Source: Gemmatimonadota bacterium (lineage in GTDB: Bacteria > Gemmatimonadota > Gemmatimonadetes > Longimicrobiales > Gaopeijiaceae). Taken from it: DNA of 42,988 nt. The notes under the pieces were generated by a model that did not search any database, was not told where the DNA came from, and worked only from the letters and a program-made list of their open reading frames with translations. The stretch covers positions 1-42,988 of the forward strand of contig JAPPGM010000075.1 in the NCBI GenBank assembly GCA_028874995.1. The letters run 5' to 3'. How positions within the stretch are numbered: position 1 is the first letter of the stretch; every line of letters begins with the position of its first letter. Below are positions 1 to 42,988 of the stretch, piece after piece. Position numbers and translations under genes: made by a program.

Positions 1-15
1 GACGAGAGGGGAATA

Positions 16-135
16 GCAGGGCTATTCGCCCGAGGAGCAACGCAGAGCGAAGCCCTGCGAGGAACTAATGTATACTACACATTCCATAATGGAAAGTAAT
101 CATTACATCGTAAGACCTGGAGCGAAGCGGTCCAG
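16..135. other. AT-richer left-edge segment with inverted repeats
   Basis: No gene is recognised here. The segment is clearly more AT-rich than the rest of the window. It contains an 8-bp inverted repeat (GCAGGGCT at 16-23, AGCCCTGC at 51-58) and a 6-bp one (CCTGGA near 116-121, TCCAGG near 130-135). Both enclose the same word, GAGCGAAGC. The base composition suggests foreign or mobile DNA, or a leader for a gene beyond the left edge. The long plus-strand open frame that begins at 68 and runs into the flavoprotein gene is not believable as coding before 1613. Confidence 0.4.
71..106. promoter_or_regulatory. Candidate operator: two adjacent palindromes next to a TATACT box
   Basis: TATACT at 71-76 is followed by TTCCAT-A-ATGGAA (82-94) and directly by GTAAT-C-ATTAC (96-106). 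Both inverted repeats are perfect with a 1-bp centre. This arrangement is typical of a promoter with a dimeric helix-turn-helix repressor site, such as those of autoregulated toxin-antitoxin pairs. The regulated gene would have to lie beyond the left edge. No regulator is visible, so this rests on pattern only. Confidence 0.35.
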
Positions 136-220
136 GCCGGATGCATCGCCGGTCGAATGCCGGGGGGGTTTTTCCGCGGGCTGCCAGCCCGACGGGTGCT
201 TCCACTTCCAGATGAGATCA

Positions 221-280
221 CCCGCCCGCCCGTCGCCGCGGCAAAACCAGGGACACGAGCATGTCGGAATGGGACGCCCC
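221..280 (+). repeat. Dispersed ~59-bp repeat, copy A (downstream of recA)
   Basis: This single copy of a repeat family also seen at 20456-20588 and 21165-21224 ends 3 bases from the recA stop. The shared pattern is a C/G-rich lead (CGCCCGCCCG), then CGCCGCGGCAAAAC, then AGGGACA, GCATGT and finally ATGGGACG. It lies in the plus orientation, opposite to recA. It has no obvious reading frame. The element is not strongly palindromic, which separates it from classical REP sequences. Confidence 0.75.
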
Positions 281-283
281 CCC

Positions 284-1378
<1,095 letters not shown>

Positions 1379-1426
1379 CTGATGGAACCTCTTCCTCGCG
1401 GCGGGGGGTTGTCTGTATCAATACCG

Positions 1427-1454
1427 AAGATAACACGAAACCTATCCGGGTCAA
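1427..1454 (-). promoter_or_regulatory. Candidate sigma70-type recA promoter
   Basis: On the minus strand, TTGACC (1449-1454) is separated by 16 bp from TATCTT (1427-1432), about 50-70 bases before the recA start. Just downstream lies GTAT-TG-ATAC, a small inverted repeat that could be an operator. I do not recognise a LexA box of a known type. Confidence 0.5.
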
Positions 1455-1612
1455 GGTCGATGGAGGCGCGATCCGCGCCCGCCTTCGCGGCACCGCTCCA
1501 CCCACCCCGGAACCCCGGAACCGTTTCCGATGCAGCCAAGCTACCTTCTATTGATGGGCGCATACATGTCAGAATCGGCCAACCTTCACAGAGACCTTCG
1601 ATAGAACCCCCA

Positions 1613-3040
1613 ATGGGCCAATCCTCCTCGCAAATCCACGAATACGACCTCGTCGCGATCGGCGGCGGCACCGGCGGTCTGGTCACGGCCGCCGGCGCGG
1701 CCTATCTCGGCATGAACCCCGCCATCGTCGAGAAGCACGCGCTCGGCGGCGACTGCCTCTGGACCGGCTGCGTTCCCTCGAAGGCCCTCATCGCCTCCGC
1801 CCGCCTCGCGCGCCAGATGGACCGCGCCGCCGCCCTCGGCCTCACCCCCAACGCCGCCCGCCACGACTTCCGCGCCGTCATGGAACGGATGCGGGCCGCG
1901 CGCGCCACCGTCGCCCACCACGACGACCCCGAACGCTTCCGCAAGATGGGCGTTGGCGTCCACTTCGGTGCCGCGCGCTTCCTCGATCCCAACACGGTCG
2001 AGGTGGACGGCGAGGGCACCCTGCGCTCCAAGCGTTTCGTCATCGCCACGGGGGCGGTGCCCGCCATCCCCCCCATCCCCGGCCTCGCGGACCTCGACTA
2101 CTGGACCTACGAGACCGTCTTCGACGAGAACGAGCTCCCCGACTCGATCGCGATCATGGGCGGTGGGCCCATCGGGGTCGAGTTCGCGCAGGTCTTCGCG
2201 CGGCTGGGGTCGAAGGTCACCATCCTCGAGATGATGCCCAGGATCCTGATCAAGGAGGACCGGGATGTGGCGGCGTACATGCAAGACCTCCTCGAAGCGG
2301 AGGGGATCGCGGTCCGCACCGGGGCCGGTGTGAGTCGCGTGGGCTCGAAGAACGGGCGCGCGGTGCTCGAGACGGACGACGGAGGCCGCATCGAGGTGGA
2401 CCGGGTCTTCGTCGCGACCGGGCGGCGCCCCTGCATCGACGGTTTGGACCTTGACGCCGCCGGGATCCGGACCGGCATGGGCGCCGTCGTCGTCGACAGT
2501 TACCTGCGGACCAGTTCCAAATCCGCATGGGGCGTGGGCGACGTGGCCGGAGGGCTCCATTTCACGCACGTCGCGGAGCATATGGCCAAGGTGGCGCTCC
2601 GCAACTCGGTCCTCCCCGCGAGGACGAAGATCCGCTACGACAGCGTGCCATGGGTCACCTACACCGACCCCGAGGTCGCGCACATCGGCATGTCGGAGGA
2701 TGAGGCGACCGACGCCGGCGGCACCACGTACCGCTACGAAATGGACGACCTCGACCGCGCCATCGTGGACGGTTCGGCGGTCGGATTCGTGAAGATCTCG
2801 GCGGACCGCAAGGGCAAGGTGCTCGGCGCGACGATCGTCGCCCACGGCGCGGGCGACCTTCTCATGCCGCTCGTCCTCGCCAAACAGCACGGCCTGAGCC
2901 TGAGCAAGGTCAACGGCACCATCTACCCCTACCCCACCATGGTCGAGGGCGTGAAGCGCGCCTCGGGCGAATACATGCGCTCGCGCCTCGACACGGCCGG
3001 GGGAAGGACACTTAAGCGGATCATCCAATGGCTGAAATAG
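1613..3040 (+). CDS. MerA/Lpd-like FAD-dependent pyridine nucleotide-disulfide oxidoreductase
   Basis: This is a class-I flavoprotein disulfide reductase of 475 residues with the usual order: FAD-binding GGGTGG (residues 17-22), a redox-active C48-x4-C53 pair in GGDCLWTGCVPSK, an NAD(P)H-binding GGGPIGVEFAQ segment, ATGRRP, and the second FAD motif GVGDVAG. The C-terminal dimerisation domain reads YPYPTMVE where lipoamide and glutathione reductases have the catalytic HPT...E, so the base His is replaced by Tyr while Glu remains. There is no N-terminal heavy-metal domain and no C-terminal Cys pair, so it is not a true mercuric reductase. Its stop overlaps the start of the VTT-DUF547 gene by 13 bases. 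In other bacteria similar flavoproteins are found next to or fused with VTT proteins. The substrate is unknown. The ATG at 1613 is chosen because homology starts there; no clear ribosome site is seen. Confidence 0.88.
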   Translation: MGQSSSQIHEYDLVAIGGGTGGLVTAAGAAYLGMNPAIVEKHALGGDCLWTGCVPSKALIASARLARQMDRAAALGLTPNAARHDFRAVMERMRAARATVAHHDDPERFRKMGVGVHFGAARFLDPNTVEVDGEGTLRSKRFVIATGAVPAIPPIPGLADLDYWTYETVFDENELPDSIAIMGGGPIGVEFAQVFARLGSKVTILEMMPRILIKEDRDVAAYMQDLLEAEGIAVRTGAGVSRVGSKNGRAVLETDDGGRIEVDRVFVATGRRPCIDGLDLDAAGIRTGMGAVVVDSYLRTSSKSAWGVGDVAGGLHFTHVAEHMAKVALRNSVLPARTKIRYDSVPWVTYTDPEVAHIGMSEDEATDAGGTTYRYEMDDLDRAIVDGSAVGFVKISADRKGKVLGATIVAHGAGDLLMPLVLAKQHGLSLSKVNGTIYPYPTMVEGVKRASGEYMRSRLDTAGGRTLKRIIQWLK

Positions 3041-4599
3041 AAACCACGCAGGCGGACGTGAATCAGAGCGGGGCGGACGGTTCCGCCGAACCGCAGGGCC
3101 GAACCGGAGCCTGGCTGAAGCTCGGGGCGTTCGTGCTCCTCATCGTCGGGGGCTTTTTCGGCGTCAAGGCGACACCGGCCGGACCCTACCTCACCCTAGA
3201 AGGCATCGGCGACGGAATCGAGTGGCTCAGGGGCAATGCCTGGGCCGCACCCATATTCGTCGGCATCTACGCCACCGCCACCGCGCTGGCGGTCCCCGGC
3301 ACCATCCTGACGCTTGCCGGGGGAGCCGTCTTCGGCTTCTGGTGGGGAACCCTCTACAACTTCATCGCGGCCAACATCGGCGCCAACGCCGCCTTCCTCA
3401 TCGCCCGCTCACTGGGCGGAGACGCGGTGCGGCGCCTCATCGGAAAGGACTCCAAAGTGCTGAACAAACTGGACGGCATCGTCGAACAGCACGGATTCAG
3501 GGGACTGCTGACCCTTCGCCTGATCCCCCTCGCACCCTTCAACGCGCTCAACTTCGGGTCCGGTCTCATGGCGCTGAAGTGGCGCACCTACGCGATCGCG
3601 ACGCTGGTGGGCATCCTGCCGGGGACCGCGATCTACACCTTCTTCGCCGATTCCATCCTGCAGGGCTCCCAGGAGGCTTCCAGCGCCGCGTGGTTGCGCG
3701 TGCTCCTGGCCGGCCTCCTCCTCGTCCTGCTCAGCTTCCTCCCCACCATCCTCAAGAAGATGAACGTAAGACTACCCGGCATGTCAACCATAGTTGTCTT
3801 TTTGTCAACCGCAGTTGTCTCCATGGGGGGTCTAGGGCTCAGCAACGCCTCCGCCCAGGAACTTCCGGACCACACCGAGTTCACCAGCGTGCTGGCCGCG
3901 GTCGTCGTTGACGCTCAGGTCGACTACGCCGGGCTCGCCGCAAACGACGCGGGGCTCCAGGCCTACCTCGCCCGTCTGGACGCCACCGATATTTCGGCCG
4001 TCACGAACGCGTCCCGCGAGGACCAGCTGGCCTTCTGGATCAACGCCTACAACGCCTGCATGCTGAAGCGCGTCATCGATTACTATCCCATCAAGAAGGC
4101 GGGCGGCTTCCACGGGCTGAAGAACCGGGCCGCCGGTCGCCCCGAGAACTCGGTGTGGCAGATCGAGGACGTCTTTACGGGCGACCACTGCCGCGTGGCC
4201 GGCGAGGAGCGCTCGCAGGACGAGATCGAGCACGAAATCATCCGGCCCATGGGCGACGCGCGCATCCACTTCGCCGTCAACTGCGCCGCTTGGAGCTGTC
4301 CCCCGCTGATCGACCGGGCCTACCTCGCGGCGACGCTGAACGAGCAGCTGGACCAGCGCGTGCGCGCCTTCATGATGAACACCGAACACTTCGACGTGAC
4401 GACCGAGGGGGACAGGCGCACCGTGCACGTCAACAAGGTGCTCGACTGGTTCAAGGAGGACTTCGGGGGGAACAGGGAGGGGATTCGGGCCTTCTTCGCG
4501 GAGTTCGCGGACGGGGACCACCGGGAGGCGCTGCTGGACCCCGAGACGAAGGTGGAGTTCTTCGAATACGACTGGACGCTGAACGACATACCGCGGTAG
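3028..4599 (+). CDS. VTT (TVP38/TMEM64, DedA-like) membrane domain fused to DUF547
   Basis: This 523-residue protein has two parts. Residues ~25-245 are a VTT/SNARE-associated membrane domain with the re-entrant-loop motif AGGAVFGFWWG and the conserved LRLIPLAPFNALNFGSG. Residues ~285-520 are a DUF547 domain with FWINAYNACMLKRVI and HFAVNCAAWSCPPL. The two are joined by a second hydrophobic, signal-peptide-like stretch (STIVVFLSTAVVSMGGLGLSNASAQ) after two internal Met codons. DUF547 would therefore lie in the periplasm. VTT proteins include lipid scramblase- and transporter-like members; DUF547 has no established activity. The gene overlaps the flavoprotein gene upstream and is 3 bases from the glycosyltransferase gene downstream, so the three are probably co-translated. 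A split into two proteins from an internal start at 3763 or 3781 is possible, but I see no ribosome site there. Confidence 0.87.
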   Translation: MAEIETTQADVNQSGADGSAEPQGRTGAWLKLGAFVLLIVGGFFGVKATPAGPYLTLEGIGDGIEWLRGNAWAAPIFVGIYATATALAVPGTILTLAGGAVFGFWWGTLYNFIAANIGANAAFLIARSLGGDAVRRLIGKDSKVLNKLDGIVEQHGFRGLLTLRLIPLAPFNALNFGSGLMALKWRTYAIATLVGILPGTAIYTFFADSILQGSQEASSAAWLRVLLAGLLLVLLSFLPTILKKMNVRLPGMSTIVVFLSTAVVSMGGLGLSNASAQELPDHTEFTSVLAAVVVDAQVDYAGLAANDAGLQAYLARLDATDISAVTNASREDQLAFWINAYNACMLKRVIDYYPIKKAGGFHGLKNRAAGRPENSVWQIEDVFTGDHCRVAGEERSQDEIEHEIIRPMGDARIHFAVNCAAWSCPPLIDRAYLAATLNEQLDQRVRAFMMNTEHFDVTTEGDRRTVHVNKVLDWFKEDFGGNREGIRAFFAEFADGDHREALLDPETKVEFFEYDWTLNDIPR

Positions 4600-4602
4600 G
4601 AG

Positions 4603-6021
4603 GTGACTTTCTCGGGCGAGCCGGTCCACTCGCGGTCCGCCGGGATCGGGGTGGTGATTCCGGCATTGGACGAGGAGGATACGCTTCCCGGATTGCTGGA
4701 GGACCTGTCGGGGCTGGGTCTCGACAGTGTGGTGTTGGTGGTGGATGGGGGGTCGGGGGATGGGACGGTGGCGGCGGCGAGAGCCGGAGAGGCGATGGTG
4801 ATGAGGAGCCGGCGGGGACGTGCCCGGCAGATGAACGCGGGGGCCGCGCTGCTGTCGACGCGGTGGCTGCTCTTCCTGCACGCGGATTCGCGCGTGGGAG
4901 GTGAGGCGTTGCGGGCGGTCGAGGAGCATGTGCGGGGGGGACGGCGGGAAGCCGCGTACTGCGGACTGCTCATCGCGCACCCGCACTTCTACTACCGGCT
5001 GATCGAGGGGGGACAGCGGGTCCGGGAGCGGCTGTCCGGGCTGGTATACGGGGATCAGGGGCTCCTGATTCGGCGTGATCTCTTCCTCAGGGCGGGGCCC
5101 TTCCCCGACGTGCCGATCATGGAGGACGTCATGCTGAACCGGCGGCTGCGGGGGGAGGGGGAGCTGGTCCGGCTGGGGGCGTCGATCTCCACCAGCGCGC
5201 GCCGGTACGAGGAGGAGGGCAAGGTGCGGGGGTGGCTGCGGAACGTCGGGATGATGAGCCGGTTTCTGGCGGGGGGGGAGCCGACGAAGCTGGCGGTGAG
5301 GTATCCGGCGCGGCGGCGGCGGGATGGCGAGCGGGCGCGTGGACCCGCGGAAGGCGGCGCTCGTGAGGGCGGGCGTCCGTGGGGCAAGGGTAACCGTGCA
5401 ACGCTGCTCGTCTTCGCAAAGGCGCCCCGGCCCGGGGAGGTCAAGACACGGTTGGCCCGCAGTCTGGGGCGTGACGGGGAACCCGAATACGAAAAGGCGG
5501 CAGCGCTATACCGGCGTATGGGCCGTACCGTTGTGGACGCCGTGGCGGACGCTCCCGCCAACCTGACGATCTGCTATGATCCTCCGGGCGCGGAGAGGGA
5601 GATCCGCGATTGGCTCGGCCGGGTGCCGCCTCGCTACTGGTCGCAGGGCGATGGCGACCTCGGTGAGCGCATGTCACGCATGTTCACTCGCGCGTTCGAG
5701 GACTCCGAGCGTGTCATCGTGATTGGCACCGACACCCCCGCCATCGGCACGAGGACGATCGCACGGGCGGTGGCCGCGCTCGACGCCGCCGATGTCGTGC
5801 TGGGGCCGTCCCGTGACGGGGGATACTACCTGATGGCCCTGCGCGAACCGCATCCGGGCCTCTTTGCCGGGATCGAGTGGAGTACGGAATCGGTCCTGGC
5901 TGAAACGGTAAACCGTGCGCGGGAGTTGGGGCTACGGGTCACTTTCCTGGGAGTGGAAGCCGATGTCGATACAGCCGGGGATCTCATCCCCGATGTGATG
6001 AGGTGGCTGGAGTTGGGATGA
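4603..6021 (+). CDS. Fused glycosyltransferases of the TIGR04283 and TIGR04282 (arsenosugar-associated) types
   Basis: This 472-residue protein joins two enzymes normally encoded separately. Residues ~15-235 are a family-2 glycosyltransferase (VVIPALDEEDTLPGLL, DGGSGDGT, acidic motif in LHADSR) matching the TIGR04283 type. Residues ~265-470 are the TIGR04282 type (LLVFAKAPRPGEVKTRLARS, IGTDTPAI, GPSRDGGYYLMAL). A basic, low-complexity linker separates them. Both families are annotated from clusters with radical-SAM and arsenite-methylating enzymes for arsenosugars, but no arsM or arsS lies in this window. The GTG at 4603 sits inside TAGGAGG, leaving no spacing from the ribosome site; the GTG at 4651 is an alternative start. 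Translation may be coupled to the preceding gene. Confidence 0.85.
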   Translation: MTFSGEPVHSRSAGIGVVIPALDEEDTLPGLLEDLSGLGLDSVVLVVDGGSGDGTVAAARAGEAMVMRSRRGRARQMNAGAALLSTRWLLFLHADSRVGGEALRAVEEHVRGGRREAAYCGLLIAHPHFYYRLIEGGQRVRERLSGLVYGDQGLLIRRDLFLRAGPFPDVPIMEDVMLNRRLRGEGELVRLGASISTSARRYEEEGKVRGWLRNVGMMSRFLAGGEPTKLAVRYPARRRRDGERARGPAEGGAREGGRPWGKGNRATLLVFAKAPRPGEVKTRLARSLGRDGEPEYEKAAALYRRMGRTVVDAVADAPANLTICYDPPGAEREIRDWLGRVPPRYWSQGDGDLGERMSRMFTRAFEDSERVIVIGTDTPAIGTRTIARAVAALDAADVVLGPSRDGGYYLMALREPHPGLFAGIEWSTESVLAETVNRARELGLRVTFLGVEADVDTAGDLIPDVMRWLELG

Positions 6022-6049
6022 AGCACGAACAGGACGGTAGCTACAACTG

Positions 6050-6532
6050 CTACTGCACTCCCTGGATGGCGGCCAGCAACCGCGCCTCCATGTCCTCCTG
6101 ATCCTTGCGGGCGCGCCCGAGCCATCCTTCCACGCGTTGTTCCGATTGCGCCAGCCGGTTGCCGACCTCCTCACGCATTCGGTCCAGTCCGTCCTCGAAA
6201 CGCTGGTCCGCGCGCTTCAGTCGTTCTCCGACCTCCTCACGCATTCGGTCCAGCCCGTCCTTGAGGCGGTTGTCCGAGCGATCCAGGCGCCCACCAAAGT
6301 CTTCCCGCATGCGGTCAATCCGGTCCCCAAGGGCCCTCAACCCGTCCTCGACATGCTTGAAGTCATTCGCCTTGAGTCGGTCGTACAAGCCATCCACGGC
6401 GTCCCTCGCGGCCCTGTCGGCAACTGGCTGGAACATTCGCATCAGCGCCCAGAATGCGCCCGCGATCGATCCCGCCAGGCCAACCAGCAAAGCCAGGGCG
6501 GGCAACACATCCCCCCATGCCGGCCAAGTCAT
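6050..6532 (-). CDS. Single-pass membrane protein with heptad/22-residue coiled-coil repeats
   Basis: The 160-residue product has one N-terminal membrane helix (VLPALALLVGLAGSIAGAFWALM) and then a charged coiled coil to the C-terminus. The coiled coil contains near-identical 22-residue units around LDRMREEVGERLKRADQRFEDG and LDRMREEVGNRLAQSEQR, visible in DNA as 66-bp direct repeats near 6164-6300. The start at 6532 is set by GGGAGGAGGGG seven bases upstream; an open frame continues to 6595 but lacks such a site. It is convergent with the glycosyltransferase gene (28 bp apart). I do not recognise a family. It resembles tethering or apolipoprotein-like coiled-coil proteins only in architecture. 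Confidence 0.8.
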   Translation of the reverse strand: MTWPAWGDVLPALALLVGLAGSIAGAFWALMRMFQPVADRAARDAVDGLYDRLKANDFKHVEDGLRALGDRIDRMREDFGGRLDRSDNRLKDGLDRMREEVGERLKRADQRFEDGLDRMREEVGNRLAQSEQRVEGWLGRARKDQEDMEARLLAAIQGVQ

Positions 6533-6705
6533 CTGGATACCCCTCCTCCCTGTGAATCCCGCATCCCCAATACTATCGCGCCGAGTATGAGGCACCTGTT
6601 ACGAATTCTACTCCCTGAACGGTGCCCGCGGCAAGCACCCTCCGTGATCCCGAATACAAGATCGGGGCGCGGAACGGGCGCACGAATGGTGGGATGGGAC
6701 GATTC

Positions 6706-7065
6706 TCAGCAGCACGAAGCCGGGATGATGAATGTCCAGACTTCGCCCGAACCGACCGTCCACGGCTGGGAGAGGACCTCGCCCCCGGCGAGGAACCTGA
6801 TCCGGAGCTGAATCTCGGGCATGTACCAGTCCAGCTTGAACCTGGCCTCGCTCTTTCCACGCACGATGCCGAGACGCCTGGCGCCATAGTCCGGGGAGAG
6901 GTACACCGTTGCCTGGTTGAAGTTGTCGTTCCGGACCACGATGACGACCTCGGTGCGTTCCCCCTGCTCGCCGGGAGGGCCGCCGGTGGTCGAACAGGCG
7001 GAAGCCGCGATGACCGCGATGAGGGGCAACCCCCTGCGATTTCGTCTTCCGAATCCGGCGAACAT
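6706..7065 (-). CDS. Small lipoprotein of unknown function
   Basis: The 119-residue product starts with a basic n-region (FAGFGRRNRR), a hydrophobic stretch and a lipobox, IAASAC, followed by STTGGPPG, so it should be lipid-anchored. The remaining ~90 residues look like a small all-beta domain (VVIVVRNDNFNQATVYLSPDYG, then FKLDWYMPEIQLRIRFLAGGEV), ending in CC. The start at 7065 has AGAGGAGG upstream at good spacing. It lies downstream of the ccm-linked barrel gene but 200 bp away, so co-transcription is uncertain. No family is recognised. Confidence 0.8.
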   Translation of the reverse strand: MFAGFGRRNRRGLPLIAVIAASACSTTGGPPGEQGERTEVVIVVRNDNFNQATVYLSPDYGARRLGIVRGKSEARFKLDWYMPEIQLRIRFLAGGEVLSQPWTVGSGEVWTFIIPASCC

Positions 7066-7267
7066 GGTGGCCTCCTCTGAGCGATTCTCGCCCTGCCCCG
7101 GGGTCCCAGGCATCGACCACCCCGGTCCCGGCATTCCGGGAATCCCGGGGTGTTTCGCGTGACAAAGACTAGCCCCCGGCTTGCCGCGGAGCCAGCCGAC
7201 AAGCCATCCACAAGTTCCTCCTGCGCCATCAGGTCGACCAGTGCTAGCACAAAGTGCTGTCAGTCGC

Positions 7268-8668
7268 TCAACGATGCCGGTAGGCCTGCCAGAAACCTGG
7301 CGTGACAGGGACATATACCACCGCGAACGGAGGCGCGGCGCTGCGGTCCGCGAACAAGGGCACGCGCTCGCGTTCCCCGACTCGCGCGATTTCACTGCAA
7401 TTCAGTGGCGAAGGGTCACCCGTTCGTACGTATTCCCCGCCCCCAAAGGGAATCGGATCCCCTGTTACGAACCACTCATGCCCCTCCGCGTAGCTTCCCG
7501 CGAACACCAGGCCGGGCGGCAACTCCCGAATCGGGATCCAAGGGGGACCAACCAGGGTGTCCCCTGACGCCGTCACCCTCCCGTCGATACCCTCGCCGGT
7601 CGCCAGACAGAGCGTCACCGGCGTCCCCTCCGGCACGTCCGGATCCACCTCCCGCACCACCACCACGGTGTCGGGCGGCGGCGCGGGCAGCGTCACCGTA
7701 TCCGGCGCGGGCGCCCGCCGTCCTCTGCACAGCGCCCTCATTCCCCCACAGAACGCGACCGACCCCAGCACACCGAACTTGCGGGAGCGGAACGTGGTCT
7801 TTCCGTCGTACTGAAGCCCCAGGGCGAAGGCCCCCACCCGGATCCCCCCCAGGTCGATCTGCACGCCCGCGTTGGCGTCGAACCCGTTGAATTCGGCCAT
7901 CAGGTTCAGCAACCGGCGGTCACCCAGGCCGAAGTGGACCGCGGCCCCCGCGAAGACCCCGCCCGACGACGTCTCGCGGTAGAATTCCAGGTCGCGGCCG
8001 GCCTGGAAGAGTCCCCCACCCCAGCCCGCATGCAATGTCACGTCGTACGGGGCCGAACCCGCGAAGCCGGGGAAGACGAGCGTCCCCACCACGTAGGGAC
8101 TGAAGTTCCCGCCGAAGTCCTCCGCGCCGGGCGCGCTGCGCGTCACCCGCCAGTCCGGATAGCCGAGGCGGTTCGGCTGAACGTCGTCGCCGAAGGAGGG
8201 CGAGGTCACATAGCGGAAGCCCGCCGCCAGCCCGAGGCCCCTCGCGCGCGGACGAAGCAGTGCCAATCGCCCGAAAGCTCCGTAGCCTCTGCCGCCCCGG
8301 TCACGGTCGGCGTAGTGTTGCAGGGTGGCCCCCACTTCGACGCGATCGAAGAGGCCGAGCGCCAGCGACCCGTCCGAGAACCACCGCTCGAATCGCCCGC
8401 CCGCCGGGATTGTTTGCCCGGGGCTGTCGGGAACGACCGTCTCGGCGGCGGATGCCCCAAACCCCGAGTAGGTCGCCATGAACGCCAGGTGGGGAAGGAC
8501 CAGCGCCACGGGGATGTCGATGAGGCCCGAACCGTAACGCAGCGTGGCGGGCATCGTGCCCACCGTTTGAGCGCCCCCCGACGGGACCAGGAACGCGAAG
8601 GCGAGGAGCGGGAGGGCGGCCGCACGGGGTGCCACGCGCGGCAGCCCGCCGAACCCGCTACCCCCCAT
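7268..8668 (-). CDS. Predicted outer-membrane beta-barrel protein
   Basis: The 466-residue product has a signal peptide (basic start, then AAALPLLAFAFLVPSGGAQ). A long Gly- and aromatic-rich region follows with alternating strands (ALGLFDRVEVGATLQHYAD, LLNLMAEFNGFDANAGVQID, GAFALGLQYDGKTTFRSRKF), typical of a transmembrane barrel of about 12 strands. A Pro-rich linker (LPAPPPDTVVVVREVDPD) leads to a ~120-residue soluble C-terminal domain. It overlaps ccmD by 11 bases and is the last gene of the ccm run, so it is probably co-transcribed. A link to cytochrome c maturation is only positional. No ribosome site stands out, which suggests coupling to ccmD. Confidence 0.75.
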   Translation of the reverse strand: MGGSGFGGLPRVAPRAAALPLLAFAFLVPSGGAQTVGTMPATLRYGSGLIDIPVALVLPHLAFMATYSGFGASAAETVVPDSPGQTIPAGGRFERWFSDGSLALGLFDRVEVGATLQHYADRDRGGRGYGAFGRLALLRPRARGLGLAAGFRYVTSPSFGDDVQPNRLGYPDWRVTRSAPGAEDFGGNFSPYVVGTLVFPGFAGSAPYDVTLHAGWGGGLFQAGRDLEFYRETSSGGVFAGAAVHFGLGDRRLLNLMAEFNGFDANAGVQIDLGGIRVGAFALGLQYDGKTTFRSRKFGVLGSVAFCGGMRALCRGRRAPAPDTVTLPAPPPDTVVVVREVDPDVPEGTPVTLCLATGEGIDGRVTASGDTLVGPPWIPIRELPPGLVFAGSYAEGHEWFVTGDPIPFGGGEYVRTGDPSPLNCSEIARVGERERVPLFADRSAAPPFAVVYVPVTPGFWQAYRHR

Positions 8669-8873
8669 CCGGGTTTGCCCGGTCCCCCACGTGCTTGAGT
8701 TGCCGCGCGATCATCCAGACCCAGACCAGAATCAGGAGCCACACGACGCCGTAGGCCAGGAGGACGTGGACGTACGGCCGCATGGCACCACGTCCGGCAT
8801 CGGCCACCTGGGCGATCAGGGCAGCGGGGGCGGAGAGGAAGAAGAGAACCAGGCTGAAGCTTCGAGAGATCAT
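8658..8873 (-). CDS. ccmD: CcmD-like small haem-exporter membrane protein
   Basis: This 71-residue protein has a signal-like N-terminus (SLVLFFLSAPAALIAQ) and one strong membrane helix (VHVLLAYGVVWLLILVWVWMIARQLK), followed by a short polar tail. That shape, and its position directly after ccmC with an ATGA stop/start overlap, fit CcmD, which helps release haem-loaded CcmE from the CcmABC complex. Sequence conservation in CcmD is very low, so the call rests on size, topology and context. It is slightly longer at the N-terminus than typical CcmD. Confidence 0.75.
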   Translation of the reverse strand: MISRSFSLVLFFLSAPAALIAQVADAGRGAMRPYVHVLLAYGVVWLLILVWVWMIARQLKHVGDRANPDGG

Positions 8874-9571
8874 ATGAGTGCTTCGCCCGTCTCGCCGGCC
8901 GCGGCCGGCAGCGGGCGCCTGCGCAGCCTTTCGACCGCGTAGCGGAAGGTGAAGAGACCCAGAAACAACATGACGAATCCCGCCCACATCGTCAGCAGCG
9001 TGACCAGCATGTCGGCGGGCAGCGTGGGGCCTTCGGGATTCATGACGACGGGTCCCGGGTGTAGCGAACGGAACATCTCCACGCTCACGTGGATGAGGGG
9101 GATGTTGAGCGAGCCGACCACGGCCACCACCGCCGCGAACCGCTTGGCGCGCCCCGGATCCGCCACCGAACCGCGCACCATGAAGTACCCCAGGTAGGTG
9201 AACCAGAGAAGGAGTGAGAGGGTCAGGCGGGGCTCCCACTCCCAGTAGGTGTCCCAAATGAGCCTCCCCCACAGCGGGCCCGAGATGAGCATGATGGCGC
9301 CGAAGATCAGGGCACCCTCGCCCGCCGCCACAGCCGCCGCATCGGCACGCTCGTCCTTCAGCCACAGGTAGACCGCGCTCGCCAGCGCCACGATCCCGAC
9401 GGCGATGAACATGGTCCACGCGGCCGGGACGTGAACGTAGAAGATCCGCTGGACCACACCCTGCGTGGCCTCGTTGGGCACCCAGAAGGCCATCATCCAA
9501 TGCGCCACGAGGATCGTGGCCACCCCGGACGTGACCAGCGCGAGTCCCGTGATCCTACCTCTGGTCGACAT
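8870..9571 (-). CDS. ccmC: Haem exporter permease CcmC
   Basis: CcmC is the haem-handling subunit that attaches haem to CcmE in the periplasm. The 233-residue product has about six membrane helices. It shows the periplasmic Trp-rich haem domain (GPLWGRLIWDTYWEWEPRLT) and both flanking haem-ligand loops (FYVHVPAAW and NIPLIHVSVEMFRSLHP). The start ATG has GGAAG upstream. It lies 22 bp after ccmB and overlaps ccmD. Confidence 0.95.
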   Translation of the reverse strand: MSTRGRITGLALVTSGVATILVAHWMMAFWVPNEATQGVVQRIFYVHVPAAWTMFIAVGIVALASAVYLWLKDERADAAAVAAGEGALIFGAIMLISGPLWGRLIWDTYWEWEPRLTLSLLLWFTYLGYFMVRGSVADPGRAKRFAAVVAVVGSLNIPLIHVSVEMFRSLHPGPVVMNPEGPTLPADMLVTLLTMWAGFVMLFLGLFTFRYAVERLRRRPLPAAAGETGEALI

Positions 9572-9593
9572 TCGCTTCCATTCGGGTTCGGTC

Positions 9594-10271
9594 CTATTCG
9601 TCGGTCAGGTGGCGGAAGAGGGCGGCGCCGATGAAGACCGACCCCACGGCGAAGGCCCACAGCAACCGCACCGACCCTGAAATCTCGGTCCATGGGCGCT
9701 CCAGGAAAACCCGCGCGGTCGAGGTCGCGCCAAAATAGATGACGGGGACGAGGAGGGGGAAGGTCAGCACGGGGAGGAGCGTGTCGCCCAGCGAGCTGTG
9801 TCGAGACATCCGTCCGAAGAAGGTGCCGGTGGCCGCCAGGCCGATCGTGCCGGGCAGGAGGACGGCCGCGTGGGCGGCCAGCGAGCCCTGGTCGCGCACG
9901 TCGAGAAAGGCGGTCAGCGAGATGAAGGCGAGTGCGGTTACGAGCCAGATGACGACCAGGTTCGCCGCCGTCTTGCCCAGGAAGACCGCGGGGCGGGAGA
10001 CGGGGGTGAGGAGGAGATGCCGGAAGGCGCCCTCCTCCTCCTCGGCGTCGAAGATCCGGCCCGCGCCGGCGGTCGAGGCGAAGAGCATGACGAGCCAGAG
10101 GAGGGCGGCGGCCACGTCCCGGCCGGCGACGGCGGTGCGGTCCAGCGCGAAGGCGAAGAGGAAGCCGGCCAGGACCACGAAGGCGATCATCGCGACGAGG
10201 CGGCCGCCGGTGCGGAACTCGAGGCGCAGGTCCTTGAGCGTGATGAGCCACGCGCGGCGGAGCTCGTTCAC
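9594..10271 (-). CDS. ccmB: Haem exporter permease CcmB
   Basis: CcmB is the membrane partner of the CcmA ATPase in the CcmABCD release complex. The 225-residue product has six hydrophobic segments and a family-typical N-terminus (AWLITLKDLRLEFRTG). It also has the cytoplasmic EEEEGAFRHLLLTPVSR segment and the conserved TFPLLVPVIYFGA. It starts with GTG, overlapping the ccmA stop in a GTGA arrangement. Confidence 0.93.
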   Translation of the reverse strand: MNELRRAWLITLKDLRLEFRTGGRLVAMIAFVVLAGFLFAFALDRTAVAGRDVAAALLWLVMLFASTAGAGRIFDAEEEEGAFRHLLLTPVSRPAVFLGKTAANLVVIWLVTALAFISLTAFLDVRDQGSLAAHAAVLLPGTIGLAATGTFFGRMSRHSSLGDTLLPVLTFPLLVPVIYFGATSTARVFLERPWTEISGSVRLLWAFAVGSVFIGAALFRHLTDE

Positions 10272-10969
10272 GACGGGTCGCCGACGGTGAAGTAGCGGAG
10301 CAGGTCGGCGGCACTCGCGCCACCCGTCTCACCGTCGTGGACCTTGTGGCCGCGGCGCAGCACGACGACGCGGTCCGCGAGACCGAGGCCCCGGCGCAGG
10401 TCATGGGTGACCAGCACGATGACGCTGCCCGCCGCGCGGCGGGCCCGCAGTGTGGATTCGAGGGCGGCGGCGGCGGCCGGGTCGAGTCCGGTGAAGGGTT
10501 CGTCCAGGAAGAGGATGTCCGGGTCGTGGAGCAGCGACCGGGCGAGGGCCACGCGCTGGGATTGTCCCCGTGAGAGGGCCTCGACGCGGGTGTTGGCCAG
10601 GGTGGCCGCACCGATGGTCTCGAGAGCCGGGCCCACGGCATCGCGGGCCTTGGGGACGCCATGGAGAGCGGCGAAGAAGTTGAGATTCTCGGCCACCGTC
10701 AGCTTCCGGTAGAGCCCCGCCCGGTGCGACACCAGCCCCACCCTTCCCCGCCACCCCGGATCCGCGCCCGACACCGGGGAGCCGTCGAGGAGCACCTCAC
10801 CCTGATCGGGTCGTCTTTCCCCGCTCAGCGCGCGCAGCAACGTGGTCTTCCCTGCGCCGTTCGGCCCCACCACGGCCACGATCTCCCCACCACCGGCTGC
10901 GATGTCCACGCCGCCGAGGGCCCGCGTGGGCCCGTAGCTGCAGACCAGCCTTTGTCCTTCCAGCGTCAA
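10268..10969 (-). CDS. ccmA: Haem exporter ATP-binding protein CcmA
   Basis: This ABC ATPase energises release of holo-CcmE. In the 233-residue product, Walker A is VGPNGAGKTTLL, the signature is LSRGQSQRVALARSLL, Walker B is ILFLDEPFTGLD, and the switch His lies in VLVTHDLRRG. I place the start at the TTG at 10969. It forms a TTGA overlap with the preceding stop and has GAGG upstream. The open frame extends to 11071, but that part overlaps the zinc-ribbon gene and is not family sequence. Confidence 0.93.
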   Translation of the reverse strand: MTLEGQRLVCSYGPTRALGGVDIAAGGGEIVAVVGPNGAGKTTLLRALSGERRPDQGEVLLDGSPVSGADPGWRGRVGLVSHRAGLYRKLTVAENLNFFAALHGVPKARDAVGPALETIGAATLANTRVEALSRGQSQRVALARSLLHDPDILFLDEPFTGLDPAAAAALESTLRARRAAGSVIVLVTHDLRRGLGLADRVVVLRRGHKVHDGETGGASAADLLRYFTVGDPS

Positions 10970-11427
10970 GACAGGCCCTCGCCCGGCATCCGTGGTTCCC
11001 GGCCCAACCCCTCCCCACACCGCCCACAGAACTGCGCCCCCAACCGATTCAGATGCTCGCACGCCCCACACTGCATCCCCTCCCGAATCGCCCTGCGCAA
11101 CTCCGCGATCTCCTCCTCCAGTTCCCGCGACGCACGGTCCGGTCCCCGCCCACCATCCCCCCCACCCCCCTCATCCTCCAGATGCTCCAACGCCTCCCGC
11201 GACAGCTCCGTCCTCAACTGCCCGTAGTCGTTCTCATCCAGCTTCCCCGTCGCGCGGTCGTACTCCAGATCGCGCAGCGCCGTCAGCGCCACCCGCCGCC
11301 GCGCCGCGCCCTCGTCGAACACATCGTCGCCATCGTACATCGGCGCGCTCTTCCCCGAAAACACCGGTTCCAGCACGAAGAGCAGCACTCCGGCCCCCAG
11401 CAGCACCCCACCGATCAACACGCTCAT
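10966..11427 (-). CDS. CcmI/CycH-like N-terminal segment with C-terminal zinc ribbon
   Basis: The 153-residue product has an N-terminal membrane helix (SVLIGGVLLGAGVLLFVLEPVF). A helical stretch follows (ALRDLEYDRATGKLDENDYGQL) like the N-terminus of CcmI, the chaperone that presents apocytochrome c to the ligation machinery. A Gly/Asp linker and coiled segment lead to a zinc ribbon, CGACEHLNRLGAQFCGRCG, near the end. The TPR domain of proteobacterial CcmI is absent. It sits between ccmF and ccmA, with GGGAGGAC upstream of the ATG at 11427. The role in haem ligation is inferred from context. Confidence 0.8.
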   Translation of the reverse strand: MSVLIGGVLLGAGVLLFVLEPVFSGKSAPMYDGDDVFDEGAARRRVALTALRDLEYDRATGKLDENDYGQLRTELSREALEHLEDEGGGGDGGRGPDRASRELEEEIAELRRAIREGMQCGACEHLNRLGAQFCGRCGEGLGREPRMPGEGLS

Positions 11428-11449
11428 GCCCGGTCCTCCCGGCCCTCGC

Positions 11450-13270
11450 TCAACCCGCCGCCCCCGCCGGAACCGGCCTGCGCACCGCCCTCTCCCGGAC
11501 CGCCGACGGCACCGGCACCCCACGCGGCGGCCACAGCCCCACCAGCGTCCCGATCGCCACGATCATCCCCCCGGTCCAGATCCACGGGACCAGCGGCAGC
11601 ACCTTCACCTCGAAGGTCGCGCGGTCGGTGCCGGTCTCCAAGTCCTTTGGGATGACGTAGAGATCCTCCAGCACCGAACTCGAGATCCCCACCTCCGTGG
11701 AAGTCTGTTCCATGACCGGGTAGAATCGTTTCTCCGGCCGCAGCACGCCGATCCGCTCGCCGTCGCGGTACGCCGTCAGGAGTGCCGTCCAGCGCCAGTC
11801 GTTCTCCTGCACGTCGTCGGCCACCCGGGGCCGGGTGTGCGACAGGCTCTCGTAGACCAGGCGGTACTCGCTCCCCAGCGCGGATCGCACGGTCATCGCC
11901 TCGCCCGGCACCATCTCCTGCTCGACGCGCGCGTCGAAGGCCGCCCCCGCCAGCCCCGTGAAGACCAGGGCGACCCCCGCGTGCACGATGTACCCGCCCC
12001 ACCGCCGCCGATTGCGCTTCACAAGGCCGCGAAACGCGCTCACGATCCCCTCGCCGGCGATGCGCGCCCGCGCCTTCGTCCCCTTCCAGAACTCGGTGAC
12101 CACGATCGTCATCACGAAGGCGGCCAGCGCGAAGGTGGCCAGCGCCATGCCGTGGCGGACGCCCGCGACCAGCAGCACCGCCAGCGTCGCCACGCCCATC
12201 GCCACCGGAAGGGTGAAGTTCTTCCGCAGGTTCCGCTTCGACGCCCGCCGCCAGGCGATCACCGGCCCGATCCCCATCAGCGCCAGCAGCATCAGCCCCA
12301 GCGGGATGTTGACGCGGTTGAAGTACGGCGGCCCCACGTTGCGCGTCTCGCCGAAGAAGCCCTCGGTGATGAGCGGGAAGAGCGTCCCCCAGATGACCGC
12401 GAAGGTCACGCCGATGAAGAGCAGGTTGTTGAAGAGGAAGGCCGACTCGCGCGAGAGGAACGACTGGATCTGGTTCTCGGGCCTGAGCGACGGCAGCCGG
12501 TGGATGATCAGGATCGCGGCGAAGATCGCCATCCCGCCCATGAAGCCCAGGAAGATGTACGCGATGGTCAGGTTCTCGGCGAAGCTGTGCACCGACTCGA
12601 TCAGCCCCGAGCGGGTCAGGAAGGTGGCGAAGATGGTGAGCAGGAAGGTGAGGACCACCAGCACCATGTTCCACACCTTCAGCATCCCCAGGGCCGAGAC
12701 CGCGAAGGCGAAGGGTACCGCGAAGGCCGTGAAGCCCAGGTAGAGCGTGGGCGGGTGGATCGTCATCCAGTAGTTCTGCAGCTGGGGATTGAGGCCCAGA
12801 CCGTTGAAGCGGGTGAAGCCCAGCCGCTCGAAGGGGTTGACCTCGGCGAAGAGGAGCACGATGAGGAGGAAGGAGAGGATGCCGAGAAGCGTCCCGCTCA
12901 CATACGGCATGAATTCCCGGTTGCGCCGGCGGTTGAAGAAGACCGCGATCGACGAGAAGACCGAGAGCAGCAGCGTCCAGAAGACCAGCGACCCGCGCTG
13001 CCCGGCCCAGAGCCCCGCGACCTTGAAGTAGGTGTCGAGTTCGCGGTTCGAGTAGTTGACGACGTAGTAGTACTCGTACCGGTTGCCGAGGAAGGCCGCG
13101 ATGATCCCCGCCGAGACCAGGACCAGCAGAATCGTGACGACGTGGACCGTGCGCTCGCCGCTCAGTACCAGGTCGCCGCGGCCCAGCCTGCCTCCGGCGA
13201 ATGATACGGCGGCTCCCCAGAGCGCGACGGGGAGGGAGATCCAGAGGGCGATCTCGCCCAGGATCGTCAC
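11450..13270 (-). CDS. ccmF: Cytochrome c haem lyase subunit CcmF
   Basis: CcmF is the large membrane component of cytochrome c haem ligation. The 606-residue product is polytopic, with the Trp-rich region LWAGQRGSLVFWTLLLSVFS, the conserved LNPQLQNYWMTIHPPTLYLG and a large C-terminal periplasmic domain followed by a last membrane helix. It starts with GTG nine bases after ccmE. No CcmH- or CcmG-type thiol protein is encoded in this operon, so the reductant for apocytochrome must come from elsewhere. Confidence 0.95.
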   Translation of the reverse strand: MTILGEIALWISLPVALWGAAVSFAGGRLGRGDLVLSGERTVHVVTILLVLVSAGIIAAFLGNRYEYYYVVNYSNRELDTYFKVAGLWAGQRGSLVFWTLLLSVFSSIAVFFNRRRNREFMPYVSGTLLGILSFLLIVLLFAEVNPFERLGFTRFNGLGLNPQLQNYWMTIHPPTLYLGFTAFAVPFAFAVSALGMLKVWNMVLVVLTFLLTIFATFLTRSGLIESVHSFAENLTIAYIFLGFMGGMAIFAAILIIHRLPSLRPENQIQSFLSRESAFLFNNLLFIGVTFAVIWGTLFPLITEGFFGETRNVGPPYFNRVNIPLGLMLLALMGIGPVIAWRRASKRNLRKNFTLPVAMGVATLAVLLVAGVRHGMALATFALAAFVMTIVVTEFWKGTKARARIAGEGIVSAFRGLVKRNRRRWGGYIVHAGVALVFTGLAGAAFDARVEQEMVPGEAMTVRSALGSEYRLVYESLSHTRPRVADDVQENDWRWTALLTAYRDGERIGVLRPEKRFYPVMEQTSTEVGISSSVLEDLYVIPKDLETGTDRATFEVKVLPLVPWIWTGGMIVAIGTLVGLWPPRGVPVPSAVRERAVRRPVPAGAAG

Positions 13271-13279
13271 GGGAGGATT

Positions 13280-13708
13280 CTACCCACCGGCCGCCAGCTC
13301 CTCCTTGGCGGCCTCGAAGCGGCTGCCGCACTTGGTGAGGACCGTGTGGGCGCGAAAGACGCCGTCCGGCCCGTACCTGCCCTCCACGACGACTTCGGCC
13401 TTGTCGTTGAAGGTGTCGGGGACGACGTCGTCGTAGTACACGGCGAAGGTCACCTCCGTGTCCTCCAGATCGGCGACCACGAACTCATGCGCGCCGCTCG
13501 TGCCGTCCTCGCGCGTCCAGGACCCCTCCACCACCCGTCCGCTCACCTTCACACCGACCTCGTGGAAGGTCGGATCGCCCTCGACCTTGTCGATGAGTTC
13601 GACCGGGGTGAGGTAGTACACCATGCTGTCGCTGATCCCGGTCCACATCAGGTAGGCCACGACGGCGGTGACGCCGACCAGCCCGACGAAAAAGCGTCCG
13701 TTCTTCAT
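13280..13708 (-). CDS. ccmE: Haem chaperone CcmE, cysteine-type variant
   Basis: CcmE carries haem from CcmC to CcmF in the periplasm. The 142-residue product has one N-terminal anchor (FFVGLVGVTAVVAYLMWTG) and an OB-fold domain containing VKVSGRVVEGSW and VVVEGRYGPDGVFRAHTVLTK. The haem-attachment site, usually HxxxY, reads CGSRF here: Cys in place of His, as in archaeal and some bacterial CcmE with CxxxY, and Phe in place of Tyr. It is the first gene of the ccm run. Confidence 0.92.
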   Translation of the reverse strand: MKNGRFFVGLVGVTAVVAYLMWTGISDSMVYYLTPVELIDKVEGDPTFHEVGVKVSGRVVEGSWTREDGTSGAHEFVVADLEDTEVTFAVYYDDVVPDTFNDKAEVVVEGRYGPDGVFRAHTVLTKCGSRFEAAKEELAAGG

Positions 13709-13767
13709 GTTCGATTGTCGCTCCGGGCCCCCCGGCAGGGGACATGCGTTCGGAAGAGATGTTGTTC

Positions 13768-13781
13768 GGCCGCTTGCGGCC
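13768..13781. other. Hairpin between the glm operon end and ccmE
   Basis: GGCCGC-TT-GCGGCC is a perfect 6-bp stem in the 148-bp gap between the lipoprotein gene and ccmE. It could attenuate read-through of the upstream minus-strand operon. It lacks a T-run, so I do not call it an intrinsic terminator. Confidence 0.3.
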
Positions 13782-13856
13782 ATAGTCAATCTAGCAGTCC
13801 GTGGATACGCCCGCACGACTGAGCACCGACAGCGGCGAGGCGTGGGGCCCTTCCGG

Positions 13857-14444
13857 TCACACACAGCATGTGTACTTCGCCTTTCCGACCCTCCAGACGC
13901 CGTCCTCCAGCTGTTCCACTTTTACGGTGTACATAATCTGGTCCAGCGCTATCTGCTCCCGACCGCCACTTTCCAGCCACTCCAGGCCGAAGCTGTTCGG
14001 GTCCAATAGCTCACCGGTGTCCCGGCGGTAGAAAACGTTCTGGACGGCGGTGACCACATTGGGAGGGTCCCGCGGCGTCCGCCAGAATTCCAGCAATCCC
14101 TCCCGCGGCAGGGCCGTCGGCGAGTACGGCCGGCAGTTGTCCGGCGGCGGACATTCCATGAGGGTTCCAGGGAACTGCCCCGCCGCATAGCTGGCGAGCG
14201 CCTCCGCCAGATCCGGGTCGCCGATGGTGTTCCAGCTGCCGGCCACCATGGCGATCTCCGAGAGGTTGAGGGGACCGCGGGGCCGGCCGGGTTTTGGGAG
14301 TCCACGGGGAGACGGGTCGATTGGGACCCTCGCAAGGGCCTCGACGATCTCCCTGCCGAGATCGTACCGTTTCGCAGCCGTGACGCCTCGGCCCGCGCAA
14401 CCTGCGACCGCGATCATCAGGATCACGGATAGTCTCGTTTTCAT
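13857..14444 (-). CDS. Lipoprotein of unknown function
   Basis: The 195-residue product has a signal peptide ending in a lipobox, IAVAGC, with mature Cys followed by AGRG. The mature part is largely polar, contains a CPPPDNC pair in the middle and ends KYTCCV. It also has a segment rich in aromatic strands (VVTAVQNVFYRRDTGELLDPN, ALDQIMYTVKVEQLEDGVWRVG). The start ATG overlaps the glpK stop (ATGA) and has GGAGGGG upstream, so it is the last gene of the glm operon. No family is recognised. Confidence 0.8.
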   Translation of the reverse strand: MKTRLSVILMIAVAGCAGRGVTAAKRYDLGREIVEALARVPIDPSPRGLPKPGRPRGPLNLSEIAMVAGSWNTIGDPDLAEALASYAAGQFPGTLMECPPPDNCRPYSPTALPREGLLEFWRTPRDPPNVVTAVQNVFYRRDTGELLDPNSFGLEWLESGGREQIALDQIMYTVKVEQLEDGVWRVGKAKYTCCV

Positions 14445-15937
14445 TCTGCGGGCCCCTCCGCTACCGCCAGAGTTCCGCGCACCGCCCCCTCCCACCCCTC
14501 CACCAGCACTTCGCGCTCCTCACGGCCCAGCTTCGGCGCAAAGGTCCGACCCGAACCGAACGCCTCCGCGAAATCCTCCGGCTCCCCCCAGACCCCCACC
14601 TGCAGCCCCGCCAGCCCCGCCGCCCCCAGCGCCGTCGTCTCCACCATCTCCGGCCGCCTCACCGGCACACCCAGAATCCCCGCCGTGAACTCCATCAGCC
14701 AGTCGTTTTTCGTCGCGCCCCCATCCACCCTCAGCCCCCCCGCCCGCCACCCCGCATCCCGCTCCATCGCATCCACGACCTCACGCGTTCCGTACGCCAT
14801 GGCCTCCAGCGCGGCCCGGGCCAGGTGCGCCCTCGTGGTCCCGCGCGTCAGCCCGGTGATGGTCCCGCGGGCATCCGGCAGCCAGTGCGGCGCCCCCAGC
14901 CCGACGAAGGCCGGAACCAGGTAGACGCCATCGTTGCCGTCCAGTGAACGGGCCATCTCCTCGCTGTCGGCCGCGTGTTCCAGGATGCCCAAGCCGTCGC
15001 GCAGCCACTGGATCGCCGCGCCCGCCACGAAGATCGATCCCTCCAGCGCGAAGGCCGGGCCGCCGTGCGCATCGCAGGCAGCCGTCGTAAGGAGCCCGTG
15101 GCTGGAAGAAACGCGCTCCGCACCCGTGTTGAACAAGAGGAAGGCGCCGGTCCCGTAGGTGCACTTGCCGGTACCTGCCTCCCAGCAACCCTGGCCGTAT
15201 AAGGCGGCCTGCTGGTCCCCCGCGACTCCGCCGATGGGGACTTCGATGCCCAGCGCGTCCCCGTCGGTCACGCCGAAGTCGCCGGAGCTGGGCCGGATAT
15301 CGGGCAGTGCCCGGCGCGGCACACGCATCAGGTCGAGGAGTTCACCGTTCCAGTCCCCCTCCTCCAGGTCGTAGAGAAGCGTGCGAGACGCGTTGGTGGG
15401 ATCCGTCGCATGGACCGCGCCGCCGGTCAGTCGGGCGACGAGCCAACTGTCGATGGTGCCGACGGCCAGTGTCCCCGACCGGGCGCGCGCAGCCAGATCC
15501 GGGTCGTCCTCGAAGATCCAGCGCAACTTCGTGCCGGAGAAATACGGGTCCAGGAGCAGCCCGGTACGACGGCGGACCATCTCCTCGTGCCCCGCCTCCC
15601 TGAGTTCCCGGCACAGCCCCGCAGTCCGGCGGTCCTGCCAGACGATCGCCCGCCGGAGCGGCTCGAGCGTCTCGGGATCCCACACGACCACCGTCTCACG
15701 CTGATTCGTGACCCCTACCCCCACCACCTCCACCTCCGCGGCCGCGATCGCCTCCCGGGCCACCCTCGCCGTCACCTTCCAGATCTCCTCAGCGTCGTGC
15801 TCGACCCACCCGGGACGCGGAAAATGCTGCGCGAACTCGGAGTAGGCCCGTCCCAGCACCTCGCCATCGGCGGAAACCACCAGCGCCGCCGACCCGGTCG
15901 TCCCCTGGTCGAGCGCCAGTACCGCGCCACCGCTCAT
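14441..15937 (-). CDS. glpK: Glycerol kinase
   Basis: GlpK phosphorylates glycerol to sn-glycerol 3-phosphate with ATP, feeding phospholipid synthesis or glycerol catabolism. The 498-residue FGGY-family product has ALDQGTTGSAALVV at the start, TNQRETVVVWD, GVAGDQQAALYGQGC and the C-terminal VDGGATKNDWLMEFTAG. Length and motifs match the family. The start ATG overlaps the maf stop. No glpF, glpD or glpR is nearby, so this is not a classical glycerol regulon. Confidence 0.96.
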   Translation of the reverse strand: MSGGAVLALDQGTTGSAALVVSADGEVLGRAYSEFAQHFPRPGWVEHDAEEIWKVTARVAREAIAAAEVEVVGVGVTNQRETVVVWDPETLEPLRRAIVWQDRRTAGLCRELREAGHEEMVRRRTGLLLDPYFSGTKLRWIFEDDPDLAARARSGTLAVGTIDSWLVARLTGGAVHATDPTNASRTLLYDLEEGDWNGELLDLMRVPRRALPDIRPSSGDFGVTDGDALGIEVPIGGVAGDQQAALYGQGCWEAGTGKCTYGTGAFLLFNTGAERVSSSHGLLTTAACDAHGGPAFALEGSIFVAGAAIQWLRDGLGILEHAADSEEMARSLDGNDGVYLVPAFVGLGAPHWLPDARGTITGLTRGTTRAHLARAALEAMAYGTREVVDAMERDAGWRAGGLRVDGGATKNDWLMEFTAGILGVPVRRPEMVETTALGAAGLAGLQVGVWGEPEDFAEAFGSGRTFAPKLGREEREVLVEGWEGAVRGTLAVAEGPAE

Positions 15938-16680
15938 GCGTCCTCCCGCACTCTCTCGTCTGACGGGACCACCCGTTCCGTCGGGGCCCCTTCCCGCAAT
16001 AGCGCCTCCTCCTCCGACAAGCCTGCCTCCCCGGCCGAGCCCCCCTGCTCCCCCGAATCCTCCTCTTCCCGCACCGGCAGGGGCACGATCGCCCCCGGCC
16101 GGTACTCCAGCCCCACCCGCGGCAGAATCCCCACCAACGCGGCCACCGACATCCCGACCACAGTGAAATAGTCCCCCTCCACCCGGTCGACCAGCGCGGC
16201 CCCATACCCCTGAATCCCGTACGAGCCCGCCTTGTCCAGCGGCTCCCCCGTCTCCACGTACCGCTCGATCAGGTCCCGCGTGATTGGGCAGAAGGTCACC
16301 GAGGCCCTTGCCACGCGCGATTCCACCTTCCCGTTCGCGGCAACGGCCAGGCCGCTATACACACGGTGTGTACGACCGGCCAGCGAAGTCAGCATCTCCA
16401 CGGCCTCGGGAGGCCCCGTCGGCTTCTCCAGCACCCGCCCGTCCAGCACCACGACCGTGTCGCCCCCGATCACCAGCGAATCCGGGTAGCCGGCCATCAC
16501 CTGCAACACCTTCTCCCTGGACAGCCGCTCCACGTATCCGTGCGGGGACTCGACCTTGCCCAGGCGCTCCTCCACCCCGGCCGGCACCGTCCGGAAGGAC
16601 AGCCCCAGCATGCGCAGCACGTCGGCCCGGCGCGGCGACGCCGAAGCGAGCACCACCCGCACGCCGTACGAACCCGTCAT
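15934..16680 (-). CDS. Maf-family nucleoside triphosphate pyrophosphatase with C-terminal extension
   Basis: Maf enzymes hydrolyse non-canonical or modified NTPs to monophosphates. The 248-residue product has the family start [18 protein letters not shown], the metal/phosphate motif [16 protein letters not shown] and [12 protein letters not shown]. The family is usually ~190-200 residues. Here ~50 Glu/Gly-rich, probably disordered residues follow the domain ([18 protein letters not shown] and onward). The ATG at 16680 overlaps the dtd stop. Whether it prefers dTTP/UTP or m7GTP cannot be decided here. Confidence 0.92.
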
Positions 16681-17117
16681 CGCTCGATCACCAGGGTGAC
16701 GGGGCCGTCGTTGACCAGCGCCACCTCCATCATCGTGCCGAATCTCCCTGTCTGAACCGGGTCGGGCAGGAGCCGTTCGAGGGCCTCGATGAACGACTCG
16801 TACAACGGCACGGCGATCTCGGGCCGTGCGGCCTTGATGAACGACGGCCGGCGCCCCTTGCGTGCGTCGCCATAAAGCGTGAACTGGCTGACCACGAGTG
16901 CTTCGCCGCCAATGTCGAGCAGCGACCGGTTCATCCGCCCCTGGTCGTCGGCGAAGATGCGGAGATTCGCCACCTTCTCGGCCATCCACGCCACGGTGTC
17001 GCCGTCGTCCCCGTTGTGGAAACCGGCCAGCACCACGAGCCCCGGCCCGATCGCACCCACGGTCCCGCCCTCGATCCGCACAGACGCTTCCGAGACCCGC
17101 TGCAGGACGACCCTCAC
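16677..17117 (-). CDS. dtd: D-aminoacyl-tRNA deacylase
   Basis: Dtd removes D-amino acids and glycine wrongly attached to tRNAs. The 146-residue product begins [15 protein letters not shown]. It contains the two catalytic-pocket motifs, [17 protein letters not shown] and NDGPVTL (the family GPxT motif). It starts with GTG in a GTGA overlap with the glmS stop. Confidence 0.96.
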
Positions 17118-18952
17118 TCGACCGTCACCGACTTGGCCAGGTTGCGCGGCTGGTCCACGTCGCAGCCGCGGAGCACCGCCACGTGGTAGGCGAGCAGCTG
17201 CAGCGGCACGGTGGCCAGGACGGGCATGAGCGCCGGAATGGTCGAGGGGATCACGATGCGCTCGTCGGCGTGGGCGGTCACCTCGTCGTTCCGGTCGTTG
17301 ACCACCGCGATGACGCGCCCGTGCCGCGCCCGCACCTCCTCGATGTTCGACAGGGTCTTGGCGTAGACCGTATCGCGGGGCGCGAGCACCACTACGGGCA
17401 TGTTCTCGTCGATCAGCGCGATGGGTCCGTGCTTCATCTCCGCGGCGGGATAACCCTGTGCGTGGATATAGCTTACCTCCTTCATCTTGAGAGCGCCCTC
17501 GAGGGCCACCGGGAACTGGTAGCCGCGGCCCAGATAGAGGAAGTTGGGCGCGTCCCGGTAGACGCGGGCGAGCTTCCTGATCTGTCCGTCGATCTCGAGC
17601 GTCTCTTCAACCTGGCCGGGCAACTCCTTGAGCGCCCTCACGATCTCACGCCCCTCCAGGATCGACATGGTGCGGCGCCGCGACAGGTAGAGGGTGAAGA
17701 GCGCCAGCGCGACGATCTGGCTGGAGAAGGCCTTGGTGGAAGCGACCCCGATCTCGGGTCCGGCGTGAAGGTAGACGCCGAAGTCGGTCTCGGCGGCGAT
17801 GCTGGAGCCGACCACGTTCACGATCCCCATGGTGCGGCAACCGCGCCGGCGGGCCTCGCGGAGTGCGGCCAGGGTGTCGGCGGTTTCGCCGGACTGGCTG
17901 ATCCCCAGCACCAGCGTGCCCGGGCTCAGGACCGCGTTGCGGTACCGGAACTCGGATGCGTATTCCACCGTGACCGGGATCCGGGCCAGCTCCTCCAGCA
18001 TGTAGGCGCCGATCAGGCCGGCGTGCCAACTGGTGCCGCAGGCGGTGATGACGATCCGGTCCGCGGCGAGGAGGTGCTTCTCCGCCTTGGCTAGCCCACC
18101 CAGCCGGGATCCCCCTTCCTCCTCTAGGAGCCGGCCGCGCATGACGTCACGCAGCGAGGACGGCTGCTCCCGGATCTCCTTGTACATGTAGTGGTCGTAG
18201 CCGCCCTTCCCGATCTCCTCCGCGCTCCAGGTGACGATCTGCGCCCCTCTGCGCACCGCGCGCCGCGCCGGGTCGAAGGTGCGGTACCCGTCCCGGCTCA
18301 GGACGGCCGAGTCGCCGTCGCGCAGCCGCACCACGCGCTGGGTGTGGGCGACGACGGCGGCCGCGTCGGAGGCGACGAAGTACTCGTCCTTGCCGCCGAT
18401 GCCGAGCAGGACGGGGCTTCCGTTGCGGGCGACGACGATCTTCCCCGGATCGCGCGAACTGACCACCGCGATGCCGTACGTGCCCTCGATGCGGGCTAGC
18501 GCGGCGGCGACCGCGTCCTCAAGGAGGTTCGTGTCGCGGAAAGCCAGGTCGATGAGGTGGACCAGCACCTCGGTGTCGGTCTGGGAGCGGAACTCGTACC
18601 CCATGTCGCGCAGCCACGGCCGCTGGTGCGCCGCACTCTCGATGATCCCGTTGTGGACCAGCGCGATGTCCTGCGAGGGCGACAGGTGCGGGTGGGCGTT
18701 GGCGCGGGTGGGGGGGCCGTGCGTGGCCCAGCGGGTGTGCGCGATCCCGCAGCAACCGGATGGCAGCCGGCCGTTGAGGGAATCTTCCAGTTCGGAGATC
18801 TTGCCGGGCTGCTTTTCGACGGTAAGGGCATCTTCGGGGGACAGGACCGCCAGCCCGGCCGAGTCGTAGCCGCGGTATTCGAGACGCTTGAGTCCCTCCA
18901 GGAGGATGGGGCCGGCCGGGCGGGGGCCCACGTAGCCGATGATGCCGCACAT
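17114..18952 (-). CDS. glmS: Glutamine-fructose-6-phosphate aminotransferase (isomerizing)
   Basis: GlmS makes glucosamine 6-phosphate, the first step to UDP-GlcNAc for peptidoglycan and LPS. In the 612-residue product the nucleophile is Cys2 in [11 protein letters not shown]. The N-terminal glutaminase domain has the [17 protein letters not shown] loop. Two SIS domains follow ([35 protein letters not shown]), and the end reads [11 protein letters not shown]. The ATG at 18952 is one base after the glmM stop; upstream open frame is not family sequence. No glmS ribozyme could fit in this spacing. Confidence 0.97.
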
Positions 18953-18953
18953 G

Positions 18954-20348
18954 TCAGTTGGCCGCCACGGTCTGGAGGGAGTGACGGGCGGTTTGCACCA
19001 GCGTTCGGGCGGAAGCGGCCTCGCGCGCCTCGGCGATGAGCCGCACGACCGGTTCGGTGCCGGAGGGACGGACGTGGAGCCAGCTGGCCTCCGCCGGCCA
19101 TTCCAGGCGCAGGCCGTCGCTCCGGTCTGAGTCACCCACCGGGAGGTGGCGGACGAGGGCCGCGTAGGCGTCGTCGAGACGCTCGCGCGGGAAGCTCACC
19201 TTCTCCTTCACGATCCGGTACGAGGGGAGGCAGGCAATCCGCTCGGAAAGAGGGACATCGGGCTCGGCGGCCAGATACTGGAGCAACAGCGCGGCCCCCA
19301 CCGGTGCGTCACGCGTGTTGTGGAGCGCGGGCAAGATCACCCCGCCGTTCCCCTCCCCACCCACCACCGCCCCCTCCGCGATCATCCGTACGACCACGTT
19401 GATCTCTCCGACGGGCGCGCGGATCACGCGGCAACCGTGCTGCGCGGCCAGGTCATCGAGCACTCGGCTCGTTGAGAGGTTCGTGACGACGGTGCCCGGC
19501 CGGCGACCAAGCACGACGTCCGCCGCCAGCGCCAAGGTCAGGTCCTCGCCCAGGGGACGGCCCCGTTCGTCCACCAGCGACAGGCGATCGGCATCCGGAT
19601 CCACGGCGAGGCCGATCCGCGCCCCGCTGGCCGTGACGAGATCGCCCAGCCCGCGCAGGTTGGCAGCCGTGGGCTCCGGGTCGCGCGGGAAGCGGCCATT
19701 CGGTTCGAGGCCCATGCCGTGCACCTCGCAGCCCAGCCGCGCGAGCAACTCGGGCATGATCACGCCCCCCGCCCCGTTCACGCAGTCCAGCGCGACCCGT
19801 ATGCCCTGTGCGCGGATTCGTTCCGTGTCGAGGAAGGGGAGGTCGAGTATGCGTTCGAGGTGGCGTTCCGGCCAGGAATCGTCCCGGGTGGGGGTGGCGA
19901 TGCGGTCCCAGGGGGTGCGGGTGGGGTCGCCTTCCCGGACCAGGGCCTGGAAGCGCGCCATGCGGTCGGGGGGAAGAAACGTCCCTCCCTTCACGGCGAA
20001 CTTGAGCGCGTTCCATTCGGCGGGGTTGTGGCTGGCGGTTACGCCGAGACCCCCCGCCGCGCCGGTGTCGCGCACGGCCATCATCAGCGTGGGGGTGGGG
20101 ACGATCCCGAGTTCGGTCACCCTGCACCCGGCGGAGAGCAGACCGGCGACGGCGGCCCGCGCCAGCATCGGCCCCGAAGTGCGCGAATCCCGCCCGACGA
20201 CGACATGGTCGCCGTCCCCCTCGGCTTGCAGGAACGAGCCGTACGCGGCGGCGAGGCCCACAAACAGTTCCGGGGTCACGCTTTCCCCGACTCGGCCCCG
20301 GAACCCGGACACGCTGACCATCAGGTCGGGTGGGAGACGGATCGGCAT
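18954..20348 (-). CDS. glmM: Phosphoglucosamine mutase (phosphohexomutase family)
   Basis: This enzyme converts glucosamine 6-phosphate to glucosamine 1-phosphate. The 464-residue product carries the phosphoserine loop TASHNPAEWNALKF, the metal-binding DPDADRLSLVD, the sugar-binding GEGNGGV and the phosphate-binding RPSGTEPVVRLIAEA. Position directly before glmS supports GlmM over a phosphomannomutase. The GEGNGG loop resembles the archaeal-type GlmM/PMM branch more than E. coli GlmM. The ATG at 20348 is used. Confidence 0.88.
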   Translation of the reverse strand: MPIRLPPDLMVSVSGFRGRVGESVTPELFVGLAAAYGSFLQAEGDGDHVVVGRDSRTSGPMLARAAVAGLLSAGCRVTELGIVPTPTLMMAVRDTGAAGGLGVTASHNPAEWNALKFAVKGGTFLPPDRMARFQALVREGDPTRTPWDRIATPTRDDSWPERHLERILDLPFLDTERIRAQGIRVALDCVNGAGGVIMPELLARLGCEVHGMGLEPNGRFPRDPEPTAANLRGLGDLVTASGARIGLAVDPDADRLSLVDERGRPLGEDLTLALAADVVLGRRPGTVVTNLSTSRVLDDLAAQHGCRVIRAPVGEINVVVRMIAEGAVVGGEGNGGVILPALHNTRDAPVGAALLLQYLAAEPDVPLSERIACLPSYRIVKEKVSFPRERLDDAYAALVRHLPVGDSDRSDGLRLEWPAEASWLHVRPSGTEPVVRLIAEAREAASARTLVQTARHSLQTVAAN

Positions 20349-20406
20349 GGTGGGAGGCGTGGCTTGCTTGCGGAGACCGGGTGGGGTGGTGCAGGGCGCT
20401 GTCGCA

Positions 20407-20434
20407 AAGCTAGCGCCGACCGGGGGCGGGACAA
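20407..20434 (-). promoter_or_regulatory. Candidate promoter of the glmM-glmS-dtd-maf-glpK operon
   Basis: On the minus strand, TTGTCC (20429-20434) and TAGCTT (20407-20412) are 16 bp apart and lie about 60 bp upstream of the glmM start. No other promoter-like pair is seen in the gap, which is otherwise taken up by the ~59-bp repeats. Confidence 0.45.
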
Positions 20435-20455
20435 AGAAAACGCGCCTGCGTGATT

Positions 20456-20507
20456 CCTCCCATCCCACATGCTCCCGTCCCTGGATTGCCGTAGCGGCGG
20501 GCGGGCG
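20456..20507 (-). repeat. Dispersed ~59-bp repeat, divergent tandem copy D2
   Basis: This is the outermost and most divergent copy in a tandem array on the minus strand. It keeps the CGCCCGCCCGCCG lead, GGCAATCCAGGGAC, GAGCATGT and ATGGGA. It is offset 58 bp from the next copy, measured at the shared CAT of GCATGT. Confidence 0.7.
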
Positions 20508-20509
20508 CA

Positions 20510-20566
20510 GGCCGTCCCATTTTGACATGCTCCTGTCCCGGGTTTTGCCGCGGCGAGGTGTGGGCG
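20510..20566 (-). repeat. Dispersed ~59-bp repeat, tandem copy D1
   Basis: This is the best-preserved copy in the array: CGCCGCGGCAAAACC, GGGACAGGAGCATGT and CAAAATGGGACGGCC on the minus strand. It closely matches copy A beside recA. Together with the neighbouring copies it fills most of the glmM-HNH gap. Confidence 0.8.
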
Positions 20567-20568
20567 CG

Positions 20569-20588
20569 GGCCGTCCCATTTTGACATG
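20569..20588 (-). repeat. Dispersed ~59-bp repeat, partial tandem copy D3
   Basis: Only the CATGTCAAAATGGGACGGCC end of the unit is present. It is exactly 59 bp from the same word in D1 and stops nine bases short of the HNH fragment's stop codon. The truncation marks an edge between repeat array and endonuclease fragment. Confidence 0.7.
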
Positions 20589-20596
20589 GCGCCTGA

Positions 20597-20989
20597 TCAC
20601 GCCACCGCCTCCAGCGCCGTGAGTTCCAGTTCCAGCGGGACTTGGGAGTCCGTGAACCGGGGAGCACCGTATGACAGCTGACCGCGAGGAGGGGCCGGAG
20701 GCTCCGGCAGTTTCCCCGCCGCCTCGGGCAGCGGCGGCGCGCCCCCGATCACCCGGCCCGCCCGCGTGAAGAACGCGGCCTTGCCGTCACGGTCGAGCGC
20801 CATGCGCGTCCCACCCTCGTGGACGAGGCGATGGTGGCGCCGACAGAGCAGGATGGTGTTGGCCAGACTCGTCTCGCCCCCATCGGCCCAGTGCTTCACA
20901 TGGTGGGCCTCGGTGAAGCGGCTCGCGCATCCGGGGTAGCGACAGCCGCGGTCCCGTTCCTCCAGCGCGCGGCATAGCAGAATCGGCCT
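20597..20989 (-). pseudogene. Remnant of a DUF222/13E12-type HNH endonuclease
   Basis: About 130 C-terminal residues of an HNH nuclease remain: RALEERDRGCRYPGC, then HHVKHWADGG, then NTILLCRRHHRLVHEGG. The Cys pair and the HNH ligands are intact. Full-length relatives have a ~200-300-residue DUF222 region before this. Here the upstream frame, open only to a stop near 21143, gives unrelated sequence dominated by DNA hairpins, and no good start precedes the motif. It is therefore a 5'-truncated copy. A GTG at 20899 would yield a peptide that omits the first Cys pair. It lies between inverted-orientation repeat copies. Confidence 0.75.
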
Positions 20990-21081
20990 GTGATCAGACC
21001 ACTTGGGACGGTGATGCTCGAATCGCCCGATGGATCGGGCACACGGGACTGTGACCTCGGCCGGCGAACCGGCCTGATCAC
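20984..21081. repeat. Hairpin cluster upstream of the HNH remnant
   Basis: Perfect stems occur at 21025-21040 (GCCCGAT-GG-ATCGGGC) and 21059-21074 (GGCCGG-CGAA-CCGGCC). The word TGATCA recurs at 20991-20996 and 21075-21080. The 10-mer GCCTGATCAC at 21072-21081 is repeated exactly at 20591-20600, on the other side of the HNH remnant. This looks like a structured end of a mobile or degraded element rather than coding sequence. Confidence 0.5.
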
Positions 21082-21164
21082 CGGCCGGGCGTTTCCGGCG
21101 ACCGATGAGATGAGGGACAGCTTGGCGGCCGACCCACTACTCCCGGCGGATGTTCAAAACGGAC

Positions 21165-21224
21165 CGCCCGCCCGCCGCCGCGGCAAATCAAGGGACACCG
21201 GCATGCTGGATTGGGACGCCCCCC
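21165..21224 (+). repeat. Dispersed ~59-bp repeat, copy B
   Basis: This is a plus-orientation copy with CGCCCGCCCGCCGCCGCGG, CAAATCAAGGGACACC, GGCATGCTGG and TTGGGACGCC, ending 13 bases from the stop of the propeller lipoprotein gene. It has the same placement and relative orientation as copy A at recA, and opposite orientation to the tandem array at 20456-20588. Confidence 0.75.
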
Positions 21225-21237
21225 GACTCGGATTACC

Positions 21238-22467
21238 TCACCGCTCCAGCGGCCATAGCTGCACCGATTGCACCCCGAGGTCGTTCTCGACCCGGCCGAG
21301 AATATAGTCCGCACCGATCTCCAGAATGCCCATCCCCTCCGGCATCTCGAAGAACCCCAGCACCCGGCCCTCGGCATCGAAGACGTTGAAGAGCGTGCCG
21401 GCGGTTTCCTCTCCCGCGGCCTCGTATTCGTAGACCCAGAGATGGCCCAGGGCGTCGTCGCCCCTGATTCCGGCGAAGGCCGGCAGGTGTTCGGCGACGG
21501 GCATGGCTCGCAAGTCCCTTGCCCGCTGCGCCCGCTGGTCCGCACGATCGTCCGGAATCCAGGACACATCTTCCGCGATGTAGGCCTCGACGTGGGCCTC
21601 CGTTGGCTCGCGCAGCGCGTAGTCCATGCGGACGATCCGGGCCAGCGAGCCGTCCAGCGCGAACGCCCGGAACTCGTAGCGGTGGTTGGTACCAATGATG
21701 AAAAGGTCGCCCCACGCTTGCAGCCGCACATAGCGTCCGAACATCACGGCCTCGGGTTCGTCGTCTCCCGTGCGGATCGCTTCCCGGCCGGGATGCGCCC
21801 CAAGCGAACCCCGAACCTCCCCCGCCGCGTCCCAGACTTCCACATCCATGGGATCGAAGTAGATGTCGTCCTGGCTGGCCAGGATCAGGCCGCTTCCGGA
21901 CACGTCGAGCGGCCTCAGATGACTGCGCCGATCCCAGTAGTCCCACCGGCTGCTCTCCGGTGTGAAGCGGCGCAGGAACTCTCCGTCCGGGCCGAACACG
22001 GTCAGCTCCGGAAACGAGTATTCCCACAGTACGATCGAGTCTCCCGGGATCAGGGCCAACGCATAGGGTCGGGCGGCTGCTTCAAACTCGCCCGGTCCTT
22101 CCCCCTCTCCGCCCCAGGTCTCCAGGTGGTTGCCATTTCGATCGAACACCCTGAGTTCCTTCGTCCCGGCATCTCCGATGAGGATCCGCCCGTCGGATAG
22201 CACCGCGGCACCGAAGACCCGGTCAAAGAGATAGGGGTCCTCACCCTCCATCCTGCCGATGGAGACGAGCGGCTCCGGTCCGAGCCGCCAGTCCAGCCGC
22301 GAACCCTCGGGCGGGCGGGTGTTCTCGACGATGCGGATGCCCGCGCTGTCGCGGAACTGCGTTCGGGTCCCGGCCGCGTCCCCGGTCTCCTGGTCCCCCG
22401 CGCAGGCCGCCGGGGCCAGCGCCGCGACGGCCGTGGCAATGTGAATCCTGATGCTCCTCGTTTGCAC
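21238..22467 (-). CDS. 6-bladed beta-propeller lipoprotein
   Basis: The 409-residue product has a lipoprotein signal (ATAVAALAPAACAGDQ, Cys in the lipobox PAAC). It then carries repeated propeller motifs: GRILIGDAGTKELRVFDRNG, LETWGGEGEGPGEF, LTVFGPDGEFLRRF, HLWVYEYEAAG. The GEGPGEF signature is typical of NHL-like 6-bladed propeller proteins that are abundant in Gemmatimonadota and Bacteroidota. It is probably a surface or periplasmic binding protein; the ligand is unknown. It starts with GTG close behind GGAGGGG and is transcribed away from the PLP enzyme gene. Confidence 0.85.
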   Translation of the reverse strand: MQTRSIRIHIATAVAALAPAACAGDQETGDAAGTRTQFRDSAGIRIVENTRPPEGSRLDWRLGPEPLVSIGRMEGEDPYLFDRVFGAAVLSDGRILIGDAGTKELRVFDRNGNHLETWGGEGEGPGEFEAAARPYALALIPGDSIVLWEYSFPELTVFGPDGEFLRRFTPESSRWDYWDRRSHLRPLDVSGSGLILASQDDIYFDPMDVEVWDAAGEVRGSLGAHPGREAIRTGDDEPEAVMFGRYVRLQAWGDLFIIGTNHRYEFRAFALDGSLARIVRMDYALREPTEAHVEAYIAEDVSWIPDDRADQRAQRARDLRAMPVAEHLPAFAGIRGDDALGHLWVYEYEAAGEETAGTLFNVFDAEGRVLGFFEMPEGMGILEIGADYILGRVENDLGVQSVQLWPLER

Positions 22468-22552
22468 CCCTCCTCAACCGTGTGGCCGGATAGCTCGCGT
22501 GATCCACGGTATCCCCTTTGCCGCCCACGGGCTACCACCGGTCGATATGGGA

Positions 22553-22585
22553 GATATGGGTCATGGAGCCCATATGACCCATATC
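22553..22585. promoter_or_regulatory. 12-bp inverted repeat in a divergent promoter region
   Basis: GATATGGGTCAT (22553-22564) and ATGACCCATATC (22574-22585) are perfect inverted arms around a 9-bp centre. The left arm is preceded by another GATATGGGA, giving tandem GATATGGG words. The site lies in the 269-bp gap between the divergent propeller gene and PLP enzyme gene. A dimeric repressor site is the simplest reading. A bidirectional hairpin is possible, but there is no T-run. Confidence 0.5.
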
Positions 22586-22736
22586 CCCTGTCAGCCCCCC
22601 GCTTCAGCGGCCGCAGCCAGACCGAATGCATCCCGTCCCCCCCGGTCGTTCGCGCGGATTCATCCACGCACTGCTAGATTCATACTTCGCCCGCGCCCCC
22701 TCACCCTCCCACCCACACCCCCCCGGAGACAGCCGC

Positions 22737-23930
22737 TTGTCCGACCCCACGGACCGATTCGACACCCGCTGCGTGCACGCGGGCCAGTCCCCCGAAGCCG
22801 TGACAGGCGCGATCACCACCCCGGTCTTCCAGACCTCCACCTACGTCCAGGAGGGGCTCGGCCGCCACAAGGGCTACGAGTACGCCCGCCTGCAGAACCC
22901 CACCCGCGAGGCGTCCGAAGCCAACATCGCGTCGCTGGAAGGGGGCGCTCACGGCATCGCCTTCTCGAGCGGCCTCGCGGCGATCGAATGCCTGGCCAAG
23001 GTGGTCGCCGCGGGCGGGCACATCGTGAGCGAGGAGAACCTCTACGGCGGGACCACGCGCATGTTCACCCGGGTGCTCGACAGGCTCGGCATCGAGGTCA
23101 CGCTGGTCGATTCCCGCGATCCGGGCGCGCTCCAACGAGCCATCCGTCCCGGGGCGACCGGGCTGGTCCACCTGGAGACCCCCACCAACCCGCTCATGCG
23201 GATCACCGACATCGCCGCGGCCGCCGACATCGCGCACGCATCCGGTGCCATCCTCTCCGTCGACAACACCTTCGCGTCCCCATACAACCAGAAGCCGCTC
23301 GCGCTGGGCGCCGATGTGGTCGTCCACTCGACCACCAAGTACCTGAACGGCCACACCGACGTGCTCGGCGGAGTCATCGTCCTCGACGACGACGCCCTGG
23401 CCGGGGAGATCCACTTCGTGCGCAAGTCGACCGGTCCCGTCCCGGGTCCCATGGATTCCTGGCTCACGCTGCGCGGCACGAAGACCCTGCACCTGCGCAT
23501 GGCCCGGCACAACGAAAACGGCATGCGGGTCGCCGAATTCCTGCAGTCCCACCCCGCCGTCCGAGCGGTCCACCACCCCGGCCTCCCGTCCCACCCGGAG
23601 CACGCCCTTGCCCACCGCCAGATGACGGGCTTCACCGGCATGGTCTCCGCGGAACTGGCCGAGGACGACGCCCGGCAGCTGGCCGAGGGAACCCGCATCT
23701 TCCGCCTGGCCGAGAGCCTGGGCGGCGTCGAGTCGATGATCTGCATCCCGTCGCTCATGACCCACGCCTCGGTTCCCGAGCCTGAGCGGCTCCGCATGGG
23801 CATCACCGACGGCCTAGTGCGCCTGTCCACGGGCATTGAGGACGGCGATGACCTGGTGGAAGACCTGGCCCGGGCCCTTCGTATGGGAAGCCGCGGCCGA
23901 CGGCCCGTCTCACAACACGCACTGACATGA
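22737..23930 (+). CDS. Cystathionine gamma-synthase/gamma-lyase family PLP enzyme
   Basis: This Cys/Met metabolism PLP enzyme of 397 residues catalyses gamma-replacement or gamma-elimination on homoserine esters or cystathionine. It shows TPVFQTSTYVQEGLGRHKGYEYARLQNPTR, the PLP stacking/phosphate region FSSGLAAIECLAK, and DNTFASPYNQKPLALGADVV. The Schiff-base lysine is in VHSTTKYLNGHTDVLGG. It ends with IPSLMTHASVPEPER and RLSTGIED. I choose the TTG at 22737, which has GGAGA eight bases upstream and gives the family N-terminus (SDPTDRFDTRCVHAGQ). The ATG at 22626 adds residues unlike the family. Synthase versus lyase cannot be separated by eye. Confidence 0.92.
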   Translation: MSDPTDRFDTRCVHAGQSPEAVTGAITTPVFQTSTYVQEGLGRHKGYEYARLQNPTREASEANIASLEGGAHGIAFSSGLAAIECLAKVVAAGGHIVSEENLYGGTTRMFTRVLDRLGIEVTLVDSRDPGALQRAIRPGATGLVHLETPTNPLMRITDIAAAADIAHASGAILSVDNTFASPYNQKPLALGADVVVHSTTKYLNGHTDVLGGVIVLDDDALAGEIHFVRKSTGPVPGPMDSWLTLRGTKTLHLRMARHNENGMRVAEFLQSHPAVRAVHHPGLPSHPEHALAHRQMTGFTGMVSAELAEDDARQLAEGTRIFRLAESLGGVESMICIPSLMTHASVPEPERLRMGITDGLVRLSTGIEDGDDLVEDLARALRMGSRGRRPVSQHALT

Positions 23931-23940
23931 GGGGTTGGAC

Positions 23941-24963
23941 ATGACCGACTACGACTTCGACTACGACTACGGCAACGGACCCGGGAGCGGAAACGGCGGC
24001 GATACCCGCACGAAGCGCGTCCTGACCGACATCTCGTCCCGCGTCTGGGAACACCCTGCCGACCGTGCCGCCCTGGCGGCGCTCCGCAAGCTCCCCCTCT
24101 TCGACCAGGTGCTGCGGGCGCTCTTCGGCTTCTTCGGCGAAAAGCCCATCCGGCTGGCCTTCCAGGCGAACGCGGTCCGGGTGGGGCCCAACCAGTTCCC
24201 GCGCATCTGGGACCTCTACTGCGAGGTCTGCGATACCCTCGACACGCCCACGCGCTACCCGCTCTTCGTCTCCCAGAACCCGGTCGTGAACGCCGGCGCC
24301 TACGGGATGAAGGAGCCGTTCATCATCCTCAATTCGGGGTCGCTCGTGCTCCTTTCGGACGAGCAGGTCTCGTACGTGCTCGGCCACGAAGCCGGACATG
24401 TCATGAGCGACCACGTGCTGTACAAGACGATGACGGCGCTGCTGGTCATGCTCGCCGGGATGGGCTTTCCCATCGTGGGACTCGCGGCCCGGGCCATTCT
24501 CATCGGGTTGCTCGAGTGGAACCGGAAGGCCGAGCTGTCGGCGGACCGTGCGGGGTTGCTCGCGATCCAGGACCCGGAAGTGGTCATGTCGTCGATGCTC
24601 AAGATGGCGGGCGGCGGCGAGGACGAAGAGACCTCGCTGCCCGAGTTCATCCGCCAGGCGGAGGCGTATCGGGAAAGCGGGGATGTCGCCGACCAGGTCT
24701 TCAAGGTCCTGAATCTGCTCGGCGAAACCCATCCGTTCTGGGTGCTCAGGCTGGCCGAGGTGCGGGCCTGGATCGAAGCGGGCGAGTACGACCGCGTGCT
24801 CCGGGGCGACTACCAGCGGCGCGGCGACCCCGACCCGGCCTACGCCGAGGACCTGTCCGAGGCGGCGGACGCCTACAAGGAGGGCGCAAAGGACTTCATG
24901 GACCAGATGGCCGACGCGGCGCGGCGGGTCGGCGGCAGCTTCATGGATTCGTTCCGGAAGTGA
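23941..24963 (+). CDS. M48-family zinc metallopeptidase (membrane-associated)
   Basis: The 340-residue product has the gluzincin motif HEAGH (in VLGHEAGHVMSDH) and the downstream Glu ligand in ELSADRAGLLA. Between them is a hydrophobic hairpin (TALLVMLAGMGFPIVGLAARAILIGLL) that should anchor it in the membrane. The N-terminus is an odd Asp/Tyr/Gly-rich tail (DYDFDYDYGNGPGSGNGG). The C-terminal ~100 residues are helical and acidic. Related M48 enzymes act in membrane-protein quality control. ATG 23941 follows GAGGGG at good spacing; a TTG two codons earlier is less likely. Confidence 0.9.
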   Translation: MTDYDFDYDYGNGPGSGNGGDTRTKRVLTDISSRVWEHPADRAALAALRKLPLFDQVLRALFGFFGEKPIRLAFQANAVRVGPNQFPRIWDLYCEVCDTLDTPTRYPLFVSQNPVVNAGAYGMKEPFIILNSGSLVLLSDEQVSYVLGHEAGHVMSDHVLYKTMTALLVMLAGMGFPIVGLAARAILIGLLEWNRKAELSADRAGLLAIQDPEVVMSSMLKMAGGGEDEETSLPEFIRQAEAYRESGDVADQVFKVLNLLGETHPFWVLRLAEVRAWIEAGEYDRVLRGDYQRRGDPDPAYAEDLSEAADAYKEGAKDFMDQMADAARRVGGSFMDSFRK

Positions 24964-24973
24964 CAGCTGGTCC

Positions 24974-26245
24974 ATGCGCATTCTGATCGCGGGCAACGGC
25001 GGACGCGAGCACACGCTGCTGTGGAAGTTGCGGAGGGACGCGCCGGACGCGGCTTTTTTCGTGACTCGGCCGAATGGGGGGATGGCGGGCGCGTGCACGG
25101 CTGTGGACATCGCGCCGGGGGATGCGGCGGGGTTGTCGGCGTGGGCGGCTGAGGAGCGGATCGACCTGGTCGTGGTCGGTCCGGAGGGGCCGCTTGCGGC
25201 GGGGGTGGCCGACCGGATGGAGGAGCGCGGGGTTCCGGTGTTCGGGCCGTCGGCGGCCGCCGCGCGGATCGAGTCCAGCAAGGCGTTCGCGAAGGATCTG
25301 ATGGCTGGGGCGGGGGTGCCGACGGCGGGGTACGAGGTGCACACCGAGCCGGATCCGGCGGCTGCCTGCATCGAGGCGTGGGGGGCGCCGGTGGTGGTGA
25401 AGGCGTCGGGTCTGGCCGCGGGGAAGGGGGCGGTGGTTTGCGCGACGGTGGCCGAGGCCGTGCGGACCGCGTGCGAGATGCTCGGGGGGGGCTTTGGGGA
25501 GGCGGGGAGGCGCGTGGTGATCGAGGAGTTCATGGAGGGCGAGGAGCTGTCGGTCTTCTGCATCGCGGACGGCGAGGAGTATGTGACGCTGCTGCCTTCG
25601 CAGGACCACAAGCGGATCGGCGAGGGAGACACCGGGCCGAACACCGGGGGGATGGGGGCGTATGCGCCGGTGGGATTTGTTACCGGCGCGTTGATGACGG
25701 AGGTGGGGGATGCGGTCGTGGCGCCGGTGCTGAGGGCGCTGGCGGAGGCCGGGTGTCCTTTCCGGGGACTGCTTTATGCGGGGTTGATGATCACGGACGA
25801 AGGGCCGAAGGTGGTCGAATTCAACTGCCGCTTCGGCGATCCGGAGACGCAGGCGGTGTTGCCGTTGCTGGAGTCTTCGCTGCTGGAGCCGATGATGGCG
25901 GTGGCGGGGGGCGGGGGGCTGGCCGGGCATGAGCCGGTCTTCGCGGACGCGGCGGCCGTGACGACCGTATTGGCGGCGTCCGGGTATCCGGGGTCGTATG
26001 GCAAGGGCGCGCCGGTGTCGATTCCGGAGATGGGGGACGGCGTGCACGTCTTTCACGCCGGGACCGCGCTGGAGGACGGCCGGCTGGTCACCTCCGGGGG
26101 ACGGGTGCTGGCGGTGACTGCGGTGGCGCCGGATTTCGGCAGCGCGTGCGAGGCGAGCCGGGGTGCGGCGGAGGCTATCACATTCGAGGGCAGGTATTTC
26201 CGCCGCGACATCGGCTGGCGCGAGGAGGAGCGGCGAAAAAGTTAG
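24974..26245 (+). CDS. purD: Phosphoribosylamine-glycine ligase (GAR synthetase)
   Basis: PurD ligates glycine to phosphoribosylamine with ATP in purine synthesis. The 423-residue ATP-grasp product has MRILIAGNGGREHTLLWKL, GPEGPLAAGVADRM, the ATP-grasp core VVVKASGLAAGKGAVVC, and LPSQDHKRIGEGDTGPNTGGMGAYAP. It also has VEFNCRFGDPETQAVLPLL. It begins ten bases after the M48 gene. No other pur gene is in the window. Confidence 0.97.
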   Translation: MRILIAGNGGREHTLLWKLRRDAPDAAFFVTRPNGGMAGACTAVDIAPGDAAGLSAWAAEERIDLVVVGPEGPLAAGVADRMEERGVPVFGPSAAAARIESSKAFAKDLMAGAGVPTAGYEVHTEPDPAAACIEAWGAPVVVKASGLAAGKGAVVCATVAEAVRTACEMLGGGFGEAGRRVVIEEFMEGEELSVFCIADGEEYVTLLPSQDHKRIGEGDTGPNTGGMGAYAPVGFVTGALMTEVGDAVVAPVLRALAEAGCPFRGLLYAGLMITDEGPKVVEFNCRFGDPETQAVLPLLESSLLEPMMAVAGGGGLAGHEPVFADAAAVTTVLAASGYPGSYGKGAPVSIPEMGDGVHVFHAGTALEDGRLVTSGGRVLAVTAVAPDFGSACEASRGAAEAITFEGRYFRRDIGWREEERRKS

Positions 26246-26249
26246 TCAT

Positions 26250-26288
26250 ATTTTCTGACTAGATTTTCTGGCCAGATTTTCTGGCCAG
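26250..26288. repeat. Three tandem copies of a 13-bp palindromic unit
   Basis: ATTTTCTGRCYAG is repeated exactly three times (26250-26262, 26263-26275, 26276-26288). The last two copies are identical, and each contains the palindrome CTGGCCAG. The tract begins four bases after the purD stop and is strikingly AT-rich for this genome. It could be a multi-site operator for the following gene, or a hairpin-forming element. Confidence 0.6.
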
Positions 26289-26334
26289 AATCCACTACCG
26301 AAGGACAGGACACTCAAGGAGCGGAAGAGAGATC

Positions 26335-26655
26335 ATGGTCATTGCAACGACACCGACACTGGAGGGCCGCAGGGTCCGCGAATACCTGGGGATCGTGACG
26401 GGCGAAGCGATCATCGGGGCCAACGTCTTCAAGGACATCATGGCGGGATTTCGGGACTTCGTGGGCGGCCGCTCGAAGGCGTACGAGAACAGTCTGCGCG
26501 AGGCGCGCGAGGAGGCCCTGCGCGAGATGTCCGCCGAGGCGCGGGCGCGGGGCGCCGACGCGGTCATCGGGGTGGACCTGGACTACGAGGTGCTCGGCTC
26601 GGGGAACGGGATGCTGATGGTCTCCACGAGCGGGACCGCGGTGGCGCTGGAGTAG
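26335..26655 (+). CDS. YbjQ/UPF0145 family protein
   Basis: This 106-residue protein matches the YbjQ (DUF74) family of small pentamer-forming proteins of unknown function. It has [29 protein letters not shown], then [33 protein letters not shown], ending in SGTAVALE. Length is typical. GGAGCGGAAGAGAG precedes the ATG. It is two bases from mutM and so probably co-transcribed with it; a metal or stress role has been suggested for the family but is not shown here. Confidence 0.92.
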
Positions 26656-26657
26656 CC

Positions 26658-27494
26658 ATGCCCGAGCTCCCCGAGGCCGAGACCATCGCGCGGGGGCTGA
26701 ACGCGGTCCTGCCGGGCAGGGTCGTCCGCCGCGTCGAGGTGGTGCGGGAGGATGTGGTGAGCGGTGCGGCGGGTCCCTTCGCGAGAGCGGTGGCCGGGCG
26801 GGAGATTCGGGGGGTGGGGCGGCGGGGGAAGAACGTGGTCTTCACCTTCGCCGACGATTCGCGGCTGGTGGTGAACCTGGGGATGAGCGGGCGTTTCATG
26901 ACGGGCGCCGACGCGCACGGGGATCACCCCTCCACCCACCCCGCCGTGGTCTTCCATCTCGCGGACGGCGGCTGGATGATCTACGACGATGTGCGCCGTT
27001 TCGGCCGCCTCTCCGCGATCCCGGTGGCCGAGTGGAGGCGCTGGTCCCGGCGTCTTGGCCCCGAACCGCTGGCACGTGGCTTCACCGCTGCACGGTTGCG
27101 GGGAATCCTGGCCCGCTCCCGGTCCCCGGTCCGGTCGCTCCTCCTCGACCAGCGGCGGATCGCCGGCGTGGGGAACATCTACGCGGTCGAGGCGCTGTGG
27201 TTCGCCCGCATCCACCCCCAAACCCCCGCCAACGCGATCGGCGCGGCCGCCGCGGCCAGGCTGCACCGGGCGCTCCGGCGCGTGCTGCGGAACGCAATCC
27301 GCGCCGGCGGCACCACGCTCCGCAACTACCGCGACGCGAACGGAGACGAGGGGCGTTTCGGCCGCGCGCTGCACGCCTACGGCCGTGAAGAAGAGCCCTG
27401 CACCCGATGCGGCACGGCGATCGAACGGATCGTCTTCGGGGGCCGGTCGGCGTTCGTGTGTCCGCGTTGCCAGGACGGGAGCGCGCTGCCATGA
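26658..27494 (+). CDS. mutM: Formamidopyrimidine-DNA glycosylase
   Basis: MutM (Fpg) removes 8-oxoguanine and ring-opened purines. After Met removal the catalytic Pro and adjacent Glu are in PELPEAETI. The beta-elimination lysine lies in VGRRGKNVVF. The damage-recognition region includes NLGMSGRFM and DDVRRFGR, and the helix-two-turn-helix contains GVGNIYAVEALW. The C-terminal zinc finger is CTRCG...CPRCQ. At 278 residues it is full length. Its stop overlaps the next start in an ATGA. Confidence 0.97.
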   Translation: MPELPEAETIARGLNAVLPGRVVRRVEVVREDVVSGAAGPFARAVAGREIRGVGRRGKNVVFTFADDSRLVVNLGMSGRFMTGADAHGDHPSTHPAVVFHLADGGWMIYDDVRRFGRLSAIPVAEWRRWSRRLGPEPLARGFTAARLRGILARSRSPVRSLLLDQRRIAGVGNIYAVEALWFARIHPQTPANAIGAAAAARLHRALRRVLRNAIRAGGTTLRNYRDANGDEGRFGRALHAYGREEEPCTRCGTAIERIVFGGRSAFVCPRCQDGSALP

Positions 27495-28987
27495 AACGCA
27501 CTGCCGTGGCCCTCGTCCTCCTCCCGCTCCCCCTCGCGGCCCAGACCCCATCCCCCACCCCCGCCCCCGGCGAACAGCTCCCGGTCGTCCGGCACGTCCT
27601 CGACAACGGCATGACCTTCCTCGTCCTGCCGCGGCGCCAGGCCCCCACCGTCTCCCTGGTCGTCCACTACCCGGTCGGCTCGGTCAACGAGCACCTCGGC
27701 AACACCGGGATCGCGCACGTCCTGGAACACATGCTCTTCAAGGGCTCCCGCGAGATCGGCACCACCGACCCGACGCTGGAAGCGCCCCTCCTCGCCGCCG
27801 CCGACGCGGCCCACGACTCGCTCCTGGCCGAGCTGGCCCGGCCCCGTCCGGACACCTCCCGCGTGCGGCACCTCACCGACGCCGTGGCCTCGTTCGAGGA
27901 CCAGGTCGAGGCCTTCGCCATCCCCAACGAATACGCCCGCATCCTTTCCGCCGCGGGAGGGCGGGGACTCAACGCCACCACGTCGTACGAAGCCACGCGG
28001 TACTTCATCGAGCTCCCCGTGAACCGGCTCGAGCTGTGGTTCGCGCTGGAATCCGACCGCATGCGCAACCCCGTGCTGCGCGGCTTCCATACCGAACTGG
28101 ACGTGGTCCACGAGGAGCGGCGCATGCGGCTTGAGACCAGTCCGGGCGGGATCGTTCAGACCGCGCTGCTCGCCACCGCCTTCCAGGTTCACCCCTACGG
28201 AGTCCCCGTGATCGGTCACGCGGCCGACCTGGAGTACATGTCGCGCCGTCAGGTGGCGGAGTACTTCCGCGACTACTACGGCGCCCGCAATGCGGTGGCC
28301 GCCATAGTCGGCGACGTGGACACGGACCAGGTCGTGGAGTGGGCGGAGGAGTACTTCGGCGCGGTGCCGGCGGGCCGTGCCGTCCCCCCGGTCCTGGCAC
28401 GCGAGCCCGAGCAGGCCGGCGAGCGCCGGATCACCGTCGAGTTCGACGCCGAGCCCCGGCTGATGATCGGGTGGCGGGCGGTGTCGGGGCTTCACGAGGA
28501 CGCACCCGCGCTCCAGATGCTGGCGTCGCTGCTCACGGCCGGCCGGAGCACACGGCTCTACAGGCGGCTGGTCGCGGGAGACCGTTCGGCGATTCATGTG
28601 TCGGCCTACCTGGGCCCGGCATTCGCATACCCGGGTCTGTTTATTCTGAACGCGGTCCCGAAGGCACCTCACACAACGCATGAACTGGAAGAATCCATCT
28701 ATCAGGAATTGCATGATATACAGTCGACGGCACCCGATTCCTCCGCGCTCGTCCGAATCAAGAACCAGATCCGCGCCGGCGAGTACCGCCGACTGTCGTC
28801 CAGTCTGGAGCTGGCCATGCAGATCGCCGAGTCCGAAGCGATGCTCGGGGACTGGCGCGAGACCTTCCGGCTGTCCCGGCGGATTCTGGAGGTCACGCCG
28901 GAGGACGTCCGGAGGGTGGCTGTGCAGTACCTGCAGGCAAGCTCCAGGACGGTGGCGACGATGGTGCGAAAGAACGGCTCGCAGTGA
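27491..28987 (+). CDS. M16 zinc peptidase, catalytic partner
   Basis: This is a secreted or periplasmic insulinase-family peptidase of 498 residues. A short signal peptide (KRTAVALVLLPLPLAAQ) precedes an M16 N-terminal domain with the inverted zinc motif HVLEHMLFKG and, well downstream, the conserved VVHEERRMRLE. An insertion of ~50 helical residues lies between them. The C-terminal half is the non-catalytic M16 domain. The ATG at 27491 is inside the mutM stop. The downstream gene encodes a partner without the zinc motif, as in known two-subunit bacterial M16 peptidases. A patch around 28640-28730 is more AT-rich than the rest. Confidence 0.92.
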   Translation: MKRTAVALVLLPLPLAAQTPSPTPAPGEQLPVVRHVLDNGMTFLVLPRRQAPTVSLVVHYPVGSVNEHLGNTGIAHVLEHMLFKGSREIGTTDPTLEAPLLAAADAAHDSLLAELARPRPDTSRVRHLTDAVASFEDQVEAFAIPNEYARILSAAGGRGLNATTSYEATRYFIELPVNRLELWFALESDRMRNPVLRGFHTELDVVHEERRMRLETSPGGIVQTALLATAFQVHPYGVPVIGHAADLEYMSRRQVAEYFRDYYGARNAVAAIVGDVDTDQVVEWAEEYFGAVPAGRAVPPVLAREPEQAGERRITVEFDAEPRLMIGWRAVSGLHEDAPALQMLASLLTAGRSTRLYRRLVAGDRSAIHVSAYLGPAFAYPGLFILNAVPKAPHTTHELEESIYQELHDIQSTAPDSSALVRIKNQIRAGEYRRLSSSLELAMQIAESEAMLGDWRETFRLSRRILEVTPEDVRRVAVQYLQASSRTVATMVRKNGSQ

Positions 28988-30546
28988 ACCGCGGGTCCGG
29001 GGCCGCCGTCGCTGATTCCCGGGCTGCGACGCCCGGGCGCCCGGTCAGCTGCGGGTGCGCCCGCAGGCGGATCCGGGCGGTCACCGCCGCCGTCGCGCTG
29101 CTGATACCCGTCGGCCACGCGACTGCTCAGCAACCTGTCCGCGAGCGGATCGCATCCCTCGAATTCCCCAGGCTTGGCTTCACCCCCACACAGCCCCGCG
29201 AGGAGACGGTCAGGGGCGTCACCGTCTACTTCCTGCCGAACGACGAACTTCCGCTGGTCACCTTCTACGCCGTCTTCAAGGGAGGGGTGGGCCATCTTCC
29301 CCGCGACTATCTCGCGGCCGCCTCGGCCATGCCCACCCTGCTCAGAGGCGGCGGGACGGCGTCGATGCCGCCCGATTCCGTCGATCTGCGCATCGAGTCG
29401 CTCGCGCTGGCGATGAGCTTCGGACAGGGCGGCGGCAGCGCGTCCTCGTGGGTCAACTCCCTGGCAGAGCACCTGGACGAGGCCGTGACGCTCTGGGCCG
29501 AGATGCTGCGCGAGCCCCGGTTCGATTCGGCCCAGGTCGAACAGTGGCGCGGCGCGGAACTGGAGCGCGTGCGGCGGCGCGGCGACGATCCCGCGTCTCT
29601 GGCGTACACCCGCTTCAACCGGATCATGTACGGCGACCACCCCATCGGCTGGGAGATGAGCCCCGGCGACCTCGACCCGGCCGATGTGGCCGAGGAGAAG
29701 CTGCGCCATGTGCACGAAGCGCAGTTCTGCCCCGGCAACATGGTGCTGGGCGTGGCCGGCGACGTGGACTGGGAACGCGCGGAGGCCCTGCTCGAAGACG
29801 TCCTGTCCGACTGGCCGCCCTGTTCCGGCAATCTCCGGGAGTACCCGGTCCCCGATATCCGTCGCGACCCGGGCGTCTTCGTCATCCACAAGCCGATCGA
29901 GCAGAGCGTGGTGATCGCCGCGCACTCCAGTTCGCTGCGCCAGGGCGACACCCCCGCCTACTTCGCCTCGCGGATCGGCAACTCGATCCTGGGGGCATCG
30001 GGTCTGTCCAGCCGCCTCAACACCGAGGTGCGGACGCGGGAGGGACTGGCGTACGGGGCCTCGTCGCTCTGGACCACGTCCAGGAGGAACGACGGGCTCA
30101 TCGGCGCTGTCACGCGAACCCGGCCCGGGAGCACGCTGGCCGCGGCCCGGCTGCTGCTCGAGGTGCTGGGCTCCATGCGCGACGCGGAGCCCTCCGATGA
30201 CGAGGTGGCACGCGTCGTCGATCAGGCGGTCAACGGGTTCGTCTTCAACTTCGGCACGCCGCTGCAGGTGGTGTCCCGCAGCATGACCTACCGGACCCTG
30301 GACCTCCCCGACGACTGGCTGGAGCGGTACCTGCGCGGCATCCAGCGAGTCACGCCCGGTGCCGTCCACGACGTGTTCCGCGACCAGCTTGACCCCGGCC
30401 GCATGACGATCCTGCTCGTGGGCGACACGACTCGCTTCGACGGCTCGCCCACGGAACTGGGCACCGTCACGATCCTGGAGGAGGATCCCCCTCCCCCGCC
30501 CCCGGACCCTTCGCCGCCACGTGGATCGCCGCGATCCCCCGGCTGA
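28984..30546 (+). CDS. M16-family protein, non-catalytic partner
   Basis: The 520-residue product has the M16 fold signature but no HxxEH: the expected place reads MPTLLRGGGTASM. It retains the C-terminal domain substrate region, including GASGLSSRLNTEVRTREGLAYGASS. A signal sequence (RRIRAVTAAVALLIPVGHATAQ) follows ~30 extra residues. It starts with GTG in a GTGA overlap with the catalytic gene, so the two subunits are likely made in equal amounts. The last ~27 residues are Pro-rich (EEDPPPPPPDPSPP...) and lie antisense to the 3' end of menG. Confidence 0.9.
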   Translation: MNRGSGAAVADSRAATPGRPVSCGCARRRIRAVTAAVALLIPVGHATAQQPVRERIASLEFPRLGFTPTQPREETVRGVTVYFLPNDELPLVTFYAVFKGGVGHLPRDYLAAASAMPTLLRGGGTASMPPDSVDLRIESLALAMSFGQGGGSASSWVNSLAEHLDEAVTLWAEMLREPRFDSAQVEQWRGAELERVRRRGDDPASLAYTRFNRIMYGDHPIGWEMSPGDLDPADVAEEKLRHVHEAQFCPGNMVLGVAGDVDWERAEALLEDVLSDWPPCSGNLREYPVPDIRRDPGVFVIHKPIEQSVVIAAHSSSLRQGDTPAYFASRIGNSILGASGLSSRLNTEVRTREGLAYGASSLWTTSRRNDGLIGAVTRTRPGSTLAAARLLLEVLGSMRDAEPSDDEVARVVDQAVNGFVFNFGTPLQVVSRSMTYRTLDLPDDWLERYLRGIQRVTPGAVHDVFRDQLDPGRMTILLVGDTTRFDGSPTELGTVTILEEDPPPPPPDPSPPRGSPRSPG

Positions 30547-31234
30547 CCAGTCGCCACTCCACCGACGCGAAACCCGCCTCGCGCAGCAGCTCCGCCAGCG
30601 CGTCCGGACCCGGAAAGTCCCGCACCGACCTGGGGAGGTAGCTGTACGCCCACGGATGCCCCGACACCAGCCGCCCGACCTGCGGCAGGATGTGGTTGAA
30701 GTACACCAGGTAGCCCGCGCGCAGGAGTCGGCCCGGGGGCACGGTGAATTCCAGGATCACGAGTCGGCCGCACGGCTCCAGGACCCGGCACAGCTCCCCG
30801 AACCCGGCCGCGAGATCCGACAGGTTGCGCACCCCGAATCCCACCATCGCCCCCGCGAACGAATGGCTTCGAAACGGCAGGCGCTGGGTGTCGCCGCAGA
30901 CGGGGTCGACCGGGTGGCCGTCGATCTTGGGGTGGCCGCGCGCGAGCATGGGCAGGGCGAAGTCCGCGCCGACCACGCGGCCGTGGAACCCGTGCCGGCC
31001 GGTGAGTGTAAGCGCAAGGTCGAAGGTGCCGGCGCAGGCGTCCAGGTAGGTCCCTTCGGGCGCCCGTTTCCAGTCCAGCGCGGCGACCGCACGCCGGCGC
31101 CACCTCCTGTCGATGTTCAGGCTGAGGACGTGGTTGAGAAGGTCGTAGCGGTGGGCGATCTCGCTGAAGAGCGTGCGCACCTGCGCGGCGCGTTCGCGGC
31201 CGCTGGCCGGCTCCGCCTCCGGTGAGGCAGTCAA
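30467..31234 (-). CDS. menG: Demethylmenaquinone/ubiquinone C-methyltransferase
   Basis: MenG/UbiE performs the final SAM-dependent ring methylation in quinone synthesis. The 255-residue product has FSEIAHRYDLLNHVLSLNIDRRWRR, SAM motif I DACAGTFDLALTL, VGFGVRNLSDLAAGF and LEFTVPPGRLLRAGYLVYFNHILP. Menaquinone is the likelier substrate for this kind of organism, but the sequence alone does not decide. It starts with TTG, and its last ~26 codons overlap the M16 partner gene tail to tail. Confidence 0.93.
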   Translation of the reverse strand: MTASPEAEPASGRERAAQVRTLFSEIAHRYDLLNHVLSLNIDRRWRRRAVAALDWKRAPEGTYLDACAGTFDLALTLTGRHGFHGRVVGADFALPMLARGHPKIDGHPVDPVCGDTQRLPFRSHSFAGAMVGFGVRNLSDLAAGFGELCRVLEPCGRLVILEFTVPPGRLLRAGYLVYFNHILPQVGRLVSGHPWAYSYLPRSVRDFPGPDALAELLREAGFASVEWRLVSRGIAAIHVAAKGPGAGEGDPPPGS

Positions 31235-31252
31235 GGTTCGATTCCCGGTTCG

Positions 31253-31260
31253 AGTATATT
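31253..31260. promoter_or_regulatory. TA-rich promoter element between menG and the sigma gene
   Basis: AGTATATT lies in the 109-bp gap between these divergent genes and reads as TATATT on the plus strand and TATACT on the minus strand. On the minus strand TGGAAC lies 16 bp further upstream. I cannot assign it to one gene with certainty. Confidence 0.3.
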
Positions 31261-31343
31261 GGAATTCACGATACGTTCCAGCGGTCGCACTCCGCGCCTG
31301 GCAGTTCCTCGGCTATCCGCGTCCGCGATGCGCAGCGAGCACT

Positions 31344-31937
31344 TTGAGCAATCCCTCCCCTGACGACAAGGCGTTGGCGGCACAGGCCGCCGCCGGCCGG
31401 GAGAGCGCGTTCAGGGAGTTGCTGCAAAGGTACGAAAGGCCGGTCTTCTCGCTGATCTACCGCATGGTGCGGGACCGCGGCCCCGCCGAGGACCTGTCCC
31501 AGGAGACGTTCATAAGGGCCTTCAGGGCGATCGGCAAGTACAACCCCAGCTACAAGTTCTCCAGCTGGGTCTTCAAGATCGCCCACAACCTCACCATCGA
31601 CCACCTGCGCCGGAAGCGGATCGACACGGTTTCGCTGCAGGGCTCCCGCTACGCGCTGACGGAAGAGGCGCAGGCCCGGACGCAGCCGGTCGTCGAGTCG
31701 ACCTACGAGCGTCCCGACGAATATGTGGAGAACAAGGAACTGGGCAGCCAGATCGAGGCCGCGATCGGGAGGCTGCGGCCGCACTACCGGGAGGTGACGC
31801 TGCTGCGCCACGTGGAGGGTTATTCCTACAACGAGATCGCCGAGATCATGGACCTGCCGCTGGGGACGGTGAAGACTTACATCCATCGGGCCCGGCTGGA
31901 GCTGAAGGAGGCGCTTGGGCACCTGCGGGAGGGGTGA
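31344..31937 (+). CDS. ECF-type RNA polymerase sigma factor
   Basis: This alternative sigma factor of 197 residues has region 2 (RDRGPAEDLSQETFIRAFRAI, then FSSWVFKIAHNLTIDHLRRKR) and region 4 (LRPHYREVTLLRHVEGYSYNEIAEIM, then LGTVKTYIHRARLELKEAL). The best start is the TTG at 31344, giving MSNPSPDDKALAAQAAAG; the longer open frame upstream is not sigma sequence. No anti-sigma or zinc-finger gene follows. The next gene, gltX, is convergent three bases away. Target promoters are unknown. Confidence 0.9.
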   Translation: MSNPSPDDKALAAQAAAGRESAFRELLQRYERPVFSLIYRMVRDRGPAEDLSQETFIRAFRAIGKYNPSYKFSSWVFKIAHNLTIDHLRRKRIDTVSLQGSRYALTEEAQARTQPVVESTYERPDEYVENKELGSQIEAAIGRLRPHYREVTLLRHVEGYSYNEIAEIMDLPLGTVKTYIHRARLELKEALGHLREG

Positions 31938-31940
31938 CGA

Positions 31941-33383
31941 CTACGAGCGCGCCGCGATCTCGTCAAGCGCGCGCTCCACGCGCGCCACCGACCGCTTCCT
32001 CCCCAGAATCAGCAGCACGTCGAAGATACCGGGTGATGCGGCCACCCCTGTGAGCGCGACGCGGAGCGGCTGGAAGACCTTTCCCGCCCCCACCCCCGGC
32101 TCCCCCGCCAGCGCGCGCAGTTGGGTTTCCAGCGCGTTCGGTTCCCACTGCGTCGCCGCCAACCTGTCGCGCACCGCCGACAGCACGCCGGCCGTCGCGG
32201 CCGGATCACGGTACCAGTTCTTGCGGGTCGCCTTGGGGTCGTAGTCGCGGATCGGCCCGATGTAGGGCCGCGACAGCCGCGCCATCTCGGTGAAGGTGCG
32301 GCTGCGGGGCGCGAGGGCGGCGGCCATGCGCGCGAAGGCCTCCTCGTCGAGGGCGATGTCGTCCGTGGCGATCCCATCGCGGCCGAGTGCCTCGCGCAAC
32401 GCGGCCGTCAGCTCCTCGGGCGCCATGCGCGCGATGTACTGCCCGTTCATCCAGAAGAGCTTGGACGGGTCGAAGACGGAGCCCTTCTTGAGGACGCGTT
32501 CCAGTGAGAACCGCTCGATGAGCTCGTCGCGCGACATCAGTTCCTCGTCGGTTCCGGGCGACCATCCCAGCAGCGCGAGGAAGTTGGCCATCGCGTCGGG
32601 CAGCACCCCTTCCGCCTCGAAGGCGTCCACCGCACGGGCGCCGTGGCGCTTGGAGAGCCGCTTCCCGTCGGGGCCCAGGATCATGGGGAGGTGGCCGAAC
32701 GCGGGGACCGGGTGGCCGAGCGCCTCGTAGAGCAGGATCTGCTTGGGCGTGTTCGAGATGTGGTCGTCGCCGCGGAGCACGTGGGTGATGGCCGTGTCGG
32801 CGTCGTCCGAGACGACCGCGAGGTTGTAGGTGGGGGTGCCGTCGCTGCGGAGGATCACGAAGTCGTCGATTTCGGCGTTGGCGAAGCGGGTGTCGCCGTG
32901 CACCAGGTCCCGCCACGAGGTCTCGCCGTCGGGGACGAGGAAACGGACCGCGAAGGGGTCTCCGGCCACGGCTCGCCGTTCCTGCTCGGCGGGCGGGACG
33001 CGCGTGGCCAGTTCCCGTGATAGGCGGGTGACCGCCCCGCCCCCCGCCGCGACCACCGCGTCGCGAGCCCTCTCGAACTCCTCGCGCGGCGTGAAGTCCC
33101 GGTACGCCCGCCCGTCCGCCAGCAGCCGCAGCGCATCGGCCCGGTGACGCTCCACGCACGCGGCCTGGAAGTACGGCCCCTCGTCCCAGTCGATCCCCAG
33201 CCACGCCAGCCCGCTGAGAATCGCCTCCACATGCTCGGGGCGGCTCCGGTCCCGGTCCGTGTCCTCGATGCGCAGCACGAACGTGCCCCCGCCCCGCCGC
33301 GCCAGCAGCCAGTTGAAGAGCGCCGTGCGGGCACCGCCGACGTGGAGGTACCCCGTCGGTGAGGGGGCGAACCGGAGTCTCAT
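31941..33383 (-). CDS. gltX: Glutamyl-tRNA synthetase
   Basis: GltX charges tRNA-Glu (or is non-discriminating). The 480-residue class-I synthetase starts MRLRFAPSPTGYLHVGGARTAL, containing the HIGH-type HVGG. It has the KMSKS-type KRLSKR in GPDGKRLSKRHGA, followed by the anticodon-binding helical domain. The ATG at 33383 is the family start; upstream frame is not conserved. It is seven bases downstream of the second RND gene and so may be read from the efflux promoter. Confidence 0.97.
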   Translation of the reverse strand: MRLRFAPSPTGYLHVGGARTALFNWLLARRGGGTFVLRIEDTDRDRSRPEHVEAILSGLAWLGIDWDEGPYFQAACVERHRADALRLLADGRAYRDFTPREEFERARDAVVAAGGGAVTRLSRELATRVPPAEQERRAVAGDPFAVRFLVPDGETSWRDLVHGDTRFANAEIDDFVILRSDGTPTYNLAVVSDDADTAITHVLRGDDHISNTPKQILLYEALGHPVPAFGHLPMILGPDGKRLSKRHGARAVDAFEAEGVLPDAMANFLALLGWSPGTDEELMSRDELIERFSLERVLKKGSVFDPSKLFWMNGQYIARMAPEELTAALREALGRDGIATDDIALDEEAFARMAAALAPRSRTFTEMARLSRPYIGPIRDYDPKATRKNWYRDPAATAGVLSAVRDRLAATQWEPNALETQLRALAGEPGVGAGKVFQPLRVALTGVAASPGIFDVLLILGRKRSVARVERALDEIAARS

Positions 33384-33390
33384 CGATACT

Positions 33391-36300
33391 TCAGGCGCTC
33401 GTCCCCGCTCCCACCGGCACCCCCTGCACCACATCGGGCCTGCCGCGCGTGAAGAGCAGGTACAGCGCCGGCGTGACGGTCAGCACCAGGAAGGTGGACG
33501 CCGTCAGTCCCCCGATCAGCGTGTACGCGAGCGCGTTCCAGACGTTCGCGTTCGCCGACGGGCTGAAAAGCACCAGGGGCAGCAGCGCCCCGATGGTCGT
33601 GATCGAGGTCATGAGGATCGGGCGTACCCGTTCCATGGTGCCCCTGAGGATTGCCGGCTTCAAGGCCAGGCCGTACTCGCGCCGTACCCGGTTGATGTGA
33701 TCGACTAGGAGAATGGCTGCGTTGACAACGATCCCTCCCATCATGATCACGCCGACATACGCCTCGCGGGTGAAGTTCGCCCCGGTGTAGAAGAAGATCA
33801 TGAAGACCCCGATCAACGCCATCGGCACGGTGAGCAGGACGCAGAGCGGAAGACGCACCGATTCGAAGAGCGCCGACGTGACCATGAAGACAAGGAAGAT
33901 CGCCACCCCCAGTATCATGTAGATCTGCCTCTGGTCTTCACGGCCCCACGACCAGCCTCCCGCTTTCTCGACCCTGTAGCCCGGCGGCACAAGGGTCGCT
34001 TCGACGAAGCTGGTGTGCACCAGGTCCCCCAACTTGTACGGCCCGCGGAACTCGTATCTCACCCGGCGCCGGTACTGCTGGTCCTCCCGGAGGATTCTGG
34101 AGAGCAGATTACGCTCCTCGATGGTGATGAGTTCTCCTAGGCGGATCGGATCCCCGTTGGGAGCCAGAACCAGCGTCTTCTTCAGTTCGTGCAGGTCGGT
34201 TTCCCGGTAGCCTTCGATCTTCACCTCGTAGCGGATTTCGTCGCCCCCCATCTTGATGAAGTCCGACCTGAGCCGACCTGATACCGCGGAGTTGATCTGG
34301 CCGACCAGATGGTCCACCGGAATTCCGTGCTGCGCCGCGACATCGCGGTTGATCAATATGGCGAACTCCGTGGCCCGGTCGCTGCCGTACCTGAAGTCCG
34401 CGTTGGTATCCACATCCCTGATGCGCGCCTGCCGCCGGAGCCGGGCTCCGAGGACCTCGGCGATGTCCCGCACCTTCTCGTAGTTGTATCCGAAGATATC
34501 GATGCTGTAGTTCCCTCCCCCACCGCCCCCACCCCCGTAGAAGGACGGGCCGTATCCGTAGACGCGCACCTCGGCACGCGCGAACCCGAGCGAATACGCG
34601 AAGAGTTGCTCCTTGATGCGCACCGGCACGTCCGTGTGTTCAAGCTCCCGCGGGAAGCTGACACGGGTGTTGCTGTTGGTAGGCCACACCCGCGTCTTGA
34701 ACGACTTGATCTCGGGCATCTGGAGGAGCCGCTCCTCGAAGAACCTGGTGAGTTCGTTGGTGCGGTCGATGTCGGAGCCCCGGGGAAGCCGGATGTTGAC
34801 GTCGATGTACGTGGACTGGCTCCCACCCCAACCGCTCCAGATCCGCCCCCGGGCCACGTTCTTGTCGAAGAGGTACCAGGAACCCGCCAGCAGCAACAGG
34901 GGAATGGCCACGGTCACCCACGGCCATTTGAGGGTGCGGGTCACAAGCCCCCGGTAGAAGCGTTGGTAGGCGGCTTCGCGGGGGGGACTGCCATCCAGGG
35001 TTGCTGGATCCCGTCGGGGAAGCAGTTTTCCGACCAGCGCGGGGATGAAGGTAAAGGCCACCATGACCGATCCGATGACGCTGAGGACGATCATGACCGC
35101 CATCGGCAGGTAGTAGACCCGCTGCTCGCCGGACAGATACAGGAACGGCGCATACACGATCAGGGTTGTGAGTGTGGCCGCCATGATCGGAAGCACCACA
35201 TGCCTCGCGCCGTCGATGATGGCTTCCTTGCGCGAGTGTCCCGCCTGCCAGCGCCTGTAGATGTTCTCCAGCACCACGATGGAGTTGTCGACGTAGAGCC
35301 CGAACCCCGCCGCGAGCCCCATCAGCGTGAGCTGGTTCAGGGTGTATCCGGCGAAGTAGATGACGTTGATGGCGATGAGGACGGAGAAGAAGATCGTGGC
35401 GAAGACCACCAGTGAGGCCCGGAACGACAGGAAGAGGAAGAGAACGGCGAAGACCACGAGCATCGCGACCGCCGCCCGGCGCTTCTGGTCCGACATCTGG
35501 CGCCGGATCTCCTCGCTCTCGTCCTGGTCGAGGATGAAGTACGTGTTGGGCGGATTGCGGATTTCGATCTGCTTCATCCGCTCCTTGACCCGGTCGGCCA
35601 CCTCGACCGAGTTGGTGCCCATCTCCTTCTGGATGTGCACCTGCACCGCCGGCCGCGCGTCGATCCGGTAGAAACTCCGCGCGTCCACCCAGGTGTGGCG
35701 CACCACCGCGATGTCCGAGATCCGCACGATGCGTCCGCCGTCCGACTTGATGATGGCCTCGCGGATGTCCCGGGCTGAAGCGGGGCGGTTCCGGATCGTC
35801 ACCGTCCACTGCTGTTCCCCCTCCCGGATTGCCCCGGCTTCGCCCACGAGGTCCAGGGAAGCCAGCTTGGATCGCACGTCGCCCGAGGACACCCCCAGCG
35901 CCGCCATCACCTTCTTGTCCAACTCGATCTCCAGGAGCCTCTGCCTGCCTCCCAGCGCCTGGACCACGCCCACCCCCATCACCTGGTTCAATTCCGGCAC
36001 CACGACATCGTCGAGGTGCTCGCGCAACGACTCGAGTGTACGCGGCCCGGTGAAGGTGTAGGACAGCAGTGCCCCGTACCGCGCCCTCTCGATTTCCGGC
36101 GGTTCGTACTGGGACACCGTGACACTGATCCCTTGGGGCAGCACGTTCTCCTCCAGGTTGGCCAGACGCTCGGCCAGATCCAGGCGGGCAAAGTCCATGT
36201 CCGTGTCGCGATTGAACTCAACGGTGATGCTCGCCGATCCCTCCTGGGACTCCGATCTCACCTTCTCGACGCCCGCGACGAGCTGGATTTCCGCCTCCAC

Positions 36301-36492
36301 CGGTGCCGTCAAGAAGGCCTCCACCGTCTCGGGAGAAGCACTCGGCCAGGAGCCGCTGACCGACAGCTGGGGCAGCTCCGCATTCGGCATGAGTTCGATC
36401 GGGACGTTCTGCCACGCCCGCAGTCCCAGGAACGCGAGGGCGAAGTACGCCATCGCGACGGCCACCGGACGGCCGGCACTCAGCTTGATCAT
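33391..36492 (-). CDS. RND efflux permease, second subunit
   Basis: This HAE-1-type inner-membrane drug/proton antiporter of 1033 residues has 12 predicted membrane helices in the family pattern and two large periplasmic loops. The N-terminus reads IKLSAGRPVAVAMAYFALAFLGL. Helix 4 has GLYVDNSIVVLENIYRRW, so the first of the two proton-relay Asp residues is kept and the second is Asn, as in many such permeases. A run of eight glycines (near 34525-34550) sits in the second periplasmic loop between FGPSFY and NYSIDIFGY. Its ATG overlaps the stop of the first permease gene. Both are probably subunits of one pump. Confidence 0.93.
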   Translation of the reverse strand: MIKLSAGRPVAVAMAYFALAFLGLRAWQNVPIELMPNAELPQLSVSGSWPSASPETVEAFLTAPVEAEIQLVAGVEKVRSESQEGSASITVEFNRDTDMDFARLDLAERLANLEENVLPQGISVTVSQYEPPEIERARYGALLSYTFTGPRTLESLREHLDDVVVPELNQVMGVGVVQALGGRQRLLEIELDKKVMAALGVSSGDVRSKLASLDLVGEAGAIREGEQQWTVTIRNRPASARDIREAIIKSDGGRIVRISDIAVVRHTWVDARSFYRIDARPAVQVHIQKEMGTNSVEVADRVKERMKQIEIRNPPNTYFILDQDESEEIRRQMSDQKRRAAVAMLVVFAVLFLFLSFRASLVVFATIFFSVLIAINVIYFAGYTLNQLTLMGLAAGFGLYVDNSIVVLENIYRRWQAGHSRKEAIIDGARHVVLPIMAATLTTLIVYAPFLYLSGEQRVYYLPMAVMIVLSVIGSVMVAFTFIPALVGKLLPRRDPATLDGSPPREAAYQRFYRGLVTRTLKWPWVTVAIPLLLLAGSWYLFDKNVARGRIWSGWGGSQSTYIDVNIRLPRGSDIDRTNELTRFFEERLLQMPEIKSFKTRVWPTNSNTRVSFPRELEHTDVPVRIKEQLFAYSLGFARAEVRVYGYGPSFYGGGGGGGGNYSIDIFGYNYEKVRDIAEVLGARLRRQARIRDVDTNADFRYGSDRATEFAILINRDVAAQHGIPVDHLVGQINSAVSGRLRSDFIKMGGDEIRYEVKIEGYRETDLHELKKTLVLAPNGDPIRLGELITIEERNLLSRILREDQQYRRRVRYEFRGPYKLGDLVHTSFVEATLVPPGYRVEKAGGWSWGREDQRQIYMILGVAIFLVFMVTSALFESVRLPLCVLLTVPMALIGVFMIFFYTGANFTREAYVGVIMMGGIVVNAAILLVDHINRVRREYGLALKPAILRGTMERVRPILMTSITTIGALLPLVLFSPSANANVWNALAYTLIGGLTASTFLVLTVTPALYLLFTRGRPDVVQGVPVGAGTSA

Positions 36493-39400
36493 GGAGTCGC
36501 TCCTCCCCGGACCGCGACGGCCGCCTCAGGCGTCATCCGGCCCCTGCGTTTTCTCCACCCCATCCGCACTTCCTCCACCAGTGAATAGACCACCGGCACC
36601 ACGATCAGCGTAAGGGCCGTGGCTACGATAAGCCCGCCGATCACCGAAATCGCCATCGGCGCCCTAAGGTCCGCCCCCCGTCCGAGCCCCAGCGCCATCG
36701 GCAGGAGCCCCAGCACGGTGGTGACGGTGGTCATGACGATCGGTCTGAGGCGCACCTCTCCGGCTTCCATGATCGCGTCGCGCAGAGCCTTGCCGCGCGC
36801 ACGCGCCTGGTTGATGAAGTCCACCTTCACGATGGAGTCGTTGACGACAATTCCGACGAGGATCACGATCCCGATCAGGCTCATCGTGTTGAGTCCCTGC
36901 CCCGTCAGCGCGAGCGCCAGTACGGCGCCGACCAGCGCGAGAGGCACCGCCATCAGGATCGTGAAGGGATGCACGAACGACTCGAACTGTGCCGCCAGGA
37001 TCATGTAGACCAGGAGCAGCGCGAGCCCGAAGGCGAAGGCCAGGTCCCGGAAGGATCTCTGCATCTCTTCGTTCTCACCGCCGACGTCCCACCGCACATC
37101 CATGGGAACCGGCAACTCCCTCATGACCTCCTGGATGGCCGCGATGGCCCCGTCCAGACCCCCCGACGCGACATCCGCGTATACCGTCACCACGCGGCCC
37201 TGGTCTTCGCGGCGGATCTCGGCCGGGCCCAGGGTCTCCCGAACCGTGACCAGCTCGCGGAGCGGGATCCCCTGCACGCTCAGCTCGTCCAGCGTCGCGG
37301 CGCTGTAGCGCATGTGGTCCGGGAGCCGGACCATGACCGCGATCTTGCGGTCGAAGTCGACGAACTCGGTCGCCAGATCTCCCCGCATGGCTCTCTCGAT
37401 GGCGTTGGCCACCACCCGCGGATCCAGGTTGTAGTTGGCCGCCGCCTCGCGGTCGACCGACACCTGGAACTGTGGCTGTCCGCGCTCGGTGCCGACGCGC
37501 ACGTTGCGGATCTCCGGGAGGGCCAGGAGACGGTTTCGCACCTCATCGGCGAAGGGGAAGGTTCGGTCCATGTCCTCGCCGCGTACGCGGACGGCGATGT
37601 CCGCCTCGCCGCCGCCCAGAATCTGCCCGAGCGCCGTAGCCTGTCCGGTCTCGAAGGCGATGGCGCCCGCCGGGAACCTCTCCTCGATGCTCCGCATCCG
37701 TCCGACCACATCCTCGGTAGCCGCGCCGTCGGTCAGCCGTACCTGCACCGAGGCCGTGTTCAGCCCCCGCGCCTGGCCCTCGTCTCCCCTGGCCTTCACC
37801 TCACGGCCGATATGGGAAAAGATGGCCGAGACATCGGGATCCTCTACGAGGCGCTGTTCGAGGACAGCCACCTCGTCGGCGGTGACACTCAGCTGGGTAC
37901 CCTCGGCGAGTTCCACGTGTACGTCGAAGGCGCCCTGGTCCACATCCGGGAGAAGATCACGGTCCAGGGAGGAGGCCAGGAGCACGCAGCCCCCCAGCGC
38001 CCCGCCCGCGACCACGAGCACCGTTCCGCGCCGGTCTAGGGAGCGCGCCAGGACCCCGTGATACCAGGCGGCAAACACGTTGAAGACCCGGTCGAACACG
38101 TTGAAGAAAGGTCTGAAGATGACCGACAGGATCTTTCCGCCCAGCTCCAGGCCGAAACGGATTCCTTCACCGCACAGGGACCAGAGGCCGGCGATGAGCC
38201 GGAACGGGAGCCGCAGGATCCACACGATTCCCCAGCCCACGCGAAACAGGAAGTTGCGCGGCGGCGGGGGCGGCAGCGCGGGGGCGGCAGGCTCGTGGAC
38301 CCTGTCCCTGCCACCGCCGAAATGCGCGGCCATGGAGGGCAGGAGCGTAACCGCGACCATCAGGCTGCAAAGGAGCGAGAACGCCACAGCCAGCGACAGG
38401 GCGCCGAAGAGCTCGCCCGCCACACCTTCGACGTAGATGATCGGGCCGAAGACGGAAATCGTCGTTAGCGTCGAGGCGGTGATCGCTCCCTGTACCTCCT
38501 CTGCGCCCTTGGCGGCGGCCTGGAGCATGCCCATGCCCGCTTGCCGGTGCCGGAAGATGTTCTCCAGCACGATGATCGAGTTGTCGACAAGCATCCCCAC
38601 GCCCAGCGCCAGACCCCCCAGGCTCATGATGTTCAGCGAGACCCCGAAGGCGTCCATGAGGGCGAAGGTGCCGATCACCGAGATGGGAATCGCCAGCGCG
38701 ATCGCCACCGGATAGCGCGGGTCGCGCAGGAAGAGGAACAGCACCATGAAGGCCAGGATCCCCCCGAAGATGAGGGCCTGGACCACGTTGCTGATGGATT
38801 CGTCGATGAAGTTGGCCTGGTTGTACGGGATCTCGGCGTCGAACTTATCCCACTCCTCCTTGAGGAGCCCGAGCGTCTCCTGTACCTGCTCGGATACTTC
38901 TACCGTGTTGGCACCGGACTCCTTGAAGACGAGCAGCCCGACCGATTCCGAACCGTTGTAGCGCGCGATCTCCTCCCGCTCCTTGAAGCCGTCGACCACA
39001 GTCGCGATGTCCGCGACCCGGATCTGCCGGAACGCCGGCTCGTCGTCGCCGTCCTGGTTCCGTCCTCCGCCCCCCATATCCTGCTGCCCCACGACCACGT
39101 CCCTGATCTGGTCGACGGTCTGGAACTCGCCCAGCGTCCGTAGCGGATATCGGTAGCGCCCCCGCAGAATGGTGCCGCCGCGGGCCGAGTAGTTGGCCTG
39201 TCCGATCGCACCCGACACCTGTTGCAGGGTCAGTCCGTTGGCCTCGATCCGTTCCTGTTCCACATTGACCTGGATCTGGCGGTCGAGCCCTCCGGTGACG
39301 GCCGCCTGCGCCACCCCGTCGAGCTGTTCGAGCCGGCGGCGGAAGATCCGCTCGGCGACGTCCTTGTTGTGGACCAGGCTGCCACCTCCCGAGATCGATA

Positions 39401-39821
39401 CCGTCAGGATCGGCTCGGACTGGGGATCGACGCGCAGGATGGTGGGCCGCTCGGCGGTCTCGGGGAATGCACCCCGGATTTCGTCCAGCTTCTCGCGCAC
39501 GTTGAGAGCCGCAAAATCCATGTCGGTGCCCCACGCGAATCGCAGGGTCACGAGACTCACCCCGTCCTGGGACACCGAGGTGACCTTCTCCACCCCCGGC
39601 ACCGAGGCCCCCTGCTGCTCGATCCGCTCCGTGATCAGCCGCTCGATCTCGCGGGGAGCCACGTTCTGATACGTGGTGTAGATCACCAGCCGCGGGAAGC
39701 TCACGTCGGGGAGCAGGTCGATGGGCAGCCGCGTGAAGGAGATGATGCCCAGCAGCACGACCGCCAGTACGAGCATGGCAACCGCGACCGGGCGCCGCGT
39801 CGAGGTTCCGGGAATGGACAT
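36489..39821 (-). CDS. RND efflux permease, first subunit, with long central insert
   Basis: This 1110-residue HAE-1-type permease has SIPGTSTRRPVAVAMLVLAVVLLGI at the start and helix-4 GVGMLVDNSIIVLENIFRHR. It differs from its neighbour by ~90 extra residues between the two halves: a Pro-rich stretch (HEPAAPALPPPPPRNF) and then several amphipathic or hydrophobic helices (VGWGIVWILRLPFRLIAGL through FDRVFNVFAAWYHG). The gene follows the TolC-like gene by three bases and overlaps the second permease by four. Substrate is unknown. Confidence 0.93.
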   Translation of the reverse strand: MSIPGTSTRRPVAVAMLVLAVVLLGIISFTRLPIDLLPDVSFPRLVIYTTYQNVAPREIERLITERIEQQGASVPGVEKVTSVSQDGVSLVTLRFAWGTDMDFAALNVREKLDEIRGAFPETAERPTILRVDPQSEPILTVSISGGGSLVHNKDVAERIFRRRLEQLDGVAQAAVTGGLDRQIQVNVEQERIEANGLTLQQVSGAIGQANYSARGGTILRGRYRYPLRTLGEFQTVDQIRDVVVGQQDMGGGGRNQDGDDEPAFRQIRVADIATVVDGFKEREEIARYNGSESVGLLVFKESGANTVEVSEQVQETLGLLKEEWDKFDAEIPYNQANFIDESISNVVQALIFGGILAFMVLFLFLRDPRYPVAIALAIPISVIGTFALMDAFGVSLNIMSLGGLALGVGMLVDNSIIVLENIFRHRQAGMGMLQAAAKGAEEVQGAITASTLTTISVFGPIIYVEGVAGELFGALSLAVAFSLLCSLMVAVTLLPSMAAHFGGGRDRVHEPAAPALPPPPPRNFLFRVGWGIVWILRLPFRLIAGLWSLCGEGIRFGLELGGKILSVIFRPFFNVFDRVFNVFAAWYHGVLARSLDRRGTVLVVAGGALGGCVLLASSLDRDLLPDVDQGAFDVHVELAEGTQLSVTADEVAVLEQRLVEDPDVSAIFSHIGREVKARGDEGQARGLNTASVQVRLTDGAATEDVVGRMRSIEERFPAGAIAFETGQATALGQILGGGEADIAVRVRGEDMDRTFPFADEVRNRLLALPEIRNVRVGTERGQPQFQVSVDREAAANYNLDPRVVANAIERAMRGDLATEFVDFDRKIAVMVRLPDHMRYSAATLDELSVQGIPLRELVTVRETLGPAEIRREDQGRVVTVYADVASGGLDGAIAAIQEVMRELPVPMDVRWDVGGENEEMQRSFRDLAFAFGLALLLVYMILAAQFESFVHPFTILMAVPLALVGAVLALALTGQGLNTMSLIGIVILVGIVVNDSIVKVDFINQARARGKALRDAIMEAGEVRLRPIVMTTVTTVLGLLPMALGLGRGADLRAPMAISVIGGLIVATALTLIVVPVVYSLVEEVRMGWRKRRGRMTPEAAVAVRGGATP

Positions 39822-39824
39822 GGA

Positions 39825-41261
39825 TCAGTTCCCTTCGGTGGGGAGGCCGATGCCGGCTTCCTGGGCGACGATGCCGAGTTCCTCGTAGAGCGCGAGGAGG
39901 GCCGTGGCGAAGGTGAAGCGCTGGTCAACCTCCTGCCTGCGCGCATCCGCCTCGTCGCGAATCGCCCCTCTCAGCTCCTCGATGCCCTTGGTTGCGAGCA
40001 GGTACTCCTCGCGGACAATGGCCAGACGATCGCTGGCCACCTCCCACGCCCTCTCCCGCTGGACGACGTTCTCCCAAGCGGTCTCGAGGTCCAGGTACTT
40101 CGACCTGATCGACTCCTCGATCTCAAGCACGGTCTGTTGATACGACATTTCGGCATTGCGAAGCGACATGGTCGCAGAGGCGACATTGTAGGACCTTTCG
40201 AAACCATCGAAGATTGGCAGAATGTTCACGAGTGGTACGGTGACACTGACGTAAGCATCGGCGCGAATCTCTACATTGTCCAACTCCCATCCGAACAGTT
40301 CGGTGTAGTCGTCGCCGTAGGCTCTGCTGAGAACATCGGTACCCAACGACAACAAAGGCCAGCGAATGGCCTTTCGACTGTTGAGGGTCGCGCGTTGGAC
40401 CGCCAAGTCCGACTCGGCGGAGGCAACCGCAGGACTCTCGCGACCGGCGCGTGCGATCAGTTCCGCCAAGTCCAGCGTAGAGGGGTTGAAGGGTGCGGGC
40501 GGCTCTTGATCAATCTCCACCGCTCCCAAACCCGGGTCGCCGATAGCCGACCGCAAAGCGAGCAAAGCCTTGTCCAGTTCGCCCCGCGCGGTCCTCACCT
40601 GGATACGCTGATTCTCAAGGTCGAGTTCGGCACTTAGCAGGTCCGAACGCGAGCTGGCCAGGAGTTCAAAGCGCCTCTGCTTTTCTCCAAACTCCAATTC
40701 ACGATCGGCGAGCAGAGCCTCTTCGACTGCCAACCCGGCTTGCTTGTTCTGAGCATCCAGATAAGAACGTTGAACCGCTGCCAGCGCGGCATTCAGCCGT
40801 TCCCCGGCATTCGTCCGACTCTGCCGGGCCTGCGCCTGAGTCTGTCTGAAATCGTAGTAGCGCTGTCCGGCGTCAAGCGTCAAGTCCACTCTAGCGCCCT
40901 GGCTATAGTTCGAACTCGTGACGGTCCTGACATCTGCAACTGCAATAGGGTTCCCTTCAAAGTCCCTGTAGAATGGTACTCGGTCGAGCCCCAATCCGGT
41001 CGCGTACGATAGTCCTATCCTGGGCATGAGTTGCGCCCACCACCGTTGCCGCGGGTGTCCGTCTAGTTCCAGCTGGTTCAGTGCCTGACGATAGTTCGAG
41101 TTGAACTGCGACGCTCGCACCAGGGCATCCTTGAGCGTGAGCATGGTGACCTCCTCCCTCCCTCCCGTCTCCTGCGCCGCCAACCCCAATCCACTCCCCA
41201 ACCCCACCACCACCGCCAACCCCCCCACACCCCGCCTCAACCACATCGTTCCGTTCCTCAT
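39825..41261 (-). CDS. TolC-family outer-membrane efflux protein
   Basis: This 478-residue outer-membrane channel of the pump has a signal peptide (LRRGVGGLAVVVGLGSGLGLAAQ) followed by long coiled-coil helices with two duplicated halves. Typical segments are TLKDALVRASQFNSNYRQALNQLE and the repeat ADLAVQRATLNSRKAIRWPLLSLGTDV. It closes with LLALYEELGIVAQEAGIG. The ATG at 41261 overlaps the stop of the membrane fusion gene. The stretch ~40130-41100 is visibly less GC-rich, with looser third positions than its neighbours. Confidence 0.9.
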   Translation of the reverse strand: MRNGTMWLRRGVGGLAVVVGLGSGLGLAAQETGGREEVTMLTLKDALVRASQFNSNYRQALNQLELDGHPRQRWWAQLMPRIGLSYATGLGLDRVPFYRDFEGNPIAVADVRTVTSSNYSQGARVDLTLDAGQRYYDFRQTQAQARQSRTNAGERLNAALAAVQRSYLDAQNKQAGLAVEEALLADRELEFGEKQRRFELLASSRSDLLSAELDLENQRIQVRTARGELDKALLALRSAIGDPGLGAVEIDQEPPAPFNPSTLDLAELIARAGRESPAVASAESDLAVQRATLNSRKAIRWPLLSLGTDVLSRAYGDDYTELFGWELDNVEIRADAYVSVTVPLVNILPIFDGFERSYNVASATMSLRNAEMSYQQTVLEIEESIRSKYLDLETAWENVVQRERAWEVASDRLAIVREEYLLATKGIEELRGAIRDEADARRQEVDQRFTFATALLALYEELGIVAQEAGIGLPTEGN

Positions 41262-42445
41262 CGTGTCGGCCTCCCTCCCGCGACCGCCAGGTCTTCGACC
41301 ACATTCACCGCCGCGTCGTGGATCAGAAACTGATGTCCGTCCGTCAGGACGATCTCGCCGGCCTCCGGCCTGTCCGGGTATTCCGTACTCGGCAGCAGCT
41401 CCACCAGCAGGTCGTTGTTCATCCCGGGAATGACGTAGTGCCACTTGGCCCGGCCGTCCTCGACCACGAAGCAGTATGGACGCCCGTCGGTGGCCTCCAG
41501 GATCGCGGTACGCGGCACCATGATCCGGTCCGGGAACTTCTGGGCCTCCAGATCGGCCTCCGCGTACATTCCCGGGAAGATCCGGCCGTCGGGGTTTTCG
41601 ATGTGGACGGTCACCCGGGCCGTGTTGGTTGTCGCGTCCACGATCGGATTGATCGTCTCGATCACTCCCGTGAATGGCCGGCCCGGGAATGGGGTGAACT
41701 CCACCGAGGCCGCGTGCCCTTCGGCGAGGTAGACTACCTCCGTCCCCAGCACCGCCACCGACACCTTGATCGGGTCCATGTCAACGATTGTGGCGACCTC
41801 TTCACCCTCGGCGACATACTGTCCGCGGACCAGCTTGAGGTCGGCAATGCGGCCCTCGAAAGGCGCGCGCACCGTAGTCTCCTCAAGGTTGCGGAGCGCT
41901 GTCTGGTAGGCAACTTCTGCCGCGTCCAGACTCACCTTGGCCCGAGCCAGTTGGGCTCTCTGGTTTCGCAGAACGGTGTCAGTGAGCTGGTCATCGCCCA
42001 AAACCGAGACCTGGTATTCCGCATCGGCCTGTTGCAGCGCCGCCTTCTTCGCCGCAAGCTCGAGTGCGTACTCCGTCGTGTCGATCTGGACCAGACGCTG
42101 GCCGGCCCGCACGGTCTGGTTCTCCTGCACATACACCCTCGCCACGACACCCGACGCCCTCGCCTTCAGCTGCGCCTCCCGAATCGGCTCCGCCCTTCCC
42201 TTCGCCGTTACCGAGATCCTGAGCGTGTCGTGCAGGGTCTCGGCACCCTCCACCGGTACCGGCACTTCCGTGTTGAACTGCTCCTGAACCGACTGGACGA
42301 CCGAATCCGCCGCCGCGGAACGCTCGGGCGTCTCCTCCTCCGCTTCTTCCTCGGCGGGGTTAAGCCTCCACCAGATCCCGTAGCCCGCCGCCCCGACGAG
42401 CATCAGTACAATCAGCATTCCGAGTATGGATCGCGATCGCGCCAT
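41258..42445 (-). CDS. RND efflux membrane fusion protein (HlyD/AcrA family)
   Basis: The 395-residue periplasmic adaptor is anchored by an N-terminal helix (ILGMLIVLMLVGAAGYGIWW). It has an acidic linker, a split lipoyl domain (ARASGVVARVYVQENQTVRAGQRLVQID and ETTVRAPFEGRIADLKLVRGQYV) around a short alpha-hairpin, then beta-barrel and membrane-proximal domains. AAGGAGACGTGAG precedes the ATG at 42445. It is the first gene of the efflux operon, so the promoter must lie in the 212-bp gap before it. Confidence 0.93.
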   Translation of the reverse strand: MARSRSILGMLIVLMLVGAAGYGIWWRLNPAEEEAEEETPERSAAADSVVQSVQEQFNTEVPVPVEGAETLHDTLRISVTAKGRAEPIREAQLKARASGVVARVYVQENQTVRAGQRLVQIDTTEYALELAAKKAALQQADAEYQVSVLGDDQLTDTVLRNQRAQLARAKVSLDAAEVAYQTALRNLEETTVRAPFEGRIADLKLVRGQYVAEGEEVATIVDMDPIKVSVAVLGTEVVYLAEGHAASVEFTPFPGRPFTGVIETINPIVDATTNTARVTVHIENPDGRIFPGMYAEADLEAQKFPDRIMVPRTAILEATDGRPYCFVVEDGRAKWHYVIPGMNNDLLVELLPSTEYPDRPEAGEIVLTDGHQFLIHDAAVNVVEDLAVAGGRPTR

Positions 42446-42496
42446 CTCACGTCTCCTTGCCGTTTAAGTCGAATGGGGAAAGTTCGGTGTCTTCCC

Positions 42497-42584
42497 CCAA
42501 CGTCCCGTTGGACACTCCGGTCGCCGGTGAGGGTTGCCCCCGGGCTACGGACACCCACACGCGCTCACAACTAAGAGCGTAGTT
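42497..42584 (-). promoter_or_regulatory. Leader/operator region of the efflux operon
   Basis: The gap upstream of the membrane fusion gene holds CCAACG-TCC-CGTTGG (42497-42511), able to form a 6-bp hairpin. It also holds AACTA-AGAGCG-TAGTT (42569-42584), which could be an operator. A TTGAAT-like -35 box lies just beyond the second site on the minus strand, but no good -10 follows it. No regulator gene is adjacent. These are pattern-level calls. Confidence 0.3.
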
Positions 42585-42657
42585 CGCCCTGTCATTCAAA
42601 CACTCGGACGGGTTCCATTGTTCCCCACGCTTGCAACCCCGATGGGTCCCGACAGGA

Positions 42658-42988
42658 TCAGGCGTCTCCCACGGCAGCGCCAACCGCGACCCTCCCCCCG
42701 TACCGACGAACCACGTACTCCCCCAGTATCTCCTTGAATTCCTCCACGATCCGGTCGCCCTTGAGCGTCCGTAGATGCTTCCCGTCCACATAAACCGGTG
42801 CCTTCGGCTCCTCGAGGTTGCCCGGCAGCGAGATCCCGAGATCCGCGTGCTTCGACTCCCCCGGCCCGTTCACCACGCACCCCATCACCGCCACCTTCAG
42901 GTCCTCCACCCCCGGGTAGACGCGGCGCCACTCCGGCATGCGCTCGCGAATGTGGCCCTGGATGTCCTCGGTCATCTCCTGGAAGAAG
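42658..42988 (-). CDS. ispG: 4-hydroxy-3-methylbut-2-enyl diphosphate synthase, C-terminal part
   Basis: IspG (GcpE) is the iron-sulfur enzyme of the MEP isoprenoid pathway. Only its C-terminal ~110 residues lie in the window; the gene continues past the right edge. The segment [31 protein letters not shown] contains one of the cluster cysteines (GCVVNGPGE). It is followed by [22 protein letters not shown], as in longer IspG forms. It is transcribed towards the efflux operon. Confidence 0.93.

Follow-up and report, generated by a model that had tools for sequence, protein, structure and literature searches.

The feature at positions 20456-21224 of the analysed stretch of DNA (the window, 42,988 nucleotides) is a decaying copy, with an internal deletion, of a mobile element that is present in many copies. 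In this element one DUF222-HNH gene lies between terminal inverted repeats (TIRs). The window forms part of contig C171 of a Gemmatimonadota genome of 4.52 Mb in 191 contigs. The close relatives that have names comprise Gemmatimonadota MAGs and one complete Longimicrobiales chromosome, and the counts for the own genome and the relatives were taken from genome searches and retrieved stretches. The feature is located between a phosphomannomutase-type gene on one side and a beta-propeller gene on the other. On the minus strand its parts follow in the order 5' TIR, leader, HNH remnant, 3' TIR and second degenerate 3' TIR. The parts, together with a separate TIR of the same window, are the following:

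21164-21221, minus strand: 5' TIR in gene orientation, core GTCCCAATCCAGCATGCCGGTGTCCCTTGATTTGCCGCGG, with an exact TIR-core match at 21178-21217
20973-21163, minus strand: leader with TGATCAC repeats and hairpins
21072-21081, no strand assigned: 10-mer GCCTGATCAC in the leader, within the TGATCAC repeats, present also in copy C172
20600-20971, minus strand: HNH-domain remnant, one open frame (20971 to 20600), 84.7% identity by tblastn
20591-20600, no strand assigned: 10-mer GCCTGATCAC at the stop codon of the HNH gene, at the same position in other copies
20510-20588, plus strand: 3' TIR, core GTCCCATTTTGACATGCTCCTGTCCCGGGTTTTGCCGCGG, with an exact TIR-core match at 20514-20553, resembling other 3' ends
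20456-20507, plus strand: second 3' TIR, degenerate, which forms a tandem with the first at a period of 59 bp
222-301 (core 236-275), minus strand: solo TIR (L033), exact core match

Within the window the 40-bp TIR core is matched exactly at three places (20514-20553 on the plus strand, 21178-21217 and 236-275 on the minus strand). This is far beyond chance, the corresponding value in dinucleotide shuffles being 0.00. The 5' TIR of the window shares 91-95% identity with the 5' ends of about ten further copies of the same genome, and tandem 3' TIRs were detected also in L014, L138, L140, L188 and L189. No HNH remnant was found beside the solo TIR. The HNH remnant corresponds to residues 291-414 of an intact DUF222-HNH homologue; the whole HNH motif is kept and DUF222 is deleted. 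Its Pfam HNH match, on the portion of the frame starting at its GTG, is weak and below the threshold. In the leader, the sequence adjoining the deletion point, CCGATTCTGCTATG, is related to the conserved leader box.

All the repeats, the HNH fragment, the 10-mers and the hairpins described in the initial annotation are present at the positions given there, and the HNH fragment is flanked by inverted repeat copies as was claimed there, the remnant being placed between a 5' TIR and a 3' TIR, each with an exact core match. The hairpins of 20984-21081 are real in the window copy: this segment folds 2.8 s.d. better than shuffles, only 1 of 200 of which was equally good. The proposal that the nuclease gene and its structured ends form a mobile unit was borne out in respect of a TIR-bounded, dispersed element, and conservation of the hairpins across copies was unsupported; in most other copies the leader sequence differs around a common TGATCACAGGCC. 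The 10-mer, which had been put forward for testing as a possible mark of insertion boundaries, turned out to be internal to the element and marks no boundary, and a single 10-mer repeat within 769 bp is close to chance (about 0.3 pairs expected).

The intact copies are about 1.75-1.95 kb long and consist of a 5' TIR, a leader, a single DUF222+HNH ("13E12") gene and a 3' TIR. This gene is the only conserved gene of the element, and no recognised transposase is encoded. In intact homologues DUF222 was matched with 83 and 85 bits and HNH with 27 and 29 bits, all above the Pfam gathering cut-off. The TIRs are imperfect, about 58 bp long, and have a core of about 40 bp with the structure GTCCCA-N6-CATGC-N4-GTCCC-N4-TTTGCCGCGG. 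The alignment of 33 TIRs resulted in 22 invariant columns, with CCCA, CATG, GTCC, TTT and CCGCGG as conserved blocks. The TIRs of the 5' and the 3' end are related to each other and consistently distinct (..AGCATGC.. vs ..GACATGC..), and outside GTCCCA the conservation declines within about 2-3 bp. No target-site duplication was detected at 21 two-ended copies, at which the longest direct repeat did not exceed that of shuffled pairs (27% of the shuffles were as high). A REP-type hairpin was not found in the five folded TIRs, four of which were no better than shuffles (z from +0.98 to +1.73) and one mildly better (z -1.4). The region had no Rfam match, and the exact TIR core had none in IMG/VR.

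The arrangement of one gene between TIRs and the internal-deletion derivatives with both ends resemble insertion sequences and MITEs. TIRs at both ends, dispersed copies, differing flanks and occupied and empty sites, the latter not base-exact, were found as in insertion sequences. In contrast to these, the element has no DDE, tyrosine, serine or HUH transposase and no detectable target-site duplication. Compared with a MITE, the window copy combines an internal deletion with the presence of both ends, and G018 carries a full-length copy at the same site.

The TIRs were scored by a sequence model in 23 genomes of the genus and in 95 relatives outside the genus, and were detected in 21 and 0 of them, respectively. 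In G008 and G010, the two TIR-negative genomes of the genus, the gene was not found at E <= 1e-10 either. In the closed genome G001, where 31 TIRs were counted by the genome search and 30 were placed, 25 of the 30 adjoin group-1 DUF222-HNH genes or remnants in the inverted 5'/3' arrangement, and the remaining five, at four loci, are solo. No TIRs were found at the three group-2 DUF222 loci of this genome. In the tree of 92 DUF222 sequences one clade with a support of 100/98 has TIRs in 26 of its 27 members. The TIR label changed 6 times on the tree compared with 26.6 times in shuffles, and some of the 6 changes are accounted for by labels outside the main clade (G072, L141, L095, L096), which upon re-examination are weak pattern matches. 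At homologues with less than 50% identity, among them all the proteobacterial ones, and at the distant homologues of Myxococcota and Rhodococcus no flanking inverted repeats were found beyond chance-level matches.

The strong association with DUF222/HNH genes across related genomes agrees with the earlier view that the repeats of about 59 bp belong with this type of HNH gene, and no orthologous loci carrying the HNH fragment without the repeats were found. The interpretation of the repeats as non-autonomous elements was not upheld: they are mainly the TIRs of the HNH element, and the solo and internally deleted copies are by-products. The solo and tandem occurrence of TIRs could also be expected if they were REP-type repeats of the host that serve a cellular role, and if the HNH gene encoded a host nuclease that is incidentally multi-copy. 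An IS110-like element enters the TIR at a fixed point, as insertion sequences do in REPs, for example ISPpu9 (PMC8450116), which fits this explanation as well. It is nevertheless very improbable, as 25 of the 30 TIRs of G001 lie at HNH genes, inverted 5'/3', and as TIR and gene are jointly absent in G008 and G010.

The IS110-like element, with a transposase of 410 aa assigned by eye, was observed at the identical TIR point, between GCCGCGG and AACCTCCATGG, in several copies, namely at L130:4355-5897 and L127:4347-5889 of G001, with fragments also in L128, L129 and L209. This resembles the insertion of IS110 relatives in REP sequences.

A second DUF222-HNH subfamily of about 45% identity is also repeated and has no GTCCCA TIRs (L134 and L136 in G001, with the own-genome relative L042:715-2337). 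The AT-rich ends of two of its copies look inverted (ATACTTAAC..ATGTT / AACATTAATGTTAAGTAT) and possibly represent a different cognate end. The DUF222-HNH gene at L053 (G006:C51:284763) falls in the TIR-carrying clade and is instead surrounded by a 119-bp inverted repeat of unrelated sequence with 82% identity; it was apparently captured by another unit.

The search of the own genome with the 769-bp region resulted in 73 matches at about 30 places. Most of these are contig ends, as expected since repeats break the assembly. The copies are of two kinds: 5' ends with the TIR, the leader and the start of the DUF222 gene (MSDDLFELGERIAQL...), and 3' ends with the HNH part, the stop codon and the TIR. 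In the closed genome G001 about 10 copies, with 90-96% identity, are complete or almost so. The homology between them ends at or near the TIRs, with few short common pieces beyond, and their flanks are mostly unique. Internal-deletion derivatives were detected elsewhere too: L208 of G001, in which both TIRs are kept and most of the gene is lost, and L137. The same dehydrogenase and asparagine-tRNA-ligase-like neighbours surround the deleted group-1 element of L208 and a group-2 DUF222-HNH gene in the own genome (L042, C126); this locus is possibly an insertion hotspot.

HNH nucleases are classical homing enzymes. The HNH protein might cut GTCCCAT-N5-CATG boxes or empty alleles, and the copies would spread and be homogenised by homologous recombination; the TIRs would then be recognition sites or iterons instead of transposon ends. 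The type of the nuclease, the tandem TIR arrays and the lack of a target-site duplication are in accordance with this explanation, and so is the behaviour of the related REP13E12 repeats of M. tuberculosis, which are among the most gene-converted loci of that genome (PMC13061034). However, homing between homologous sites would not place the copies of G001 at unrelated sites, mostly with no common flanks, and the asymmetric yet conserved 5' and 3' ends resemble those of a transposon. We regard homing as improbable. The element has a selfish HNH gene in common with HNH homing elements, and differs from them by its inverted terminal repeats and, as it appears, by its insertion at many unrelated sites.

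The insertion in the window is polymorphic between species. In the sister species G018, where the neighbouring genes are the same, the two halves of a full-length copy were found on two contigs, each at a contig end, whereas in G021 the locus is occupied by about 107 bp of unrelated intergenic DNA without the element, and the element is absent also in G014, G012 and G017. Since the same site is full-length in G018, the insertion in the window is probably an older one and has probably decayed in place, losing about 1.1 kb with all of DUF222. The loci of relatives orthologous to L133 of G001 are likewise without the element. No base-exact empty site was found with the joined flanks of nine insertions; at L133 the intergenic DNA differs between genomes. 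Beside one further gene an element or remnant was observed in three species (L030 in the own genome, C141; L140 in G021; L188 in G018), heavily decayed in L030 and intact in L140 and L188. This site is likely another shared old insertion.

The main alternative is passenger transport, in which the HNH gene and the TIRs are cargo moved by other transposases, above all by an IS630-like unit. This unit has degenerate ends (GTGTCATGTCACAC... / ...GTGTGACATGACAC) and transposase fragments, and encloses many copies in G000, G003 and G018. We take it to be IS630-like on account of the peptide ADWQFTTDDARVKLKRLYP, which is typical of that family, and of partial TA flanks. In the own genome the unit, with the C-terminal peptide ADWQFTTDDARVKLKRLYP, was observed at the contig ends of C129, C107, C121, C96, C20, C40, C2 and C158. 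The same IS630-like flanks occur at about ten of the 5' ends and at several of the 3' ends in the own genome, and at most of the G003 copies examined, and the unit has very probably carried some copies. On the other hand, the copies of G001 are without such flanks and mostly unique beyond the TIRs, and the copies of the window, C172, C42 and C184 lack them as well, so that the G001 copies and the window copy are left unexplained. Moreover, purifying selection or cognate boxes would not be expected in cargo. A single DDE_3 gene of the own genome exceeds the cut-off; considered as the IS630 source of the outer unit, it proved unrelated to the flanks, and no full-length transposase related to the unit was found there. 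As an account of the element as a whole, passenger transport is rather unlikely.

Eight G001 copies were compared in all 28 pairings, and every pair gave a dN/dS value within 0.08-0.32. This indicates purifying selection, and the copies therefore descend through functional proteins. Upstream of the genes with at least 50% identity, a leader box of 21 bp, GTCCCATCCAGCCATGGACGG, forms an isolated conserved island in several genera of two families. It is exact in 16 of 30 upstream regions and in 0 of the in-gene or downstream and shuffled controls; most of the remaining leader is unalignable across these genes. The motif GTCCCAT-N5-CATG is common to the leader box and the TIR, in which it occupies the outer half. 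The sequence of the inner half, TTGCCGCGGAAACG, was found near DUF222 genes of G026 and G072 as well, which are outside the genus. A palindrome of G072 related to it, CGTTTCCGCGGAAACGT, resulted in 43 forward matches compared with 0 in the reversed control, and has sites on all four contigs carrying DUF222 copies. The perfect palindrome noted at L203-L205 and in G072, CGTTTCCGCGGAAACG(T), with its 43 forward matches and 0 in the reversed control, clusters near DUF222 copies and occurs also on other contigs (C7, C16).

The structure of the DUF222-HNH protein was predicted with a mean pLDDT of 76. In this predicted structure residues 15-131 match the DNA-binding domains of Noc/ParB (Z up to 8.8, 2.5 A over 101 residues). 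A further match, to the HNH domains of McrA/IscB, covers residues 284-356. The Noc/ParB-like match concerns a helical domain of the model and is of middling strength.

We consider it slightly better than even (about 0.55) that the DUF222-HNH element is autonomous now or was so recently, its protein binding the boxes and its HNH domain acting at the ends with no target-site duplication. The simplest reading of the data would be a nuclease that binds the boxes, controls its own promoter and works on the ends of its own element. The N-terminal ParB/Noc-like DUF222 domain would bind boxes of the GTCCCAT-N5-CATG type at two kinds of site: the leader of its own gene, where the box would serve as an operator, and the outer half of each TIR. 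The HNH domain would nick or cut at the element ends, and the element would be copied or moved without target-site duplication. Internal-deletion derivatives like the window copy may be moved in trans or may simply be dying remnants. The suggestion of the initial annotation that HNH proteins of this type are the mobilisers gains indirect support, as we infer binding of the boxes and mobilisation from the cognate boxes, the selection and the DNA-binding fold; some copies evidently travel inside the IS630-like unit.

Several observations speak against an autonomous element. Neither a target-site duplication nor a base-exact empty site was found, and we know of no transposase-type chemistry for DUF222-HNH proteins. 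The IS630-like flanks shared by many copies in G000, G003 and G018 point to spreading at least partly inside another unit. Flanking inverted repeats were not detected at homologues below 50% identity, the resemblance to ParB concerns a helical domain and has a middling score, and the purifying selection could also reflect a host function.

Among the closest known systems, REP13E12/13E12 of Mycobacterium shares the DUF222 + HNH family and the multi-copy repeats with the present element and has no defined biological function (PMC13061034; PMC10589994). The present element differs by its conserved TIRs, derivatives and presence/absence polymorphism. Two Rhodococcus homologues, on which the Actinobacterial side of the comparison is based, are without flanking inverted repeats. 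The short cognate repeats around a nuclease-type gene and the solo, tandem and inverted-pair repeats resemble RAYT/REPIN systems (PMC3116915). The enzyme in the present case is an HNH protein, however, and the TIR is without a REP-type hairpin. A search of the own genome for the Y1 (HUH) transposase, PF01797, gave no match at E <= 10. In the open-access papers searched we found no description of TIRs, ends or mobility of DUF222-HNH/13E12 repeats, nor of a TIR-bounded form or cognate boxes.

DUF222-HNH proteins are repeated in many genomes, so far without an assigned function or mobility mechanism. With defined ends, a cognate box, derivatives and occupied and empty loci, it becomes directly testable on known substrates whether an HNH nuclease can act as a transposase. 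Tentatively, and at less than even odds, the element may represent a class of bacterial elements that are autonomous and in which the place of the transposase is taken by an HNH endonuclease whose DUF222 domain is ParB/Noc-like and which acts, without target-site duplication, on TIRs sharing the operator box of the leader. The element would account for many contig breaks in the assemblies of the genus and, if such a class exists, it would give a mechanism for the 13E12 repeats, so far unexplained, in Actinobacteria and other groups.
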